Part shown: positions 1 to 64,000 of the stretch, piece after piece
How the letters are laid out: each line of letters begins with the position of its first letter
Position numbering within the stretch: the first letter of the stretch is position 1
Origin: Phycisphaerae bacterium
GTDB lineage: Bacteria; Planctomycetota; Phycisphaerae; Phycisphaerales; SM1A02
Direction: 5' to 3'
NCBI GenBank assembly: GCA_016873275.1
Contig: VGXO01000002.1
Span: forward strand, 1 to 64,000
DNA length: 64,000 bases
Notes under the pieces: generated by a model
What the model was told of the DNA's origin: nothing
Databases searched by the model: none
What the model saw: only the letters and a program-made list of their open reading frames with translations
Program-made: the position numbers and the translations under genes

Positions 1-33
1 GGCTCGGCGTGAGGACTCCGCCTCGCCTCGCGG

Positions 34-1119
34 TCAGTTCCTCCGCCGCACGATCGTGTACCAGCAGAGGAACTGCTTGGGGGCGTCCTCGGGCGCGATG
101 CCCTCGAGGTAGCCGAGACGCCGGAAGCAATCGAGCACCCACGCCTGATCGACCGCGTCGAAGGCGATCACCTCGAAGCCCGCCCTCTCGTACGCCTCGC
201 GCGAGAAGGGCGAGAGACCATCCGCCCACGGGATGTACTCCTGGTCCGGCGGATTCTGCGGAGGGCAGATGTTGTAGATCGCGAAGACCCCGCCCGGCAC
301 GAGCGCGTCGTGCACCTGCTTCAGGAACTCCTCGTCGGAGACGCCGAGGTGGACGAGCCGGCTCGGATCGACGGTCTGCCCCGGCGGCGGCGTGGGATGG
401 AGGTACCCCTTCTTGAGGGTGTTCTTGCTGGTGATCGCCGCGTAGCCGCCGCCGACCGCGGTCCGCAGCCGCTCCTCGGCAGGCCATTGCCCGGTGTGGA
501 TCGCGACCGACCCGCCGCCCATCGGACCGACGTCGCCCGGCTCGCTGTAGAGCGCCTCGAAGATCGGCTCCACGTCCACCCCGTGCGCATCGACGCCGCA
601 ATGCGCGAGGAGCTGCAGCTGCCCGATCGTTCCGTAGCCGAAGTCGAGGAGCTTCGGGCGATCGACGCGCGGAAGATGCGGCGCCACGAGATCAAGCACG
701 CGGACGTAGACGAGCGGCGAGCCGTAGCCGGTCTCGTAGTAGAACTGCGGCGTGCACTCGCGGGCGGTCAGCGACGCCTGCGCCTCGGGCGTCATCGCGT
801 CGTAGGCGCGCTGCGAGAGGGCGATCCCCTTCGCGCGGTCGCGGTAGATGACGCGGGCGCTCGGCTCGGCGAGGCTCGCGGTGGCGGCGAGGAACTGCCT
901 CGCGAGCGGGGTCGCGACGATCGTCTGGAGCTCCGCCGCGCGGAGCCTCATGAGGTCGGTGATGCGCTCGGGCGCCGGCGCGGCCGCGGCGTCGGTCGCG
1001 GGGGGCGTCGCCGGCGGCGGATCACCCGCGAGCACAGGACGCGCTGCCGGGATGAGGAGCATGACGGTCGCGAGGAAGAGGACCATCCGCCGAAGATCAA
1101 GCACGATGAGCCGCTGCAT
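34..1119 (-). CDS. Secreted or membrane-anchored SAM-methyltransferase-like protein
   Basis: This 361-residue protein begins with a hydrophobic signal-type segment (about residues 10-30, ending ARPVLAG) and a Pro/Ala-rich linker. A globular part from about residue 45 contains LLDFGYGTIGQLQLLA, which reads like motif I of a class I methyltransferase, and later ALVPGGVFAIYNI, which resembles the post-motif strand of that fold. A single-domain SAM enzyme placed outside the cytoplasm would be unusual, so the activity is inferred and could be lost. The ATG at 1119 was chosen because GGAGG lies 6 bases upstream of it and because the signal segment starts there; a longer frame to 1182 enters the minisatellite. 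The gene is not clearly in an operon. Confidence 0.6.
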   Translation of the reverse strand: MQRLIVLDLRRMVLFLATVMLLIPAARPVLAGDPPPATPPATDAAAAPAPERITDLMRLRAAELQTIVATPLARQFLAATASLAEPSARVIYRDRAKGIALSQRAYDAMTPEAQASLTARECTPQFYYETGYGSPLVYVRVLDLVAPHLPRVDRPKLLDFGYGTIGQLQLLAHCGVDAHGVDVEPIFEALYSEPGDVGPMGGGSVAIHTGQWPAEERLRTAVGGGYAAITSKNTLKKGYLHPTPPPGQTVDPSRLVHLGVSDEEFLKQVHDALVPGGVFAIYNICPPQNPPDQEYIPWADGLSPFSREAYERAGFEVIAFDAVDQAWVLDCFRRLGYLEGIAPEDAPKQFLCWYTIVRRRN

Positions 1120-1170
1120 TGGTCGCCTCCAGTCTCGGAACACGAGCCGAGCGGGTCGCCCCGCGTCAAG

Positions 1171-1252
1171 TCTATCGATCATGGTCTATCGATCTTGGTC
1201 GATCGATCATGGTCTATCGATCATGGTCTATCGATCTTGGTCGATCGATCAT
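1171..1252. repeat. 14-bp minisatellite with 42-bp higher-order period
   Basis: Nearly six copies of a 14-base unit lie head to tail. Three variants follow in order, TCTATCGATCATGG, TCTATCGATCTTGG and TCGATCGATCATGG, and the trio repeats (A-B-C-A-B-C', the last copy cut to 12 bases). The array is therefore a duplicated 42-base block. It fills the space between the start of the leftward methyltransferase-like gene and the end of the next leftward gene, and it is rich in ATCGAT palindromes. Confidence 0.9.
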
Positions 1253-1818
1253 CGCCCCGCTCCGCGTCGAACGCCGGACTTCACCGCCGGGCGAGACGCG
1301 CGTCGAAAGAGGACCCCGGATCCCGCGAAGAGCGCCGCGAAGACCCCGCTCAGGATGAACGCCTTGAGGAGCGCCAGCATCGGCGGCATCTCCCAGCGGA
1401 AGATCGCCAGCAGCGGCACGACCGCGATCGCGATCGCCGTCGCGAACATCGACCGCGACATGCCGCGGGGCTCGAGGCGGCTTCCGATCGCGCCACCCAC
1501 GGCGAGGAGAAGCGACGCGGGATAGAGCAGGTTCGCCGGATGCCTCTCGCTCGCGAGGATCCCGACCGCGCCCGTCAGCCAGAGGAGGACGAACGACGCC
1601 CCGAGCGCGACGCCGAGGGCGGCGAGGTGGATGCGGCTCGGGGCACGCTCCACGATCGCCGCGGCGCACACGCCAAGCCCGACGACCGCCGTCACCGCGA
1701 CCGCGAAGTCGAAGCGGCTCCACCGAAGCTCGCTGCCGAGCCGCATCGCGACGAGAGGCACCACCACGACGAGAAGGGCGGCGACCCCGGTGAGGAGGAG
1801 GATCGTGCGGGGCTTCAC
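1249..1818 (-). CDS. Small integral membrane protein
   Basis: This 189-residue protein has about five hydrophobic segments (near residues 5-24, 40-57, 67-88, 97-110 and 125-170) separated by short Arg-rich loops, and a basic C-terminus. No family was recognised. The start is GTG at 1818. A TACGCT hexamer ends 7 bases upstream of it, which fits a leaderless transcript. The 3' end touches the 14-bp repeat array, so the last residues may be shaped by repeat expansion. It is transcribed divergently from the small membrane protein at 1967. Confidence 0.6.
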   Translation of the reverse strand: MKPRTILLLTGVAALLVVVVPLVAMRLGSELRWSRFDFAVAVTAVVGLGVCAAAIVERAPSRIHLAALGVALGASFVLLWLTGAVGILASERHPANLLYPASLLLAVGGAIGSRLEPRGMSRSMFATAIAIAVVPLLAIFRWEMPPMLALLKAFILSGVFAALFAGSGVLFRRASRPAVKSGVRRGAGR

Positions 1819-1825
1819 CGGGCGG

Positions 1826-1831
1826 AGCGTA
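1826..1831 (-). promoter_or_regulatory. Predicted -10 element, leaderless start
   Basis: TACGCT read on the minus strand ends 7 bases before the GTG at 1818. It belongs to a TA-N3-T class found at the same distance from eight other starts in this window. No -35 hexamer is obvious. Confidence 0.4.
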
Positions 1832-1966
1832 GCGAGGATCCCGCGGGCGATGGTCGGCGCACTGGCGGGATCGCCGATGGATGCCGATCATGCCGCGGGT
1901 CCCCGGACGCCGCCGACCGTGGTATCCCACCCTCTCCTGACCGTCGGTCCTCTGGGAGCCTCCGCC

Positions 1967-2386
1967 ATGCCGAACGGACTTCGAAGCGTGCTCGCGGTCG
2001 TCGCGGGCGTGATCGTGGGCAGCGTCGTGAACCTGATCCTCATCAGCGTCGGGAGCGCGATCTTCCCGCATCCCGAGGGCGTGAATCCCGACAGCCTCGA
2101 GAGCATCCGCGAGAACATCCATCGGTTCCCGGTGGCGCTCCTCCTCTCGACCTTCGCCGCGCACGCGATCGGGACCCTCGTCGGCGGCGCGGTCGCCGCG
2201 CGGCTGAGTCCCTCCCGCGGGCTCGTGCAGGCGATGATCGTCGGAGCCTGGTTCCTCGCGGCAGGGATCGGGATGATCATCCTGATCCCCGACACCCCGC
2301 GCTGGTTCGCGGCGCTCGAGATCGTCGCCGGTTACCTGCCGATGGCGTGGATCGGCTGGCGGCTCGGCACGCGACCGACGGGGTGA
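1967..2386 (+). CDS. Small four-helix membrane protein
   Basis: This is a 139-residue protein with four predicted membrane helices: residues 6-27, 50-70, 80-102 and 110-130. The first loop contains FPHPEGVNPDSLESIRENIHR and the second has GTLVGGAVAARL. The pattern (a glycine-rich first helix, PEGVNP loop, GG-A-AAR motif) matches small uncharacterised membrane proteins common in Bacteroidetes and planctomycetes, but no function is known to me. The ATG at 1967 was chosen because GGGAG lies 8 bases upstream and the hydrophobic helix starts immediately; the frame upstream is Arg/Thr-rich and not protein-like. Confidence 0.65.
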   Translation: MPNGLRSVLAVVAGVIVGSVVNLILISVGSAIFPHPEGVNPDSLESIRENIHRFPVALLLSTFAAHAIGTLVGGAVAARLSPSRGLVQAMIVGAWFLAAGIGMIILIPDTPRWFAALEIVAGYLPMAWIGWRLGTRPTG

Positions 2387-2473
2387 CTCCCGGCGCGACA
2401 CACCCTCGTGACTCCCGGACGTGACTGCTCAAGCATCGCCTCGATCGCGCCCGGGTCGGAGGTCACGCTCCCA

Positions 2474-3304
2474 TCAGCTCGCCGGCAGGTCGATCAGCGC
2501 CATCAGCTGGGCGTGCATCGACGCACTGCCTCCGACCGCGCTGCCTCCGCCGATGTCGGCGCGACCCGTCCAGTCGGTGCAGACGCCGCCCGCCTCCGCC
2601 ACGATGAGCGGAAAGGGCGCGATGTCCCACGGATGCATGAGGGGATCGACCCAGCCATCCACCCGACCGGTCGCGAGCAGGATCCCGCCGTAGCAGTCGG
2701 ACCAGCTCCGGACGTGCGCCGCGGCATCGACGACGCGGCGCAGGACCTCCGTCGCGCCGCAGCGGCGGAAGTACTCGAGTCCCGAGACGCAGAGGAGCGC
2801 CTGCGAGACCACGCCGCAGGAACGCACCTGCGCCCGCGAACGATCGACGGCTCCATCGGCGCGGCGCCGCTCCCACCACGCCCCTCGCCCGCGTGCCGCC
2901 CAGACCCGCTCGCCGAGCGCCGGCATCGCGCAGAGCCCGCCGCAGACCTCGCCCTCGCGCTCGATCGCGATCAGGGTGCCGAACATCGGCACGCCCGCGG
3001 CGAAGGAGATCGTGCCGTCGATCGGATCGATGATCCAGCGCCATCCAGTCGTGCCCGGCTCGTCGCCATGCTCCTCGCCGAGGATCGCGTCGCCCGGGCA
3101 CTCCTCGCGGATCCCGGCGCGGAGCATCGCCTCGATCGCATGATCGGCGACCGTCACCGGCGAGGCGTCCGCCTTGCGTTCGACCCGCAGCGCCGGCGAC
3201 TGGAAGTGCTCGAGGGCGATGGCGCCCGCGCGATCGGCGAGTCGGAGGAGGAGGTCGATCCTCCCGTCGAGCGACCGGTCGGGGGTGGACGGAGGGTGGC
3301 TCAT
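2474..3304 (-). CDS. hisN: Inositol-monophosphatase family, probable histidinol-phosphatase
   Basis: This 276-residue enzyme of the Mg2+-dependent phosphatase (IMPase/FBPase) family shows all family signatures: GEEHG, with the metal-binding glutamates; DPIDGTISF, the metal and phosphate loop; and HPWDIAPF near the C-terminus. The stretch YGGILLATGRVDGWVDP is closer to the HisN type (histidinol phosphate to histidinol, histidine biosynthesis) than to inositol phosphatases, but substrate cannot be read with certainty. The start is uncertain. ATG 3304 is conservative; an in-frame ATG at 3358 adds 18 residues and overlaps the stop of the preceding permease remnant as TGATG, which suggests translational coupling in the ancestral arrangement. 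Confidence 0.78.
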   Translation of the reverse strand: MSHPPSTPDRSLDGRIDLLLRLADRAGAIALEHFQSPALRVERKADASPVTVADHAIEAMLRAGIREECPGDAILGEEHGDEPGTTGWRWIIDPIDGTISFAAGVPMFGTLIAIEREGEVCGGLCAMPALGERVWAARGRGAWWERRRADGAVDRSRAQVRSCGVVSQALLCVSGLEYFRRCGATEVLRRVVDAAAHVRSWSDCYGGILLATGRVDGWVDPLMHPWDIAPFPLIVAEAGGVCTDWTGRADIGGGSAVGGSASMHAQLMALIDLPAS

Positions 3305-3357
3305 GCGGCGGTCGACGCAGCGTAGCGGCGGCGACGGATCCCGCGGGTGGTCGGGCA

Positions 3358-3518
3358 TCAGCCGCGCTCGAGGTCCGTCCCGCTCGGCGGACGCGCGGTC
3401 GGCGAGATCCGCGAGCGATGCAGCACGAGGAGGCTGAGCGCCGCGACGAGCAGCAGGTCCCACCCCGCCGGAAGGAGTCCCCTGCCGCCTCCGTAGGCAC
3501 CCAGCGCGGAGATGACCG
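3358..3518 (-). pseudogene. C-terminal remnant of an APC-type amino-acid permease
   Basis: About 50 residues (ISALGAYGGGRGLL, then LPAGWDLLLVAALSLLVL, then a short basic tail) resemble the last transmembrane helix and end of amino-acid/polyamine permeases, where GGG-G-IP-WD--VVA--SL-- is typical. The match is from memory, not a search. The homology stops where the minisatellite starts at about 3520, and the rest of the permease is not found on the other side. The frame stays open through the array because the repeats lack stops, so a fused product is possible in principle. The stop overlaps an ATG of the phosphatase gene (TGATG). Confidence 0.5.
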
Positions 3519-3519
3519 C

Positions 3520-3833
3520 GGGAGGTCTTGGGGAGGTCTTGGGGAGGTCTTGGGAGGTCTTGGACAGGCATCGATCGGGGAGGTCTGGAGGTCTTGGACA
3601 GGCATCGATCGCGCGAGGAGGGAGGTCTTGGACAGGAGGTCTTGGACAGGCATCGATCGCGCGGGGAGGTCTTGGGAGGTCTTGGGAGGTCTTGGGAGGT
3701 CTTGGGAGGTCTTGGGAGGTCTTGGGAGGTCTTGGACAGGCATCGATGGGAGGTCTTGGACAGGCATCGATGGGAGGTCTTGGACAGGCATCGATGAGGT
3801 CTTGGACAGGCATCGATCGGGCGGGCATCGATC
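3520..3833. repeat. Composite minisatellite, 10-bp and 21-bp units
   Basis: Two interleaved units are visible. One is a 10-base unit AGGTCTTGGG, seven times in a row between about 3664 and 3736 and scattered at the left edge. The other is a 21-base unit made of AGGTCTTGG plus ACAGGCATCGAT, complete at 3555, 3589, 3637, 3727, 3751, 3775 and 3797 and partial at 3623. Copies four to six are spaced exactly 24 bases apart. All frames stay open through it, giving long meaningless repeat peptides on both strands. The array separates the permease remnant from the divergent FG-GAP gene. Confidence 0.92.
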
Positions 3834-3868
3834 AGACGCACGATGCTCGGTCGCGATGCGTTGCGAGC

Positions 3869-3904
3869 TGTGAGATGTCGTGTGAGATGTCGTGTGAGAT
3901 GTCG
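3869..3904. repeat. Three exact copies of a 12-bp unit
   Basis: TGTGAGATGTCG occurs three times without interruption and is followed at once by GGACAGGCATCGA, a further partial copy of the 21-base unit of the neighbouring array. It lies in the roughly 250 bases between the main array and the FG-GAP gene, where no gene was seen. Confidence 0.9.
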
Positions 3905-4070
3905 GACAGGCATCGAACCGGCGTCCGGCGGGACGAACCGAGAGCTCCGGCGCGGATCCGCGGCTCCGCGACCGCGACGCCCCTCGGCGAACCCTCTCGG
4001 CGGTGCCACCCTCTCGGCGATGCCACGCCGGCATTTCGGCATCCGAATCGGGACTCCCCTACATGCTCGG

Positions 4071-4076
4071 TATCGT
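4071..4076 (+). promoter_or_regulatory. Predicted -10 element, leaderless start
   Basis: TATCGT ends 6 bases before the ATG at 4083, so transcription should begin at or next to the start codon. It is the same arrangement as at eight other genes here. Confidence 0.45.
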
Positions 4077-4082
4077 CCGCCC

Positions 4083-5642
4083 ATGCCGCAGGGCGATCCC
4101 ACTCGAACTCCGATCACCAACCTCATCTCCAACGCAGTCACGGCGGGCTCCGTGGGCGTGATGCTCCTCGCCATCGGGTCGGCATGCCCAGCGTCCGCGC
4201 AGACCTTCGTCGACCGCGGCGCGGAGCTCGGTCTCGACGCGAGCGGCTCGCAGGCGGCGTGGGGCGACGTCGATGGCGATGGCTGGAGCGACCTCTGGAC
4301 CGGCGGCGCCGTGTGGTTGAATCGCCGCGGTGATCATCGCGGTGATCATGGTCGCGCCTTCGAGCGCGTGGAGGCGCCAGGCGAGGGCGTGATCGCCGAC
4401 CTCGACGGCGACGGGCGAGGCGACCTCGTCTCCTTCGCGCCGATCGCGGTCTGGCGCACCGTGCCCGACGGCGCGGGCGTTCGCTTCGAGCCTCGGACGC
4501 TCCCCGCGCTCCCGGAGACGACGAGCCGCGGCGTCGCGGTGGGCGACCTCGACGGCGACGCGCAGCTCGACCTCTTCTTCGGCGGCTACGAGGACTGGAA
4601 CCGCGGGATCACCTTCCCGAGCCTCCTCCTCCTCGCGGATGGCGACGGCTTCCGCCTCGCCCGCGTCGAGGTCCGCCACCGCACCCGCGGCGTCACCGCG
4701 TGCGACTTCGACGAGGATGGCGACCTCGACGTGTACCTCTCGAACTACCGCCTTCAGCCGAACGAGCTCCTCCTCAACGACGGCGTCGGATCCTTCGAGG
4801 ACGCGGCGCCCCGGCTCGGCGCCATCGCCACGAGTCCCGGCTTCGAGGGCGGACACTCGATCGGCGCGTGCTGGGGCGATCTCGACGGCGACGGGCGATT
4901 CGACCTCCTCGCGGGGAACTTCGCCCACGTCGACGACCGCGGCGACCAGCCGAAGAGCCGCGTGCTGCGGAACCGCGGCGGCGACGCAGGCTTCGAGGAT
5001 CTCGGCGAGCGCGGCATCTGGTATCAGGAGAGCTATGCGAGCCCGACGCTCGGCGACGTCGATCGCGACGGTCGGCTCGACCTCTTCTTCACCACGGTCT
5101 ATGCCGTCGCGAGCTTCGGACGACCGAACCATCCGGTGCTCTTCCGAAACGAACCGGTCGACGGCGCATGGACCTTCCGCGACGTCACGGCGGGCTCGGG
5201 GCTCGAGGCGCTGCCGCCGACCTACCAGGCTGCCTTCGCAGACTTCGACCAGGACGGTCGCGTCGACCTCGTGACGGCGGGACGGCTCTACCGCAACGAG
5301 TCCGCCGACGGGGGTCGATGGCTCCTCGTGCGGCTCGTCGGCGACGGCGAGCGGGTGCCCGTCGCCGCGATCGGATCGCAGGTGCGGGTCACGCTGCCGG
5401 GCGGTCGCGTGGTCGCGCGGCAGGTCGAGGTCGGCACCGGACAGGGCAACTCGAACGACCAACTGCTTCACCTTGGGCTCGGCGCGGTCGATGGACCGGT
5501 CCGCGTCGAGGTCCGATGGACCGACGGCGCCGTGACCGTGCTCGAGGGCGTCGAGGTCGATCGTTTGATCGAGGTCCCGCGGCGCGTGCCGGCTCGCCCC
5601 GCCACGCGAGGGCGTCGCGAGATCGAGCGATCCGCTCGCTGA
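4083..5642 (+). CDS. Secreted FG-GAP/VCBS repeat protein with ASPIC/UnbV C-terminus (CRTAC1-like)
   Basis: A signal peptide (about residues 1-40, ending SASAQ-like) is followed by FVDRGAELGLD and at least seven calcium-loop motifs of the form D-D-DG-D (DVDGDGWSD, DLDGDGRGD, DFDEDGDLD, DLDGDGRFD, DVDRDGRLD, DFDQDGRVD). These mark FG-GAP beta-propeller blades. The C-terminal approximately 100 residues (GSQVRVTLPGGRVVAR, then a QLLHLGLG segment) match the ASPIC/UnbV domain. Such proteins are exported and are thought to act in adhesion or extracellular binding; no enzyme activity is implied. There is no ribosome binding site, but a -10 element sits 6 bases upstream. The ATG at 4083 is preferred because the frame upstream is repeat-derived. 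A 12-base tandem duplication (4326-4349) gives GDHRGDHG in one loop. Confidence 0.85.
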   Translation: MPQGDPTRTPITNLISNAVTAGSVGVMLLAIGSACPASAQTFVDRGAELGLDASGSQAAWGDVDGDGWSDLWTGGAVWLNRRGDHRGDHGRAFERVEAPGEGVIADLDGDGRGDLVSFAPIAVWRTVPDGAGVRFEPRTLPALPETTSRGVAVGDLDGDAQLDLFFGGYEDWNRGITFPSLLLLADGDGFRLARVEVRHRTRGVTACDFDEDGDLDVYLSNYRLQPNELLLNDGVGSFEDAAPRLGAIATSPGFEGGHSIGACWGDLDGDGRFDLLAGNFAHVDDRGDQPKSRVLRNRGGDAGFEDLGERGIWYQESYASPTLGDVDRDGRLDLFFTTVYAVASFGRPNHPVLFRNEPVDGAWTFRDVTAGSGLEALPPTYQAAFADFDQDGRVDLVTAGRLYRNESADGGRWLLVRLVGDGERVPVAAIGSQVRVTLPGGRVVARQVEVGTGQGNSNDQLLHLGLGAVDGPVRVEVRWTDGAVTVLEGVEVDRLIEVPRRVPARPATRGRREIERSAR

Positions 5643-5679
5643 CGCCCCCGCGACGATCGAGACCGACGCGGCGCTCGGC

Positions 5680-6738
5680 TCAGAACCGGAACGCCACGAA
5701 GCCTCCGATGAAGAAGCTCGGGTCGGTGTCCTGCGAGGTCAGCTTCGAGCCCGCGGCGTCCCACAGCTCGTACTGGTCGAAGAGGCTGACGCCGCAGACG
5801 AAGTCGAGCCGGAGCGACTCGCTCGCCCGCCACTCCGCCCGCACCCACAGCGGGAAGTTCTGCTCGCCGCCGACGCCGCCCGCGCGGGTCACCGGACCGG
5901 AGTCGTCGAGGCGGAACTGGCGGTACTCGTAGCGACCGCCGATCCCGAACGCGAGCGGCTTGGTCGGGTTCCAGATGAGCTCGATGCCGGCGCCGGTGGG
6001 GTACGCCTCCGGTCCCGCGACGTTGCTGAGGCGCAGTCCCTCCGCGATCCGCCAGTCGATGAAGATCAGCGGGATCACCAGCGGTCCCTGCTGCAGGCGG
6101 GTCGCGAGGAGGGCACCGCCGCCGAGGATGAAGTGCTCCGAGAACGCGTAGGTCGCGCCGACCGTGCCGCCGAAGGTGAAGCTGTCGCCGGCGCTCGCCG
6201 AGTTCTCGCCGGAGAACTGCCCGAAGAGCCCGGCGCTCGCCCGCCACTGACGGTCGAAGGCGTAGTCCACGCGACCGCCGATCTGGACGCTCGTCACGTT
6301 CGTCCACGGCGCGCCGCCCGCGATTCGGGTGATCGTCGAGTCCCCGCCGAAGTCGTAGAAGTCGCCCTCGTAGCCGATCCGCAGGCCGATCCCGAGCTGG
6401 GGATCGAGCCGGATGCGGGTGCCGATCCCGGCGTAGGCGCGGGCGACGGAGACGTTGCCGCCGCCCGACTGGAAGTCGCCGTCGAAGTCGTAGAGCGCGC
6501 CGCCGAAGATCACCGTCGAGATGGCGGGGCCCTCCGGGATGTTCGGCGCCATGCCCTCACCGCCGCCCTCGGTGGGCGGGATCGGATTGGGCGGCGGGTT
6601 CTCGACCGAGACGTCGCCAAGGGCGCCGCCGCGGCGGTCGCCCGGGAACTGACCGAGCGCCGGCGAGGCGAACGCCGACGCGAACGCGAGGACGTTCAGT
6701 GCGATGAACGACGCGGGACGGAAGCAGACCGTGCGCAT
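5680..6738 (-). CDS. Outer-membrane beta-barrel-like protein (DUF6268-like)
   Basis: This 352-residue protein has a signal peptide ending FASPALGQ, a Gly/Pro-rich linker, and then alternating-residue beta strands through to a terminal phenylalanine (AFRF), the usual outer-membrane insertion signal. The layout and motifs such as [24 protein letters not shown] and [13 protein letters not shown] fit a family of planctomycete barrel proteins that I associate with DUF6268; this is from memory. Its role is unknown (porin or structural barrel). It converges with the FG-GAP gene and its start carries a TACCAT element 6 bases upstream, with no ribosome binding site. Confidence 0.65.
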
Positions 6739-6744
6739 GCCGCG

Positions 6745-6750
6745 ATGGTA
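6745..6750 (-). promoter_or_regulatory. Predicted -10 element, leaderless start
   Basis: TACCAT on the minus strand ends 6 bases before the ATG at 6738. The same hexamer lies at the same distance from the GTG at 37604. Confidence 0.45.
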
Positions 6751-6766
6751 CCGAAGGGCACCCCGA

Positions 6767-9016
6767 TCAACGGGCGGCGGTCGGCTCGAGGGCGAGGCTC
6801 GCGAGGGCGTCGTTGAAGGTGCGGCTCGGCCGCATCGCCGCCGCCGCGCGGGCGGGATCTGGGCGGTAGTAGCCGCCGACGTCCACGCTCCGCCCCTGCA
6901 CGCCGTTGAGCTCTGCGAGGATCACCGACTCCTTCGCCTCGAGCTCCTCCGCGAGCAGGCGGAACCGCGCGGCGATCGCCGCGTCCTCGGTCTGGTCGGC
7001 GAGCGCCCGCGCCCAGTACGCCGCGAGGTAGAAGTGGCTCCCTCGGTTGTCGATCCCCCCGACCTTGCGGGCGGGCTCGCGGCTCTCCAGCAGGTGCCGC
7101 GCCGTCGCCTGATCGAGGGTCCTCGCGAGGAGATGCGCCCGCCCGCCTCCGCCCGCATGGGCGAGGTGCTCGAAGCTCGCCGCGAGCGCGAGGAACTCGC
7201 CGAGCGAGTCCCAGCGCAGGTAGTTCTCCTTCTCGAACTGCTGCACGTGCTTCGGCGCCGAGCCTCCGGCGCCGGTCTCGAAGAGCCCGCCGCCCTGCAT
7301 GAGCGGCACGATCGAGAGCATCTTCGCGCTGGTGCCGAGCTCGAGGATCGGGAAGAGGTCGGTGAGGTAGTCCCGCAGCACGTTCCCGGTGACGGAGATC
7401 GTGTCCTGCCCCGCCGCCATGCGCCCGAGCGAGAAGCGGCACGCGTCGACCGGCGAGAGGATGCGGAGGTCGAGCCCCGCGGTCGGCTCCGCGGAGAGCT
7501 CGCGGTGCACCTTCGCGATGAGCTCGCGGTCGTGCGGACGACGCTCATCGAGCCAGAAGACCGCCGGCGCCCCGCTCGCCTTCGCCCGGCGCACCGCGAG
7601 GCGCACCCAGTCGCGGACCGGCGCGTCCTTCGTCCGGCACATCCGCCAGATGTCGCCCGGCTCCACGCGGTGCTCGAGGACGACCGCTCCCTTCGCGTCC
7701 ACCACCCGCATCGAGCCCGCCGCGGCGACCTCGTAGGTCGTGTCGTGCGAGCCGTACTCCTCCGCCTTCTGCGCCATGAGCCCGACGTTCGGGACGCTGC
7801 CCATGGTCCTCGGGTCGAAGGCGCCATGCTCGCGGCAGAAGTCGATGACCGCCTGATAGACGCCGGCGTAGCAGCGGTCGGGGATCACCGCCTTCGCGTC
7901 CTGCAGCTCGCCCTTGGAGTTCCACATGCGACCGGAGTCGCGGATCATCGCGGGCATCGAGGCGTCCACGATCACGTCGCTCGGGACGTGGAGGTTGGTG
8001 ATCCCCTTGGCGGAGTCGACCATCGCGATCGCCGGACCCGAGGCGAGCGCCGCCTGCACGTCCTGCTCGATCCGCGTCCGCTCCGCCTCCGGAAGTCCGG
8101 CGATCTTCGCGACGAGGTCGCCGAAGCCGTTGTTCGGATCGACGCCGAGCCGCTCGAGCGTCGCGCGGTGCTTCTCGAAGACCGGCGCGAAGAACGCCCG
8201 CACCGCGTGGCCGAACATGATCGGGTCGGAGACCTTCATCATGGTCGCCTTGAGGTGCAGGGAGAAGAGCACGCCCTTCGCCTTCGCGTCGGCGACCTGG
8301 TGCTCGAGGAAGGCGACGAACGCCCGGCGGCTCATGAAGGTCGCGTCGACGATCTCGCCCGCCTCGACCTTGATGCCGTCCTTGAGGACCTTCGCCGCGC
8401 CGTCGGCGCCGACGAGCTCGATCCGGAGCGACGTCGCCGCGGGCATCGTCACCGACTTCTCATGCCCGAAGAAGTCGCCGCCCTCCATGTGGGCGACGTG
8501 GCTCCGCGAGTCCTTGCTCCACGCGCCGAGCTTGTGCGGATGCCGACGGGCGTGGTCCTTCACCGACTTGGGAGCGCGGCGGTCGCTGTTTCCCTCGCGG
8601 AGGACCGGGTTCACGGCGCTTCCCTTCACCTTGTCGTAGCGAGCCTTCGCGTCGCGCTCGGCGTCCGTGGTCGGGTGCTCGGGGTAGTCGGGAAGGGCAT
8701 GCCCCTTCGCCTGCAGCTCCTTGATCGCCGCCTTGAGCTGCGGGATCGACGCGCTGATGTTCGGGAGCTTGATGATGTTCGCCTGCGGGGTCACCGCGAT
8801 CCGGCCGAGCTCGGCGAGGTCGTCGGCGATCCGCTGGTCGGGGCGCAGGCGGTCGGAGAACGCGGCGAGGATGCGCCCGGAGAGCGAGATGTCCCGCGTC
8901 TCGACCGGAACGCCCGCCGCGCCCGCGAAGGCGCGGACGATCGGCAGGAGCGAGTAGGTCGCCAGCGCCGGCGCCTCGTCGGTCAGGGTCCACAGGATGG
9001 GATGCGTCTTCGCCAT
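6767..9016 (-). CDS. icd: NADP-dependent isocitrate dehydrogenase, monomeric type
   Basis: This 749-residue protein is the usual length for the single-chain (about 80 kDa) isocitrate dehydrogenase, which converts isocitrate to 2-oxoglutarate and CO2 with NADP+ in the citric-acid cycle. Recognisable family blocks include the N-terminal [78 protein letters not shown] and [20 protein letters not shown]. It is complete from end to end. The ATG at 9016 has CCGGAGG at a normal distance. It is followed 28 bases later by the barrel gene's promoter and start, and is preceded by the TPR glycosyltransferase on the same strand. Confidence 0.96.
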
Positions 9017-9117
9017 GGCGGTGCCTCCGGCCGCGGCGGACTCGTCGCGGCGTCCAGTCGAACACGAAGCGTCGAGTGTAGGGAAATCCCGGGAGAAACG
9101 CCGGGTCACCGCCGGCG

Positions 9118-11085
9118 TCAGGTCGCGGGACGCGCCTCGATCCGCGCGAGGAGCCACCCCTCGAGCGCCCGGATCGGCGCAGGGTCCTCGAAGAGGCGAT
9201 GGCTCCTCTCCCGAAGCCTCGTCCCGAGCGACGCGGCGAGGCGCGGCTCCGCGGCGAGGCGGATGGTCCGCCGCAGGAAGTCCTCCTCGTCGGAGGCGAC
9301 GAGCTCCCGCCGGAGGTCGCCCTCCGGGTCGAGGATGGAGAGGATCCCGAAGGCGTGGCGCTGCCGCATCACGCCGCCGGGTCGCGTCACGATCGGCACG
9401 CCCGCCGCGACCGCCTCGAGCGCGGTGTGCCCGCCGGACCACGCCGGAGGATCGAGGAAGACCCGCGCGGTCATGAGCCGCCGACGGAGCTCCTCGGTCG
9501 GGAGCCAGGGCAGGAACTCGAGCGACCGCGCCGGATCGCCGCCCGCCGACGCGACCGCATCCGCGAGGCGCCGCCGAAGCCGAGCGGACGCGGCGGGGCG
9601 AGGATCGTCGGCGAGGAGGAGGCGCGCCTCGGGCGCCGCGGCGGCAATCGCGGCAAGCAGTCGATCGTGCGTCGGATGAAGCTTGTGCGACGACTGGACG
9701 CACCAGAGCCGCGTCGCCGAGTCGCCTGCGTCGCAGGTCGCGGCGTTCGGACGCGGCATGGCGGGACGCTCGACCCACGTCCCGAGCCCGGGCAGCGGGA
9801 CGAGACGCTCGGCGTAGTGACGATCGCCCTCCGGAGGCTCCATCGCCTCGCTCGAGAGGAATGCGTCGATCGAGTCGAGACCGGTCGTCTCGGGATGCCC
9901 CCACGCGACCGCCTGCACCGGCGCGAGCCGATGCGCCGCGATCGCCGCGGTCATCCCGTCGATCCCGATCTCCGGAAGAAGGATCGCGTCGAGATCGGCG
10001 CGAGCGATCGTCTCGAGCCATGCACGGAGCGGACGCGCTCCCTCGATCACGCCGTCGCATCGCGACGCGACCGCCGTGCCGAAGGCGTCTCGCACGCGAC
10101 CACAGTCGATGGCGATCAGCTCGAACCGTCCGCGGTCGAGATGCCGCGTCCATCCGTCGAGGAAGAGCCTCGCGACGACGTGGTCCCGCCAGGTGCCTGC
10201 GAGGATCCCCACGCGTCGCCGCTCGCCCCGAAATCGCCCGCGCGGTCGAGCGGGACCTGCCGGCCGAGCGTCGCTCCCCCGCCGCGCCGCGAAGCGCCGC
10301 GCGAGCGCCGGATCGGGCGCCATCAGCGCTGCCCGCAGGAACGGCCACGCGACGCCGGTCTCGCCGAGTAGCTCCCGACCGCTCGTCGGATCCGGCTCGT
10401 CGCGCTCGAGCTCGCGGCGGAGCGCCTCGACCGCCTGCATCGCGTGGTGCGTGTCGCGCGGCACCGCGGGAAGCGACGCCACCGCGCGGGCGAGGCGGAT
10501 CTGGGCGAGGTCCGGGCGTCGCGCGAGCACGCGGTCGAGTTCCGCCACCGCCTCCTCGCCCCGATCGAGGATCGAGAGAAGCTCGGCGAGGCGCACCCGC
10601 GCCGCCAGATCGTCGCCCGAGAGCTCGGCACGCGCCCGCGCGGGCGCCACCGCCTCCTCGAGCCGTCCCGCCCCATGCAGCATCTCGGCGGCGAGCCCCG
10701 CGAGGCGCGGGTCCTCCGGCGACCCCTGCCACGCCCGCGACGCGACCTCCGCCGCCTCGCCGCGACGAGCGGTCGAGGCGAGGCGCCGCGCGAGCTCCCA
10801 GGCCGCGACGGGGTGCGCCGGATCGAGCGCGATGGCGCGGCGGAGACCCTCCTCGGCGCGGTCGTGCTTCCCCAGACCTGCGAGCGCGATCGCCTCGATC
10901 ACGATCGCCTCGACGTCCTCTGCATCCTGCCGAAGGACCCGTGCGGTGATCGCGAGGGCACGATCCCACTCCCCCCGCTCGAGGCATTCGGCGGCGTCCT
11001 CGATCAGCCGGTCGAGGGACTCGGGGGAGGAGCCTTCAGGAGTCTCGGAGGCGGCGTCGGACGCGGTCATGGCGGAGGTGGTCAT
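9118..11085 (-). CDS. TPR protein with OGT/SPINDLY-like glycosyltransferase domain
   Basis: This protein has 655 residues. Roughly residues 20-220 form tetratricopeptide helices ([38 protein letters not shown] and similar). From about 290 to the end it resembles the catalytic part of bacterial O-linked GlcNAc-transferase/SPINDLY relatives (GT41 type): [61 protein letters not shown] as separate blocks, then [11 protein letters not shown]. The family transfers a sugar from a nucleotide-sugar to Ser/Thr of proteins, and bacterial members are linked to glycoprotein or flagellar modification. Donor and target here are unknown. Two start codons (11085 and 11070) are possible. A TAGAGT hexamer lies about 33 bases upstream. 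Confidence 0.8.
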
Positions 11086-11226
11086 CGCGGACAGGGCAAT
11101 CGCGGCTTGGCGGCGACTCTACCGAGCGCGTCCGTGGTTCCCTGCAGGGTCCTTCGGTCTTCTCGGAACCTCGCGCCGAAGCCGCCCGAGGGCATCGCCG
11201 GGCGATGCGGCGAGCCGATCCACCTC

Positions 11227-11255
11227 TTGCCTTCCCCGGGAGAGGGAACTACCTT
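11227..11255 (+). promoter_or_regulatory. Sigma-70-like promoter for the L31 gene
   Basis: TTGCCT and TACCTT are separated by 17 bases, ending 31 bases before the rpmE start. The HU-like gene has a matching pair (TTGCAC, 16 bases, TACCTT). GAGAGG then serves as the ribosome binding site. Confidence 0.5.
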
Positions 11256-11286
11256 CTCCGATTCCCCAGAACCCCGAGAGGTTGCC

Positions 11287-11526
11287 ATGAAGGACAAGAT
11301 TCATCCGCAGTACTACCCCGAGGCGAAGGTCCACTTCCGCGGGGAGGTGGTCATGACCGTCGGGGCGACCGTGCCGGAGATGCACGTCGAGGTGTGGAGC
11401 GGCTCGCACCCGTTCTTCACCGGTCAGAAGTCCTTCATCGACACCACCGGTCGCGTCGAGCGGTTCCAGAAGAAGTTCGCCGGGGACTACTTCGGTCGCG
11501 GCAAGAAGGGCGCCGCCAAGAAGTAG
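11287..11526 (+). CDS. rpmE: 50S ribosomal protein L31
   Basis: This 79-residue protein opens MKDKIHPQYYPEAKV and continues with SHPFFTGQKSFIDTTGRVERF, the standard L31 sequence. The zinc-binding cysteines of the Zn-type L31 are absent, so this is a cysteine-free form. It has a lysine-rich tail typical of rRNA-binding proteins of the large subunit. It has its own promoter and ribosome binding site upstream, and a strong hairpin follows, so it is probably expressed on its own ahead of the RF1 gene. Confidence 0.97.
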   Translation: MKDKIHPQYYPEAKVHFRGEVVMTVGATVPEMHVEVWSGSHPFFTGQKSFIDTTGRVERFQKKFAGDYFGRGKKGAAKK

Positions 11527-11550
11527 GCTGGGTCAGTCTGAACGATCTCC

Positions 11551-11583
11551 GCACCGCCGCCGCGCCCCGGCGGCGGTGCTGTT
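11551..11583 (+). terminator. Hairpin terminator after L31 gene
   Basis: A perfect 12-base stem (GCACCGCCGCCG with CGGCGGCGGTGC) encloses a 5-base loop and is followed by TGTT. It begins 24 bases after the L31 stop. Confidence 0.75.
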
Positions 11584-11712
11584 AGGGAGAGGATGAGGAG
11601 AGAACGAGGGGAGAACGAGGGGAGGATGCGCCGCGATCGGCGCCCCCCCCAGCGGCGCCCGCGTCCACGTCCGGCCTTCCTCCCTCGCCCCTGCCTTGAC
11701 CGGATCCACCTC

Positions 11713-12798
11713 GTGCCGCTCGACGTCCACGAGAACCTTCGACGCACGCTGAGCGCCCTCGAGGCGCAGCACGACTCGATCGGTCGAGATCTCCTCGATC
11801 CGGCGGTCGCGGTCGATCACCGGCGGGTGCAGGCGCTCTCGATCAAGCGGGCGTCGCTCGAGCCGCTGGTCGAGCCGTGGCGGCGCTTCCAGCGCCTCGA
11901 GCGGGAGCTCGCCGACGCCGAGGCGATGGTCGCGTCGGAGCCGGACGCCGAGCTCGCCGCGATGGCGAAGGAGGAGTCGCGGCGGCTCGCCGCCGAGGCG
12001 ACGGGGCTGCTCGCGGAGATCCAGGAGTCGCTCGTCACCGCGGACGAGGACGCGGTCGGCGCGGTGATCCTCGAGATCCGCGCGGGCGTCGGCGGCGACG
12101 AGGCGGCGCTCTTCGCCGGCGACCTCCTCGAGATGTACCGACGGTTCGCCGCGGGTCGCGGCTGGCGGACCGAGCTCCTCGACGCGAGCCCCGGCGACGC
12201 CGGCGGCTTCAAGCAGGCGGTGCTCTCGGTGAAGGGCGGGCGTTCCTTCGCGGAGCTCGCCTTCGAGGGCGGCACCCATCAGGTGAAGCGGGTGCCGGCG
12301 ACGGAGGCGCAGGGGCGGGTGCACACCTCGACCGCGACGGTCGCGGTGCTGCCGGAGCCGGAGGAGGTCGAGCTCGACCTTGATCCCGCCGACGTCAAGG
12401 AGATGGTCACCACCGCGCAGGGACCGGGCGGTCAGAACGTGAACAAGGTCGCGACCGCGGTCCACCTCATCCACCTGCCGACCGGGATCGAGGTCAGGAT
12501 GCAGGAGACGAAGAGCCAGACCCAGAACCGCGAGCGGGCCTGGCAGCTGCTGCGGGCGCGGCTCTTCGCCCGACAGCAGGCGGAGGTCGCCGCGCGGCGC
12601 GCGGAGCAGCGGAGCAGCATGATCGGCACCGCGAGCCGCGCCGAGAAGATCCGGACCTACCGCTTCAAGGAGAACCAGCTCAACGACCACCGCGTCGGCG
12701 AGGCGTTCCACCTCGGCGAGGTGCTCGCGGGCGGTCTTGGTCCGGTGATCGCGGCGCTGCGGCGGCAGGAGATCGCGGCGCGCCTCGCGGCGCTCTGA
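11713..12798 (+). CDS. prfA: Peptide chain release factor 1
   Basis: Release factor for UAA and UAG stop codons, about 361 residues, the normal RF1 length. It carries the stop-codon reading motif P-A-T in KRVPATEAQGRVHTSTATV and the universal GGQ in AQGPGGQNVNK, which triggers peptide release on the ribosome. The PAT tripeptide identifies RF1 rather than RF2. No ATG is well placed: GTG 11713 gives the usual N-terminus (PLDVHENLRRTLSALE), while TTG 11695 or the purine-rich ATGs at 11593 and 11626 would add a basic extension. The methyltransferase gene prmC, often next to prfA, is not here. Confidence 0.94.
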   Translation: MPLDVHENLRRTLSALEAQHDSIGRDLLDPAVAVDHRRVQALSIKRASLEPLVEPWRRFQRLERELADAEAMVASEPDAELAAMAKEESRRLAAEATGLLAEIQESLVTADEDAVGAVILEIRAGVGGDEAALFAGDLLEMYRRFAAGRGWRTELLDASPGDAGGFKQAVLSVKGGRSFAELAFEGGTHQVKRVPATEAQGRVHTSTATVAVLPEPEEVELDLDPADVKEMVTTAQGPGGQNVNKVATAVHLIHLPTGIEVRMQETKSQTQNRERAWQLLRARLFARQQAEVAARRAEQRSSMIGTASRAEKIRTYRFKENQLNDHRVGEAFHLGEVLAGGLGPVIAALRRQEIAARLAAL

Positions 12799-12807
12799 CG
12801 AGAGGAC

Positions 12808-13341
12808 TCAGGCGGCCTGCGGGCTCGCCGCGAGGCTCGCGGCGAGGAAGCCGTCGAGGTGCCGCTCCGCGAAGAGCCGCACCGCCTGCTCGGTGCGCTC
12901 GGGCGTCGCGCCCCACAGGCAGGCGCGGACCTTCGGATGCTCGGGATCGAGGTGGATCCGGAGCGCGTCGTCCACCACGAGGAGCTGCGGCACCCGCACC
13001 GCGAAGTGCGCCGTCGCGGCGTTCACGCCGGGCTCCCCGATCGCGATCGCCGGCTGCTGCATGAGCAGGCGGTCGTTGAGGAACCAGAGGTCGCTCACGA
13101 CGAGCGGGATCCGCCCGCCGAGGTCGCCCGACGCGGCGAGCCGCTCGCGGATCGCCCGCACGAGCCACTCGGCGAGCGGGCGATCGGAGATCTCGCTGCG
13201 GGGGTGACCTCCGACGACCACCGCGAGGAGCTGCTCGGTCCTCCAGCCGCGCGGCGTCGGAAGGCTCCGCCTCGCCTCCGCGAGCAGGAACTCGGAGGTC
13301 GGGGTGGTCGCGGGACGCGGCGAGGAGCTGGATCCGTCCAT
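12808..13341 (-). CDS. Conserved-looking hypothetical protein
   Basis: This is a soluble 177-residue protein without signal peptide or membrane segment. No family was recognised. Distinct stretches are LLAVVVGGHPRSEISDRPL, LWFLNDRLLMQQPAIAIG and LLVVDDALRIHLDPEHPK. These suggest an alpha/beta fold with a VVxGG-HP strand-loop; the middle part reads as a compact real protein with normal codon bias. It follows glyA on the same strand after 63 bases, so co-transcription is plausible. It converges with prfA, leaving 9 bases between the stops. Confidence 0.6.
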   Translation of the reverse strand: MDGSSSSPRPATTPTSEFLLAEARRSLPTPRGWRTEQLLAVVVGGHPRSEISDRPLAEWLVRAIRERLAASGDLGGRIPLVVSDLWFLNDRLLMQQPAIAIGEPGVNAATAHFAVRVPQLLVVDDALRIHLDPEHPKVRACLWGATPERTEQAVRLFAERHLDGFLAASLAASPQAA

Positions 13342-13404
13342 AGCTCGAGCGTCCTCGGCGGAGGAGACCCTCTCGCTCGACGGGATAACCGCGACGGACG
13401 GTGA

Positions 13405-14721
13405 TCAGTGCGGCAGCGGGAACCGCCCGCAGAACTCGCGGATCTCGCGCCTGACCGCCGCGCCGACCGCCGCCTCGCCCTTCGAGATCATCACGCGGTC
13501 GAGCCACTCGGCGACCCGCTCCATCTCCCGCTCCTTGAGCCCGCGGGTGGTGAGCGCCGGGGTCCCGAGCCGCAGTCCGCTCGTGACCATGGGCGGTCGG
13601 GGATCGTTCGGGATCCCGTTCTTGTTCACGATGATGCCCGCCACCTCGAGCCACTTCTCGGCGTCGGCGCCGGTGAGGTCCGCCGCGCGGGCGCGGAGAT
13701 CCACCAGCATGAGGTGGTTGTCGGTGCCGCCCGTGCAGAGGCGGTACCCGCGGGAGGCGAGCGACGCCGCGAGCGCCCTCGCGTTCGCGACGACCTGGCG
13801 GCAGTAGGTCGTGAACTCCGGTCGAAGCGCCTCGCCGAAGGCGACCGCCTTCGCGGCGATCACGTGCATGAGCGGACCGCCCTGGCTCCCCGGGAAGACC
13901 TTGCGGTCGAGCTTCTTCGCGAGCTCCGCGTCGTCGGTGAGGATCAACCCGCCGCGCGGTCCTCGAAGCGTCTTGTGGGTCGTGGTGGTCACCACGTGCG
14001 CGTGCGGGAAGGGCGAGGGGTGCGTGCCGGTCGCGCAGAGCCCGGCGATGTGGGCGATGTCCGCCATGAGCGCCGCGCCCACGCGGTCCGCGATCGCGCG
14101 GAAGCGGGCGAAGTCGATCGTCCGCGGATACGCCGAGTAGCCGCAGATGACGAGCTTCGGGCGGTGCTCGACCGCGAGCGCCTCGATGCGGTCGTAGTCG
14201 AGCCGCTCGGACTGCGGGTCGAGGTCGTAGTCCACGATCTTGAAGAACGTGCCGGAGAAGTTGACCTTGAGCCCGTGGCTGAGGTGCCCGCCCGACTTGA
14301 TCGGCAGGCTCAGCACGCAGTCGCCCGGCTCGAGGAGCGCCATGAACGCCGCGATGTTCGCGTTCGCGCCGCAGTGGGGCTGCACGTTCGCGAAGCCGCA
14401 CTTGAAGAGCTGCTTCGCCCGCTCGCGGGCGAGGTCCTCCACCGCGTCGTGGAACTCGCAGCCGCCGTAGTAGCGCTTGCCGGGATACCCCTCGGCGTAC
14501 TTGTTCGTCATCCAGCTCCCGACCGCGTGCATCACCGCGGTCGAGACGTGGTTCTCGCTCGCGATGAGCTCGAGGGTGGTCGCCTGCCGCTCCGCTTCAT
14601 GGGCGAGGATCGAGGCGACCTCCGGATCGCTCGATCCGAGCAGGTCGAGCAGACCTCGCGAGAGCGGATCGAGGGCGGTCGCGTGGGGAGCGGCGAGCGT
14701 GCTGGAGAGCGTGCTGGACAT
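13405..14721 (-). CDS. glyA: Serine hydroxymethyltransferase
   Basis: This 438-residue PLP enzyme interconverts serine and glycine while loading one-carbon units on tetrahydrofolate. Landmarks are [43 protein letters not shown], and [16 protein letters not shown], whose lysine binds pyridoxal phosphate. The C-terminal part ([28 protein letters not shown]) is intact. The first 25 residues are longer than usual and Ser/Ala-rich. A TAGGAT element ends 6 bases upstream of the ATG and no ribosome binding site is seen, so a leaderless message is likely. Confidence 0.97.
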
Positions 14722-14727
14722 GGGGCG

Positions 14728-14733
14728 ATCCTA
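14728..14733 (-). promoter_or_regulatory. Predicted -10 element of glyA, leaderless start
   Basis: TAGGAT on the minus strand ends 6 bases before the glyA ATG at 14721. Confidence 0.45.
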
Positions 14734-14909
14734 TGAAGGGCGGTCTTCGAGGGCAGTCTCCCGAAGGGACCCGACCGCGGCGGGAGCATCGGTCCGGCGG
14801 CACCCGGGACTGGAGGCATGGGGCACGACTCCGCGCAGCAAGCGTGATTCCCCGAGTGAGCCTCCTGCGACGGAGGTACAACAACCCTACTTCCAAGCCG
14901 GATTCCCCC

Positions 14910-16457
14910 ATGACCTCCACGTCCGCCCTCATCGCGTCAGTCCTCCTTGCCTCCGCCCCCGTCGGACCCTCGCAGGCAGGCGGAGCGCCCGGCGCCAACG
15001 GACCCCTGACCACCTCGACGCCCCCCTGCCTCGATGGCGTCCCGAGCGAGTGGGCGGGCGTTCCTCCGACGGCGAGCGACCCTCGGGGGGACTCGATGGC
15101 TGGAGCGCTCGACCTCGGCGCGATCACCCTGCTCGAGACTCCCGAGGCGCTCTGGGTCCGCCTCGAACTCGCGGGCGAGCCGGTGAACATCCAGTCGCTG
15201 CCCGACGAGCGGTCGATCGAGCTCATCATCGACGCCGACGGTTCGGCGAAGAGCGGCGAGGTCCGAGGCACCTTCGAGGGCGCCGACCTCCTCCTCCGCT
15301 TTTCCCCGCAGGGAGAGGGCGTCGAGCGACCGGGTCGCGGGGTGCTGGTGGAGGCGATCGTGCCCGAGCGCCTCGACTCGAGACGCCGAGATCGCACTCC
15401 CTCGGCGACCGCCGCGGGCTTCGGGATGGCGCCCTCCAGCGCCTCGACCTGGATCGAGCTTCGGCTTCCCCGCGCAGGTCGCGGCGGCGCGACGGGGATC
15501 CGCTTCGGCGACGAGGCGAGGATCTCGGCGCGGATCGTCGGCAAGGACGGAAGCGTGCTCGACGACGGAGCGACCGCGACGCATCGCTTCGCCCTGAAGC
15601 CGGAGGCGCCGGTCAAGGTCGTCGAGCCGATCCCGTCCGCGGCGGAGACGGAGCCTCGGGTGCTCTCCTGGAACGTCGAGCGAGGATCGATCTTCAAGAA
15701 CCCGGAGCCCTTCGCGGAGGTGCTCCGCGCGCTCGCGCCGGACGTGCTGCTCCTGCAGGAGCTCGACGCGACGGCGACCGAGCAGTCGCTTGCCGCATGG
15801 CTGGACGAGCGGGCGCCGACGGACGGGGGCTGGAAGGTGGTCGTCTCCGGGGGCGACCTGCGGGTCGCGGTCGCATCGCCCCACCTCGCGGCGGTGCCCT
15901 CGCTCGCCAAGGTCTCCCGAGAGGGTCCGAGCGGATCGCGTCCCGTCCGGGCGATCGGCGCCGTGCGCGAGTTCGGGGGTCGTCGGCTGCTGGCGGTGTC
16001 CATCCACCTGAAGTGCTGCGGCTCGATCGGCAGCTCCGAGGATCGCACCCGCGAAGCCGAGGTCTCGGCGATCGGCGAGGCGATCCGGCGCGCGGTCGAG
16101 CGGGCGGCGTCCGCCGGGCAGCCGATCGACGGCGTCGTCATCGGCGGCGACTTCAACCTCGTCGGAGGGTCCGCCGTGCTCGAGCTCGCCTGCGAGGGAC
16201 TCGACCTCGACGGGTCGCCGCTCGCGGCGGCGGACCTGTTCACGCTCGATCGCCGCTCGAACCTCACGTGGCGCGACGAGGGCAGCGAGTTCCTTCCGGG
16301 TCGCCTCGACTTCCTGCTGTTCGCCGACTCCCGCCTGCGGCTGGTGCGTGGCGCGGTCGTCGATCCGGCGTCGGTGCTGCCGGCGAACGCCGCGGCGAAG
16401 GCGCCGAGCGATCACCTGCCGATCGTCGCGGACTTCCAGTGGCTCGGCGCGCCTTGA
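14910..16457 (+). CDS. Secreted endonuclease/exonuclease/phosphatase-family protein
   Basis: This 515-residue protein has a signal peptide (about residues 1-23, ending PSQAGG). It then has a beta-rich N-terminal domain (about 30-230) that resembles carbohydrate-binding CBM9-like or DOMON sandwiches (LDGVPSEWAG, LWVRLELAGEPV, IDADGSAKSG). From about residue 245 it is an EEP fold with the catalytic set visible: LSWNVERGSIF (Asn), VLLLQELDA (Glu), VVIGGDFNLVGG (Asp/Asn) and SDHLPIVADF (Asp-His). The family cleaves phosphodiesters of nucleic acids, lipids or sugars; the substrate is not readable. The last base of its TGA is the first base of the alkyltransferase ATG, so the two are probably co-translated. 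Confidence 0.8.
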   Translation: MTSTSALIASVLLASAPVGPSQAGGAPGANGPLTTSTPPCLDGVPSEWAGVPPTASDPRGDSMAGALDLGAITLLETPEALWVRLELAGEPVNIQSLPDERSIELIIDADGSAKSGEVRGTFEGADLLLRFSPQGEGVERPGRGVLVEAIVPERLDSRRRDRTPSATAAGFGMAPSSASTWIELRLPRAGRGGATGIRFGDEARISARIVGKDGSVLDDGATATHRFALKPEAPVKVVEPIPSAAETEPRVLSWNVERGSIFKNPEPFAEVLRALAPDVLLLQELDATATEQSLAAWLDERAPTDGGWKVVVSGGDLRVAVASPHLAAVPSLAKVSREGPSGSRPVRAIGAVREFGGRRLLAVSIHLKCCGSIGSSEDRTREAEVSAIGEAIRRAVERAASAGQPIDGVVIGGDFNLVGGSAVLELACEGLDLDGSPLAAADLFTLDRRSNLTWRDEGSEFLPGRLDFLLFADSRLRLVRGAVVDPASVLPANAAAKAPSDHLPIVADFQWLGAP

Positions 16458-17014
16458 TGAGCGCCCGCGCTTCGGAAGCCGAGGGCGTGCCCTGCATCGA
16501 CGCAATCCCGACCCCCATGGGCGAGCTGTGGTTCGGCGTCGACCGACATGGCTCGCCCGTGACGGGATGGTCCTGCCTCGGCGCTCCCCCTCCGGGACTC
16601 GAGCGAGCCCCCCGCTCGTGGAGTCTTCGCGAACGACTCGCGAGAGTCCTTGCCGGCGAGCAGGACGCGTTCGAGGACCTGCCGCTACCGACCGGCACCA
16701 CCTTTCAGCTCGCCGCCTGGCGCGAAGCGCGGCGGATTCCCTGCGGCGCCACCGCGACCTACGGAGAGCTTGCCCGGGCGATCGGTCGCCCGCGTGCGCC
16801 GCGAGCGATCGGTCAGGCGATGCGGCGGAATCCGGCGCCGATCCTCGTCCCCTGCCACCGCGTGATCGGGGTGGGTTCGACCGGCGGCTACGCCGGGCAG
16901 GCGACGCCGGAGAGCGCCGGCTCCCGCGTGAAGCAGTTCCTGCTTCGATCCGAGCGGAAGCCCGAGCCTTCGCCGGCGGATTCGACTCAGGGGCGCTCCC
17001 GGATCAACCGATAA
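16457..17014 (+). CDS. ogt: Methylated-DNA--protein-cysteine S-methyltransferase
   Basis: This 185-residue suicide repair protein moves the alkyl group from O6-alkylguanine to its own cysteine. The active-site motif PCHRVIG spans residues 132-138, with Cys133 as acceptor. The DNA-binding helix-turn-helix and arginine finger region reads ATYGELARAIGRPRAPRAIGQAMRRNP, in two blocks around residues 100-125. The N-terminal half carries the usual small alpha/beta domain (PTPMGELWFGVD). The start overlaps the preceding stop by one base (TGATG), although pairing with a secreted phosphodiesterase has no obvious functional logic. No Ada regulatory domain is present. Confidence 0.92.
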   Translation: MSARASEAEGVPCIDAIPTPMGELWFGVDRHGSPVTGWSCLGAPPPGLERAPRSWSLRERLARVLAGEQDAFEDLPLPTGTTFQLAAWREARRIPCGATATYGELARAIGRPRAPRAIGQAMRRNPAPILVPCHRVIGVGSTGGYAGQATPESAGSRVKQFLLRSERKPEPSPADSTQGRSRINR

Positions 17015-17091
17015 CCGGTGGCGAGCCTGCTCGTTCCGCCCGCCGGGTCGGACCGCGCGAGGTCGGGCGTCTGAAGCTGAGGAGCGTCCGC

Positions 17092-18441
17092 ATGAAGCTC
17101 ACCATGGTCGGCACCGGATACGTCGGACTCGTCACGGGCGTCTGCTTCGCCGAGACCGGCAACGACGTGGTCTGCCTCGACACCGATCGGCGCAAGATCG
17201 AGATGCTCCGCGCCGGCAAGAGCCCGATCTACGAGCCGGGGCTCGACGACATGATCGAGCGGAACGTGAGGGCGGGTCGCCTGACCTTCTCGACCGACAA
17301 GGAGACCGCCTACGACGACGCGGACGCGGTCTTCATCTGCGTCGGGACCCCGAGCGACGAGGACGGCTCCGCCGACCTCAAGTACGTCCTCGCGGTCGCG
17401 GAGGACATCGCGCGGGCGCTCGAGCGGATCGGCGCCGACGGCAGGCCCAAGACCGTCGTCGTGAAGTCGACCGTGCCGGTGGGCACGAGCCACAAGGTGC
17501 GTGACCTCATCCGCTCGCGGACGAAGGTGCCCTTCCACGTCGCGGACAACCCGGAGTTCCTCAAGGAAGGCGACGCCATCAACGACTTCATGAAGCCGGA
17601 CCGGGTGGTCTGCGGCGTCGAGGACGAGGCGGCGGCGAACCTCATGCGCGAGCTCTACGAGCCGTTCGTCCGCCAAGGCAACCCGATCCTGATCATGGAC
17701 GTCCGCTCGGCGGAGATGGTGAAGTATGCCTCGAACGCGATGCTCGCCTGCAAGATCTCCTTCGTGAACGAGATCGCGGCGCTCTGCGAGCACTACGGCG
17801 CGAACATCACCGCGGTCCGCGAGGGCATGTGCGCGGACCGGCGCATCGGCAACCAGTTCCTCTATCCGGGGCTCGGCTACGGCGGCTCCTGCTTCCCGAA
17901 GGACACCCTTGCGGTCGCCTCGATGGGTCGGGAGGTGGGCTTCCGCTGCCTCCTCAACGAGGCGGTGCACGAGGTGAACCAGCGCCAGCGGACCCTCTTC
18001 TGGCAGAAGATCGAGGGCGAGCTCGGCAAGGACCTTCGAGGCAAGACCCTCGCCTTCTGGGGCGTCGCCTTCAAGCCCCGGACCGACGACATCCGCGAGG
18101 CGCCCTCGATGAGCCTCATGCGGAAGGCGATCGCCGCCGGCGCCCGGGTCCGCGCCTTCGACCCGGTCGCCCTCGAGAACCTCTCGCGGGAGATGCCGGA
18201 GGTCGAGCGGATCGAGGACATGTACGACGTCCTCTCCGGAGCCGACGCGCTGGTCATCTGCACCGAGTGGAACCAGTTCCGCACGCCCGACTTCCGCGAG
18301 ATTCAGCGGCGCCTCTCGGCACCGGTGATCTTCGACGGACGGAACCTCTACCGCCGGCAGGCGATGGAGGAGCACGGCTTCCTCTACCTCTCGGTCGGAC
18401 GTCCTCCCGTCCGTCCGGCGACGAGTCGCGCGGGTCGATAG
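17092..18441 (+). CDS. ugd: UDP-glucose 6-dehydrogenase
   Basis: This 449-residue NAD-dependent enzyme oxidises UDP-glucose to UDP-glucuronate, a precursor of acidic exopolysaccharide. The Rossmann motif GTGYVGLVTG begins at residue 7. VFICVGTPSDEDGSAD, VVKSTVPVGT and NPEFLKEGDAI follow in the usual order, and the catalytic cysteine lies in YGGSCFPKDT at about residue 267. The C-terminal domain shows FWGVAFKPRTDDIREAPS. GAGGAG lies 8 bases before the ATG. GDP-mannose dehydrogenase relatives share the fold, but the overall pattern is that of Ugd. It may feed the glycan locus at 54-63 kb. Confidence 0.95.
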   Translation: MKLTMVGTGYVGLVTGVCFAETGNDVVCLDTDRRKIEMLRAGKSPIYEPGLDDMIERNVRAGRLTFSTDKETAYDDADAVFICVGTPSDEDGSADLKYVLAVAEDIARALERIGADGRPKTVVVKSTVPVGTSHKVRDLIRSRTKVPFHVADNPEFLKEGDAINDFMKPDRVVCGVEDEAAANLMRELYEPFVRQGNPILIMDVRSAEMVKYASNAMLACKISFVNEIAALCEHYGANITAVREGMCADRRIGNQFLYPGLGYGGSCFPKDTLAVASMGREVGFRCLLNEAVHEVNQRQRTLFWQKIEGELGKDLRGKTLAFWGVAFKPRTDDIREAPSMSLMRKAIAAGARVRAFDPVALENLSREMPEVERIEDMYDVLSGADALVICTEWNQFRTPDFREIQRRLSAPVIFDGRNLYRRQAMEEHGFLYLSVGRPPVRPATSRAGR

Positions 18442-18532
18442 CCGCCGAGTCGCGGTCGTGCATGCACCGGGATCGCCCGAGGAAGTCGACGCGACCCCCG
18501 ACAAAAACCCTGCATTTTCCGAGGCGGACGAC

Positions 18533-18560
18533 TTGCACGCCCGTGCAGGGTCGCTACCTT
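18533..18560 (+). promoter_or_regulatory. Promoter and small palindrome upstream of HU-like gene
   Basis: TTGCAC and TACCTT are 16 bases apart. GCACG-CC-CGTGC (18535-18546) overlaps the -35 end and could be an operator; that part is inference. The same TACCTT -10 serves the L31 gene. Confidence 0.45.
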
Positions 18561-18615
18561 CGCGTCGATGTCCGGCCGTGGTGGCCGGCACAAGAGGATC
18601 GAAAGGATTCAACTC

Positions 18616-18951
18616 ATGGCCACGAAGGTTGCCGCCAAGTCGAACAAGCCCCGCACCAAGTCCGAGCTCTACACCGCGATCGCGGAGAAGACCGAGCTCA
18701 CCCGGCGCCAGGTCGCGTCGGTGTTCGAGGCGCTGGCGGGAGAGATCAAGCGGGACATCAGCAAGCGGGCCGGCGGCAACATCTTCAAGGTGCCCGGTCT
18801 CATGAACATCAAGGTCGTCAACAAGCCGGCGACCAAGGCGCGCCAGGGCACCAATCCCTTCACCGGCGAGCCGATGACGTTCAAGGCGAAGCCCGCCTCC
18901 CGCAAGGTCCGCATCCTTGCCACCAAGGCGCTGAAGGACATCGTCGCCTGA
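18616..18951 (+). CDS. HU/IHF-family DNA-binding protein
   Basis: This 111-residue nucleoid protein has an N-terminal helical dimer arm (KSELYTAIAEKTELTRRQVASVFEALAGEI) and the DNA-bending beta-arm region. The arm lacks the canonical GRNPQTG-type proline loop but shows TKARQGTNPFTGEPMTFKAKPASRKVRI, in two blocks, where NPFTGEP is the equivalent. It is longer than classical HU (about 90), with a basic N-terminal extension ATKVAAKSNKPRTKS. The ATG at 18616 was chosen over an upstream in-frame ATG because GAAAGGA precedes it and the promoter lies about 55 bases upstream. A strong terminator follows. It is probably highly expressed, given its consensus-like promoter. Confidence 0.88.
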   Translation: MATKVAAKSNKPRTKSELYTAIAEKTELTRRQVASVFEALAGEIKRDISKRAGGNIFKVPGLMNIKVVNKPATKARQGTNPFTGEPMTFKAKPASRKVRILATKALKDIVA

Positions 18952-18976
18952 GCGACGGCGCTCGGTTCGTCCCCCC

Positions 18977-19003
18977 AAGCCCCGCCTCGTGCGGGGCTTT
19001 TTC
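18977..19003 (+). terminator. Rho-independent terminator
   Basis: AAGCCCCGC, a 5-base loop, then GCGGGGCTT run into TTTTT. It is a textbook intrinsic terminator 25 bases after the HU-like gene and just before murQ. Confidence 0.92.
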
Positions 19004-19025
19004 GTCGGTCGATCCCGAAGCGACG

Positions 19026-20000
19026 ATGATGCATCGCATGCACGCGACCTCGCCGACGCCTCCGCACGCGCCTCGTGGATCTCGCCCCGCGCCGCCGGAC
19101 CGCGGACACCTGCCGACCGAGCACGCGCACGCGGACTCGCACGCCATCGAGGAGATGTCGGCGCAGGACGCGGTGCTGCTGATCGCCCGCGATCACCGCA
19201 TGGTGGCGCTCGCGGTCGAGCGGGCTGCGCCCGCGCTCGCGCCGCTCGTGGAGGTCGCCGCCCGATGCGTGGGCGAGGGTGGCCGCCTGATCTACTTCGG
19301 CGCCGGCACCTCCGGACGACTCGGGGTGCTCGATGCGTCGGAGTGCCCGCCGACCTTCTCGAGCGATCCGCGCCAGGTCGTCGGCGTGATCGCGGGCGGC
19401 GACGGCAGCCTGCGGAGGTCAAGCGAAGGACGCGAGGACGAGCCGGAGGGCGCGGCGGAGGAGATCGCTCGCCTCGACGTCGGTCCCCGCGACTGCGTCG
19501 TCGGGATCGCCGCGGGGGGCACGACGCCCTACACGCTCGGGGCGATCCGCCTCGCGAAGGAGCGTGGCGCCGCCACGGCGCTCGTCACCTCGGTCGCGCG
19601 GGACGCTCCACCGGGCTGCGACCTCGTGGTCTCCCTCGAGACCGGCGCCGAGGTGATCGCCGGCTCCACCCGGCTGAAGGCCGGCTCCGCGGCGAAGCTC
19701 GCCCTGAACATCCTCTCGACGCTCGTCTTCGTGCGGCTCGGCAAGGTGCACGGCAACCGCATGGTCGACCTCGCCGCGACCAACGAGAAGCTCCGCGATC
19801 GGGCGATCCGCCTGCTCGTCGACCTCGCGCCGCCCATCGACCGCGAGGTCGCGGCGCGTCGCCTCGACGAGGCGGGCGGCTCGACGAAGCTCGCCCTGCT
19901 CATGACCTGGACGGGTCTCCCCCGCCGCGCCGCCGAGACGCTCCTCGCGGAGTGCGGCGGTCGCTTGCGCGACGCGCGAGCGCGAGCCGCCCGCCGCTGA
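19026..20000 (+). CDS. murQ: N-acetylmuramic acid 6-phosphate etherase
   Basis: This 324-residue SIS-fold lyase splits the lactyl ether of MurNAc-6-phosphate to give GlcNAc-6-phosphate and lactate, part of cell-wall sugar recycling. Signatures are YFGAGTSGRLGVLDASECPPTF, in two blocks, with the catalytic Glu in ECPPT; VIAGGDGSLRRSSEGREDEPE, also in two blocks, with the second catalytic Glu; then VGIAAGGTTPYTLGA and NRMVDLAATNEKLRDRA. Planctomycetes were long thought to lack peptidoglycan, so this supports wall turnover or scavenging of external wall sugars. ATGs at 19026, 19029 and 19038 are all possible starts. A His-rich stretch TEHAHADSHA lies near residue 32. Confidence 0.94.
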   Translation: MMHRMHATSPTPPHAPRGSRPAPPDRGHLPTEHAHADSHAIEEMSAQDAVLLIARDHRMVALAVERAAPALAPLVEVAARCVGEGGRLIYFGAGTSGRLGVLDASECPPTFSSDPRQVVGVIAGGDGSLRRSSEGREDEPEGAAEEIARLDVGPRDCVVGIAAGGTTPYTLGAIRLAKERGAATALVTSVARDAPPGCDLVVSLETGAEVIAGSTRLKAGSAAKLALNILSTLVFVRLGKVHGNRMVDLAATNEKLRDRAIRLLVDLAPPIDREVAARRLDEAGGSTKLALLMTWTGLPRRAAETLLAECGGRLRDARARAARR

Positions 20001-20002
20001 GG

Positions 20003-22138
20003 TCAGGGCTCCGTGCCACGATCCGACCTGACCGGCTCGCCCGGCTCCGACGGGCTCGACGGTTCCGGCGACAACGCGCGGTCGAGGAACTCCCAGCGGA
20101 TCCGCTGCATGCTCGGGCTCGCGATGCCATGAGCGCTGTCGGGGAAGAACATCATCTCGAAGGGGCGATCGAGCCCCTGGAGCGCCGCCGCGAGCTGCCA
20201 CGCATTCGCAGGGTGGACGTTGTCGTCGACCATCCCGTGGAGGAGGAGCAGCTTGCCCCGCAGCGTGCCGGCCTGCTTCACCGCCGAGCTCGCGTCGTAG
20301 CCCTCCGGATTCTCCGCGGGCAGGCGCATGTACCGCTCGGTGTAGATCGTGTCGTAGTTCCGCCAGTCCGTCACCGGCGCGCCCGCGATGCCCGCGTGGA
20401 AGCGCTCCGGATGACGCAGCAGCGCCCACGCCGCCATGCTGCCTCCGTAGGAGAAGCCGGTGATCCCGACCCTCGCCGGGTCGAGGTAGGGACGGGACTC
20501 CAGGAGCTGCAGGACCGCCGCCGCCTGATCGTCGACGTCGACCTGCCCGAGCTTGAGGTAGGTCGCCGACTCGAACGACTTGCCGCGGCCGGGCGTCCCG
20601 CGGTTGTCGATCCGGGCGATGACGTAGCCGAACTCGCAGCCGGGATCGGCGGGTCGGAAGCGGTTCGAGACCGTGGCGATGCCGGGTCCGCCGTACACCT
20701 CGACGAGGAGCGGATGCCGACGCGTCGCGTCGAAGTGGCTCGGGAAGTGGAGGGTCCCGTAGAGGTCGGTCTCCCCGTCCGCCGCCTTCACCGTGAAGAG
20801 CTCTGGCTCGCGCAGACCCAAGGTCTCCGCAAGTTCCTCCTCCCCTTCGGCGAGGACCGCGAGCGGCGTGCCGTCCGCGCCGAAGAGCGTCGTGACCGGC
20901 GGGTCAGCAAGCGCCTGCCCGGTGGCGACCACGCGGGCGCCATCCGGGGAGATGCGGAAGTCGCCGTAGGTCCGGTCGCCCGGGGTGACCCGCACCTGAT
21001 CCGACCCATCGAGGTTCACCCGGCAGAGCTGCGGATCAAGCGGCATCGATCCGCACCGCGCCGAGAACCAGAGCACGCCGCGATCCTCGTCGACCTCGAC
21101 GATCGACTCGACCGGGAACTCGCCGCGGGTGAGCTCGGCGAGGCGAGAGCCGGAGAGGTCCCACAGCTCGTAGTGCGCGAAGCCGCTCCGCTCGCTCTCC
21201 CAGATGAACCGCCGCCCATCGGCGAGGAACCGCATCGTCGGGCGGTGCTTCTGCCAGGTCTCCTGCCGTTCCTCCAGCACCACCCGCGACGCGCCGGTCT
21301 CGATGTCGGCGGCGACCAGCTCGAGATGGTCCTGGCGCCGATTGAGGCGGAAGAAGAGGAGCTCACGACCATCCGGCGAGAACTGCACCGCGTAGAGGTA
21401 CGCCTCGGGGTCCTCGCCCGAGTCGACCGCGACCGTGGTTCCCTGCTCGAGGTCATGGATCAGGAGCCGCGGCGAGGGATTGGGATCGCCGGGCTTCGGA
21501 TAGTGCTCGGAGGTCACCTCGGTCCGAAGCGCCGTGAGCCCGTCGAGCAGGAAGTACCTCGGGACCCGCGAGTCGTCGAAGCGATAGAAGGCGAGCCTCC
21601 GCGAGTCGGGCGACCACCACATCGCGGAGTCCTGATCGAGCTCCTCGCCGTAGACCCACGACGCTCGCCCGTAGCGGATCTCCGGCGTCCCGTCGGTGGT
21701 GATCGCCCGCGAGCCGCTCCCGTCCGCGGCGGTGATCCACACGTCGTCGTCGCGATGCTCCGCGACGAGCCGCCCATCCGGCGATGGCTCCTTCGACGCC
21801 TGACGACCGCGACCGGCGCCGCGGCGGGTCCGACTCCGATCCCGGTCACGCGGCGGATCAGGGACGAGCGAGGCATCGACGGACTCCGGCTCGCCGCCGT
21901 CCCATCCCACGGCGAGCCACTCGTCGCCCCGGCGGACGAAGACCTTTCCCTGCTCGGGGGCGAAGCGGACCTCCCCCACCGTGCCGCCCCGACCGATCTG
22001 GCGCATCCTCGACTGGATGAGCCGATGCCGCTCGGCGCCGGGCAGCGCATCGAGCCCGTCCGCGGCGACCGGGGCGAGCGGGACGAGCGACGAGGAGAGC
22101 ACCACCGCCGTCACGAGCACGCGCAGAAAGCGGTTCAT
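20003..22138 (-). CDS. S9-family dipeptidyl-peptidase IV-like serine peptidase, secreted
   Basis: This protein has 711 residues. A signal peptide (1-27, ending PVAADG) is followed by an eight-bladed propeller region to about residue 470, containing the DPP-IV-type double glutamate in WVYGEELDQD (Glu165-Glu166), which binds the substrate amino terminus. The C-terminal alpha/beta-hydrolase has Ser563 in GFSYGGS, Asp in MVDDNVH (638/639) and His670 in SAHGI. It should remove N-terminal dipeptides, often X-Pro, from peptides in the periplasm or outside. GGGAGAT lies just before the ATG at 22138. It follows the PfkB gene by 39 bases and abuts convergent murQ with only 2 bases between stops. Confidence 0.92.
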   Translation of the reverse strand: MNRFLRVLVTAVVLSSSLVPLAPVAADGLDALPGAERHRLIQSRMRQIGRGGTVGEVRFAPEQGKVFVRRGDEWLAVGWDGGEPESVDASLVPDPPRDRDRSRTRRGAGRGRQASKEPSPDGRLVAEHRDDDVWITAADGSGSRAITTDGTPEIRYGRASWVYGEELDQDSAMWWSPDSRRLAFYRFDDSRVPRYFLLDGLTALRTEVTSEHYPKPGDPNPSPRLLIHDLEQGTTVAVDSGEDPEAYLYAVQFSPDGRELLFFRLNRRQDHLELVAADIETGASRVVLEERQETWQKHRPTMRFLADGRRFIWESERSGFAHYELWDLSGSRLAELTRGEFPVESIVEVDEDRGVLWFSARCGSMPLDPQLCRVNLDGSDQVRVTPGDRTYGDFRISPDGARVVATGQALADPPVTTLFGADGTPLAVLAEGEEELAETLGLREPELFTVKAADGETDLYGTLHFPSHFDATRRHPLLVEVYGGPGIATVSNRFRPADPGCEFGYVIARIDNRGTPGRGKSFESATYLKLGQVDVDDQAAAVLQLLESRPYLDPARVGITGFSYGGSMAAWALLRHPERFHAGIAGAPVTDWRNYDTIYTERYMRLPAENPEGYDASSAVKQAGTLRGKLLLLHGMVDDNVHPANAWQLAAALQGLDRPFEMMFFPDSAHGIASPSMQRIRWEFLDRALSPEPSSPSEPGEPVRSDRGTEP

Positions 22139-22177
22139 CCGAGATCTCCCAGGCGGCGGACGGCGATCCCGCGGAAC

Positions 22178-23092
22178 TCAGCCGATCCGCGCGACCGAAC
22201 GGAACTCCTCGATGCGGGCGTCGATGTCGGCGCGATGGATGCGGCGGAGCCCGTCGAGACCAAATGACTCGATGGTGAAGCTCGCGAGCACGGTGCCCCA
22301 GGCGAGACCCGCCTGCAGCGTGGCGAGGTCGCCTCGCCCGACGCGGGCGACGTGCCCCATGAGCCCGCCCGCGAAGGTGTCGCCTGCGCCGGTGGGGTCG
22401 ATCACCCGCTCGAGCGGCGAGGGGAACGCGGGCACCGTGGCGACGCCCTCCCGGTGGACGAGCACGGCGCCGTGCTCGCCCTTCTTCACGACCACGAAGC
22501 GAGGTCCCATCTCGAGGATCGCCTGCGCCGCGGAGATCGCGTTGGGGATCTCCGTGAGCAGCGCCGACTCCGAGTCGTTGAGGATCACCCCATCGACCTC
22601 CTTGAGCAGCGTCCGCAGGTCGTCGCGGGCGATGTTGATCCAGAGGTCCATCGTGTCCGCCACGACCAGCTCGCGCCGCTCGAAGGAGCGGAGCAGGCGG
22701 AGCTGCACGCCGGGATGGGTGTTCGCGAGGAAGACGAAGCGGCTGTCGCGATACTCCTTGGGAACCTGCGGCGGCTCTTCCTGCAGCACGCCGAGCTCCG
22801 TGAAGAGCGTCTCGCGGCGGTTGAGGTTCTCGAAGTAGCGACCGCCCCACGCGAACGTCCGGCTGCCCGGGCGGATCTCGAGCCCCTTGGTGCAGAGTCC
22901 GGCGAAGCCCTCGAGCGAGCGGCGATGCTCGTTCGGCCAGTCGCCGCCGACCGCCGCCACGATCCGCACGGGTCCGAGGAAGCTCGCCGCGGCCGCGAAG
23001 TACGCCGCGGAGCCGCCCGCGACGCCCTCGACCTGAGCGGTGGGAGTGTGGATGGTGTCCACGCCGATCGTGCCGGTGACGACGAGAGGCAT
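22178..23092 (-). CDS. PfkB-family carbohydrate/nucleoside kinase
   Basis: This 304-residue ribokinase-fold enzyme has an N-terminal VVTGTIGVDTIHT, GGSAAYFAAAASFLGP (PfkB signature 1 region), and DPTGAGDTFAGGLMGH, with the catalytic Asp and anion hole, near residue 240. ATP-dependent phosphorylation of a sugar or nucleoside is expected. Features such as FEWGGRY-like AWGGRYFENLNRR and TMDLWINIA resemble the subgroup often annotated as adenosine-kinase-like or sugar kinase; the substrate is unresolved. A TATACT element ends 7 bases before the ATG, indicating a leaderless message. It is probably first gene of an operon with the S9 peptidase. Confidence 0.88.
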   Translation of the reverse strand: MPLVVTGTIGVDTIHTPTAQVEGVAGGSAAYFAAAASFLGPVRIVAAVGGDWPNEHRRSLEGFAGLCTKGLEIRPGSRTFAWGGRYFENLNRRETLFTELGVLQEEPPQVPKEYRDSRFVFLANTHPGVQLRLLRSFERRELVVADTMDLWINIARDDLRTLLKEVDGVILNDSESALLTEIPNAISAAQAILEMGPRFVVVKKGEHGAVLVHREGVATVPAFPSPLERVIDPTGAGDTFAGGLMGHVARVGRGDLATLQAGLAWGTVLASFTIESFGLDGLRRIHRADIDARIEEFRSVARIG

Positions 23093-23099
23093 GGGCGCG

Positions 23100-23105
23100 A
23101 GTATA
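23100..23105 (-). promoter_or_regulatory. Predicted -10 element, leaderless start
   Basis: TATACT on the minus strand is followed by CGCGCCC and the ATG at 23092. The hutU start has nearly the same string, TATACTCGCGCC then ATG. Confidence 0.5.
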
Positions 23106-23132
23106 TCGGTGGGCGTCCGCGGGTCCGACCGC

Positions 23133-23981
23133 TCAGCCGCGCACCACGCGCTTCGGCATGTCGGCGGTCGGGTCGGGGACGCGCACCATGCTGCGGGCCC
23201 AGCCGAGCCCGTACGCGACGCCGCACATCGAGCCCGCCGCCCAGTCGATCGGCATTGGGAACGCGTTCCGCGGCAGCGTGCCGGCGGCGAACGCATCGGC
23301 GATCGATCCGCCGCCTCGGGTCGCGAGGAGGAACTGGACGCCCGCCGCCGCGAGGATCGGCAGCGCGAAGATCAAGACGGGCTGGGTGCGCGGCGCCAGC
23401 AGCCGCCCCAAGAGCCCCGCCGCCACCGATCCGACCACCGTCGCGCCGATCGCCTGCCCCTTCGAAGGGGACGCCAGCAGCACCCACGCCACCGCCGGGG
23501 CGGCGAGCGAGGCGAGCAGGAAGAGGAAGGTGCCGGAGTCGGCGAGTTCGGACGTCCAGCGACCGCTCCGCCGTGGAAGGTCGGGCAGCGGACCGCTCGC
23601 GATGAAGACGATCAACGCCAGCACCGCGACCACCGCCGACCAGACCGCCGTCTCGATCGCCGCCGCCATCAGCGAGCCGCCGCCGAAGGCGAGGTCCTCG
23701 ACGGTGCCGCACTGCATCGCGAGCACCGCGAGCGACGCGCCGAGGACGAACACGCCGACCACCGCGTTGATCGCACGCCCGGCGACGATGGCAAGCAGCG
23801 TCGCCGGGACGAGGAGCGCTGCCAGGGTCACTGCCGCCGCGACGGGACGCTCCGCCATCGAGAGGAGCGGACCTGGCACGCCCCGCGTCGAGACGAGCGC
23901 GGAGGTGGCGAGGCTCATCAGACCGCCGCCGCAGGCGAGCGAGGCGAGGAGCAAGGTGTTTCGCAGCGCCGACTTCAACAT
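23133..23981 (-). CDS. Integral membrane protein of unknown function
   Basis: This 282-residue protein has about seven hydrophobic segments (near residues 8-28, 45-65, 70-92, 103-125, 150-172, 180-200 and 205-222) and a C-terminal soluble tail ending DPTADMPKRVVRG. No family was recognised. Internal similarity of Ala/Val/Leu-rich helices suggests nothing specific. The ATG at 23981 was chosen because CGGAG sits at a normal distance and the first helix follows; the frame upstream (to 24107) is Arg/Gly-rich and lacks protein character. It lies head to head with hutH. Confidence 0.6.
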   Translation of the reverse strand: MLKSALRNTLLLASLACGGGLMSLATSALVSTRGVPGPLLSMAERPVAAAVTLAALLVPATLLAIVAGRAINAVVGVFVLGASLAVLAMQCGTVEDLAFGGGSLMAAAIETAVWSAVVAVLALIVFIASGPLPDLPRRSGRWTSELADSGTFLFLLASLAAPAVAWVLLASPSKGQAIGATVVGSVAAGLLGRLLAPRTQPVLIFALPILAAAGVQFLLATRGGGSIADAFAAGTLPRNAFPMPIDWAAGSMCGVAYGLGWARSMVRVPDPTADMPKRVVRG

Positions 23982-24133
23982 GACGACTCCGACGTTCGTT
24001 CCTCGAGGCGGGCTCGCCTGTCCTCCGAGCCAACCCCGGGAGGTCATCGGCGACGCGCCGCGCCGACCGCGAGCAAACCCTGCCGCCGCTCGACGCCCTC
24101 GTATCATGACGGCTCCCTCGCCTGGATCCCACG

Positions 24134-25681
24134 GTGACCCTCCGCTCCTCCTCGCTGTCGATGCTCCTGCTGGATGGCTCGCCGCTTGCTCCGCGCGTCG
24201 TCGCGGAGGTCGCCCGCGACGGGCGAACGGTCGCCCTCGCTCCGGACGCCCGCCGAGCGGTCGAGTCGGGGCGTGCTGCCCTCGAGCGGGCGATGGCGTC
24301 CGGACAGGCGATCTACGGGGTGAACACGGGCTTCGGCTCCCTCGCCCGCGTGCGGCTCGCCGCGGGCGAGCTCGAGGCGGTGCAGCGGAACCTCGTCCGC
24401 TCGCACGCCGCCGGCGTCGGGGAGCCGCTCCCCCGAGACGTGGTCCGCGCGATGATGCTCATCCTCGCCGCGAGCCTTGCCCGCGGTCGCTCGGGCGTCC
24501 GCGTGCGGGTGATCGAGCAGCTGCTCGCGATGCTCGACCGCGACCTCGTGCCGGTCGTGCCCTCGCGTGGGTCGGTCGGCGCGTCGGGTGACCTCGCCCC
24601 GCTCTCGCACGTCGCGCTCGCGATGATGGGCGAGGGGCACGTGCACATGCCCGACGACCGACGGACCCCGAGCGGGATCGCCCTCAAGGGCGCGGGGATC
24701 GAGCCGCTCGTGCTCGAGGCGAAGGAGGGGCTCTCCCTCATCAACGGCACGCACCTGATGGCGGCGTGCGGGGCACTCGCGCTCGTGGACCTCGACCACC
24801 TCGTCGCCGCCGCGGAGGTCGCCGCGGCGATGGCGATCGATGCCTGCCGGGCGACGGACGAGTTCCTCGATCCGCGTCTGCACGAGGTCCGGCGCCAGCG
24901 TGGACCGGCGGAGGTCGCGGCGCGGCTTCGGCGCCTGCTCGACGGTTCCGAGATCATCCCGTCGCACGCCGAGGGCGACCCCCGCGTGCAGGATCCCTAC
25001 TGCCTGCGGGCGACCCCGCAGGTGATCGGCGGCGCGATCGACGCGATCGACTACGCCCGGGGCTGCCTGGAGCGCGAGCTCGGCGCGGTCACGGACAACC
25101 CGCTCCTCTTCGAGGAGGAGGGCGAGGCGCACGCCCTCTCCGGGGCGAACTTCCACGGGCTTCCGATCGCCATCGCCCTCGACGCGCTCGCGATCGCGGT
25201 GACGCACGTCGCCGGCATCTCCGAGCGTCGCGTGAACTGGCTGCTCTCGGCGGGCGATCCGCAGAATCCGGTCCCGGCGCACCTCTCGAGCGGTCCCGGC
25301 GTCCACAGCGGGCTGATGATCGCGCAGTACGCCGCGGCGGCGTGCGTGGCGGAGCTTCGGGTGCTCGCGACCCCCGCGAGCATCGGCAACGTCCCCACCT
25401 GCGCGGGCATCGAGGACTACAACTCGATGGGCGCGACGGCGGCGCTCAAGCTCCGCAGCGCGATCGACCTCGCGACGAGCGTGATCGCGATCGAGCTACT
25501 CGTGATGGCGGAGGGACTCGAGTTCCAGCGACCGCGGCGGTCCGGCGGCGTCGTCGAGGCGTCGCATGCGGCGATCCGCGCGGTCGTCCCGCGCCTCGTG
25601 GGCGACCGTCCCCCCTCGCCCGACATCGCCGCGATCTCGCGGCTGATCCGCCATGGGCTCGGCACCGATCTCCAGAGCTGA
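24134..25681 (+). CDS. hutH: Histidine ammonia-lyase
   Basis: This 515-residue enzyme deaminates histidine to urocanate, the first step of histidine catabolism. The self-forming MIO cofactor comes from Ala150-Ser151-Gly152 in GSVGASGDLAPL. Other landmarks are YGVNTGFGSLA, QRNLVRSHAAGVG, LINGTHLM, VQDPYCLRATPQV, TDNPLLF and QYAAAACVAELR. It is complete. The start is GTG at 24134; a TATCAT hexamer about 26 bases upstream could be its -10. Urocanate hydratase follows after 104 bases. The remaining hut genes (hutI, hutG) are not in the window. Confidence 0.96.
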   Translation: MTLRSSSLSMLLLDGSPLAPRVVAEVARDGRTVALAPDARRAVESGRAALERAMASGQAIYGVNTGFGSLARVRLAAGELEAVQRNLVRSHAAGVGEPLPRDVVRAMMLILAASLARGRSGVRVRVIEQLLAMLDRDLVPVVPSRGSVGASGDLAPLSHVALAMMGEGHVHMPDDRRTPSGIALKGAGIEPLVLEAKEGLSLINGTHLMAACGALALVDLDHLVAAAEVAAAMAIDACRATDEFLDPRLHEVRRQRGPAEVAARLRRLLDGSEIIPSHAEGDPRVQDPYCLRATPQVIGGAIDAIDYARGCLERELGAVTDNPLLFEEEGEAHALSGANFHGLPIAIALDALAIAVTHVAGISERRVNWLLSAGDPQNPVPAHLSSGPGVHSGLMIAQYAAAACVAELRVLATPASIGNVPTCAGIEDYNSMGATAALKLRSAIDLATSVIAIELLVMAEGLEFQRPRRSGGVVEASHAAIRAVVPRLVGDRPPSPDIAAISRLIRHGLGTDLQS

Positions 25682-25773
25682 CGCCGCGTCCCCACCGCGC
25701 CGCTCGTGATGCGCGTCGTTCCCGCGGCGATGGGTGATCGTCGCCGAGGTGATCGACCATGGCGAAGCGCTTC

Positions 25774-25779
25774 TATACT
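25774..25779 (+). promoter_or_regulatory. Predicted -10 element of hutU, leaderless start
   Basis: TATACT ends 6 bases before the ATG at 25786. It lies inside the only other in-frame start option (25759), which argues for the downstream ATG and for an independent hutU promoter. Confidence 0.5.
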
Positions 25780-25785
25780 CGCGCC

Positions 25786-27459
25786 ATGTCGACGCTGACC
25801 CACTCCTCGCCGCGACTCGTCCGCGCGCCGCGCGGTCCCGAGAAGACCTGCCGCACCTGGGCCGCGGAGGCGGCGATGCGGATGCTGATGAACAACCTCG
25901 ACCCGGAGGTCGCCGAGCGTCCGGGCGACCTCGTCGTCTATGGCGGTCGTGGTCAGGCGGCCCGCTCGTGGGAGGCATTCGACGCGATCGTGCGCTGCCT
26001 GCGGGAGCTCGGCACCGAGGAGACCCTCCTCGTCCAGTCCGGCAAGCCCGTGGGCATCGTGCGGACCACCGCCGATTCGCCGCGGGTGCTGATCGCCAAC
26101 TCGAACCTCGTCCCGCACTGGGCGACGCAGGCGCACTTCGACGCGCTTGCGGCACGCGGCCTGATGATGTTCGGGCAGATGACCGCCGGCAGCTGGATCT
26201 ACATCGGCACTCAGGGAATCCTGCAGGGCACCTACGAGACGTTCGCCGAGTGCGCCCGTCAGCACTTCGGCGGATCGCTGAAGGGCACGCTCAACGTGAC
26301 CGCCGGCTGCGGCGGGATGGGCGGCGCGCAGCCGCTCGCGATCACCATGAACGAGGGCGTCTGCCTGATGGCGGAGATGTGCCGCGAGCGCCTCGCGAAG
26401 CGCGTCCACGACCGCTACCTCGACGTCGCGATGGAGGATCTCGACGCGGCGATCGACCGGGCGATGACCGCGAAGTCGAAGGGCGAGGCGATCTCGATCG
26501 GCTGGCTCGGCAACGCCGTCACGCTGCTCCGCCGGCTCATGGACCGCGGCATCCGTCCGGACACGCTGACCGACCAGACCTCCGCCCACGATCCGCTCAC
26601 CGGCTACTACCCGGAAGGACTCTCCCGCGACGACGCCGACCGCGTCCGCGAGGACGATCCGGAGCTCTACCAGCAACGCAGCATGCAGAGCATGGCCGAC
26701 CACGTCGAGCTGATGGTCGCCTTCCTCGACGCGGGCACGAAGGTCTTCGACTACGGGAACAACCTGCGGCAGCGGGCGCTCGACGCAGGCTTTGCCCGCG
26801 CCTTCGAGTTCCCCGGCTTCGTGCCGGCGTACATCCGCCCGCAGTTCTGCGTGGGACGCGGTCCCTTCCGCTGGGCGGTGCTGTCGGGCGACCCCGAGGA
26901 CATCCGCGTCACCGACGAGGCGATCCTCTCCCTCTTCCCCGACGACCAGGGCCTGCACCGCTGGATCCCCATGGCGCGGGAGCGCGTCGCGTTCCAAGGG
27001 CTCCCCGCCCGCATCTGCTGGCTCGGCTACGGCGAGCGCGATCGCGCGGGACTCCTCTTCAACGACCTCGTCAAGAAGGGTCGCGTGAAGGCGCCGATCG
27101 TGATCGGGCGCGACCACCTCGACTGCGGCTCGGTCGCCTCGCCGAACCGCGAGACCGAGGGCATGAAGGATGGCACCGACGCGGTGAGCGACTGGGCGAT
27201 CCTGAACTTCGCGGTGAACGTGGCGAGCGGCGCGAGCTGGACGAGCTTCCATCACGGCGGCGGCGTCGGCATCGGCTTCAGCCAGCACGCGGGACAGGTC
27301 ATCGTCGCCGACGGCACCGACGAGGCCGCCGCCCGCCTGAAGCGGGTGCTGACCAACGATCCGCTGATGGGCGTGATCCGCCACGCGGATGCGGGCTACG
27401 AGCGTGCCCGCGAGTGCGCGGATCGATCCGGCGTGAAGGTCCCGATGCCGAACTGGTGA
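25786..27459 (+). CDS. hutU: Urocanate hydratase
   Basis: This 557-residue NAD-dependent enzyme converts urocanate to 4-imidazolone-5-propionate, the second step of histidine breakdown. Recognisable blocks are [57 protein letters not shown] in two parts, [16 protein letters not shown] (NAD-binding region), [14 protein letters not shown] and [20 protein letters not shown] in two parts. It is full length. A longer start at 25759 would add nine residues (MAKRFYTRA) but would place the TATACT element inside the coding region, so 25786 is preferred. It forms a short histidine-use unit with hutH. Confidence 0.96.
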
Positions 27460-27477
27460 CGCGCCGCGGAGGATCCG

Positions 27478-28467
27478 TCAGGTCAGGCTCGTCGCCCGCG
27501 CGAGCCGGTCGAGGATCGCCGGCCACGACCCCGTGGTCTCGGTCGGTCGCTCGATGAGGATCCGCGCCGAACCGGTCTGGTCCGCCTCGCGGAGCGCCGC
27601 GTAGAGGCGGGCGGCGTAGGGCGTCGCCTCGGAGGGCATCCGGATCATCACGTGGGGCGGCGGCACCTCGAGCGAGGAGATCGCGAGCACCGCGCAGCGA
27701 TCGACCGCTTGGCGGACCGCCGCCCGCAGGTCGCTCGTCGACAGGAGACTCGAGGCGGTGCGAGGGCTGTAGTGGCGCTCGGCGGTCCCGGGACTCGCCG
27801 CCTGCCCGCGGACGGTCGGCGCATCGACGCGACCAAGCACCGCCCCGAGCGCCGCCGCATCGACCGTCCCCGGCCGGAGGATCCTTGGCGGCGTCGAGGT
27901 CAGGTCGAGCACGGTGCTCTCGACGCCGACCGGGCAGGATCCGCCGTCGAGGACGAGGAGTCCCGGCTCGCGCGGGAAGTCGGCGAGCACGTGCGCCGCG
28001 GAGGTCGCGGAGACGTGCCCCGAGCGGTTGGCGGAGGGTGCCGAGATCGGCGAGCCGAACGCCTCGAGCAGCGACCGCGCGATCGGGTGCGCCGGAACTC
28101 GCACCGCGATCGAGCCTCGACCCCCCGCCGCCGCCGCCGGGACCTCAGCGCGACGAGGCAGCACGACCGTGAGCGGACCCGGCCAGAACCTTGCCGCGAG
28201 CGCCTCGAGGCGTGGTCTGGTCGCCTCGTCGAGCGACGCGAGGCGATCCACCTGCTCGATCCGCGCGACGTGCGCGATCAGCGGATTGTCCGAGGGACGT
28301 CCCTTCAGGCGATAGACCTCGCGGATCGCCCGCTCGTCGAAGGTCGAGGCACCGAGACCGTAGACCGTCTCGGTCGGAAACGCGACGACGCGACCCGACC
28401 GAAGCCAGTCGGCGGCGACCTCGATCGATCGCCGATCCGACCCCAAGGTCCGGGTCGCCTCGCTCAT
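27478..28467 (-). CDS. tsaC: L-threonylcarbamoyladenylate synthase (Sua5/YwlC type)
   Basis: This 329-residue enzyme makes threonylcarbamoyl-AMP for the t6A modification of tRNAs reading ANN codons. The YrdC domain (residues 10-200) shows GRVVAFPTETVYGLGA, KGRPSDNPLIAH, FWPGPLTVVLP, RVPAHPIARSLLEAFG and SAPSANRSGHVSAT. The extra C-terminal domain after the linker GTAERHYSPRT marks the longer Sua5 form rather than the short TsaC. Its ATG overlaps the stop of the upstream TolC-like gene (ATGA), so the two share a message although their functions are unrelated. Confidence 0.95.
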   Translation of the reverse strand: MSEATRTLGSDRRSIEVAADWLRSGRVVAFPTETVYGLGASTFDERAIREVYRLKGRPSDNPLIAHVARIEQVDRLASLDEATRPRLEALAARFWPGPLTVVLPRRAEVPAAAAGGRGSIAVRVPAHPIARSLLEAFGSPISAPSANRSGHVSATSAAHVLADFPREPGLLVLDGGSCPVGVESTVLDLTSTPPRILRPGTVDAAALGAVLGRVDAPTVRGQAASPGTAERHYSPRTASSLLSTSDLRAAVRQAVDRCAVLAISSLEVPPPHVMIRMPSEATPYAARLYAALREADQTGSARILIERPTETTGSWPAILDRLARATSLT

Positions 28468-30272
28468 GAATCGGAGGGCGAGCCGGCGGCGTCGGGAAGC
28501 GTGAGCACGATCCGGTTCATCTCGAGCCCGGTGCCCATCGCCCGATGGAGGTTCGCGATCGCCACGTTGTAGGAGACGAGCGCCGCGATCTCCTCGAACT
28601 GGGCGAGGGCAAGCCCGCTCTGCCGCTGATACTTGAGGTTGAGGAACTCGGGCGTGAGGCTCGCCCGCGTGCGCTCGAGGACCTCGAGCGCCCGGAGGTT
28701 CTCCGCCTGCGCGATCCGGAAGGAGCGGGTCTGCCCGATCAACTGCCACGCCGCGACCACCTCCTGCAGCGCGACCCGCACCGCGAAGACCGACTCCTGC
28801 ACCGCCTGCCGATAGCGGAGCACCGACGCGGACCGCCGCAGCCGCGCCTGGCGGTACTCCGCCTCCGCGGCGCGGTTTCCGATCGGCTGGCTGAAGCGGA
28901 GTCCGACGAGGTAGTCGATGAAGCCCGCCTCGCCGACCTGGGTCCACGCCTCGCCGAAGTCGCCGCCGAGCCCGAAGTACGCCATCTCCGCGCGGAGGTC
29001 GAGCTGCGGCAGCCGTCCGTTGTCGGCGACGAGCTCGCGGATCGCCGCGTCGTCGATGCCGAGGACCGCGACCTGCACCGCGGGCGACTGCTCGACCGCG
29101 GTCGCGAGCGCCTCGGGCAGGCTGTAGCGGAAGGGCGCCTCGACCATCCAGTCGCTCGGCACGATCGCGACCTCCGAGCCGAGCGGGAAGCGCGGGTCGT
29201 TCAGGAGCTTCTTGAGCTCGTCCGAGGCGATGGCGACCCGGCGGCGGGCGCGGATCACGTTCGCCTTGCGGCTCTCGACGGTCGCGACCGCGTCGGCGTA
29301 GTCGGCGAGGGTCACGTCGAGCTGCTGGCGCTTCTCGACGATGTCCCGCACGTCCTCCCCCACCTCGACGAGCCACTCGAAGATCACCAGCTCCTGCCGG
29401 GCGAGGACGAGGTTCCAGTACGCCCGCTCGGCGTCCGCGACCACCGCGAGCAGCCGCTCCCGAAGCTCCTGCACGGTGCGGCGGTCCTCGTTGCGGGCAA
29501 GCGCGATGCGGGCGGTGTTCACGTCGCTGCCGAAGCCCCGAAGCAGCGGCTGCGAGAGGGCGAGGGCGAGGCTCGAGTTCCACTCGGGGTTGGGGTTGAG
29601 GTTGAGTCCGGGCAGCAGGTTGTTGCTCTGATCCCCCGCCGCGGTCACGCTGACCGTCCCGCCCGAGGGAAGGAACTGGCTCAGGCCCGCCTCGTAGGTG
29701 AAGACCCGCAGGTCCTGACCGCCGGGATTCACCTCGATCGGCGGACCGCCACCCGGCGGCGTCACGCTGACCTGCGGTCCCGGCTCCTGGATCCGGCTGA
29801 AGCCGGTCCCGGCGAAGACGACCGCGTCGAAGATCGCCTCCGCCTTGACCACCTCCGCCTGTCCGATCGCCTGATCGACGCGGGCGACCTGCACCGAGAG
29901 GTTGTTCTCGACCGCGGCGGAGATCGCTTCCCTCAACGTCAGGGTCGCCTCTTCCGGCGTGCCGCCGAGGAGGTCGGGACCCACGGGAAGTCCCGGTCCG
30001 GCACGCAGTTCCTGCGGTCCCATCGCGTCGAGCTCTCCCCGACGCGACTCGAGCGCCCGCTCGACGGGCGAGGGCGCCGAATCGAGGACGACCTCCCGCG
30101 GCTCGGAGGGACTCGGCAGCGCCTCTCGGGCAGCGGTCGCCGCGATCACCTCCTCGAGCGGGTCGGCGAGCGAAGGTCGCTCCGGTCGGCTGCACCCGGG
30201 CGCCGCGCCGAGGATCGCGCCGAGGAGGAGCGCAATCGGGAGCGAGATGCGGAGGCAGGTCGGCGAGGTCAC
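28464..30272 (-). CDS. TolC-like outer-membrane efflux protein, probable lipoprotein
   Basis: This protein has 602 residues. A signal segment (about 8-30) ends LGAAPGCSRP, a weak lipobox. Two related outer-membrane efflux (OEP) repeats follow: the first around LTLREAISAAVENNLSVQVARVDQ, the second around SLPEALATAVEQSPAVQVAVLGI, each in two-part helices. The long coiled-coil helices (DAERAYWNLVLARQELVIFEW, DYADAVATVESRKANVIRARRR) form the periplasmic tunnel in the family. It exports unknown cargo with inner-membrane partners that are not in the window. The start is GTG at 30272, supported by TACGAT 7 bases upstream; the frame upstream of it is antisense to the divergent SH3-like gene. Confidence 0.86.
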   Translation of the reverse strand: MTSPTCLRISLPIALLLGAILGAAPGCSRPERPSLADPLEEVIAATAAREALPSPSEPREVVLDSAPSPVERALESRRGELDAMGPQELRAGPGLPVGPDLLGGTPEEATLTLREAISAAVENNLSVQVARVDQAIGQAEVVKAEAIFDAVVFAGTGFSRIQEPGPQVSVTPPGGGPPIEVNPGGQDLRVFTYEAGLSQFLPSGGTVSVTAAGDQSNNLLPGLNLNPNPEWNSSLALALSQPLLRGFGSDVNTARIALARNEDRRTVQELRERLLAVVADAERAYWNLVLARQELVIFEWLVEVGEDVRDIVEKRQQLDVTLADYADAVATVESRKANVIRARRRVAIASDELKKLLNDPRFPLGSEVAIVPSDWMVEAPFRYSLPEALATAVEQSPAVQVAVLGIDDAAIRELVADNGRLPQLDLRAEMAYFGLGGDFGEAWTQVGEAGFIDYLVGLRFSQPIGNRAAEAEYRQARLRRSASVLRYRQAVQESVFAVRVALQEVVAAWQLIGQTRSFRIAQAENLRALEVLERTRASLTPEFLNLKYQRQSGLALAQFEEIAALVSYNVAIANLHRAMGTGLEMNRIVLTLPDAAGSPSDS

Positions 30273-30279
30273 GCCTCGG

Positions 30280-30318
30280 ATCGTAACCCGCCCCACGCCG
30301 CCGCGAGGACGGTAGCAT
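30280..30318. promoter_or_regulatory. Back-to-back leaderless promoters
   Basis: In the 52 bases between divergent starts lie TACGAT (minus strand, 30280-30285, 7 bases from the GTG at 30272) and TAGCAT (plus strand, 30313-30318, 6 bases from the ATG at 30325). The two promoters must share or overlap their upstream DNA, so the two genes may be co-controlled. Confidence 0.5.
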
Positions 30319-30324
30319 CCGGAC

Positions 30325-31608
30325 ATGCCTAATCTCAGGACGAGTCCCATCATCGCCGCTCTCACCCTCCTGAGCGTCGCGTCGTGGTCGCTTGCGCAGG
30401 ACGCGCCCGCTCGCTGGTTCCGAGTCAACTCCGACAACGCCTTCGTGCGATGCGACGCGAGCGCGACCGTCGCGTATCCCGTCGGTCGCGTCCCGAAGGG
30501 CACCGTGGTCGAGGTGGTCGAGGATCGCTTCGGCTGGGCCCGCGTTCGTCCGAACGGCGACGCCTTCGCGTCGCTGCACGCCTTCGTGCCCGCGGAGAGC
30601 GGCACGATCGCCGCGGACGGACGGAGCATCACCATCACGCTGAAGACGCCGCTCAAGGCCGCGAACTTCGCCGCGAAGGAGGATCCCTCGCGCAGCTGGA
30701 AGGAGATCGACCGCCTCGAGCCGGGCACCACGCTCGCGCTGGTCGAGACGGTCACCGTGGACGGAAAGTCCTTCCACAAGGTGAAGATGCCTTCCTCCTC
30801 GGAGGCGTGGATCAACCTCGCCTTCCTTGCGGCGGCGACGCCGGAGGAGGTCGCGGCGGCGACGAAGCCAGCGACCTCAGGCGGATCGCTGGAGATCGTG
30901 ACCGCGCCGACGCCCGCCAACACACCCGCAGGCAGTGCCGCATCGACGACGCCCGCTCCATCGCCCTCGACGACGGCGGTCGCGACCGCCACCAACGAGG
31001 TCGTGGGCGTGGAGGTGCTGGAGGCGTCCGCGGCGCCCCGCCAGTCGGCGGCGCAAGTCGCCCGCCAGATCGCCCGCGCCGAACTTGCCGACCTCGAGTC
31101 GATCTGGACCAACCTCAAGAATGCGCCGGATCCGCCGGTCGCCGACTTCAACGACCTGCGTGACCGCTATCTCATGCTGGCGTCGAGCTCCGGCGCTGGC
31201 TCTGCCGCCCGCGCCAGGGCGAACATGCGAGCCGAGCAGATCACCCTCCAGGGAGAGATCCAGGCTCGCGTCGCGGAGCTCCGTCGGCTGCAGGCGCAGG
31301 ACCTCATCGACCTCGAGGCGATCCGGCAGGTGCGTCGGCTCATCGAGTCCCGCAGCGACTACGTCGCGGTGGGGCGCCTCAACGCATCGATCGTCTACGA
31401 CGGTCGCAGCCTTCCCTTGCTCTACCGAGTCCAGGAGCCGGGCAGCGGCGCGACGGTGGGATACGTCATTCCCACGAGCGACTTCACCGTCGGCGAGCTG
31501 ACCGGTCAGTTGGTCGGCGTCGCGGGCGACATCCAGTACGACGAGTCGCTGCGGCTCAACCTGATCACGCCGCGGCGGATCGACGTGCTGACGGATGCTC
31601 GCCCGTGA
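30325..31608 (+). CDS. Secreted protein with bacterial SH3-like domains
   Basis: This 427-residue protein has a signal peptide (1-25, ending ASWSLAQD). Residues 28-90 (VNSDNAFVRCDASATVAYPVG, in pieces, then GTVVEVVEDRFGWARVR) look like a bacterial SH3 domain, and a second, weaker one spans about 110-170 (EIDRLEPGTTLALVE, KVKMPSSSEAWIN). A Thr/Pro/Ala linker and a helical region with charged heptads (about 235-340) follow, then a beta-rich C-terminus. Such domains bind peptidoglycan or peptides, so a periplasmic structural role is possible. It is divergent from the TolC-like gene and followed by tRNA-Ala. Confidence 0.7.
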   Translation: MPNLRTSPIIAALTLLSVASWSLAQDAPARWFRVNSDNAFVRCDASATVAYPVGRVPKGTVVEVVEDRFGWARVRPNGDAFASLHAFVPAESGTIAADGRSITITLKTPLKAANFAAKEDPSRSWKEIDRLEPGTTLALVETVTVDGKSFHKVKMPSSSEAWINLAFLAAATPEEVAAATKPATSGGSLEIVTAPTPANTPAGSAASTTPAPSPSTTAVATATNEVVGVEVLEASAAPRQSAAQVARQIARAELADLESIWTNLKNAPDPPVADFNDLRDRYLMLASSSGAGSAARARANMRAEQITLQGEIQARVAELRRLQAQDLIDLEAIRQVRRLIESRSDYVAVGRLNASIVYDGRSLPLLYRVQEPGSGATVGYVIPTSDFTVGELTGQLVGVAGDIQYDESLRLNLITPRRIDVLTDARP

Positions 31609-31651
31609 CTCCGGATCGCGTTGGTCGCCCTCGATGCGAGGGCATCTCCAA

Positions 31652-31724
31652 GGGGCGTTAGCTCAATTGGGAGAGCGCCGCCTTTGCAAGGCGGAGGTTG
31701 CCGGTTCGACCCCGGTACGCTCCA
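31652..31724 (+). tRNA. tRNA-Ala (anticodon UGC)
   Basis: All arms form. Acceptor GGGGCGT pairs with ACGCTCC (one G-U), the D-stem is GCTC/GAGC, anticodon stem CCGCC/GGCGG encloses TTTGCAA with TGC at 31685-31687, and the T arm contains GGTTCGACC. The discriminator is A at 31724 and CCA is not encoded. It sits alone, 43 bases after the SH3-like gene. Confidence 0.96.
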
Positions 31725-32021
31725 TGCCCCCGCTCGACTCCGACCACGTGCGCGACGGACCACTCGTCGATCACGGGGGGATGACCGAGGACTCCCGCGA
31801 GGACCCTGCTCGGCACGAAACCCTCGCGATTTCCGAGGGTTACAGGCAGTGCGGCATCCGGCGCGGGGAACGCCACATCGCAACTTCATCAAGTTTCACT
31901 TGGGGATGACGCCTCACTGTGCTAGATCCTTGATGGGGAGGTCGTCCGCCTCGACGGGTTCGACCTGAACGACGCACGGGAGCGTCCCGCGGTCCTCGCG
32001 ACCGCGGAGGGAGAGGGAGCG
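31725..32021. other. Intergenic stretch downstream of tRNA-Ala
   Basis: About 300 bases without a supported gene. It holds a hairpin AACCCTCG (31819-31826) with CGAGGGTT (31834-31841), possibly a weak terminator for the tRNA transcript. A possible promoter for the next gene is TTGGGG at 31900 with TAGATC at 31923; that assignment is weak. Confidence 0.35.
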
Positions 32022-32870
32022 ATGTGTCGTCCTTCGTGTCGCGCGGCGTTGACCGCCTGCGCCCTTCACGCGGCGTCGGTGACCATGGTCGCCCACGCCC
32101 AGGACCTCCTGGTCAACGGCAACTTCGAGTTCGACCAGTCGGGCGCGACCGCGACCTTGTGCTGCGAGGTCGTGCGGTCGATCGACGCAGGAAGCTCGGC
32201 GCTGCCGGGGTGGACGATCGGAGGTGGCGGCGTCGAGGTCCGGGGGCGGGCCGACGAGTGCGTCGAAGGTCCCGCCGACGGGGTGCGGTGGCTCCGGCTC
32301 GGTCGCGGGTCGGCGTCCGGCTGGATCAGTCAGACCGTCGCGACCGAGCCCGGCGTGAGGTACCAGGTCCGCTTGCGCCGCTGGGTGGAGTCGCCCGGCG
32401 CGGTGACCGTGCCGCTGAAGATCACCGGACCTGGGTTCAGCATCATCCTCTTCCTGCCCTCGGATGGCGGACCGTGCGACGTCGAGCTGGCGGCGGTCAC
32501 CGCCTGCGAGTTCGACGCCCCGTCGCCCGCGGCGACGATCCGCCTCGAGCACTTCGGCGGTCCGGCGGATCGCGCGGTGCTGCTCGACGAGGTCCGGCTG
32601 ATCCCCACCACCGACTGCGACGACAGCGGCGTCCCGGACGCCTTGGAGATCCTCGACGGAGTCCTGCTCGATCAGGATGGAGACGGGATCCCGGACTCGT
32701 GCGAGTGCCTCGGCGACCTCGACGACGACCACGTGGTGGACGGAGCCGACCTCGCCCGCCTGCTCGGCGCGTGGGGAGCCGACGACCGAGCCGCCGACCT
32801 TGATCGCGACGGCGCCGTCGGCGGCGGCGACCTTGCGATCCTGCTCGGCGGATGGGGGCGGTGCGGCTGA
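32022..32870 (+). CDS. Secreted DUF642-like protein with C-terminal dockerin-type repeat
   Basis: This protein has 282 residues and a signal peptide ending MVAHAQD. Residues 27-200 begin LLVNGNFEFDQSG and include LPGWTIGGGGVEV, the pattern of DUF642/choice-of-anchor sandwich domains that bind carbohydrate. After DDSGVPDALEILDG and DQDGDGIPDSCE (calcium loops), the tail GDLDDDHVVDGADLARLLGAWG and a second DLDRDGAVGGGDLAILLGGWG form a pair of short dockerin-like calcium repeats of the planctomycete type. Extracellular or surface location is expected. GGGAG precedes the ATG. It converges with fliA across a strong hairpin. Confidence 0.8.
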   Translation: MCRPSCRAALTACALHAASVTMVAHAQDLLVNGNFEFDQSGATATLCCEVVRSIDAGSSALPGWTIGGGGVEVRGRADECVEGPADGVRWLRLGRGSASGWISQTVATEPGVRYQVRLRRWVESPGAVTVPLKITGPGFSIILFLPSDGGPCDVELAAVTACEFDAPSPAATIRLEHFGGPADRAVLLDEVRLIPTTDCDDSGVPDALEILDGVLLDQDGDGIPDSCECLGDLDDDHVVDGADLARLLGAWGADDRAADLDRDGAVGGGDLAILLGGWGRCG

Positions 32871-32900
32871 TCGTCCGGGGCGAACCTCGCCGAAAGCGAA

Positions 32901-32925
32901 GCGTGCCGGCGGGTCGCCGGCACGC
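32901..32925. terminator. Bidirectional hairpin between convergent genes
   Basis: GCGTGCCGGC and GCCGGCACGC form a perfect 10-base stem with loop GGGTC, placed between the dockerin gene and the convergent sigma factor gene. No U-tract follows on either side. Confidence 0.6.
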
Positions 32926-32952
32926 GAGGGAAACGGGGACGAACAGTCTCGA

Positions 32953-34062
32953 CTAGAGGTCCTTGGTCCGATGCTGCATCTGCGCCTTCAGCCGCGCGAG
33001 GATGCTGCTGTGCATCTGGCTGACGCGGCTCTCGGAGAGGTCGAGGGTCAGTCCGATCTCCTTCATCGTCATCTCCTCGTAGTAGTAGAGGATGAGGATG
33101 AGCCGCTCCGCCCGCGACAGACCGCGGGTCATGAGGAGCTGCAGGTCCTGCTTCTGGATGACCTGCACCGGATTCTCCTGCCGGACGTCGCGGATCACGT
33201 CGATCTCGCGGACGTCTCGGCTCGAGTCGCTCTCGAAGCACTTGCGGCTCAGGCTCACCACGCCGACCGGACGGGAGTCCTTGCTGAGCTTCTCGAACTC
33301 GGCGTTCGAGACGTTCAGCCGCTGGCACACCTCGTCGTCGGTGGGACGACGACCGGTCTCCATCTCGATCGCCTTCCGGATGCGGTCGACCTTCGCCGTG
33401 CGGGACCGCACGAGGCGCGGCACCCAGTCCATCGCCCGCAGCTCGTCGAAGATCGCGCCGCGGATGCGCTGGGCGCAGTAGGTCTCGAACTTGACGCCGC
33501 GGGCGGGATCGAAGTTGTCGATCGCGTCCATCAGGCCGAACAGTCCGGCGGACATCAGGTCGTCGATGTCCACCTCGGAGGGAAGCTTCATGTGCATCCG
33601 CTCCGCGGTGAACCGCACCACGTCGTGGTAGCGCTCGATCAGGAAGTTCCGCACCTCCTGCGTCGGCCCGCGCTGGTACTCGATCCAGATCTCCTCGATC
33701 GGCCGCTTCGACAGCGGCACCCGCGCGACCTGCGAGGTGCGCCGACGCGACCGCGGCGACGGCAAGGTCGCGACGGTCTCCTCGGAAGATCGTGTCCGTT
33801 CGCTCACGACGGGCGCCGACTTCTTCGACGGCGCGACTGCGTGCGAGGACGCCTTCGGCATTGGTCTGCTCCTTGACCCTAGATCCGAACGCTCCGGCGC
33901 CGAGCGGGATGAACTCGTCATCTCGATCGGTTCGTGCCTCGCCACTCCTCGGCTCGGCACGCGCGGAGTATACGGACGGGTCGTCGAGGTCACAACCACG
34001 CTCGACTCGTCGCGCGCCGGAGACGCCTCGCGCGCCGCGACGGTCTTCGAAGGAGTGTTCAT
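32953..34062 (-). CDS. fliA: RNA polymerase sigma factor, FliA/WhiG (sigma-28) type
   Basis: This 369-residue protein has, from about residue 125 onward, a flagellar-type sigma factor. Region 2 reads DIDDLMSAGLFGLMDAIDNFDP and KFETYCAQRIRGAIFDELRA, in pieces; region 3 is around GRRPTDDEVCQRLNV; region 4, with its helix-turn-helix, is MTMKEIGLTLDLSESRVSQMH. It should direct transcription of late flagellar genes. The first approximately 120 residues are a Ser/Arg/Pro-rich, probably disordered extension absent from typical FliA. The ATG at 34062 has GGAGG 7 bases upstream. It lies downstream of flhG after 159 bases on the same strand. Confidence 0.92.
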   Translation of the reverse strand: MNTPSKTVAAREASPARDESSVVVTSTTRPYTPRVPSRGVARHEPIEMTSSSRSAPERSDLGSRSRPMPKASSHAVAPSKKSAPVVSERTRSSEETVATLPSPRSRRRTSQVARVPLSKRPIEEIWIEYQRGPTQEVRNFLIERYHDVVRFTAERMHMKLPSEVDIDDLMSAGLFGLMDAIDNFDPARGVKFETYCAQRIRGAIFDELRAMDWVPRLVRSRTAKVDRIRKAIEMETGRRPTDDEVCQRLNVSNAEFEKLSKDSRPVGVVSLSRKCFESDSSRDVREIDVIRDVRQENPVQVIQKQDLQLLMTRGLSRAERLILILYYYEEMTMKEIGLTLDLSESRVSQMHSSILARLKAQMQHRTKDL

Positions 34063-34221
34063 TCCGCGCCTCCGACCTGAGCCGGAATCGACGGGATCCT
34101 CGCACGCGCCGATCACGGCGCGCCGCACGATCCGCGCGACCGACCCTAAGCGATCGGTCGCGGCGACGGGGGTGCTTCGGTCGAGGTCCGGAGAAGACGT
34201 GGGGTCGGGTTCTCGGACGGG

Positions 34222-35184
34222 TCAGCTTCCGCGCCGCATCCACCCGGCGAGTCGCTGCAGGAAGCCCGCGGACTCCGCGGTCGCGACGCGGGGCTCCGCC
34301 GCGCCGAGCCCGAGGAGGTCGCGGGCGATCGCATCGATGGCGACCGACGCCGGCGCCTCGGGGCGGACGACCGTCACCGGTCGCTGTCCCCGCACCGCGC
34401 TCGGCAGCGACGCATCGACGGGCACGAAGCCTCCGAAGCCCACGCCCCGACCGAGGAACCGCCGGCTGACGCGGTCCATCCGGTCGTGGACCTCCCGCGC
34501 CTCGGCGGCGGAGGATGCCATGTTCACGATCAGCCGGACCTCGGTATCGGGCACCTCCGCGGCGAGCACCTTGATGGCGCCGTAGGCGTCGGTCATCGAG
34601 GTGGGTTCGGGCGTCACCACCACCAAGGTCGTGCCGGCCGCCGCCGCAAAGGTCATCACCGCCGAGCCGATGCCGGCTCCAGTGTCGATCACCACCATGT
34701 CCACCGTCCGCTCGAGCAGGCGCAGCTGCTCGACGAGACGTCGCTGCTCCGGCACCTCGAGGTTCGCGATCCTCCCCACTCCCGACGCGCCGGGGATCAG
34801 GAAGAAGCCGCCCGGAGCCTCGACGACGACCTCGCTGAGCCGGTGCGTCCCGCGGACGACCGCCTCGAGCGTGCGCTCGGGCGTCAGCCCGCAGAGGACG
34901 TCGGCGTTCGCCATGCCGAGATCGGCGTCGAGCAGGCAGGTGCGCACGCCTCGGCGGGCGAGGCAGACCGAGAGGTTCACCGAGAGGTTGCTCTTGCCGA
35001 CGCCGCCCTTGCCGCTCGTGACCGCGATCGCGCGGGCAAGACGGGGCGACGGGGGCTCGAGGACCGCCGCGGCTCCGCGGGTCGCGTCGCCGACCGGCAC
35101 GCTCGACCGCATCGCCGCCGGCGGCGGCACGCTCGGCACGCCCAGCCGCTGGGCGAGCTCACGCAGCTGGGATGCCTGGTCCAT
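34222..35184 (-). CDS. flhG: Flagellar number regulator FlhG (MinD-like ATPase)
   Basis: This 320-residue P-loop ATPase of the MinD/ParA class has the deviant Walker motif SGKGGVGKSN at about residue 57, LLDADLGMANAD, VVIDTGAGIG and TPEPTSMTDAYGAIKVL. The N-terminal approximately 25 residues, MDQASQLRELAQRLG, form the DQAxxLR helix that in FlhG activates the FlhF GTPase. Together they set flagellar number and placement. Its ATG overlaps the flhF stop (ATGA), so translation is coupled. A C-terminal amphipathic helix, LQRLAGWMRRGS, fits membrane binding. Confidence 0.93.
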   Translation of the reverse strand: MDQASQLRELAQRLGVPSVPPPAAMRSSVPVGDATRGAAAVLEPPSPRLARAIAVTSGKGGVGKSNLSVNLSVCLARRGVRTCLLDADLGMANADVLCGLTPERTLEAVVRGTHRLSEVVVEAPGGFFLIPGASGVGRIANLEVPEQRRLVEQLRLLERTVDMVVIDTGAGIGSAVMTFAAAAGTTLVVVTPEPTSMTDAYGAIKVLAAEVPDTEVRLIVNMASSAAEAREVHDRMDRVSRRFLGRGVGFGGFVPVDASLPSAVRGQRPVTVVRPEAPASVAIDAIARDLLGLGAAEPRVATAESAGFLQRLAGWMRRGS

Positions 35185-36467
35185 CACGAGCGGACCGCTC
35201 CCCCCAGGAGGATCTCGGCGACCCGCGCCGGCGTCGCCGGCTCGAGGTGCTCGGGGACCTCCTGTCCCGTGGTGAGGTAGGAGATCGGTCGTGCCAGGCG
35301 GACCGCGAGCGAGAAGAGCGGACCGAAGGTCACCGCCTCGTCGAGCTTGCTGAAGAGCAGGCGGTCGGTCCGGACCCGCGTGAACGCCGCCGCCTCGCGC
35401 CGCAGGACGCGGTCGCTGGCGACCGCCGAGAGGACGAGATGAACCTCGTCCGGCTCCGCCGCCTCGACGAACGCCTGCAGCTCCTCGATCCGCTGCCGGT
35501 CGTTCTGGCTGCGACCGGCGGTGTCGACGAGGACGGCGTCGAGATCCGCGAAGCGCTGCTTCGCCTCCCGCATCTGCTGGGGATCCTCGACCACCAAGAG
35601 CGGCAGCCCGATGATCTCGGCGTAGGTCCGCAGCTGCTCCACCGCCGCGATCCGGTAGGTGTCGCAGGTGATCAAGCCGACCCGGAGGTTGAGGCGGAGC
35701 TTGAGGAGCGCCGCCAGCTTCGCGAGCGTGGTGGTCTTGCCCACCCCGGTCGGTCCGATCAGCGAGAGCGTCCGGGGACCGTCCGATGCTGGCGCCGGCG
35801 GCGCGACCGCGGGCAGCATCCGCTCGAGCGCCGCCGCGACCGCCTCGCGGACCGCCTTCACGTCGTGCCAGCACGCCGGCGCAAGCTCCTGCCTTGCCTC
35901 CGCCACGGCGCGATCGGCGAGCGAGCGGTCGAGCTCCTGCTCGAGGAGGGTCGCGTAGACCTCGAGGAACCGACCGGGCAGCTCGAACCGACCTGCGATG
36001 GACCCGGAGGGACGATCGCCCTGCTCGAGCACGGCCGCGACGGTGCCCTCGATGTCCGAGAGGGGCGAGGCGGTCGAGACCCGACTCGCCTCGGTCCGGG
36101 CGATCGCCCCAAGCAGGGAGGATCGTTCGTCGGGAAGGCGTCCCGATGGGACCGGGGAGGTTGCTCCCTCCGCGACCCTGCCATCCCACGCGTGCTCGGC
36201 GGTGCCGATCTGCAGATCCACCACCCGCGAACGCTCCGACCGGGAGGACGTCGACTGCAGCGACCGTGGCACCACCGTGCGTCCCGGGGGCAGCTCCGGC
36301 TCTCGGGCGGCGACGGTGATCTCGATGACCCGCCGACCACCCAGCCCGAGGAATCCCCCCTCCCGAGACGAGCGGGTCGTGACGAGCTCCAGACCGGAGC
36401 CAAGTTCGCGGCGGGCGCACTCCCACGCTCGCTCCACCGACGACGCCCGGAACGTCCTGATCTGCAC
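35184..36467 (-). CDS. flhF: Flagellar placement GTPase FlhF (SRP-type)
   Basis: This 427-residue SRP-family GTPase has an N-terminal B-domain (QIRTFRASSVERAWECARREL), a variable linker, and the NG domain: GPTGVGKTTTLAKLAALL (P-loop) near residue 235, then LITCDTYRIAAVEQLRTYAEI, AVLVDTAGRSQND and FSKLDEAVTFGPLF. It recruits early flagellar components to the membrane and pairs with FlhG. The start is GTG at 36467 with AGGAGG 8 bases upstream; a longer frame to 36662 reads as antisense-like Arg/Ser sequence. It heads the flhF-flhG-fliA unit. Confidence 0.93.
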   Translation of the reverse strand: MQIRTFRASSVERAWECARRELGSGLELVTTRSSREGGFLGLGGRRVIEITVAAREPELPPGRTVVPRSLQSTSSRSERSRVVDLQIGTAEHAWDGRVAEGATSPVPSGRLPDERSSLLGAIARTEASRVSTASPLSDIEGTVAAVLEQGDRPSGSIAGRFELPGRFLEVYATLLEQELDRSLADRAVAEARQELAPACWHDVKAVREAVAAALERMLPAVAPPAPASDGPRTLSLIGPTGVGKTTTLAKLAALLKLRLNLRVGLITCDTYRIAAVEQLRTYAEIIGLPLLVVEDPQQMREAKQRFADLDAVLVDTAGRSQNDRQRIEELQAFVEAAEPDEVHLVLSAVASDRVLRREAAAFTRVRTDRLLFSKLDEAVTFGPLFSLAVRLARPISYLTTGQEVPEHLEPATPARVAEILLGGAVRS

Positions 36468-36579
36468 GGCGATCGCCTCCTGCGGTCGACTCGCTCCCCG
36501 CCGACCACGAGGTCGACGCGGACCGTCCTTGACCCGGGGATGTCGACCGCGCTTCTCGCCCCGCTGCAGAAACGGGGAC

Positions 36580-37455
36580 TCATCCCGCCCGCAGGATCTG
36601 GAGCGCGCGAGGTCGGACCTCGAAGCGAGCCGTCCGGGTCGGACCTCCGATCGCGTCCCCATCGACCTGCACGCGGACCGCCCGGTCGGCGGCGACCTCG
36701 ATCAGGCGACCACGACGGCATGCCACCCGCGGGTCACGAAGATGCAGCCCGACCGGCAGCAGCGCCGCCCACCGGACGAGCGACGCGACGCCCTTCGCCG
36801 GCAGGAAGACCGCGTCGAGCCGACCGTCGGCGGGGTCGGCTCGACGCGCCGGGTCCAGTCCGCAGGCGTACCGGCGGAGGTTGGCGACGACGAGCATCCC
36901 GGGCTCGTCGACGAACGGCTCGCCATCGACGACGACCCTGAGCCGTGGCGGAGTCCAGTCCCGCATGACCTCGATGATCGGTCGCAGGTAGCTCGCCCGA
37001 CCGAGGCTTCCCCGGCGACGGGCGGCGACCGCGTGGACCACGTCGGCATCGAGACCGATCGACCCCATGATCGTGAACATCTCCCCCGCGACGGAGCCCA
37101 CGTCGATCACCTCGTGCCTGCAACGGGAGACCGCGTGCAGCACCGGTCCGGGCTGCCACGGCATGGCGAAGGACTTCGCGAAGAGGTTCTCGACGCCCGA
37201 TCGGAGGTGATGCAGCGGGACCCCGGAATCCGCCGCGACCGGCGCCACGAGCCGCACGGCGCCGTCGCCGCCCGCGACGATCACCAGCTCGCTCCGCGAC
37301 ACCGTGGGGATCAGCCACTCGCCGACCGGCGCCACCTGCGTCTGCTGGAGCACCACCTCATGTCCGCACTGGCGAAGGAGGTCCGCCACTGGTCGAAGGA
37401 GGCGCTCGGCGCGTCCGCCGCCCGAGATCGGATTGAAGACGCAGGCGATGCGCAT
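36580..37455 (-). CDS. Diacylglycerol/lipid kinase family protein
   Basis: This 291-residue member of the DAGK catalytic family shows CVFNPISGGGRAERLL near the N-terminus and VIVAGGDGAVRLVAP, the GGDGT-like nucleotide loop with Ala replacing Thr. The C-terminal beta-domain (GMLVVANLRRYACGLDPARRADP) follows. It should phosphorylate a lipid such as diacylglycerol or a sphingoid-type base; the substrate is unknown. It precedes flhF on the same strand by 112 bases. The Ala at the usual Thr of GGDGT is notable but tolerated in some relatives. Confidence 0.85.
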   Translation of the reverse strand: MRIACVFNPISGGGRAERLLRPVADLLRQCGHEVVLQQTQVAPVGEWLIPTVSRSELVIVAGGDGAVRLVAPVAADSGVPLHHLRSGVENLFAKSFAMPWQPGPVLHAVSRCRHEVIDVGSVAGEMFTIMGSIGLDADVVHAVAARRRGSLGRASYLRPIIEVMRDWTPPRLRVVVDGEPFVDEPGMLVVANLRRYACGLDPARRADPADGRLDAVFLPAKGVASLVRWAALLPVGLHLRDPRVACRRGRLIEVAADRAVRVQVDGDAIGGPTRTARFEVRPRALQILRAG

Positions 37456-37591
37456 CGGTCACCGGGCTCCGGAGGAGGATCCGACGGCGGGCGGCGCCGG
37501 AGGCGACGATCGTAGGGACCGCGGCTCGATCGCCTCGCCCGCGGTCGAGCGTCCGCGGCGTCGTCCCGGGAGGTGGCGCGGCGGTCGTCGA

Positions 37592-37597
37592 TACCAT
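37592..37597 (+). promoter_or_regulatory. Predicted -10 element, leaderless start
   Basis: TACCAT ends 6 bases before the GTG at 37604. It supports that GTG as the start of the BamD-like gene. Confidence 0.45.
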
Positions 37598-37603
37598 GCC
37601 GAA

Positions 37604-38767
37604 GTGACTCGGCTTCCGCCCCTCTTCGGCCGCCGCGGCGCCCGCGCCGAGCTCCTCGCCCTCGCCTGGCTCCTGCTCGCGGTCGTCGCCACGGGCGTCG
37701 GTCACGCCCAACAGCTGAAGTTCGAGCTCACGCCGGAGGACCAGTGGCTGCCGGTGGGCGCGATCGAGCCCGACAGCGACGAGGCGAAGCTCCTCGAGGT
37801 GCGGCGCTCGCTCGGTCTCGACGAGCCGAAGCGGGCGCTCAACCTCGTCGAGAACTTCCTCGATCGATCGCCCTTCTCGAAGTGGCGCCCGGAGGCGCTC
37901 CTCCTCAAGGGCGACTGCCAAGCCGCCCTCGGCGACGAGCACAAGGCGCTGATGACCTACGAGGAGCTGATCCGGAGGTATCCCGGCAGCGCGGTGTTCG
38001 TGACCGCCTTGGAGCGGGAGTATGCGATCGCGCTCGCCTATGCGAGCGGGCTTCGGAAGAAGTTCCTCGGCACGTTCAGGATCACCGACGCGTCCGACGA
38101 CGCGGAGGAGCTCCTCATCCGCATCCAGGAGCGGCTCCCGGGCAGCTCCCTCGCCGAGCAGGCGGGCATGAGCTTGGCGGACTTCTACTTCGACCGGCGC
38201 GAACTCTTCATGGCCGCGGAGGCGTACTCGATCTTCATCGAGAACTACCCGCAGTCGACCCAGGTCGACAAGGCCCGATTGCGCCTCATCTACTCCTACC
38301 TCGCGAACTTCCGCGGACCGGACTACGACGCCCTTGGCTTGTTCGAGGCGCAGGCACGCCTGAAGGAGCTGCAGGTCACCCGACCAGCGCTCGCCCAGAA
38401 GGTGGGCGCCGAGGCGTTGCTGGTGCGGGTCTACGAGTCGGACGCCGCGAAGATGCTCTCGACCGCGAAGTGGTACGTGCTGACCGGCGATCCGATCTCG
38501 GCGGAGTACTTCATCCGCCGCCTCGTGAACGGCTATCCGGACTCGATCGCCACGATGGAAGCGCTGCGGATCATCCCGTCGATCCTCGCGCAGATGCCGG
38601 CGTCCGCCGTCGCGCAGTGCCCGGACTACCAGGCGCTGCGGGAGGCGAAGCTGGGTCTCCCTCCCGAGGACGCCGCCACGCCCGCAGGCATCGTGGCGCC
38701 TCCGCCTCCGACCCCGGGTCTGCCGCCCGCCGACGGGTCCTCCAGTTCCTCCGCGAGCGGATCATGA
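37604..38767 (+). CDS. BamD/YfiO-like TPR outer-membrane assembly protein
   Basis: This 387-residue protein has a signal peptide (about 12-34, ending VGHAQQ). TPR-type helices follow, reading RWRPEALLLKGDCQAALGDEHKAL in pieces, then YEELIRRYPGSAVFVTALE and AAEAYSIFIENYPQSTQVDKARLRLI. These match the repeated FL-rYP-S---A--- pattern of BamD, which helps insert outer-membrane barrels. No lipobox is seen, unlike classical BamD. A Pro/Ser tail ends the protein. The next gene, LptE-like, overlaps by 4 bases (ATGA). Both products point to a true outer membrane in this organism. Confidence 0.78.
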   Translation: MTRLPPLFGRRGARAELLALAWLLLAVVATGVGHAQQLKFELTPEDQWLPVGAIEPDSDEAKLLEVRRSLGLDEPKRALNLVENFLDRSPFSKWRPEALLLKGDCQAALGDEHKALMTYEELIRRYPGSAVFVTALEREYAIALAYASGLRKKFLGTFRITDASDDAEELLIRIQERLPGSSLAEQAGMSLADFYFDRRELFMAAEAYSIFIENYPQSTQVDKARLRLIYSYLANFRGPDYDALGLFEAQARLKELQVTRPALAQKVGAEALLVRVYESDAAKMLSTAKWYVLTGDPISAEYFIRRLVNGYPDSIATMEALRIIPSILAQMPASAVAQCPDYQALREAKLGLPPEDAATPAGIVAPPPPTPGLPPADGSSSSSASGS

Positions 38768-39297
38768 CGCCGACCCATCGACACGCGATCGTTCTCGTGA
38801 TGGTGGCGCTCGGCGCCAGCCTGCTCGTCGCGTGCAGCGCGGATCCGCGCGCCGGGTACTCATCCGCCTCGGCGTGGCCCGACCAGTACCAGTCGGTGGC
38901 GGTGCCGATGCTGGGGAACCGCACCTTCGCCCGCGAGCTCGACGCGCAGCTCACCGAGGCGATCGTGAAGGAGATCCAGGCGACCACGCCGTACAAGGTG
39001 ACCGGGCAGGGCACGGCGGATACGATCCTCCGCGGGACGATCACCGAGGTGAAGCTGCAGGAGATCTCGAAGAGCCTCGTGACGGGGCTCGGCGAGGAGG
39101 TCGCCGTGAAGGTGACCATCGACTACGAGTGGATGGACCTTCGGACCGGGAAGCCGATCGTCGCCCGCAACGGCTTCACGGGGACCGCGGTCTTCATCCC
39201 CAGCCGTCCGACCCAGGAGCCGCTTGAACTCGCCGGCTTCGAAGTCGTCCAGCAGTTGGCGCGAGAAATCGTCGATTCCATGCAGGGCGAGTGGTAG
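38764..39297 (+). CDS. lptE: LptE-family lipopolysaccharide-assembly lipoprotein
   Basis: This 177-residue lipoprotein has signal segment AIVLVMVALGASLLVAC with lipobox LVAC (Cys24). The mature part, VAVPMLGNRTFARELDAQLTEAI in pieces, then ILRGTITEVKLQEISKS and VKVTIDYEWMDLRTG, matches the LptE pattern: vaVP-f-N-T---gle--lt-al---l. LptE plugs the LptD barrel during lipopolysaccharide export. The gene is translationally coupled to the BamD-like gene and followed by ftsH after 40 bases. The identification rests on the pattern, not a search. Confidence 0.8.
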   Translation: MTPTHRHAIVLVMVALGASLLVACSADPRAGYSSASAWPDQYQSVAVPMLGNRTFARELDAQLTEAIVKEIQATTPYKVTGQGTADTILRGTITEVKLQEISKSLVTGLGEEVAVKVTIDYEWMDLRTGKPIVARNGFTGTAVFIPSRPTQEPLELAGFEVVQQLAREIVDSMQGEW

Positions 39298-39337
39298 CCG
39301 CTGCGTCCTCCTGCCCCGCTCGACCGAACACTGCACC

Positions 39338-41373
<2,036 letters not shown>

Positions 41374-41377
<4 letters not shown>

Positions 41378-41420
41378 GGCGCCTCGTGCGCGGGGAACTG
41401 GCGTGTTCGCGGCGCCTCAG
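41374..41420. terminator. Long inverted repeat after ftsH
   Basis: CTGAGGCGCC (41374-41383, overlapping the ftsH stop) and GGCGCCTCAG (41411-41420) are perfect inverted copies 27 bases apart, between convergent genes. Terminator function is inferred from position. Confidence 0.4.
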
Positions 41421-41458
41421 TCAGGGCGAGCGGGGTCCGCGAGCGGGTGCACTGAGCC

Positions 41459-42355
41459 TCAACGCGACGCGGCGGAACCTCCCGGCTCTTGAAGCAGTCG
41501 TCGCTCGAGATCGCGACGCAGTCGCTCGTGCTGCCACATCGCCACCTCGTTGAACGCCGGCGCCAGTGGGATCCCTCGCACCGTCCCGGAGGATGAACCC
41601 CGAACCGCGTTGGGTGCCGTCCGCTCCGCGCGGTCGGCGGCGCGACTCGCCGGCGCCGGGACCTCGATCGTCCGCGAGGAGAGCACGCCCGCCAGCATCA
41701 CCCGAATCCGCCGCCCGTTCGGTCCGCGATCAAGCGTGACCTCGCGCGGCAGAACCGTGAAGAGGGTCACGCCGACGACCGCGGGCCAGGTCAGCATCGG
41801 CAGCCAACGCCACCAGTTGCTCCAATCCCAGTCGCTCCAGCCCGTCTCGCCACCGAACAGGGCTCGCTCGAGGCTGCTTGGCATGAAGATGACGAGCGCG
41901 ACGAAGCAGACGGCGAGCATCGTCAGTCTCGGACTCCGCCGTGCCGCCCATCGCGTGCGATCCGGCGTCGACTCGACGCATCGCAGTCCCGCGATCACCT
42001 CTCCATCGAGCGGCGGGACATCGCGGGTCGCCTCATCCCTCAGGCAGTCCCGAAATCGCCCGGCGAGGCGCAGGATTCGGAGCGTGTACCAGGTGCTCAG
42101 AAGAATCCCCAGGCTCATCCCCCCGTCGGCGAGGATCGCGCCGACCCACCCGAGCACCGTCTTCGAGGAACCAGCGCCTTCGATCAGGGACGGATCTTCC
42201 GTGCCGTAGACCGCCATCGAGATCCGTTGCACCATCCTGCCGGCACACGCCGCGAGAAACAGGACCACCACCCACCTCAGGAGGCGATCCAGTGTCGCCT
42301 TGCGCGCGACGATCGTGCGGATCTCTTCGATGCGAGGGGGTTGGTCGGGTTGCAT
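41459..42355 (-). CDS. Membrane protein of unknown function
   Basis: This protein has 298 residues. A short soluble N-terminus (PPRIEEIRTIVARKATLD) is followed by hydrophobic segments at about 25-45, 63-92, 140-158 and 177-200. A soluble C-terminal half includes TVLPREVTLDRGPNGRRIRVMLAG in pieces. No family was recognised. The ATG at 42355 was chosen because the sequence upstream in frame is Arg-rich and lacks protein character. It is on the same strand as uvrC, 188 bases downstream of it, and converges with ftsH. Codon use matches its neighbours, so it is probably a real gene. Confidence 0.55.
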   Translation of the reverse strand: MQPDQPPRIEEIRTIVARKATLDRLLRWVVVLFLAACAGRMVQRISMAVYGTEDPSLIEGAGSSKTVLGWVGAILADGGMSLGILLSTWYTLRILRLAGRFRDCLRDEATRDVPPLDGEVIAGLRCVESTPDRTRWAARRSPRLTMLAVCFVALVIFMPSSLERALFGGETGWSDWDWSNWWRWLPMLTWPAVVGVTLFTVLPREVTLDRGPNGRRIRVMLAGVLSSRTIEVPAPASRAADRAERTAPNAVRGSSSGTVRGIPLAPAFNEVAMWQHERLRRDLERRLLQEPGGSAASR

Positions 42356-42543
42356 GGCGGAACAGATTCCTCGTCCGTCGCGGGTCCGGTGACGGGTCGT
42401 GCGGCACCCTACCCGGACAGTCGCGCCGTGTCCGCCCACGCGTGACGCCAATCTCCCGAGTTCCCGCCTGCCGCCCGCCACCAAGCGACAAGGTCGATCC
42501 GGGCTAGAGTTGGACAGCGTCGAGCGCGGGGGCTCGTCGAACG

Positions 42544-44022
42544 TCACGCATCCGACTCAGGCGGGACCGAGCCGCCCCCGTCGCCCGAGGAACCCGATGC
42601 CTCGGATCGCGGGTCAGGCACGTCGGCGTCCCTGCGTCCCCTCGCCCTCCGCGTCATCGGTCCCGCATCGGGCATCGTGCGCTTCCGCACGAGCAGGTGG
42701 TGGTAGTGCTGGGCGAAGCGATGCGCCTCGTCGCGGATCGCTTGGCAGAGCTTGAGCCCCGCGTTCTCGCGGCCGAGCTTGATCGGCTCGCGGTCGCCCG
42801 GAAGGAAGATCAACTCCTCCTTCTTGGCGAGCCCGATGACGATCGGCGGTCGCGCCCCGAGTCCCGCGAAGACCTCCATCGCGGCGTTCAGCTGCCCCTT
42901 GCCGCCGTCGATCAGGACGAGGTCCGGGAAGAGTTCCTCGCCCGCCGCCGCCTCCCGATACCGCCGGGCGACGACCTCCTGGATCGCCCGGTAGTCGTCG
43001 TTCTCGACCGACGCGATGCGGTAGCGCCGGTAGCCATCCTTGAACGGGCGCCCGTCGATGAAGCAGACCTTGCTGCCGACCGTCTCGCCGCCGGCGAGGT
43101 GGGCGATGTCGATCGCCTCCATGCAGCGGATCGCGTGCTCGCTGCCGAGCGCCCTCGCGAGCGCCCGCAGACCCGCCGCGGGATCGCCGCCGAAGACGGT
43201 CACCTCCGGCTGCCAGTCGAAGTCGACCTCGCCGCGGCGCTTCTCCCGCTCGTCGAGCTTCTCGATCGCCTTGATCTGGTCGCGAAGCGCCGCCGCCTCC
43301 TCGAACTTCAGCTGCCGCGAGGCCTCCTCCATCTCCGCCTTCAGTTCCCGCAGCAACGAGCTCCGCTTCGAGCCGAGGAACCGCACGAACCGCTCGACGT
43401 CCGCGCGATACGCGTCGGGCGAGATGCGGTCGGCGCAGGGCGCCGAGCACTGCCCGATCGCGTGGAGCAGGCACGGTCGGAACCGGCGGTTCTTCCGATC
43501 GCCGGGGACGATCTCCAGCTCGCAGGTGCGGTACTTGAACACCCGCTGAAGCAGCTGCACCGCCCGACGGAGCCCGTTCGCCGAGACGAACGGACCGAGG
43601 ATCCTCGCCCCCTTGAAGCGATCGTCGGTCGGGTTGCGGGTGACGTAGACCCCCGGCGACGCGTCCCGAAGCGTCACCGCCAGGTAGGGGTAGGTCTTGT
43701 CGTCGACGAGCCGGTCGTTGAATCGCGGACGGGTGTCCTTGATCAGGCGGCTCTCGACGAGGAGCGCCTCCCACTCCCCCTCGCACTCGATCACGTCGAA
43801 GTCCTCGACGACCTCGAGCATCGGCTGCTTGCGGGGTCCGAGGTCCGCCGAGGGCACGAAGTAGCTCGAGACCCGGTTCGGCAGCACCCCCGCCTTCCCC
43901 ACGTAGAGGACCCCCCCGCCGGCATCCTTCATGAGGTACACCCCGGGCACCTTGGGCAGGCTCCTCGCCTTGGTCAGCAGCCGATCGAGGCGGGACCGCG
44001 GGTCGGAGGAGGGTTCGGACAT
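42544..44022 (-). CDS. uvrC: UvrABC excinuclease subunit C lacking the HhH domain
   Basis: UvrC makes both cuts around damaged DNA in nucleotide-excision repair. The GIY-YIG nuclease (residues 25-105) shows PGVYLMKDAGGGVLYVGKAG; the Cys-rich part has CLLHAIGQCSAPCADRIS; the UVR helix pair reads RQLKFEEAAALRDQIKAIEKL in pieces. The RNase-H-like second nuclease (CMEAIDIAHLAG, LVLIDGGKGQLNAAM, FAQHYHHLL) is complete. The protein stops there: the usual (HhH)2 DNA-binding domain of about 60-100 residues is replaced by a roughly 40-residue charged, Ser/Gly-rich tail. It has 492 residues against about 600 in model UvrC. Confidence 0.93.
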   Translation of the reverse strand: MSEPSSDPRSRLDRLLTKARSLPKVPGVYLMKDAGGGVLYVGKAGVLPNRVSSYFVPSADLGPRKQPMLEVVEDFDVIECEGEWEALLVESRLIKDTRPRFNDRLVDDKTYPYLAVTLRDASPGVYVTRNPTDDRFKGARILGPFVSANGLRRAVQLLQRVFKYRTCELEIVPGDRKNRRFRPCLLHAIGQCSAPCADRISPDAYRADVERFVRFLGSKRSSLLRELKAEMEEASRQLKFEEAAALRDQIKAIEKLDEREKRRGEVDFDWQPEVTVFGGDPAAGLRALARALGSEHAIRCMEAIDIAHLAGGETVGSKVCFIDGRPFKDGYRRYRIASVENDDYRAIQEVVARRYREAAAGEELFPDLVLIDGGKGQLNAAMEVFAGLGARPPIVIGLAKKEELIFLPGDREPIKLGRENAGLKLCQAIRDEAHRFAQHYHHLLVRKRTMPDAGPMTRRARGRRDADVPDPRSEASGSSGDGGGSVPPESDA

Positions 44023-44116
44023 GGGCGAGGGGACTCGTCAGGACGCCGCGGATCGGGGGATGGCAAGCGGGTCAAGCCTTGGCTCTCGGACTCGACCGCC
44101 TCCCGTCGATGGTTGC

Positions 44117-44144
44117 TTGACCGAGAAGGTTCTGATCCTATTCT
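44117..44144 (+). promoter_or_regulatory. Strong sigma-70-like promoter
   Basis: TTGACC and TATTCT are 16 bases apart, close to consensus in a GC-rich background. A leader of about 145 bases follows before the ATG at 44295, with AAGGAG as ribosome binding site. Confidence 0.6.
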
Positions 44145-44294
44145 TCGCTCCATCGACCCCATCCGAGTCGTTCTCGGAAGCGAAGGAGGTCGGGAATGAA
44201 CTCGAGGATCGGCGGACCGATCCTCGCGACTCGGATGGTCGATACCCGTCGTTCGCGACTGGGATCACCCACGAAGGAACTCAAGGAGACACCC

Positions 44295-44603
44295 ATGAAG
44301 ACGTTCAGCCTGTTCGCCGCCGCCGCCCTCGTCGCCGCCCTCGGTGCGTGCGCGACCGTCAACACGAAGGACACCACCGCCAACCCCGGCGCCGTCAGCG
44401 GCAAGAGCGACTGCTCGAGCTCCTGCGGCGACAACGCCGCCCCCGGCGCCGTCAGCGGCAAGAGCGACTCCTGCGGCACCAAGACCGACTGCTCCTCCAA
44501 GTCGTCCTGCGGCGGCGAGGCGAGCATGGGCGCGGTGAGCGGCAAGAGCGACTCCTGCGGCTCGAAGGCGAGCTGCTGCCCGATGAGCAAGAGCTCGACC
44601 TGA
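44295..44603 (+). CDS. Small cysteine-rich repeat lipoprotein
   Basis: This 102-residue protein has a lipoprotein signal (AAALVAALGAC, Cys19). The mature part is built from the octapeptide GAVSGKSD, which occurs three times exactly, each followed by a Cys/Ser-rich spacer (CSSSCG, SCGTKTDCSSKSSCG, SCGSKASCCPMS). Eleven or so cysteines in about 80 residues suggest disulfides or metal binding. No known family is evident. It has the strongest promoter in the window and a long leader, so it is probably abundant. The DNA repeats encode the peptide repeats. Length change by repeat slippage is likely between strains. Confidence 0.7.
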   Translation: MKTFSLFAAAALVAALGACATVNTKDTTANPGAVSGKSDCSSSCGDNAAPGAVSGKSDSCGTKTDCSSKSSCGGEASMGAVSGKSDSCGSKASCCPMSKSST

Positions 44604-44646
44604 GTCGAGTCCTCGGTTCGTCGTTCCGGAACTCGTTCGATCCTCG

Positions 44647-44673
44647 CGACGCCCGCCACCTCGGCGGGCGTCG
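44647..44673 (+). terminator. Hairpin terminator after the Cys-rich lipoprotein gene
   Basis: CGACGCCCGCC pairs with GGCGGGCGTCG around a short loop, followed by TGCTTTGT. It starts 43 bases after the stop codon. Confidence 0.65.
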
Positions 44674-44775
44674 TGCTTTGTGGTGCATCGGGGTCGGTCG
44701 CGGCGACTCCGTCGCGGTGATCGAGGACGCTGGGCCCCGCTATCATCGACCCGCCCTTCGACCGGAGAACGCTCG

Positions 44776-45417
44776 ATGCACCGCACCGCCCTCCCCGTGC
44801 TCCTCCTCCTCGCCGCCGGCTGCTCGAGCGGCAACCCGTACCGCACCGCGCTTCAGCAGAACTGGTCGCACTATGGCGCCGACGTCTCAGGCGACGCGCC
44901 GGCGATGACCACGCCGCAGATCGAGTCCGACCCGCCGAGCGGTCCGGTCGTGATGGCGGGCACCGTCCGCGGCGTCTGCCAGACCAAGGGATGCTGGATG
45001 CAGCTCGTGCCTGACGGGGAGGTGCAGCCGGTCTTCGTGAAGTTCAAGGACTACTCGTTCTTCGTGCCGCGAAACGCCGCCGGTCGCTACGCGGTGATCC
45101 ACGGCTCGCCGGTGGTGACGGAGGTCTCGGTCGAGATGCTCCGTCACTACGCCTCGGATGCCGGCAAGACGGAGACCGAGATCCTCGCGATCACCGAGCC
45201 CACCCGCCGCCTCGAGTTCATCGCGGACTCCGTGATGATCCAGGGCGGCGGACTCCAGGCGCCCTACGTCCCGCCGGCGCCCGAGCAGTGCGAGCCGGCG
45301 CCGAGCGGCAGCGCAGCGCCCGCGGAGCCTGGAACCGGGGAGGTTCCCGCGCCGACCGAGCCGCCCGCGGCATCGCCGGATGAACTCTCCAAGAAGCTCG
45401 ACGTGTCGCCGACCTGA
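44776..45417 (+). CDS. Lipoprotein with DUF4920-like domain
   Basis: This 213-residue protein has signal ALPVLLLLAAGC with lipobox AAGC. The core (residues 55-135) contains GTVRGVCQTKGCWMQLVPDGE and FVKFKDYSFFVPRNAAGR, in pieces. This is the DUF4920 pattern, with the paired cysteines of VCQ-KGCWM. The tail is Pro/Ala/Glu-rich and looks disordered. DUF4920 proteins are periplasmic or surface-bound with no firm function. CGGAG precedes the ATG; a TATCAT hexamer lies about 30 bases upstream. It is followed by pyrC after 23 bases. Confidence 0.75.
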   Translation: MHRTALPVLLLLAAGCSSGNPYRTALQQNWSHYGADVSGDAPAMTTPQIESDPPSGPVVMAGTVRGVCQTKGCWMQLVPDGEVQPVFVKFKDYSFFVPRNAAGRYAVIHGSPVVTEVSVEMLRHYASDAGKTETEILAITEPTRRLEFIADSVMIQGGGLQAPYVPPAPEQCEPAPSGSAAPAEPGTGEVPAPTEPPAASPDELSKKLDVSPT

Positions 45418-45440
45418 CCCGCGATCGCGAGGAGCCGACC

Positions 45441-46772
45441 ATGCGACGCCTGCACCTGCGAGGAGGACGAGCGATCGATCCGGCGAGCGGTCTCGACGCC
45501 ACCGCCGACGTGCTGCTCGTCGATGGTCGGGTGGCGGCGATCTCGACGAGCCGCCTCGCGTCCTCGGAGATCGGCGATGCCGAGTCGGTCGATGCCGAGG
45601 GACTCCTCGTGGTGCCGGGACTCCTCGATGGTCACGTGCACCTGCGGGAGCCGGGCGGCGAGCGGGCCGAGACCATCGCGACCGGGACCGCGAGCGCCGT
45701 GGCGGGCGGCTTCACCGCCCTCTGCTGCATGCCCAACACCGAGCCGGCGATCGACTCGTCGGCGCTCGTCCACTTCGTCAGGCTGCGGGGCAAGGAGACC
45801 GGTCGCTGCCGCGTCTTTCCCGTCGGCGCCGCGACCGAGGGGCGCCGCGGAGAGCGGCTCGCCCCGATGAACGCGATGGCGGCGGCGGGTGCGGTCGGCT
45901 TCTCCGACGACGGCAGCGTGGTCGCGTCCGCCGCGATGATGCGGAGGATCCTGCACACCTGCGTCTCGCTCGGGCGACCCTTCCTGCAGCATTGCCAGGA
46001 GCCGACCATGACCGTCGGCGCCTCGATGCACGAGGGCGAGGTCTCGACGCGGCTCGGGCTCATCGGATGGCCTCGCGAGGCGGAGGAGGTGATCGTCGAG
46101 CGCGACGTGCGCCTCAACCGCCGCATCGGCGCCCGCTACCACGCCCAGCACCTCTCCGCGGCGGGCAGCGTCGAGATCATCCGGGACGCGCGGCGGCGAG
46201 GCGAGCCAGTGACCGGCGAGGTCACGCCCCATCACCTGCTCCTGACCGACCAGGCGTGCGAGGGCTACGACACCTTCGCCAAGATGAACCCGCCGCTCCG
46301 CGAGGAGTCCGACCGTCGGGCGCTCGTCGAGGCGGTCGCGGAGGGCGTCATCACGATCCTCGGTACCGACCACGCCCCGCACCCCACCGAGACCAAGGAG
46401 GTCGACTTCGGCGCGGCGAGCTTCGGCGTCGTCGGTCTCGAGGGTGCCCTGCCGCTCTACGTCGAGGCGCTCGTCACGAGCGGCGCGATCGAGTGGCCGA
46501 GGCTCATCGCGATGATGACCATCGAGCCGGCGCGGCTCCACGGGCTCGATCGGGCGGGACTCGGTCGGCTTGCCGTCGGTGGGCCAGCCGACGTCACGGT
46601 GATCGACCCGTCGCTCGAGTGGACGATCGACCCCGAGCACTTCGCGACGCTCGGTCGCAACTCGCCCTTCGCCGGTCGCCGCGTGGTCGGCTCGCCCGTC
46701 ATGACCATCGTGGAGGGCGAGGTCCGCTGGTCCCGCCTCGTCGGCGAGCGGGTCCTCGCCGGCTCCGCCTGA
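45441..46772 (+). CDS. pyrC: Dihydroorotase, class I
   Basis: This 443-residue zinc amidohydrolase closes carbamoyl-aspartate to dihydroorotate in pyrimidine synthesis. Metal ligands are in order: DGHVHLREPG (two His), FSDDGS (bridging Asp), FLQHCQEP (His, where HCED is more usual), AQHLSAAG (His) and GTDHAPH (Asp). CCMPNTEPAID and KMNPPLREESDRRALVE are typical of class I. All catalytic positions appear intact, so it is likely active rather than a PyrC-like pseudoenzyme. GAGGAG lies before the ATG. No pyrB is adjacent. Confidence 0.93.
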   Translation: MRRLHLRGGRAIDPASGLDATADVLLVDGRVAAISTSRLASSEIGDAESVDAEGLLVVPGLLDGHVHLREPGGERAETIATGTASAVAGGFTALCCMPNTEPAIDSSALVHFVRLRGKETGRCRVFPVGAATEGRRGERLAPMNAMAAAGAVGFSDDGSVVASAAMMRRILHTCVSLGRPFLQHCQEPTMTVGASMHEGEVSTRLGLIGWPREAEEVIVERDVRLNRRIGARYHAQHLSAAGSVEIIRDARRRGEPVTGEVTPHHLLLTDQACEGYDTFAKMNPPLREESDRRALVEAVAEGVITILGTDHAPHPTETKEVDFGAASFGVVGLEGALPLYVEALVTSGAIEWPRLIAMMTIEPARLHGLDRAGLGRLAVGGPADVTVIDPSLEWTIDPEHFATLGRNSPFAGRRVVGSPVMTIVEGEVRWSRLVGERVLAGSA

Positions 46773-46791
46773 TCGAAGGACGGACGAAGAC

Positions 46792-48828
46792 TCAGGGGCA
46801 GCCGCCCCACTCGCTCAGGAGCGTGGTCAGGTCTACGCCATCCACCACGCCGCTGCCGTCGAGATCGGCGCCGCAGTCCGCGCACGGTCCCCACGCCGCG
46901 AGCAGCTCGCTCAGGTCGACGCCGTTCACGAGACCGTCGCCGTTCAGGTCGCCGGGACATGCCGGCGTCGGCGGACCGAAGAAGGTGATCGCGTGCGCGT
47001 ACGCCCGTGGACCGAGCTGCGTCCCGAGGATCCGCCCGGGGTAGTCGTCCCAGCGGGGATGAATCCCCCCGTAGCGGCGGCTGATCCCGCTCTCGTCCGC
47101 CGCGTCGTAGTAGCTCGCCCACTGCAGCGTCACGTCGACGGAGGGTCCATCCTCGAAGACGAGGTACTGGTTCGCGGGGCACTGGAACTCCCCGAGTCCG
47201 CCGGGGAACCAGGGCGAGCCGGTGAAGCGATGCAGGATCTCCGCGGCGGTCCGGCTGTAGGTGCTGTGCCCCGAGACGTAGCCGGCAAACGGCGGCGAGA
47301 CGAAGGTCGGGCGCTGATAGGGGACCCAGTGCGCCGCGAGGATCCAGCCGACGCCGGTGTACTGGAAGTCGGGCTCGGCGGGAGCCCCCTTCCATGCCTT
47401 CACCGCGATCTTGCCCTGATGTCCCGCGAGGTGCGCATGCCGCTGACCCGGAGCGCTTGACTCGGGCGTGATGACCTCGATGACGCCCGCGAGCAGGTCG
47501 ATGCCCTGCGGGTCGTAGCTCGGAAGCGCCGGGCTCGAGCACTGCCCGCGGTCGGCGAGGTAGCGGATCGCGCTGATCGGTCGAGGTCCGTCGTAGTGAC
47601 CCTTGATGCCCCACGCGCAGATCGCCGCGTCGTGCATGCCGCCGTTGAGCGAGAGGTAGAGCTTCACGTCCCACTCGAGGTCGTCGACGAGCGGACCCAC
47701 GCCGCCGATCCGCTTCTCGAGGAGGTGATCGCTCACGTCGTTCGCGATCACGTTCCACGCGCCGGGCGGGGTCTCGGAGGCGGGACCATCCGCCCAGTAC
47801 TCCGCGAGGACGCGGGCGTAGTCGCCGCGGGGAACGAACTGCGGCTCGTAGGGCTTCCCGGTGACGGGATTCAGGGCGTAGCCCGTGCCGGAGTTGCTGC
47901 CGAGCGGGTTGTTGCCGATCGCGCCGGGCGAGATGTCCCACGTCACGCCGTCGTCGGGGGTGAGCCAGCTGCTGAACTTGACGACCTCGACCATGCCGGC
48001 GCGGTACTCCGCGTCGCCCACCCCGCCGAGCATCGGCGGCGGGCCCGGATCGACGTAGACCCCGGGACGATCCGGGCTCATGTCCTCCGGACGCAACGCA
48101 AACGGCGTGACGAAGCCCCAGTGAGGCGTCACGAAGGGCGGCGTGCCGCCGGGGATGACGTTCCCGTTCTGATCGACGAAGGTCTCGAGCGTCAGCGGCT
48201 GCCAGCGGTTCGGATCGAGCATGGTGGGATTGCCGGGCATCGCCACCACGAGCGGCGGATTCACCGGCGCATAGAACCCGTCCGGGATCGCGAAGCCGTC
48301 GATCTCGTTGGAGCCATCCTTGAGCCCGAAGGCGATGATCATCGCCGCGATCCGATTCCCCACCGCCGCCGGGGAGCTCCCCACCTGCGAGGTAAAGGTC
48401 GGGTCGTAGCCGAGCTCGACCATGAGCTGCGTCAGCGCTGGAATCGTCTCGAAGGCGTTCGGCGAGGAAAGGAACCGATGCCGCAGCACGCGGAAGCACG
48501 CGAAGCTGATCGCCTGCTCCCGCGCCGCCTGCACGTCCTTCGCCGAGTGCTTCTCCCCGAAGAGCCAGCCGCTCGCCTCGGGGTCGTACGCCGCCCACGC
48601 GTCCCAGCTCGCGACGGAGACGTGGAAGAGGTTCCGGGCGTGGACGCTCGGGCGGGCGAAGCTTCGGCGGATCGCCTGAAGCAACGCCTCGTTCCACCGA
48701 CGAGCCACGCTCTGAGGCGCCGGCTGCGCGACCGCCACCGAGGAGCACACGGTCGCGAGCAGCAGGGCGGACGCCACCAGCAGCCTTCCTCGACGCGGTG
48801 CACGATTGCGGACGAGCGACCCCTGCAT
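46792..48828 (-). CDS. Secreted vanadium haloperoxidase/PAP2-like protein with dockerin repeats
   Basis: This 678-residue protein has a signal peptide ending SSVAVAQPA. The body (45-600) is of the vanadium-dependent haloperoxidase type: FHVSVASWDAWAAYDP, DGSNEIDGFA, and the vanadate-binding core AGYVSGHSTYSRTAAEIL near residue 520. Haloperoxidases oxidise halides with H2O2; phosphatase activity is also known in the superfamily. The last 60 residues, CPGDLNGDGLVNGVDLSELL and DLDGSGVVDGVDLTTLLSEWG, form two short dockerin-like calcium repeats preceded by cysteine. GGAGG precedes the ATG. It converges with pyrC at 19 bases. Confidence 0.85.
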   Translation of the reverse strand: MQGSLVRNRAPRRGRLLVASALLLATVCSSVAVAQPAPQSVARRWNEALLQAIRRSFARPSVHARNLFHVSVASWDAWAAYDPEASGWLFGEKHSAKDVQAAREQAISFACFRVLRHRFLSSPNAFETIPALTQLMVELGYDPTFTSQVGSSPAAVGNRIAAMIIAFGLKDGSNEIDGFAIPDGFYAPVNPPLVVAMPGNPTMLDPNRWQPLTLETFVDQNGNVIPGGTPPFVTPHWGFVTPFALRPEDMSPDRPGVYVDPGPPPMLGGVGDAEYRAGMVEVVKFSSWLTPDDGVTWDISPGAIGNNPLGSNSGTGYALNPVTGKPYEPQFVPRGDYARVLAEYWADGPASETPPGAWNVIANDVSDHLLEKRIGGVGPLVDDLEWDVKLYLSLNGGMHDAAICAWGIKGHYDGPRPISAIRYLADRGQCSSPALPSYDPQGIDLLAGVIEVITPESSAPGQRHAHLAGHQGKIAVKAWKGAPAEPDFQYTGVGWILAAHWVPYQRPTFVSPPFAGYVSGHSTYSRTAAEILHRFTGSPWFPGGLGEFQCPANQYLVFEDGPSVDVTLQWASYYDAADESGISRRYGGIHPRWDDYPGRILGTQLGPRAYAHAITFFGPPTPACPGDLNGDGLVNGVDLSELLAAWGPCADCGADLDGSGVVDGVDLTTLLSEWGGCP

Positions 48829-49049
48829 CGTGATGCCTCCGTGGGATGAATCGACTGCCCGAGCTCGATCCGGCGGACTCGATCCGACAGGCTCGATCCT
48901 TCGGACACCCTGACGCCACGCCGTGGAGACCGTACCTCCGGGCGGAAGATGGTCAATCTCCGCGGTCGAGGTTCATCCAGTTTCCGCCGCCTCGAGGATC
49001 GCACCGCGGATCCTCGGAGGTCCTCCGGTCCCCGCATGGACCACAAGCA
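48829..49049. other. Intergenic stretch upstream of the haloperoxidase-like gene
   Basis: No gene was seen. Three near copies of CTCGATCC lie at about 48861-48900 (GAGCTCGATCCGG, GACTCGATCCGA, GGCTCGATCCTT), with spacing of 16-18 bases. They could be operator-like direct repeats or chance in GATC-rich DNA. Confidence 0.3.
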
Positions 49050-49081
49050 ACAGGGGCGGTCGCCACGGCGACCGCCCCTGT
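49050..49081 (-). terminator. Hairpin after first PEP-CTERM gene
   Basis: ACAGGGGCGGTCGCC and GGCGACCGCCCCTGT form a perfect 15-base stem with a 2-base gap, 29 bases beyond the stop at 49111. A nearly identical hairpin follows the next PEP-CTERM gene. Confidence 0.7.
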
Positions 49082-49110
49082 GAAGATCTCGAACGATGCG
49101 TGCGTCCCGA

Positions 49111-49845
49111 TCAGTTCCGGCGACGACGGCCCGCGAGACCCGCGAGCCCGAGGAGGGCGAGTGCGCCCGGCGCGGGCACCACGGTGCCATTCATGATGAA
49201 CGGAAGGGCGTAGCCCAGACCATTCGTCCCATCGACCGCGTTCGCCCACACGCCGGTCGCGACGTTGAACTGGCGGGCGTTGCCGATGATCGGCGCCACC
49301 GGATCGCTCACGAGCGGGCACCAAGGACCCGAGGCGAGGGTGCCGGTCGTCGCGAACTCGACCCAGTACGCCCCGTTGCCGAGGTTGATGTTGAGTCCAT
49401 CGGCGAGGAGGTTCATGATCGGTCGCTGCGTGTTGGTCAGCGTGGTCGACGTGACCCGGTAGATGTTCGAGAACGCGCTCGAGGTGAGCAGGTTGGTGGT
49501 CATGTCGCCCCAGACCACGCTGCCGCCCTCGCCAGGCGTGCCGTTCCAGATCTGGGCGAAGAGACCGGTGAAGGTCGAGGTCGTCGTGGAATTGGTCTGG
49601 TACCCGAAGAACTGCATGCTCGTGATGTTCCAGCCGCCACCGGTGACGGTGAAGTCCTCGGCGAACCGGAACGTCGCGTTGTTGAAACCGCCTCCGAAGG
49701 TGCCCTGACCCGGCGAGATGGCGCTCGCATTCGCGCCGCCCGCGCCGGCACCTGGATTCGTCACCAGCGGACCGTTGTCCCACAACTGCGCAGACGCCGA
49801 AGTCGCCACGCACGCCACCACCATGCCAAACGTCAAGCCACGCAT
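49111..49845 (-). CDS. PEP-CTERM sorting-domain protein
   Basis: This 244-residue exported protein has a signal peptide (1-19, ending TSASAQ). The Thr/Asn/Gly-rich beta body (GFNNATFRFAEDFTVTGGGW, FAQIWNGTPGEGG) ends with VPAPGALALLGLAGL and RRRR, the PEP-CTERM tail: a Pro-containing motif (here P-A-P), a hydrophobic helix and basic residues. In the family the tail is cut by an exosortase and the protein is placed on the surface or in exopolysaccharide. No exosortase gene lies in the window. GAGGAG is close to the ATG. Confidence 0.88.
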   Translation of the reverse strand: MRGLTFGMVVACVATSASAQLWDNGPLVTNPGAGAGGANASAISPGQGTFGGGFNNATFRFAEDFTVTGGGWNITSMQFFGYQTNSTTTSTFTGLFAQIWNGTPGEGGSVVWGDMTTNLLTSSAFSNIYRVTSTTLTNTQRPIMNLLADGLNINLGNGAYWVEFATTGTLASGPWCPLVSDPVAPIIGNARQFNVATGVWANAVDGTNGLGYALPFIMNGTVVPAPGALALLGLAGLAGRRRRN

Positions 49846-50134
49846 CGTTCGTCTCCTCTATGTTCGATCCGGGAAGGTCGGGTTGGTCGCGGAGCGGATC
49901 GAGCGCCGCGGACCGATCGTGCCTCAAGGCACTCCTGCCGAAGGAGTCGTGGAGCACGTTTCTCCCGACCCCCCCGGAAGAGTGGCACGCAGCCCCTGTT
50001 CCGCAACGAACAGATCCCGAGATTTGGCAAGTTCGCCGAGGGATCGCGGGGTCTCCGAGCATCCCCGGCCTTCCCGGACGATCGACCGCGGGTCCAAGGG
50101 TGCTCCCGGCTTCACGCAATCCCCCCCAAGTTCA
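49846..50134. other. Intergenic region between PEP-CTERM genes
   Basis: No coding sequence is convincing here. It must carry the promoter of the 49845 gene. TTGCCA near 50030 (minus strand) is a possible -35, but no matching -10 is clear. An imperfect inverted repeat, ACTCCTGCCGAAGGAGT, sits at about 49930. Confidence 0.3.
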
Positions 50135-50135
50135 C

Positions 50136-50164
50136 AGGGGCGATCGCCGAAGCGACCGCCCCTG
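50136..50164 (-). terminator. Hairpin after second PEP-CTERM gene
   Basis: ACAGGGGCGATCGCC and GCGACCGCCCCTGT pair with one or two mismatches, about 30 bases beyond the stop at 50197. It differs from the hairpin at 49050 by a few bases only. Confidence 0.6.
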
Positions 50165-50196
50165 TGTCCAGTGCGCCGGGATCCGTGCTCCCGCGA

Positions 50197-50976
50197 TCAG
50201 CCGCGGCGGCGCCGCGAGCCGGCGAGCCCGGCGAGACCGAGCAGGGCGACCGCGCCAGGAGCGGGCACCAGCGTGCCCTCGACGTCGAGGTAGAAGTAGG
50301 AGGGGGTCGGGGAGGAGAACGCCCAGTTGTCGACGATCGGCACCGTCGGGTCGTAGGCGGCGAAGTAGTTGAACGCCGCGCCCACCGCCGGCGCGTTGGT
50401 GATGCGCCAGCCGTTCAGGTTGCTCGTCGCGTTCGCGCCCTCGAAGCGGAGACCGACGAAGAAGCCGGAGAAGCCGGGGTTGCCGGAGCCGACGAGGTCG
50501 GTCATCGCCACCGTCGCGCCGCCCGCCGACACCGAGACGAGCGTCGTGGCGCTCGCCGCCGCGGCGGCGACCGAGACCAGACCGAGGTCCTGCACCGACG
50601 CGCCGATCAGGTCGCCGTTCGTGTCCATCTGACCGAGGTAGACGCGGAGGTCGACTGCGGGCGCCCCGCCGATCTGTCGGATGCCGAAGGTGAGCGCGTC
50701 GATCGTCGCGCTCGTGTAGGAGCCCGCGAACACGCAGTTCGTGAAGGCGATGGTGTTCGCCGAGGTGTAGCCGCCCGGCAGCGGCGCACTCGCCTGCGGG
50801 TTGTAGCGCGATCCGGTCTCGGTGCCGTGCTGGAAGATCAGCGAGCCGGAGAGCGGCGTCGCGCCAGCACCATGCAGCTCGTGGGAGACCTTCCCGATCG
50901 GATCGGTCGCGAGCGAGTCCGCCGCCGCGAGCGGGGCGATCGCCAGCATCGTCATCACGCCAAGGACCTTCTTCAT
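50197..50976 (-). CDS. PEP-CTERM sorting-domain protein
   Basis: This 259-residue protein has a signal peptide (1-20, ending LAAADS). The body is rich in Ala/Gly/Ser with beta-strand alternation (GYTSANTIAFTNCVFAGS, VDLRVYLGQMDTNGD), and the tail is VPAPGAVALLGLAGLAGSRRRR, in two parts, nearly the same as in the neighbouring gene. The bodies differ, so the two share the sorting tail and terminator more than a fold. The ATG at 50976 was chosen because the signal begins there; the frame upstream is Pro/Arg-rich. Confidence 0.86.
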   Translation of the reverse strand: MKKVLGVMTMLAIAPLAAADSLATDPIGKVSHELHGAGATPLSGSLIFQHGTETGSRYNPQASAPLPGGYTSANTIAFTNCVFAGSYTSATIDALTFGIRQIGGAPAVDLRVYLGQMDTNGDLIGASVQDLGLVSVAAAAASATTLVSVSAGGATVAMTDLVGSGNPGFSGFFVGLRFEGANATSNLNGWRITNAPAVGAAFNYFAAYDPTVPIVDNWAFSSPTPSYFYLDVEGTLVPAPGAVALLGLAGLAGSRRRRG

Positions 50977-51320
50977 CTCTCGTGCTCCATCGGTGACCAG
51001 GGGAACGACCGCCTCGGGACGCCAAGGAGGTCGGGGAGGTCGACCGCCCCGAGGCGGAGCGATCGCCATCCGCGACGCCGCGGACGGATCATGAGACTCC
51101 GATTCACCGTCGTCGCCGCAACCGCCGGAGACGATCTCAGGAGGAGTTCGCTCCGCTGGTCGATCGCGCGTCCGGCATCGCCGTCACGACTCCACCCGCG
51201 GCGACGCGTCCCCCTCGCCCGAATCGCGATCAGGAACGCCGCTCGCGCGACCGAGAACGAGACCGCCTCCCGCCTCGCGGGATCCCGGTCGAACGGGCAT
51301 GATGCCCGCGGATCCGCTCG
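50977..51320. other. Divergent intergenic region before the transporter gene
   Basis: This roughly 340-base region separates the leftward PEP-CTERM gene from the rightward transporter. A short rightward frame from ATG 51091 (MRLRFTVVAATAG) soon becomes Arg-rich and runs out of frame into the transporter. No other gene is supported. CCGCCTCGG and CCGAGGCGG (about 51010-51055) form an inverted pair. No confident promoter was seen. Confidence 0.35.
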
Positions 51321-54095
51321 ATGCCCGACCCCGCCGCCTCTCCGCCGCCCTTCTCGACGCCAAGACCACGTCCGCCCCGGGCGTGGTCCTGGCGGGAGTT
51401 CTGGACCCGCCGACTCGCGGACCTCGTCCTCCGCGCGCCGTGGACGATCCTCGCGATCTCCGCGGCGCTCGCGATCGGCGGGGCGGTGCTCGCGTGGCGC
51501 GGACTCGGACTCGACGCGGACACCAACAGCCTCATCGCGCCCGACCGCCCATTCATGAAGCTCTACCGGGCGTTCCTCGAGGAGTTCGGCGACCTCGAGT
51601 ACCTCTACGTCGTCGTCGACTCGCGTCCTTCCGGCGGCGAGGATCCCGACGACCGCGGACGACGCGCCGCGGAGTCGGCGGTCGACGAGTTGATCGAGGG
51701 ACTGCGATCGATCCCCTCGCTTCCGGCGGTCCACGGCCGCATCGAGCCATCCGAGCAGCTCCGCCTCGCGACGCGGGCGATGGAGATCGATCGCCTCGAG
51801 GCGCTCGCGACCGCCTCCGGCGGCGTGGGCGACCTCGCCTCGGGCGATGCGACCACGGCGATCCGCGGCGCGTCGGAGCGCCTCGCGACGCTCCTCTCGC
51901 GAGGACTCGCCCTCGACGATCGTGCGCGGCGGACGCTCGCCGCCGAGGCGATCCTCGTCCTCGACGTCGTCGCGTCGGCGGAGGGAACGGGCGGCGCCGA
52001 GCCATCGCTCGCCGAGCCGCCCGACCCGCAGTACCTCCGTTCCGACACCGGACGCATGTACTTCGTCGCGGTGATGCCCGCGAAGGACTTCGGACGGCTC
52101 GAGGCGATCGCGGAGCCTCTCGCGGCGATCCGGAAGGTCGTCGCCGAGGTCGCGGCGCGGCACCCGGAGGTCGAGATCGGGCTCACCGGCAAGCCGGTCC
52201 TGCAGGCGGACGAGCTGTCCACGACGAACGAGGACATGCGCCTCGCGACCGGGATCTCGTTCTCGATCGTCGCGGGACTCTTCGTGGTGGTCTTCCGCGG
52301 TCTCCGCCGACCGCTGCTCGCGATCATCGCGTTCGCGATGGCGTTCGCCTGGACCTGCGGCGTCGCGGCGCTCCTCGTCGGTCACCTCAACCTGCTGAGC
52401 ATCGTCTTCACCCTCGTCCTCGTCGGCGTCGGGCTCGACTATGGCGTCCACGTCGTCGCCCGCTTCATGGAGGCGCGCCGGCGACGGCTCGCCTCCGGAG
52501 CGATCCGCGACGTCATGCGCACGGCGGTGCCCGGCAACGTGACCGGATCGCTCACGAGCGCCGCGGCGTTCCTCCTCGCGCTCACCACCACCTTCGAGGG
52601 GCTGCGCGAGCTCGGGGTCATCGCGGGATCCGGGCTCCTGCTCTGCGCGCTGGCGATGTGCGTGGTGCTGCCGGCGCTCCTCTGGCTCACCGAGCGGCGG
52701 GGTCGCCGCTCGGCACGAGAGCCCCTGCCGCCGCCCTCCGCGGTCGTCGAGACGGTCGCGCGGCGCCGCCCGCCGGCGCGAGCGCCGGACGTCCTCCTCC
52801 TCGCGGCGGTCGGGCTCGTCACCCTCGCGGGCATCGTCCTCGCCGCTCGCTCGCTCCGCTTCGAGACGAACCTTCTCGAGCTGCAGGCGGAGGGTCTCCC
52901 GAGCGTCGAGTGGGAGCATCGCGTCTTCGACGATTCGGTCTCCGCGAGCTGGTTCGGGGCGATCGTCGTGCCCGACCTCGCCGGGGCTGCCCGCGTCGTC
53001 GACGCCGCGAAGGACCATCCCGAGATCGGTCGAACCGCAAGCATCCTCGACCTGATCCGACCCGAGGACGACCGCCGCATCGCCGCCCGCGCGAGGATCC
53101 GGTCGGCGATCGAGCAGGCGCCGGCAGCCTCGGTCGCCTCCGACCGGTGGACTCCCGCGGAGCTCTCGACCGCCGCGGACCGCCTCGCGCTCCTCGCCCG
53201 CGCCGCCGCCTCGCAGGCGCCGGAGGAGTCGCGGCGGCTCCTCGCGACGAGCGAGCGGCTGCGACGCCTGATCGACCGCCTCGAAAAGACTGGCGCCGAT
53301 GCCGACGCCGACGACGCCCACGACGCCCACGACGCCCGCGCCGCGATCGACGTGGCGATCGAGTCCGCCTCCTCGAACCTGCGCCTGATGGCGGAGGGCG
53401 ACGGCGCTCGACTTCGGGAGGCGCTGCCCGCGGCGCTTCGCGATCAGATGATGGCGCCCTCCGGTCGATTCCTCGTGCGGCTCATGCCGAACGGGGATGC
53501 CTGGAGCCTCGAGCCCCTCGAGCGGTTCGTCGAGGCGATCCGCTCGATCGACCCGCAGGCGACCGGCGTCCCGATGACCCAGCTCGAGTCGATCCGCGAC
53601 ATGACGCGGGCGTTCATGCAGATGGCGATCCTCGCCTTCCTCGCGGTCGCGATCCTCGTCTGGCTCGACTTCCGCAGCGTGCTCGCCACGCTCGTGTGCC
53701 TCTGCACGCTGGTGGTGGGGCTCGGCTGGACCCTCGGCGCGATGGCGGCGAGCGGCACCTCGCTCAACCTCGCGAACTTCTTCGCGGTGCCGATCCTGAT
53801 GGGACTCGGCATCGACTCGTCGGTGCACCTCGTGCACCGCGCTCGGGAGCAGCGGGGCGGGCGGATCCGCTACGGCGCGACTGCGAAGGCGGTGGTGCTG
53901 ACCGCGGCGACCACCGCGATCGGCTTCGGGGCGCTCGTCTTCGCGAGCCACCGTGGACTGCAGACGCTCGGCATGGTGATGCTCGTGGGCAGCATCGCCT
54001 GCCTCGGCGCCGCGATGCTCGTGGTGCCGAGCCTGCTCCGCCTCGCGGGGTGGGAGCGACGGCGTGCCGCTCCCGGCGAGGGTCGCGCGCCATGA
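51321..54095 (+). CDS. RND/MMPL-superfamily transporter, HpnN-like
   Basis: This 924-residue protein has two MMPL halves. TM1 is at about 40-60, followed by a periplasmic loop beginning LGLDADTNSLIAPDRPF, which resembles hopanoid transporter HpnN (TDTN-LIS-DLPW). TM helices 2-6 cover about 310-450 (SIVAGLFVVVFRGLRRPLLA, VGVGLDYGVHVVARFMEARR in pieces). TM7 lies near 495, then a second loop, and helices 8-12 at about 770-900 (MGLGIDSSVHLVHRARE, ATTAIGFGALVFASHRGL). The GLDYG/GIDSS motifs carry the proton-relay Asp. It moves a lipid or similar molecule; hopanoid is only a guess. The second loop has a DAHDAHDA run from 9-base repeats. Its stop overlaps the next ATG. Confidence 0.82.
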   Translation: MPDPAASPPPFSTPRPRPPRAWSWREFWTRRLADLVLRAPWTILAISAALAIGGAVLAWRGLGLDADTNSLIAPDRPFMKLYRAFLEEFGDLEYLYVVVDSRPSGGEDPDDRGRRAAESAVDELIEGLRSIPSLPAVHGRIEPSEQLRLATRAMEIDRLEALATASGGVGDLASGDATTAIRGASERLATLLSRGLALDDRARRTLAAEAILVLDVVASAEGTGGAEPSLAEPPDPQYLRSDTGRMYFVAVMPAKDFGRLEAIAEPLAAIRKVVAEVAARHPEVEIGLTGKPVLQADELSTTNEDMRLATGISFSIVAGLFVVVFRGLRRPLLAIIAFAMAFAWTCGVAALLVGHLNLLSIVFTLVLVGVGLDYGVHVVARFMEARRRRLASGAIRDVMRTAVPGNVTGSLTSAAAFLLALTTTFEGLRELGVIAGSGLLLCALAMCVVLPALLWLTERRGRRSAREPLPPPSAVVETVARRRPPARAPDVLLLAAVGLVTLAGIVLAARSLRFETNLLELQAEGLPSVEWEHRVFDDSVSASWFGAIVVPDLAGAARVVDAAKDHPEIGRTASILDLIRPEDDRRIAARARIRSAIEQAPAASVASDRWTPAELSTAADRLALLARAAASQAPEESRRLLATSERLRRLIDRLEKTGADADADDAHDAHDARAAIDVAIESASSNLRLMAEGDGARLREALPAALRDQMMAPSGRFLVRLMPNGDAWSLEPLERFVEAIRSIDPQATGVPMTQLESIRDMTRAFMQMAILAFLAVAILVWLDFRSVLATLVCLCTLVVGLGWTLGAMAASGTSLNLANFFAVPILMGLGIDSSVHLVHRAREQRGGRIRYGATAKAVVLTAATTAIGFGALVFASHRGLQTLGMVMLVGSIACLGAAMLVVPSLLRLAGWERRRAAPGEGRAP

Positions 54096-55060
54096 CGAGG
54101 TCCTGGGCGGGTCCGCGTCCGACCCCGATGCAGCGCCACCTGCTCGACGCCTGCCTTGATCCGGACGAGCACCGTGCCGCGGCGGCATGGTTGGCGTGGC
54201 GGTCCCGCTGCGACTTCGACGAGGAGGATCCCGCGAGCCATGAGCTCGCCTCGCTCGCGGTCGCCCGCCTCGGCACCGCCTTGGCAGGCGAGGCGACCTC
54301 CGCCCGCAGCCTCGGGTGGCATCGACGGGCGTGGTATCTCTCCGAGCTCGCCGCAGGCGCCGCCGAGAGGATCGCGAGCTCCTGCGAGCAGCGTGGTCTC
54401 CACGCGATCGCGCTCGGCGATCTCGCCGCCTCGCTTCATGGGATCACCTTCGCGGGGCGCCGGCTGCCGATCCGCTCGATCGAGGTGCTCGTCCCGGGCG
54501 TCGATCGATCGACCCGATCGATCCTGCTCGAGGTCGCTGGCTCGGATGCCGTGGGCGAGGCGATCCGGGCCCGTCGCCTCTCCTGCGTCATCCTCGACGC
54601 GTCGCAGGATCGCTTCGCCGCACCCCTGAACTCCGCGCCCCGCGGTGGGAGCGGACTCGCCCTGCCCTCGCTCGGAAGCATGCTCGCGCGGCTCGCCGCG
54701 AGGAACTGGTGCTGGAGTCCGCCCGATCGGCTCCGCTGGATGATCGAGGCGGCGGCGATCCTCGACGCGCCTCCGGCGACGCCGCGACTGGCGGAGGAGC
54801 TTCGCGACTCGCTCCACGCGTCGGAGTCCGGTGCCGCAGCGGCGCCCGCGCTTCGGGCGCTCCGGTCGATCCTGCCGAGCGGGACGAGTCCCGATCGCCT
54901 CGATCGCCTCGACCTCGCGATCGACGCGGCCGCGGGCGCGCTGGGGGGACCGCGGGCGAGGCTTCGCGCCTGGGTCCGACGGCACCCGCCAGACTCGCTC
55001 CTCGCGCGAGCACATCGGACGCTTGGTCGCTGGCGGCGGTGGCGTGGTTCGGCGGGCTGA
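54092..55060 (+). CDS. Degenerate NTP_transf_5-like nucleotidyltransferase
   Basis: This 322-residue protein has the layout of the NTP_transf_5 family: a helical N-terminus, then LHAIALGDLAASLHGITFAGR and RRLPIRSIEVLVPGVD, in pieces, where active members read K-G---L-------R---DIDLLV. The aspartates that bind metal (D-D) are replaced by S-E here, so catalysis is doubtful. The C-terminal half is helical, including SLGSMLARLAARNWCWSPPDR. It overlaps the transporter by ATGA, so the two are co-translated. The family assignment is by eye and tentative; the next gene is an intact relative. Confidence 0.5.
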   Translation: MTRSWAGPRPTPMQRHLLDACLDPDEHRAAAAWLAWRSRCDFDEEDPASHELASLAVARLGTALAGEATSARSLGWHRRAWYLSELAAGAAERIASSCEQRGLHAIALGDLAASLHGITFAGRRLPIRSIEVLVPGVDRSTRSILLEVAGSDAVGEAIRARRLSCVILDASQDRFAAPLNSAPRGGSGLALPSLGSMLARLAARNWCWSPPDRLRWMIEAAAILDAPPATPRLAEELRDSLHASESGAAAAPALRALRSILPSGTSPDRLDRLDLAIDAAAGALGGPRARLRAWVRRHPPDSLLARAHRTLGRWRRWRGSAG

Positions 55061-55171
55061 TCCGCCACCCCCCCCTTTCCGACCTCGGGACTCGGTCTCA
55101 AGGACCTCCGCGGCGGAGAGGATGAATCGAGCGCCGCCGCCGAGCCGATCACCCACCGGGGAATCCCCCGG

Positions 55172-55220
55172 TCTCCTGCCTCCGCTTCTTCTCCTGCCTC
55201 CGCCTCTACTCCTGCCTCCC
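55172..55220. repeat. 18-bp pyrimidine-rich tandem repeat before a start codon
   Basis: TCTCCTGCCTCCGCTTCT, TCTCCTGCCTCCGCCTCT and ACTCCTGCCTCCC run straight into the ATG at 55221. The stretch is almost free of purines, so it cannot serve as a ribosome binding site, and it would be poorly structured in RNA. Confidence 0.8.
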
Positions 55221-56297
55221 ATGCCGCAGCGACGCGTCGATGAGCTGCTTCGACTGTTTCTCGCCGAACTCGTCGGCGGCGGTCAGGCCGATCCTCCGGC
55301 GCTGCGGCGCGGTCTCGCCTCGCTCGACTCCGGCTCGCTCGACGGGCTTCGGTTCTCCGCCGATGCGAACCGCGTGCTGCCGGCGCTGGGCTTCGTGCTC
55401 GACCAGGGTCCGGACTCCGACCTCGTCCCGGATCGGCTCCGCACGCCCGCGGTGAACGCCTGGCGGGCGAACCGCCTCCGCAACCGCGCCATCGTGCTGC
55501 TCGCCGGTCGCGTGCAGAAGGTCCTCGAGTCGATCGGCGAGCGACCGATCCTCTACAAGGGAGTCCACTACCTCGACTGGCTCTGGCCCGACGTGGGCTC
55601 GCGGCGGCTCCAGGATCTTGATCTCGTGATGCCAGGCGCCGACGTCCCTCGCGCCATCGCGGCGCTGCGTCAACTCAGCTTCGAGCCGGTCGAGGAGCCG
55701 GCGAGCGATGCGATCCACCTCCGCCACCCGATGGGACTCGAGGTCGACCTGCATCATCGGTTCCAGATCTTCGAGGACCTGGACCCTTCCTCCGCCACGG
55801 TCGCCTACTCGCCTCGCCTCGACCCGACCCACCGATGGCGGGTCTTCGAGCCGGATCGGGAACTCGCGACGCTCATCCACCACCACTGCAGCGAGCACAT
55901 GGAAGCCGAGGGCGCGAGGCTCTGCTGGATCGCCGACCTCGCGCTCCGCCTCCGTGCCGCCGACGCGCAGGACCCCCGCCGGGTCCTTCCGCTCGTCGGC
56001 GACGAGCGGCGCCTCGCTCGCGCGGGATGGCTCATCGCGCTGATCGAGGAGTCGCTGGGCGTGCCGCTTCCCCGCTGGCGGGAGGCGCTTCCTCCCCCGC
56101 GGGACCGCGCGGACTGGGCGACCGCCATGGCGTCGAACCGCATGCTGCCCTTCGGGCTGCCGGGAGCGCGAGGATGGGCGAAGCTCCTGCTCGCGGGAAG
56201 CGGGATTCGACGCGCCCGATGGGGACCGCGACCTTCCCTCACAGACCTCCGACGCCTGCCGGCGGTGATGCGATCCCTCGGGTCGCCCTCCCGATAG
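55221..56297 (+). CDS. NTP_transf_5-family nucleotidyltransferase
   Basis: This 358-residue protein has the PF14907 pattern: a helical N-terminus, RPILYKGVHYLDWLWPD (KG motif), RRLQDLDLVMPGADV, with the D-D metal pair, MGLEVDLHHRFQIF, with a third acidic position, and ELATLIHHHCSEHMEAEGARLCWIADLALRL in pieces. These proteins occur beside HprK-like kinases and PqqD-like proteins in glycan and lasso-peptide-like clusters; their substrate is unknown. An alternative ATG at 55122, with GGAGAGG close by, would add a Leu/Pro-rich peptide coded by the 18-bp repeat and is less likely. Confidence 0.75.
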   Translation: MPQRRVDELLRLFLAELVGGGQADPPALRRGLASLDSGSLDGLRFSADANRVLPALGFVLDQGPDSDLVPDRLRTPAVNAWRANRLRNRAIVLLAGRVQKVLESIGERPILYKGVHYLDWLWPDVGSRRLQDLDLVMPGADVPRAIAALRQLSFEPVEEPASDAIHLRHPMGLEVDLHHRFQIFEDLDPSSATVAYSPRLDPTHRWRVFEPDRELATLIHHHCSEHMEAEGARLCWIADLALRLRAADAQDPRRVLPLVGDERRLARAGWLIALIEESLGVPLPRWREALPPPRDRADWATAMASNRMLPFGLPGARGWAKLLLAGSGIRRARWGPRPSLTDLRRLPAVMRSLGSPSR

Positions 56298-56527
56298 CCC
56301 CAGAGTCGAACCACGACGTCGGCGGTCTTGGACGAACCGACGCGCGACGCGGCGATGGGTCGAAGCGATCGCGGCAGGCGCTGCGTCCTCGGCGATCGGA
56401 AGGAACGCATCGTCCGAGAACGAGGAACCGCGAGCCTCGCGGCTCCACTCATGAACCTCGAACGGACGGACGATCGTCATCAATCATCGGGCTGATCCGG
56501 CAGGGCGACCGTTTCGACACGACCACC
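56298..56527. other. Intergenic gap inside the glycan locus
   Basis: No precursor-peptide-like frame or other gene is convincing. A hairpin GGAACCGCGAG-C-CTCGCGGCTCC lies at 56423-56445, and may attenuate or end transcription from the nucleotidyltransferase gene. No consensus promoter for the next gene was found. Confidence 0.3.
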
Positions 56528-58501
56528 ATGACCCCGCCGCCACCCACCCCGACATCCGGCGTCCCGATCGATCGACGCCGCGTCGCGGTGGTGATCCCGG
56601 TCTACGACCACGAGCGCTACGTCGAGGAGGCGATCGCAAGCGTGCTCGCGCAGACGCGACCGCCGGATCGACTGGTGGTCATCGACGACGGCTCGCGCGA
56701 CGGCTCGGTCGCGGCGGCGGAGCGGGCGATCGCATCGGCCGGCTCGATCGCCGTCGAGTTCCGCGTCCAGACCAACCGCGGCACCGCGCGGACCCTCAAC
56801 GAGACGATCGCGAAGCTCGACGAAGAGGTCGTCGGCATCCTCAACTCCGACGACGCCTGGCGGCCAACCCGCCTCGAGCGCCTGCTGCCGGAGCTCGACG
56901 CTCGTCATCCAAGCATCGTCTTCAGCGGCGTCGAGTGCTTCGGCGACGCCGAGCAGCCGGACCTCGCGATGTTCCCGCGATGGATGGAGATGTCGTTCGC
57001 CCTCGGGCGGTGCTTCCCGACGGTTGGCTTCAGCCTGCTCATCTCGAACATCGCGATGAGCACCGGCAACTTCCTGTTCACCCGGGACCTCCACCAGATC
57101 GCGGGCGGCTTCGACGAGTCGATGCCGATCTGCCACGACTGGCAGTTCCTGCTCGACGCGCTTCGCGTCACCGAGCCGAGGTTCGTTCCCGACCCGCTCT
57201 ATCGCTACCGCATCCACGGAACCAACACCTATCGGCGGCACGCGGATCCATCCGGCCGCGAGATGCGCCTCCTGCATCACGCCTACTTCTCCTGGGCGAC
57301 GGCGCCGACCGGCAATCCCCTCGCGCCGACGCCGCGGAACTTCCCGCGGTGGATGCCCTTCTTCGTTCCGGCGTGGCTCCGGTCCCTGCCCGCCGGCTGC
57401 CAGATGGTCCCGAAGCACCTGCTGCAGCTCGCCGCGGCATCGCGGGACGGCGACCATGCCCTCCCGATCGAGATCGAGCGAGAGTCGATCGCCGCATCGC
57501 TCGAGAGGCTCCGCCGCCAGCCGGACGCCTCGGACTCCCTGCCCCTCGATGCGGCTCGCGCGGCGGCGAGCCGACGGTGGTCGGCGACTCGCGACCGCGT
57601 GGCGACGCCGCCGCGTCCCGTGCCCGCCTCCGCGGGTTGGGCAGCGCGGTTCGGATGGGCTGGCGCCTCGACGACGGTCACCGCGCACTCCGTCGAGGTG
57701 CTCACGGACCTCGCCGACCTCACCGGTCTCGTCCCGGAGCCCCTCATCCTCGCCAACGGTCGCGCGGAACTCAACGCACTGCATGATCGGGAGGTGTTCG
57801 TGCAGGAGCAGTACCGCGTCTTTGCATGCCGGGAGGACCGCCTGATCTGGATGGCGTTGACCCTCGGCGAGTTCCTGGCCCGACACGCCGCCTGCCCCCT
57901 GCTCCACGCCGCGTCGATCGAGTTCGACGGTCGAGTCGCGCTGCTCTGCGGCCCGCCATTCGCCGGCAAGTCGACGACCACCCTTGGCGCGATCGCGCGA
58001 GGACTGCGCGTCCTCGGCGACGATCAAGTGCGGGTGGCGGAGGGCACGCCGCTCGTGCAGCCGCTGCCGCGTCCGGTAAAGCTGCGGGTGCCGCTCGATG
58101 CGCCGCTTCCCGAAGGCGTCCGGGAGGTCGATCGCCCCGTGCGCGGCATGCTTGAGGACGAGGAGACGCTCATGTTGCGCCGACTTGGAACCGTCTCGCC
58201 GGAGGCCTGGCTGCCGGTGGCGGCGATCTTTCATCTGACGCGGAGCGACGGCGCGGGCTGCACGCAAGCCCGGATCGACGCCTCCGCGGCTCGCTCCCTG
58301 CTCGCGTCGCAGCTGCGCGGCCCCGCTGCCGAAGACCCGCGGGCGCTCGACACCAGCCACGCCGGACTGCTCGAGGTCCCACACTTCAGCCTCGCGGTCG
58401 GCGCTGATCGCACCGACGAGGCACTTGATCTGATCGAACGAACGATGCGAACCCTCGCCGGCGACGACCGGCATGCCTCCTGCTGGAAGCCGCTTCGATG
58501 A
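56528..58501 (+). CDS. GT2 glycosyltransferase fused to an HprK-like kinase domain
   Basis: This is a 657-residue two-domain protein. Residues 18-250 form a family-2 glycosyltransferase: VAVVIPVYDHERYVEEAI, LVVIDDGSRDGS, VVGILNSDDAWRPTRLE (the DxD equivalent is SDD), and SMPICHDWQFLLDALR. After a linker, residues 400-640 resemble HPr-kinase-related proteins: CPLLHAASIEFDGRVALLCG, P-loop GPPFAGKST at 475-483, RVLGDDQVRV and QPLPRPVKLRVPL. HprK relatives in such clusters phosphorylate unknown targets. The fusion ties the kinase to sugar transfer. The stop overlaps the PqqD-like ATG by 4 bases. Confidence 0.82.
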   Translation: MTPPPPTPTSGVPIDRRRVAVVIPVYDHERYVEEAIASVLAQTRPPDRLVVIDDGSRDGSVAAAERAIASAGSIAVEFRVQTNRGTARTLNETIAKLDEEVVGILNSDDAWRPTRLERLLPELDARHPSIVFSGVECFGDAEQPDLAMFPRWMEMSFALGRCFPTVGFSLLISNIAMSTGNFLFTRDLHQIAGGFDESMPICHDWQFLLDALRVTEPRFVPDPLYRYRIHGTNTYRRHADPSGREMRLLHHAYFSWATAPTGNPLAPTPRNFPRWMPFFVPAWLRSLPAGCQMVPKHLLQLAAASRDGDHALPIEIERESIAASLERLRRQPDASDSLPLDAARAAASRRWSATRDRVATPPRPVPASAGWAARFGWAGASTTVTAHSVEVLTDLADLTGLVPEPLILANGRAELNALHDREVFVQEQYRVFACREDRLIWMALTLGEFLARHAACPLLHAASIEFDGRVALLCGPPFAGKSTTTLGAIARGLRVLGDDQVRVAEGTPLVQPLPRPVKLRVPLDAPLPEGVREVDRPVRGMLEDEETLMLRRLGTVSPEAWLPVAAIFHLTRSDGAGCTQARIDASAARSLLASQLRGPAAEDPRALDTSHAGLLEVPHFSLAVGADRTDEALDLIERTMRTLAGDDRHASCWKPLR

Positions 58502-58911
58502 CCAATCACCTGAAATCCAACGTCGCCCGATTCCCCAGCGAGACCATCGAAGGCGAGACGATCCTCATCGACTCCGAGAAGGGCGTCGTCCTACTCCTCG
58601 TCGGATCCGCTCCGTGGATCTGGACGCGGTTCGACCAGGGCGCAGACCGCGACGCCGTGATCGCCGAACTCGCCGCGGCCTACGGCGCCTCCGCCGCGTC
58701 CGAATGCTCGACGTTCATCGAGTCCATGATCGCGGCCGAACTGCTCGGCCCGGCGGCCGAGGCGAAGTCGGACCCCTATCCCTTGCCGGAGTCGTACACG
58801 CCCCCGTCGATGGAGACCTTCGAGGACATCTCCGAGATCATCATGATGGACCCGATCCACGAGGTGGATCCGAACGCGGGCTGGCCGAACCGGGACACCC
58901 GCGATCACTGA
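58498..58911 (+). CDS. PqqD-like (RRE-type) protein with acidic C-terminal tail
   Basis: This is a 137-residue protein. Residues 1-82 follow the PqqD pattern, a winged-helix peptide-binding fold: SETIEGETILIDSEKGVVLLL, in pieces, then APWIWTRFDQGADRDAVIAEL and STFIESMIAAELL. In RiPP pathways such domains hold the precursor leader. Residues 85-137 are an unusual tail: PYPLPESYTPPSMETFED, ISEIIMMDPIHEVDPNAGW and a final PNRDTRDH. The tail is acidic with aromatic and Gly-Trp-Pro elements and could be a docking segment or itself a substrate. The ATG overlaps the kinase stop, so both are made together. Confidence 0.75.
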   Translation: MTNHLKSNVARFPSETIEGETILIDSEKGVVLLLVGSAPWIWTRFDQGADRDAVIAELAAAYGASAASECSTFIESMIAAELLGPAAEAKSDPYPLPESYTPPSMETFEDISEIIMMDPIHEVDPNAGWPNRDTRDH

Positions 58912-58954
58912 ACTGCGCCGCGACCGCGGAGCACCGACGCCTTCAGGATCCGTG

Positions 58955-60058
58955 ATGGACACCTTCGACACGCCGGTCGCGATCGTCCTGTTCAACCGCC
59001 CGCGGCGGGTGGCCGAACTGATCGAGCGACTCCGCTCCTCGAAGCCGCGCCGGATCTTCGCGATCGCCGACGGCCCTCGCGCCGACCGCGAGGGCGAACG
59101 CGAACGCTGCGAGGCGGCCCGCGCTGCGCTCGACGCCATCGACTGGTCCTGCGAGATCGTCCGTGAGTTCGCCGCCTCGAACCTCGGTTGCGACGATCGG
59201 CTCGAACAGGGACTCGACTGGCTGTTCGATCGCGTCGATCGCGCGATCGTGCTGGAAGACGACATTCGTCCCTCGCCCCGCTTCCTGCCATGGGCGATCT
59301 CGATGCTCGATCGATATGGGGACGATCCGGATTTCTCGATCGCGAGCGGGCACAACGCGCTCGGGGCCTGGGGCGATCAGGACGCCGATCACCTGCGGGC
59401 CCGACGTGGCAGCATCTGGGGCTGGGCGACCACCGCCCGATCATGGCGGCGAAGCCGGGCGATCGATCTCTCGACGCTCGACGCCGGAGTCGACGCCTGT
59501 CTCGGCCTCGCGGATCTCGATCCGCTGCTCGCCGAGCATTGCCGGCTGATCGTCGCCGAGGCGCGCCGCGTGCGACGTCTCGCGTGGGACACCTCCTTCT
59601 CGGTGCGGACGATCCTCGACGGGCGGATCGCCGCGGTCTCCTCGGTCAATCTCGTCGAGAACACCGGCATCGGAGCCGACGCCACCCGAACCACGTTCGC
59701 CGGCGACTTCGTCGCGACACTGCCAGCGAGCGATCGCACACCGGTTCGGGACGGAACGCCCGGCGGTCTCGATCCCCTCTACGACCGCCGCTCGCTGATG
59801 GCGGAGCTTCTCGGTCGATGCAGGCAACCGAAGATGGCGGGCCATCTGGCTCGGCTTCTACAGTCCAATCCCGCCGCCCCGATCGATGCGGCGACCCGAC
59901 TGCACCTCGCGCCGTTCTCACATCCAGAGGAGTCGATCGCGATCCTCGATCACCTCGCTGAGCACGGCGCCTCGTCGAGGTCCCTTGAGGAGATCCGATC
60001 GAAGCTCCGCGGCATGTCAAGTGCCGTGGGCAGCGCCGTGCACGGGAGCGACCGATGA
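58955..60058 (+). CDS. GT-A-fold glycosyltransferase
   Basis: This 367-residue protein begins VAIVLFNRPRRVAELIERL, with RRIFAIADGPR, ASNLGCDDRLEQGLDWLF, and DRAIVLEDDIRPSPRFLPW, where LEDD is the metal-binding D-D of GT-A enzymes. The pattern resembles GT13-like or hemolysin-HlpA-type nucleotide-sugar transferases: a front-end N-(R/x)P, a back-end E-DD-. SIWGWATTARSWRR is typical of this group. The C-terminal 100 residues are helical. Sugar and acceptor are unknown. A GTG three bases upstream is a possible start; AGGA precedes the ATG. The next gene overlaps by ATGA. Confidence 0.8.
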   Translation: MDTFDTPVAIVLFNRPRRVAELIERLRSSKPRRIFAIADGPRADREGERERCEAARAALDAIDWSCEIVREFAASNLGCDDRLEQGLDWLFDRVDRAIVLEDDIRPSPRFLPWAISMLDRYGDDPDFSIASGHNALGAWGDQDADHLRARRGSIWGWATTARSWRRSRAIDLSTLDAGVDACLGLADLDPLLAEHCRLIVAEARRVRRLAWDTSFSVRTILDGRIAAVSSVNLVENTGIGADATRTTFAGDFVATLPASDRTPVRDGTPGGLDPLYDRRSLMAELLGRCRQPKMAGHLARLLQSNPAAPIDAATRLHLAPFSHPEESIAILDHLAEHGASSRSLEEIRSKLRGMSSAVGSAVHGSDR

Positions 60059-60729
60059 CCGTGCCCGTCACCGCCATCGTGCCGGTGCGGAACGGGGCTT
60101 CGCATCTGGCGAAGGCCCTCGCCTCGATCGCCGAAGCGACGGTCGCGGAGACGATCGTCATCGACGGAGGATCGAACGACGGCTCGATCGAGATCGCCCG
60201 TGGCTCGCGTGGCGTGCGGCTGCTGCATCAACGCTCGCGAGGTCTCGCGGCGGCTCGCAACGAGGCGATCGCGGCCGCCACGCAACCGTTCATCGCCTTC
60301 TGCGACGCCGACGACCGCTGGGAATCCGCAGGTCTCGCGTCGCTGCACGACGCGCTCGCCGCCGCACCGGATCGCCTCGCGGCGATCGGGCTGGTCATGC
60401 CGGTCGCGCTCCACGGCGACGTGGCCACCGACGCCCAACGAGATCGGATCGGGACGCCGCTTCCCGGATTCACGCCGGGCGCCATGCTGGCCCGACGCGA
60501 CGCCTTCGAAGCGATCGGCGGCTTCGACGAGTCGCTCGAGATCGGGGCCGACAGCGACTGGTTCGTTCGCCTCGTGCAGTCGGGCCTTGGGCCCGTCCGC
60601 GTCGATCGACTCGTGCTCCGCAAGGGCATGCGGTCGACGAGCCTGTCCGCCGACGTCGAGCGCTACCGATGCGAGTGGCTCCGCATCGCCGCGGGCTACC
60701 TGCGTCGCCGCCGCGAGAGCACGCCGTGA
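60055..60729 (+). CDS. Family-2 glycosyltransferase
   Basis: This compact 224-residue GT2 enzyme has VTAIVPVRNGASHLAKAL, ETIVIDGGSNDGS, RGLAAARNEAIAAAT, FIAFCDADDRWE (metal-binding DAD) and GGFDESLEIGADSDWFVRL, with the acceptor-side E-D. It ends soon after the core fold, with no membrane anchor. It should add one sugar to a lipid-linked or protein-bound glycan in the cytoplasm. It overlaps both neighbours by 4 bases (ATGA before, GTGA after) in a tightly coupled run. Confidence 0.88.
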   Translation: MTVPVTAIVPVRNGASHLAKALASIAEATVAETIVIDGGSNDGSIEIARGSRGVRLLHQRSRGLAAARNEAIAAATQPFIAFCDADDRWESAGLASLHDALAAAPDRLAAIGLVMPVALHGDVATDAQRDRIGTPLPGFTPGAMLARRDAFEAIGGFDESLEIGADSDWFVRLVQSGLGPVRVDRLVLRKGMRSTSLSADVERYRCEWLRIAAGYLRRRRESTP

Positions 60730-62138
60730 GGCTGCTTCACGTCATTCCCCGGTTCATCGGTGGTGGTCCCGAACGGGATCTTCTGGCGATGATCGCCGCG
60801 TGGCGTGCGGTCGGACTCGCGAGCGAGCACGAGGTCCTCGTGCTCGATCGTCCGATCTCCGCCCCGTTGCTGCTTCGTGCGAAGCGGCTTGGAGCACACG
60901 TCCACGGACGTTGCGATGCGGCGACGCTCGATCATGCGATCGAACAGGCCGACGTCGTCTCGATCGACTACTGGAACCATCCCCTCCTGCTCGACGCGAT
61001 GCGCCGTTCCTGGCCGGCCGCCCGCATCCTCGTCCGGACGGCGGTTCGGGGCACCACGCGACCGCATGTCGCCACCGCCGAGCTCGGCGACTTCGCCGAT
61101 CGCCTGCTGGCGTCGAGCCCGCGGACCCTGGCTTCTCCTGCTGCGGAGGCGATCCGCCATCGCGGCGGCATCGCCGAGTGGTCGCCGGCCCTTGCGGACA
61201 TGTCCCGCCTCGACCACTTCCGGCCCACACCGCACGACGGCTTCCGCATCGGGCACGTGGGCCTCGTAGGACCAGCCAAGCTCCATCCACGCTTCGCGAA
61301 ACTATGCGCGGCGGTGCATCGTCCGAACGTGGGCTTCGACGTCTTCGGACCGGGTCACCTCGACGAGCTGCGGCAACGATTCCATGAACTCGGTCTCGCG
61401 GAGCGCGCGATCGTCCACGGGCCCACCGAGGATCTCGCCTCGGCCTTCGCCGGACTCGACGCGATCGGGCATCCGCTCGCCCCGGAGGGGTATTCCACCA
61501 GCGAGAAGTCGGTGCAGGAGGCGATGTGGGTGGGACTGCCGGTCGTCGTCCTCGCGGGAACCGGCGCCGACGACCTCATCACGCACGACGTCACCGGACT
61601 CGTCGCGGCGGACGAGCACGAGTACCCGCGCCAGCTCGAGCGACTCGTGGACGATGGGTCGCTGCGGCGTCGTCTTGGCGAGAACGCCAGGTCCCACGCC
61701 CGCGAACACTTCGATCCCGATCGCAACGCCCGTCGCTTCCGCGCGATCTTCGAGTCGATGCTCGACCACCCCAAGCGCGAGCGGGAACCGCTTCCGGGCG
61801 CCGGCGAGCCGGCGGCGAGGCGCTTCGTGCAGTCGATGGGCCACCTCGCCGGTCCCTTCGCGATCTCGCTCGCCGGCGCTTCGGTGCACGGCGGTCCGGC
61901 GGTCGCCGCCGCCGAGTCCGAGATCGCCGCCTCGCCGGGCGTCGTCGCCGACGCGGAAGGCGGCGTGATCCACCACCGCAACACCTTCTCCGACGATCCG
62001 CACCTTCGGATGTGGAGCAGCCTGATCGCCGAGCACCGTGGCGATCATGCCCTCGCCGCGGGCGAGCGTGCCTTCGCCGTCGAGCGCGGCGTGCATCCGG
62101 TGTTCCGGCCCGCTCGGGCACCGGTGGACGGCTCCTGA
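60726..62138 (+). CDS. GT4-type glycosyltransferase with C-terminal extension
   Basis: This 470-residue GT-B enzyme has N-terminal RLLHVIPRFIGGGPERDLLA, GHVGLVGPAKLHPRFAKL, VGFDVFGPGHLDELRQRF, and the donor-binding block YSTSEKSVQEAMWVGLPVVVL, with LAPEGYSTSEKS in place of the usual E-fG. The classic fold ends at about residue 360 (HAREHFDPDRNARRFRAIF). Then 100 residues follow with no recognised domain (SMGHLAGPFAISLAGASVHG, FSDDPHLRMWSSLIAEH). The GTG start overlaps the preceding stop. Sugar and acceptor are unknown. Confidence 0.82.
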   Translation: MRLLHVIPRFIGGGPERDLLAMIAAWRAVGLASEHEVLVLDRPISAPLLLRAKRLGAHVHGRCDAATLDHAIEQADVVSIDYWNHPLLLDAMRRSWPAARILVRTAVRGTTRPHVATAELGDFADRLLASSPRTLASPAAEAIRHRGGIAEWSPALADMSRLDHFRPTPHDGFRIGHVGLVGPAKLHPRFAKLCAAVHRPNVGFDVFGPGHLDELRQRFHELGLAERAIVHGPTEDLASAFAGLDAIGHPLAPEGYSTSEKSVQEAMWVGLPVVVLAGTGADDLITHDVTGLVAADEHEYPRQLERLVDDGSLRRRLGENARSHAREHFDPDRNARRFRAIFESMLDHPKREREPLPGAGEPAARRFVQSMGHLAGPFAISLAGASVHGGPAVAAAESEIAASPGVVADAEGGVIHHRNTFSDDPHLRMWSSLIAEHRGDHALAAGERAFAVERGVHPVFRPARAPVDGS

Positions 62139-62188
62139 GCGTTCCGGCGACCGCCCATGCCGCGCATCCTCCCCCACGAGCTTCCTCC

Positions 62189-62857
62189 ATGAACGACGCC
62201 CGACGCTATCACGGACTGCACGGTCTCGACCTGAAGATGCGGCGGCATCTCGACTTCGACCGAGGGTACTTCGTCGAGGTCGGCGCCAACGACGGGGTGT
62301 CCCAATCCAACACGCTTCACTACGAGCGGCACCGCGGCTGGCGAGGCGTGCTCGTCGAGCCCTCGCATGCAAACTACTTCAAGTGCCGCGCGAACCGCTC
62401 GCCCGAGACTCGGGTCTTCTGCGCGGCGTGCGTCCCGTTCGGATACACGGAGCGCTTCGTGCCGATGCTCTACGCGAACCTGATGTCGGTCTCGGAGCTC
62501 GATGGATCGGATCTCCCTGATCCACACGAGCATGTCGAGAGCGGGCGGAAGTACCTCGCGCCTCAGGAGGACGTGATCGCCTACGGCGCGATCCCTCGGA
62601 CACTGAACGAGATCCTGCTCGAGGCCGACGCACCCGAGCTTGTCGACTTCTTTTCGCTCGACGTCGAAGGTTCGGAGCTCGCGGTGCTGCAGGGCATCGA
62701 CCACGCAAGGTTCCGCTTCCGGCATCTCCTCGTCGAGTGCCGCGGTCTGCCTCGGATGGACGCCTTCCTCGCGTCGCACGGCTACCGGCATCTCGAGCAG
62801 CTCTCCGAACACGACCATCTCTTCGTGGACGCACGACGCTCGCCGACGTCGCCATGA
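62189..62857 (+). CDS. FkbM-family methyltransferase
   Basis: This 222-residue SAM methyltransferase of the FkbM type shows GYFVEVGANDGVSQSNTLHYE, in pieces (the GA-DG motif I), GWRGVLVEPSHANYFKC, and FFSLDVEGSELAVLQGID, the EG-E motif typical of the family. FkbM-like enzymes O-methylate sugars or polyketides and are common in glycan clusters. It follows the GT4 gene by 50 bases and closes the locus. The start ATG lies after a CT-rich stretch without a ribosome binding site. Confidence 0.9.
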   Translation: MNDARRYHGLHGLDLKMRRHLDFDRGYFVEVGANDGVSQSNTLHYERHRGWRGVLVEPSHANYFKCRANRSPETRVFCAACVPFGYTERFVPMLYANLMSVSELDGSDLPDPHEHVESGRKYLAPQEDVIAYGAIPRTLNEILLEADAPELVDFFSLDVEGSELAVLQGIDHARFRFRHLLVECRGLPRMDAFLASHGYRHLEQLSEHDHLFVDARRSPTSP

Positions 62858-62872
62858 CCGTCGGCTCGACGG
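62858..62872. terminator. Small hairpin at the end of the glycan locus
   Basis: CCGTCG-GCT-CGACGG directly follows the FkbM stop codon, between convergent genes. It is short and lacks a U-tract. Confidence 0.35.
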
Positions 62873-62912
62873 ACTGCCGCGCCGCGATCCCTCGGTTCCG
62901 ACTCGACCGAAC

Positions 62913-64000
62913 CTACTCGATCCCCTCGTGCACCTCGATCTCCTCCTCCTCGTCGCCGCGGAGGACGGTGATGCGGACGCCCTCGGGAATCGCCGCGAGG
63001 AAGAGCCGCCCGTAGGGCTTGGTCACGATCCGCGGATCGAGCACCGCGACCTGCCCGCGATCCTCGCGCGAGCGGATCAGGCGGCCGATCCCCTGCTTGA
63101 AGCGAAGCACCGCCCTCGGCAGCTGGTCGTCGCGGAAGGGGTTGCCGCCCTGCTGCCGGATGCGCTCGAGCCGCGCCTCCACCAAGGGGCGATCCGGCAC
63201 GTCGAAGGGAAGCCTCGCGATGATCACGTTGCGGAGCGCCCGCCCCCGCACGTCCACGCCCTCCCAGAAGCTCGACGTCCCGAGCAGCACCGCCCGCTCG
63301 GACGCGCGGAACTGCCGCAGGAGCGCCGTTCGGCTCGTGCCGGGGCGCTGGGCGAGCATCGCGAGCCCGCGCAGCTCGAGCTCCGGGGCGATCGCCTCCG
63401 CGACCGCCTCGAGCGAGGCGAAGCTCGTGAAGAGGACGAAGGCGCCGCCGTCGGTGCGGTCGATCTCGCGGAGGATCGCGGGCACGAGCTGGCGCAGGTG
63501 ATCGGGATGCTCCGGAGGCGGCAGCCCGGCATCGATGATCACCCGCATCTGCCTCGCGTGATCGAACGCGGAGCCGAGGACGAGGGTGCGGGCGCCCTCG
63601 CAGCCGAGCCGCGACGCGACGAGCCCGAAGTCGGATCCGCCGACGGCGAGCGTCGCGGAGGTCATCACCACCGACGCCTCCTGCCCGAAGAGGTGCTCCC
63701 GCAGGGTCGGCGCGACCTCGACCACCGCCGCGGCGAGGGTGACCATCCCCCGCGACCGCGCGTCGCGACCGCGCGAGCGTCCGACCTCGATCCAGTAGAC
63801 GCAGCCGATCAGCGACTGCCCGAGGAGCGCCGCGACCTCGTCGGCGAGCTCCTGCGTCCGCGCCGCGTAGGCGTTCAGCTCGAGCTTCTCGGCGTCCTCG
63901 GGGATCCGCTCGCGCATCAGGCGGAGGTGCCCCGCGAGCGAGGCGAGCGCGGGAGAGAGGCGGTCCTCGACGTCGGGAGGCTGGCGGAGCCGTCCGTTGC
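62913..64000 (-). CDS. dinG: DinG-type ATP-dependent DNA helicase, C-terminal part
   Basis: The reading frame runs off the right edge, so the N-terminal helicase half (Walker A, iron-sulfur region) is missing from view. The visible approximately 360 residues hold the second helicase half: ASVVMTSATLAVGGSDFG (motif III region), GGAFVLFTSFASLEAVAEA, RAVLLGTSSFWEGVDVRGRAL (motif V), IIARLPFDVPDRPLVEARLE and FKQGIGRLIRSREDRGQVAVLD (motif VI). This is the XPD/DinG order. It is on the opposite strand to the glycan locus and unrelated to it. Confidence 0.92.
   Translation of the reverse strand, partial: NGRLRQPPDVEDRLSPALASLAGHLRLMRERIPEDAEKLELNAYAARTQELADEVAALLGQSLIGCVYWIEVGRSRGRDARSRGMVTLAAAVVEVAPTLREHLFGQEASVVMTSATLAVGGSDFGLVASRLGCEGARTLVLGSAFDHARQMRVIIDAGLPPPEHPDHLRQLVPAILREIDRTDGGAFVLFTSFASLEAVAEAIAPELELRGLAMLAQRPGTSRTALLRQFRASERAVLLGTSSFWEGVDVRGRALRNVIIARLPFDVPDRPLVEARLERIRQQGGNPFRDDQLPRAVLRFKQGIGRLIRSREDRGQVAVLDPRIVTKPYGRLFLAAIPEGVRITVLRGDEEEEIEVHEGIE

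Follow-up and report, generated by a model that had tools for sequence, protein, structure and literature searches.

We report that the repeat field at positions 3519-3912 of the window (the whole stretch of 64,000 nucleotides that was analysed) is an array of a dispersed, non-palindromic family of direct repeats, which is built from the core TGCCTGTCC and an arm of 8-12 bases that is homogeneous within an array and different between arrays. The family is probably that of a HUH tyrosine transposase of the TnpA-Y1 subclass 2.3 type, and an amino-acid permease gene was probably deleted beside this array. The initial annotation had described the field as a minisatellite. A private minisatellite is ruled out because TGCCTGTCC is dispersed genome-wide; the field belongs instead to a repeat family that occurs throughout the genome and is linked to the HUH transposase.

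In the window TGCCTGTCC occurs eight times, always on the minus strand and always within the field, 0.46 copies being expected in the window from shuffling (Table 1). The right arm that follows the core is AAGACCTCC in seven cases and GACATCTCACAC in one, and both right arms are also iterated without the core. Tandem Repeats Finder returned periods of 10, 11, 21, 24 and 34 bases between 3520 and 3817. The 10- and 21-base repeats first described here were therefore found, but the field extends beyond the 300 bases assigned to them, as far as 3912, and is better described as eight cores with iterated arms. Within the assembly the arm AAGACCTCC is confined to this field, where it is present both next to the permease and at the opposite side; arm and core at full match occur in the window array only, with a two-mismatch variant in an array on contig C3, and in a search of the assembly every exact match to the doubled arm CAAGACCTCCCAAGACCTCC fell in the window array. 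A second minisatellite lies at 1170-1252 of the window, between two minus-strand ORFs; it has the 14-base unit GTCTATCGATCATG, contains a 42-base double unit twice (100%) and is devoid of the TGCCTGTCC core.

Table 1. Features at and around the repeat field, in window coordinates
Feature	Position	Strand	Evidence
Inositol-monophosphatase-family gene	2474-3358	-	Pfam PF00459, E 1.4e-43 on 2474-3304
APC amino-acid permease C-terminal remnant, ~53 codons	3358-3519	-	tblastn/BLASTP against congener permease
Repeat array, 8 cores TGCCTGTCC	3519-3912	-	Tandem Repeats Finder and core count
Core 1	3562-3570	-	TGCCTGTCC count
Core 2	3596-3604	-	TGCCTGTCC count
Core 3	3644-3652	-	TGCCTGTCC count
10-base right arm (AAGACCTCCC on minus strand), 7.2 perfect copies without core	3664-3735	-	Tandem Repeats Finder
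Core 4	3734-3742	-	TGCCTGTCC count
Core 5	3758-3766	-	TGCCTGTCC count
Core 6	3782-3790	-	TGCCTGTCC count
Core 7	3804-3812	-	TGCCTGTCC count
12-base right arm, three copies, following core 8	3869-3904	-	Tandem Repeats Finder
Core 8, far end of array	3904-3912	-	TGCCTGTCC count
Divergent FG-GAP/ASPIC-UnbV protein gene	4083-5642	+	Pfam FG-GAP_3, 6.7e-34; UnbV_ASPIC, 1.2e-14

On the minus strand the frame from 3519 to 3358 reads AVISALGAYGGGRGLLPAGWDLLLVAALSLLVLHRSRISPTARPPSGTDLERG, ends in the stop TGA at 3360-3358 and is open into the array. These residues, about 50 in number, had been likened to the end of an APC permease, and the BLAST check proposed for them confirmed the similarity: they align with residues 470-518 of the 518-aa permease of a congener (G001) at 45% identity over 49 residues (BLASTP, single comparison, E 5e-12). 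Among the 41 genomes searched, strong matches outside the window's own genome were confined to two congeners (E 1.4e-9 and 2.8e-8), in which the gene is intact at 516 and 518 aa. The full-length homologues in the congeners belong to Pfam AA_permease_2 (PF13520), and the remnant by itself matched no Pfam family. As had been noted, the permease homology breaks off where the repeats begin; it starts exactly at base 3519 (residue 470), the edge of the field. The rest of the permease, some 470 residues that include the transmembrane core domain, was not found anywhere in the assembly, where the nearest other permease-like sequence is a 28% identical paralog on contig C17, and no further credible permease pieces were found in window positions 1-6500. 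To judge from its sequence, the segment is a remnant and not a working APC member, since the core domain is absent and the remnant has no Pfam match.

The surroundings of the remnant are also as first described. Its stop shares one base with a possible ATG of the inositol-monophosphatase gene at 3358-3356 (TGATG), and on the far side of the array a divergent gene starts at ATG 4083, in which no signs of truncation were found. The suggested comparison with sister genomes gave a divided answer: the congeners hold the whole permease gene, but gene order at the locus is not conserved between the window's genome and these two, and an array-free ancestor of the junction was not found there. The likeliest history is loss of the permease adjoining the repeats by a deletion at the array edge, and a local rearrangement of the repeat family probably removed most of the gene. 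The initial annotation had offered either such a rearrangement or a join of unrelated contig pieces; the latter is weakened by the private arm on both sides.

A truncated gene next to an array is unusual in this genome. In a Pfam scan of 30 ORFs beside 13 other array loci, several of which had no domain and were uninformative, the domains found (GroEL, T2SSE, fucosidase, O-methyltransferase, multicopper oxidase, FAD-binding, FGE-sulfatase, I42 and CIA30) reach close to the end of their profile on the side facing the array. Thus, arrays are generally located between intact genes, and gene loss is not their usual effect.

The missing 470 residues, in an assembly of 136 contigs, raise the question of whether the truncation is an assembly artefact: in the cell the permease might be whole, or the array might consist of two halves with a longer stretch between them. 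The permease frame runs into the array without a stop, and seven of the 19 core clusters listed, a number that takes in single cores, are no more than 800 bases from a contig end, the expectation being 6.7% (binomial p 1.5e-4); when single cores are left out, the figure is five of the 14 listed (p 0.0017). This excess at contig ends indicates that core arrays break this assembly, which is a caution for metagenome assemblies with arrays of this type. Nevertheless, we regard an artefact as quite improbable: the arm on the permease side occupies the far side of the array as well and no other place in the assembly, a shared core of 9 bases would not suffice to link different arrays in an ordinary graph, and estimated completeness is 100%. 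The private arm at either side makes a misjoin to a different array unlikely, but a collapse inside the window array may have occurred.

The dispersal of the core is seen across the window's genome, in which TGCCTGTCC was counted 200 times against 11 for a reversed control; among the first 100 of the 200 places listed, the copies are mostly in tight arrays. The listed places gave 15 stretches with 17 clusters of at least two cores. Over nine bases, the mean Hamming distance between right arms was 2.15 within clusters and 4.37 between them. Of the arm copies without a core, 76 were right-sided and 12 left-sided, the right side exceeding the left in 16 of the 17 clusters and the left exceeding the right in none, and one orientation is kept in most clusters of this genome. 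Array-specific pairing of left and right arms was not found, the pairing value being 3.09 within arrays and 3.06 between them. Across 84 core-first GTDB arrays, right and left iteration stood at 159/159 in total, with 31 arrays leaning right and 16 leaning left.

Outside the window's genome, the core is found in some relatives and in many phyla. Five of 61 genomes are rich in GTGCCTGTCC, by a cut-off that was set after the counts were seen : the window's genome, 67 against 3; G018, 125/0; G021, 50/20; G023, 50/13; and G015, 28/6. A GTDB contig scan for three tandem cores gave at least 116 stretches from many phyla, of which 80 were turned into loci; this core-first set includes coding repeats and other kinds of array (by eye L084, L085, L099, L113, L122 and L144). 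A short oriented oligonucleotide in such high copy number could also be a host signal, such as a Chi-like motif, a motif for uptake or partition, or a binding site, with no tie to a transposase. We consider this exceedingly improbable, since the listed copies are mostly in tight arrays and not spread along the genome, GTGCCTGTCC is rare in both congeners (4 and 1 copies), and the cores point outward from one gene family.

That gene family emerged from the arrays themselves. In an all-against-all comparison of the 80 core-first loci, the commonest shared ORF family was a HUH protein of ~320 aa, present at 11 loci, and at five loci (L091, L093, L119, L121 and L146) cores lie on both sides of its gene, mostly reading outward. 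Ten HUH proteins of 310-353 aa make up our alignment A1, in which YVDLNP is invariant and NHYH and WE are consensus motifs with variants. A1 found matches in 10 of 61 relatives (E up to 1e-5) and in 26 of 392 genomes of the phylum (E up to 1e-30); Pfam PF01797 barely detects the family, and NCBIfam REP_Tyr_transpos matches it below its cut-off. An AlphaFold model of the Pseudomaricurvus protein (pLDDT 79.5) had as its top PDB match 4er8, in which a REP-associated tyrosine transposase is bound to its hairpin (E 3.9e-5); the IS200, IS608 and ISDra2 transposases came next at weaker E-values, so that the protein is predicted to have the HUH Y1 fold. A PDB sequence search with the transposase profile gave no useful match. 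In length, motifs and predicted fold, the protein agrees with TnpA-Y1 subclass 2.3.

Two pieces of such a protein are encoded in the window's genome, both at contig ends. An N-terminal piece (residues 1-76, with NHFH) is at C63:5-214, and four outward cores lie at 297-466 of that contig, 80-250 bases upstream; a C-terminal piece (residues 178-326, with YVDLNE) is at C97:5660-6058. They may be one split gene or two. In locus L255, which comes from C97, an ORF at about 1800-2345 of the locus that by eye has an IS3-type integrase core adjoins the C-terminal piece. Across genomes, the HUH gene is present in four of the five core-rich genomes and in six of the 56 others (Fisher p 0.0018). The exception among the core-rich genomes is G015 (28 against 6), which has no A1 match; its gene may have been lost or may be unassembled, or its cores may be owned by another enzyme. 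At the core-first locus L110, the minus-strand ORF at 101-907 encodes a Y1 transposase of 269 aa that is of a different type; cores of both orientations, inward and outward, lie some kilobases from it.

The orientation of the cores was then measured from the protein side: genes were found by protein alone, and core sites in their 600-base flanks were counted as outward or inward. The cores around the HUH genes are of the form TGNNTGTCC, related to TGCCTGTCC; they sit in the flanks and mostly read outward. At 25 loci of the relatives, the outward/inward counts were 35/2 for TGCCTGTCC, a core derived from the window, and 72/3 for TG..TGTCC, and at 29 loci of the phylum they were 10/0 and 21/2, respectively; 14 of these 29 had no TG..TGTCC within 600 bases. 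The counts are of sites, and loci from the same genome cannot be treated as independent. TG..TGTCC was defined after part of the relatives' loci had been inspected, and the phylum loci were fetched once the pattern was fixed; thus, for this pattern only the phylum test is clean. Thirteen loci from plasmid or megaplasmid records, mostly of Pseudoalteromonas, where the core is GTGGGTGTC, gave 15/4 for TG..TGTCC, 26/3 for GTG..TGTC and 2/1 for exact TGCCTGTCC. PF01797-type Y1 genes of these relatives served as the control, and their 20 loci gave 0/0 for TGCCTGTCC and 0/2 for TG..TGTCC. The PF01797-type transposase is ruled out as owner of the cores, because it has no match in the window's genome and no outward cores at these 20 genes. 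The association of the cores with genes of the ~320-aa HUH transposase, and their outward polarity, are well supported. Core type follows the transposase tree with weak clustering: among the 24 of 67 loci at which one core type led with at least three copies and the protein was of sufficient length, 12 changes were needed, the shuffled mean being 15.0 and a value as low being reached in 3 of 200 shuffles.

These counts bear on whether the field could be an ordinary minisatellite, grown by plain replication slippage beside an older and unrelated permease deletion with the transposase uninvolved. Slippage would yield local homogeneity and short perfect tandems, domains next to the other arrays of the genome are not truncated, and G015 has many cores and no detected transposase. 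However, the genome has 200 copies of the same 9-base core, this core recurs with differing arms in many phyla, and cores point away from the genes of one transposase family but not from those of others, which makes slippage by itself improbable. Like bacterial minisatellites and VNTRs, the arrays are tandem with array-homogenised units; unlike them, they have a core common to arrays and phyla, a fixed layout of core and iterated arm, and a link to a transposase.

A REP is a hairpin that has a GT[AG]G foot. The present family resembles the E. coli-type REP/REPIN and RAYT (TnpA-REP) system in its predicted HUH Y1 fold, in a gene flanked by its own repeat and in hundreds of intergenic copies, but its arms are unpaired and its copies are direct, tandem and of one orientation per array. 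The foot is absent from the core in the window's genome. Identity with a REP hairpin is ruled out, since the arms do not pair array-specifically.

In the available text of Quentin et al. 2018 (PMC6006769), subclass 2.3 has a median length of 325 aa and the motifs NHYH, WE and YVDLNP, and neither automatic nor manual search found REP-like sequences for subclasses 2.1 and 2.3; TIRYTs are mostly placed in subclass 2.1. Our proteins agree with that account in length (310-353 aa), in motifs and in their occurrence in Alteromonadales such as Pseudoalteromonas and Catenovulum. They differ from the subclass as described there, without a REP-like partner, in having outward non-palindromic cores in their flanks and dispersed tandem arrays. 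As far as the accessible sources go, TIRtrons are the nearest known layout: a Y1 gene has inverted repeats on both sides, as at several loci here, and the repeats are dispersed singly, as dimers and in clusters, comparable to the dispersed copies of the present family. The core, the tandem one-sided growth and membership of a subclass reported as bare set the present family apart from them. The TIR motif GGGGWSAS (outward STSWCCCC), which in the available text of Di Nocera et al. 2013 (PMC3733652) is common to some TIRs only, occurs at our 67 HUH loci 11 times outward and six times inward. A search of literature that included few subscription papers found no published report of these cores with a subclass 2.3 enzyme. 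Against these accessible descriptions, the best reading is that subclass 2.3, reported without a REP-like partner, has here a candidate partner repeat in a REPtron/TIRtron-like system that is non-palindromic and tandem.

Two further kinds of array were seen in the core-first set. At L088, L089, L096, L134, L148 and L153 (gut Clostridia and Chloroflexi), the array units are ~35 bases long with TGCCTGTCCC, no shared transposase of the ~320-aa HUH family was found, and the arrays are possibly another repeat class. L140 and L157 (Geomonas paludis) have GACTGGCTCCGYCAGGTGCCTGTCCCCTT array units containing the TIRYT-like CTGTCCCC, with no A1-type gene in the loci.

For the preferred reading, an array of the repeat family of a subclass-2.3-type transposase with a permease deleted beside it, we propose the following course. 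The HUH enzyme would nick single-stranded DNA at or beside the core, and cleavage, strand transfer or replication slippage at the nick would multiply the right arm. Either this process or a recombination of arms with one another could have deleted the 5' nine tenths of the permease next to or under the array, and this would have left the in-frame remnant ahead of the inositol-monophosphatase gene. The role of the array as cause of the deletion and the order of events are inferred, and the cutting and joining of the repeat by the enzyme is likewise putative.

If the outward TGNNTGTC/KCC cores are the partner of subclass 2.3, the enzyme would have a defined substrate open to in vitro tests, a large class of bacterial tandem arrays that now lack an explanation would have an owner, and a mechanism of local repeat growth and gene loss would become testable. 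A further-reaching idea, which we think unlikely, is that subclass 2.3 enzymes write DNA: a nick 3' of TGNNTGTCC would lead to recopying of the adjacent arm, with one-sided growth, conversion of the local sequence into arm and occasional deletions. If this were true, the family would be a repeat-writing, genome-editing system across many phyla and not a transposon family with mobile units.

Paralogous HUH genes of one genome can have different outward cores. In G023, TGCCTGTCC is found at three HUH genes and TGTGTGTCC at a fourth, these being divergent paralogs. Different outward cores (TGCCTGTCC, TGCGTGTCC and TGTGTGTCC) were seen at paralogous genes in G021 (L240, L246 and L251) and in G023 (L229, L245 and L250), and the paralog sets of these two genomes are natural pairs for specificity tests.

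Follow-up and report, generated by a model that had tools for sequence, protein, structure and literature searches.

A single gene in the window (the whole 64,000-nucleotide stretch of DNA analysed here) encodes a 657-aa protein in which an N-terminal GT2 glycosyltransferase is joined to a C-terminal HprK/PEPCK-fold kinase. The fusion is real and conserved, not an assembly error, and it is probably functional. It recurs in two phyla with its catalytic residues intact, is linked in an operon to genes for an RRE and an NTP_transf_5 nucleotidyltransferase (Table 1), and has an equivalent operon in which the parts are unfused. We propose, at slightly better than an even chance, that it is a bifunctional peptide-tailoring enzyme (kinase and glycosyltransferase) of a PqqD(RRE)-dependent RiPP-like pathway; its substrate, its chemistry, the order of its steps and the sharing of one molecule by both domains are what we infer.

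Table 1. Features of the fusion locus, in window coordinates.
Feature	Position	Strand	Basis
HpnN-like RND/MMPL transporter	51321..54095	+	upstream of fusion in 3/3 genus members; uncertain whether it belongs to the system
Divergent protein, possibly a degenerate NTP_transf_5 relative (tentative)	54128..55060	+	hhalign to NTP_transf_5 set: probability 44%, E=2.4e-4
NTP_transf_5 nucleotidyltransferase	55221..56297	+	PF14907 E=5.6e-24; G114/R128/D132/D134 kept
GT2–HprK-like fusion protein, 657 aa	56528..58501	+	ORF, PF00535, TIGR04352, gene caller; full-length orthologues known
GT2 glycosyltransferase domain (residues 16-280)	56573..57367	+	PF00535; Z 19 to 6p61; invariant columns
HprK/PEPCK-fold kinase domain (residues 370-645)	57635..58462	+	AlphaFold model; PEPCK and 2qmh structure matches; 1ko7 profile match
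Kinase active-site block: H460, P-loop GPPFAGKST (K481), D498-D499, PLPRPVKLR	57905..58087	+	invariance in five fusions
PqqD-family RRE, 137 aa	58498..58911	+	PF05402 E=2.3e-7, 31.5 vs 23.4 bits
PqqD C-terminal tail, YTPPSM–ETFEDISEIIMMDPIHEVDPNAGWP: leader-like motif and conserved DPIHE…GWP	58795..58887	+	sequence comparison
Conserved neighbour without Pfam match	58955..60058	+	directly after fusion in G002 too
Short GT2 glycosyltransferase	60055..60729	+	PF00535 E=2.8e-20
GT4-type glycosyltransferase, start uncertain	60726..62138	+	PF00534 E=3.9e-15
FkbM-type methyltransferase	62189..62857	+	PF05050 E=4e-15

Translation of the ORF gave one stop-free frame, and a codon-usage gene caller picked identical ends. 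All motifs quoted in the first-pass annotation were found: IPVYDHERYVEEAI (residues 23-36), ILNSDDAW (104-111), GPPFAGKST (475-483), LGDDQV (496-501) and PLPRPVKLR (512-520). That annotation did not know the architecture as a described one, and we found no paper describing a GT2–HprK fusion in the literature searched. It would have given up the fusion if the two domains were always separate genes in homologues and the joined frame an assembly error; the full-length fusion was found in four other assemblies, and so is neither chance nor artefact. The records of the relatives are titled as metagenome-assembled genomes and the window's genome consists of 136 contigs; however, the architecture and domain boundaries are the same in five assemblies from two phyla, and the probability of an assembly error or chance ORF is negligible.

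The GT2 assignment of the N-terminal half held (PF00535, E=3.6e-23, 82.8 bits against a cut-off of 23.3), and the GT-A motifs DDGS, DxD-like NSDD and a late HDW are present. Against crystal structures, the domain reached a Z of 19 (DALI-scale) with 6p61, over 181 residues at an rmsd of 2.9 Å. Its sites are the nucleotide-site DD53-54, the metal motif NSDD106-109 and HDW203-205; D53, D54, D108, D109, D204 and W205 are invariant in the alignment of five fusions, and the active site looks intact. The GT-A fold, DDGS and NSDD are common to the polysaccharide and teichoic-acid enzymes TarP, TarS and WrtF (PF00535); unlike these, the GT2 of the fusion bears a C-terminal kinase.

The C-terminal half had been called HprK-like, which proved correct for a divergent member. 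Family models aligned to it around the P-loop only, and all scored below their curated cut-offs: TIGR04352 (HprK-related kinase A), the top family match, at 41.1 bits against 200 (E=1.1e-10); PF07475 at 17.7 against 33.3 (E=0.0027); and TIGR00679 at 17.2 against 240. A profile of the five fusions matched the HPr kinases 1ko7 (E=1.5e-5) and 1jb1 (1.6e-4) over a span that starts at the histidine, includes the P-loop and ends at Asp-Asp. The full-length AlphaFold model was poor for residues 230 to 370; the kinase half modelled alone had a pLDDT of 86 and a pTM of 0.86, and aligned with PEPCK (Z 14, 263 residues, rmsd 5.1 Å) and with HprK/P 2qmh (Z 12.1, 139 residues, rmsd 3.8 Å). Profile and predicted structure together give this half the HprK/PEPCK fold, including its P-loop, histidine and Asp-Asp pair. 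The structure prediction proposed in the first-pass annotation as a check on the acceptor site was confident for this half and gave a complete fold.

None of H460, K481, D498 and D499 varies among the five fusions, which span two phyla; together they match the His-Lys-Asp-Asp set named essential in lasso-peptide kinases (PMC9266682). The kinase active site looks intact. The PF07475 and TIGR04352 scores, far under the curated cut-offs, would suit a catalytically dead half whose sole role is docking or the binding of nucleotide, but the invariance of these four residues and the complete predicted fold make this very unlikely. By curated cut-offs the fusion kinase is outside both HPr kinase/phosphorylase and HprK-related kinase A, with which it has the fold in common. 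It shares P-loop, DD and PxPRPxxLK-type motifs with HprK-related kinase A, whose strong matches found here are stand-alone frames of about 280-420 aa, whereas the kinase here is fused and below cut-off. With bacterial HPr kinase/phosphorylase (1jb1, 1kkl, 2qmh) it shares the fold, the P-loop and the positions of His and Asp-Asp; it differs in falling below the Pfam cut-off, in having additional N-terminal sequence alignable with PEPCK, and in the attached GT2.

Each of the three genus members sampled has the full-length fusion, the proteins of G001 and G002 being 65% and 64% identical to that of the window. An alignment of the kinase part, used as query, revealed it also in two freshwater Synechococcus (Cyanobacteria) metagenome-assembled genomes (L130, 45% identity; L131, 44%), giving five genomes in two distant phyla. 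Searches of 392 genomes from the phylum and 340 from the order gave no further fusion, and the two Synechococcus fusions were the only ones among 349 genomes of the Synechococcus order; these samples overlap and are part of GTDB. Single-protein queries returned no close relatives in scans of viral contigs or genome contigs, and a plasmid search for the fusion was empty. The genes around the Synechococcus fusions look cyanobacterial as read from their sequences, and the patchy pattern suggests horizontal spread. Two sets of candidates for further fusions were rejected. Long ORFs with a kinase match in L086-L097, low-GC loci L089 and L090 excepted because the gene caller failed there, showed no GT2 fusion, the kinase being a separate gene wherever the locus was resolved. 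A 789-aa frame around a GT2 match in G036 had no kinase among the genes called there.

The ATG of the PqqD gene overlaps the TGA of the fusion (ATGA), and the NTP_transf_5 gene lies ~230 bp upstream. PqqD-type proteins are RREs, with a peptide-binding fold that binds leader peptides. The first-pass annotation, right in its domain calls, had missed both neighbours. With them, tailoring of a peptide (RiPP-type) becomes a likelier role than sugar metabolism or the regulation of HPr. The product of the divergent gene upstream of NTP_transf_5 has homologues in G001 and G002. In G002 the gene 3′ of the fusion is not PqqD, and a tailed PqqD is on a different contig. Among the ten genes analysed at the locus there is no leader peptidase or MsbA-like exporter, and none of the ten (51.3-63.9 kb) matched a lasso cyclase (asparagine-synthase-like). 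No B2 protease (PF13471) lies beside the RRE; the only match of the genome is on contig C19, away from the window. The gaps of the cluster held no convincing separate precursor ORF apart from the PqqD tail.

Other loci in the window were also read. Two secreted-looking proteins (49111-49824 and 50197-50976, both on the minus strand) end in VPAPGALALLGLAGLAGRRRR, which reads as a PEP-CTERM-like sorting tail. A predicted ORF at 44138-44746 (-) contains the motif SLLPLTAP three times and is doubtful as coding.

The functions joined in the fusion occur as separate neighbouring genes elsewhere. In a distant genome (G253, locus L166), one operon encodes a tailed PqqD, an HprK-like kinase, two GT2s, NTP_transf_5 and a further glycosyltransferase; in G397 (L165), a tailed PqqD is followed by an HprK-like kinase, a GT4 and six GT2s. 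In four loci of other phylum members (L041, L042, L043 and L096), a stand-alone HprK-like kinase adjoins PqqD and NTP_transf_5; some gene assignments in L041-L043 and L165 came from reading translations, not from profile search. These arrangements indicate that the fusion joins two functions already travelling together. The first-pass annotation had offered two explanations of the physical link. The idea of a common substrate for the two domains gained support from the separate neighbour genes in L166 and L165 and from retention of the fusion in two phyla; the idea that one domain controls the other found none. Canonical HprK/P is a regulator, and a fused chain is compatible with control, so that the HprK-like domain could sense ATP or phosphate and switch the GT2, or phosphorylate partner proteins, outside the chemistry of the product. 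Because the unfused kinases stand in operons with PqqD and NTP_transf_5, not with regulatory genes, we regard such a regulatory fusion as quite unlikely.

Several related loci have other arrangements. Besides the fusion, Synechococcus L131 has a tail-less PqqD that is preceded by a 62-aa peptide with FTPPTV and followed by an S24/S26-type peptidase, a layout closer to that of LPP (linear polyphosphorylated peptide) clusters. A tail-less PqqD followed by GT2 was seen at L045:62-1419 (G002) and L052:6813-7708; the L045 GT2, which adjoins PqqD and has no kinase domain, is 38% identical to the GT2 of the fusion. A second locus in the window's genome (G000 C12 = L051:1437-5197) has an epimerase, three short GT2s and a DPIHE-tailed PqqD, without a kinase beside it. 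The NTP_transf_5 genes are at either the fusion locus or the second locus, depending on the species. Peptides of 50-65 aa with a twin-arginine-like sequence (SRRRFVSKLVKVGAVAIPV…SRAHAS) adjoin paralogous PqqD/GT2/NTP_transf_5 loci (G001 C108 = L052:6200-6391 (+), with a copy at L052:6506-6688; G002 C214 = L053:37-189 (-)) and are possible precursors; as precursors for the present locus they were set aside, having no match in the window's genome. A PqqD-like protein at L095:1311-1688 (-) has a C-terminal extension (RKPYTPMRLQEI…) with a Cys/Gly-rich end (GCTGVGGFVQECAVFPVGCGMGGCELI) and is possibly a second RRE–precursor fusion. Small, Cys-rich peptides that begin with hydrophobic sequence (L041:237-503 (-) and L087:4729-4953 (-)) lie beside HprK-like/PqqD genes, and L087 also encodes a radical-SAM-like protein that ends in PqqD-like sequence.

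The tailed PqqD is a more surprising part of the locus than the fusion. The protein of the window ends in YTPPSMETFEDISEIIMMDPIHEVDPNAGWP, and the tail consensus is [Y/W/F]xxPx[L/M/V/F]…DPIHE…GWP. Mean identity among 11 PqqD proteins was 52% in the tails against 24% in the bodies, part of the tail conservation being due to the way the matches were found. A tail profile searched against 392 genomes gave six strong matches outside the genus (E<=4e-10), and in all six an HprK-like gene immediately adjoins PqqD. At the sixth, L164, the kinase frame is a chimera: the ORF after the tailed PqqD (L164:7212-8672, +) is HprK-like at its start and UvrA-like from the P-loop, as though sequences had been recombined or misassembled at Walker A. 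[Y/W/F]xxPx[L/M/V/F] is present in 9 of the 11 tails, with M as last residue in that of the window, and by sequence it resembles [Y/W]xxPx[L/V/I/A/F/Y], the motif in leaders bound by discrete RREs (PMC13381572). The search profile did not cover the aromatic residue, which 4 of the 5 new matches nevertheless have; this is independent evidence for the motif. The 11 tails compared have no conserved Ser or Thr, and no paper on the tail motif was found. PqqD could itself be the precursor that it presents, with the RRE, a leader motif and a short invariant core (DPIHE…GWP) in one covalent chain that one kinase–glycosyltransferase modifies, and would then represent a new class of phospho-glycosylated RiPP-like products across Planctomycetota with a relative in Synechococcus. 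We consider this extension rather unlikely.

The set of RRE, HprK-like kinase and NTP-transferase found here is that of phosphorylated lasso peptides and LPP. Lasso precursors are the substrates of the kinases PadeK and PsmK, and PsmN puts a hexose on the phosphoserine (PMC9266682). The NTP-transferase gene of pseudomycoidin is required for the hexose on phosphoserine (PMC9266682); as the source of that sugar in phosphorylated lasso peptides, the review could not decide between the NTP-transferase and a glycosyltransferase distinct from it (PMC9266682). LPP clusters (LppA-K-B-S-D-N; Popov et al. 2026) are described as limited to Bacillota, and their kinase LppK polyphosphorylates a linear peptide that is bound by the RRE (PMC13381572). 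By analogy with both tailoring sets, the fusion probably works in a similar way.

With LPP, the locus shares a discrete PqqD-type RRE, an HprK-like kinase, an NTP-transferase, surroundings rich in glycosyltransferases, a YxxP-type motif and the absence of a lasso cyclase nearby. Unlike in LPP, the kinase is fused to GT2, the YxxP-like motif is on PqqD itself, and the flanking genes in the window include no SpI peptidase, MsbA exporter or LppA-type precursor; an RND/MMPL transporter lies upstream. The LppA-type motif YxxPxVLxHQxIxFETxxS was not found in the window, the only sequence of this kind being YTPPSM of the PqqD tail. The paeninodin and pseudomycoidin tailoring sets (PadeK, PsmK, PsmN) likewise have an HprK-like kinase with His-Lys-Asp-Asp, an NTP-transferase partner and an RRE partner; in contrast to them, kinase and glycosyltransferase form one chain here and no lasso protease or cyclase is adjacent. 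Because the leader peptidase, MsbA exporter, LppA motif, and lasso protease and cyclase are not beside the fusion, we did not class the locus as an LPP or a lasso cluster.

The richness of the cluster in glycosyltransferases, together with its methyltransferase, would also fit a surface-glycan enzyme, in which the GT2 extends a glycan, the kinase phosphorylates a sugar or lipid-linked acceptor to give a phospho-glycan, and PqqD only anchors or recruits. The top structure matches of the GT2 include polysaccharide and wall-teichoic-acid enzymes, and LPP clusters also occur in capsule loci (PMC13381572). However, the characterised kinases of HprK-like type with RRE partners act on peptides, and PqqD has a peptide-binding fold with a leader-like tail. 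We give the surface-glycan explanation an appreciable but minor probability.

The peptide-tailoring reading is supported by the PqqD overlap, the upstream NTP_transf_5, the unfused operons, the conserved tail with its motif and adjoining HprK-like genes, the His-Lys-Asp-Asp set, the peptide-kinase precedents and the gene content of Synechococcus L131. Counted against it are the lack of a precursor in the window, of a conserved Ser or Thr in the tail and of a peptidase or exporter among the ten genes, the gene other than PqqD that follows the fusion in G002 and the tail-less PqqD of L131. In the pathway that we propose, PqqD would present a peptide (the leader-like tail at its own C-terminus, or a short precursor encoded separately), and the HprK-like domain would phosphorylate a residue of it with ATP as donor. 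The fused GT2, alone or with NTP_transf_5 and the GT2/GT4 neighbours, would place a sugar on the same peptide or on the phosphate; NTP_transf_5 and the other glycosyltransferases could add further decoration. Such a pathway would yield a phospho-glycopeptide, perhaps one that is exported or sits at the cell surface.

The DPIHE…GWP tail provides a searchable signature, which located kinase operons without a named precursor gene. As a natural GT2–kinase fusion beside an NTP-transferase, the protein offers a single polypeptide for testing the coupling of peptide phosphorylation and glycosylation. On the reading proposed here, HprK/RRE/NTP-transferase peptide systems would extend to uncultured Planctomycetota and to Synechococcus.
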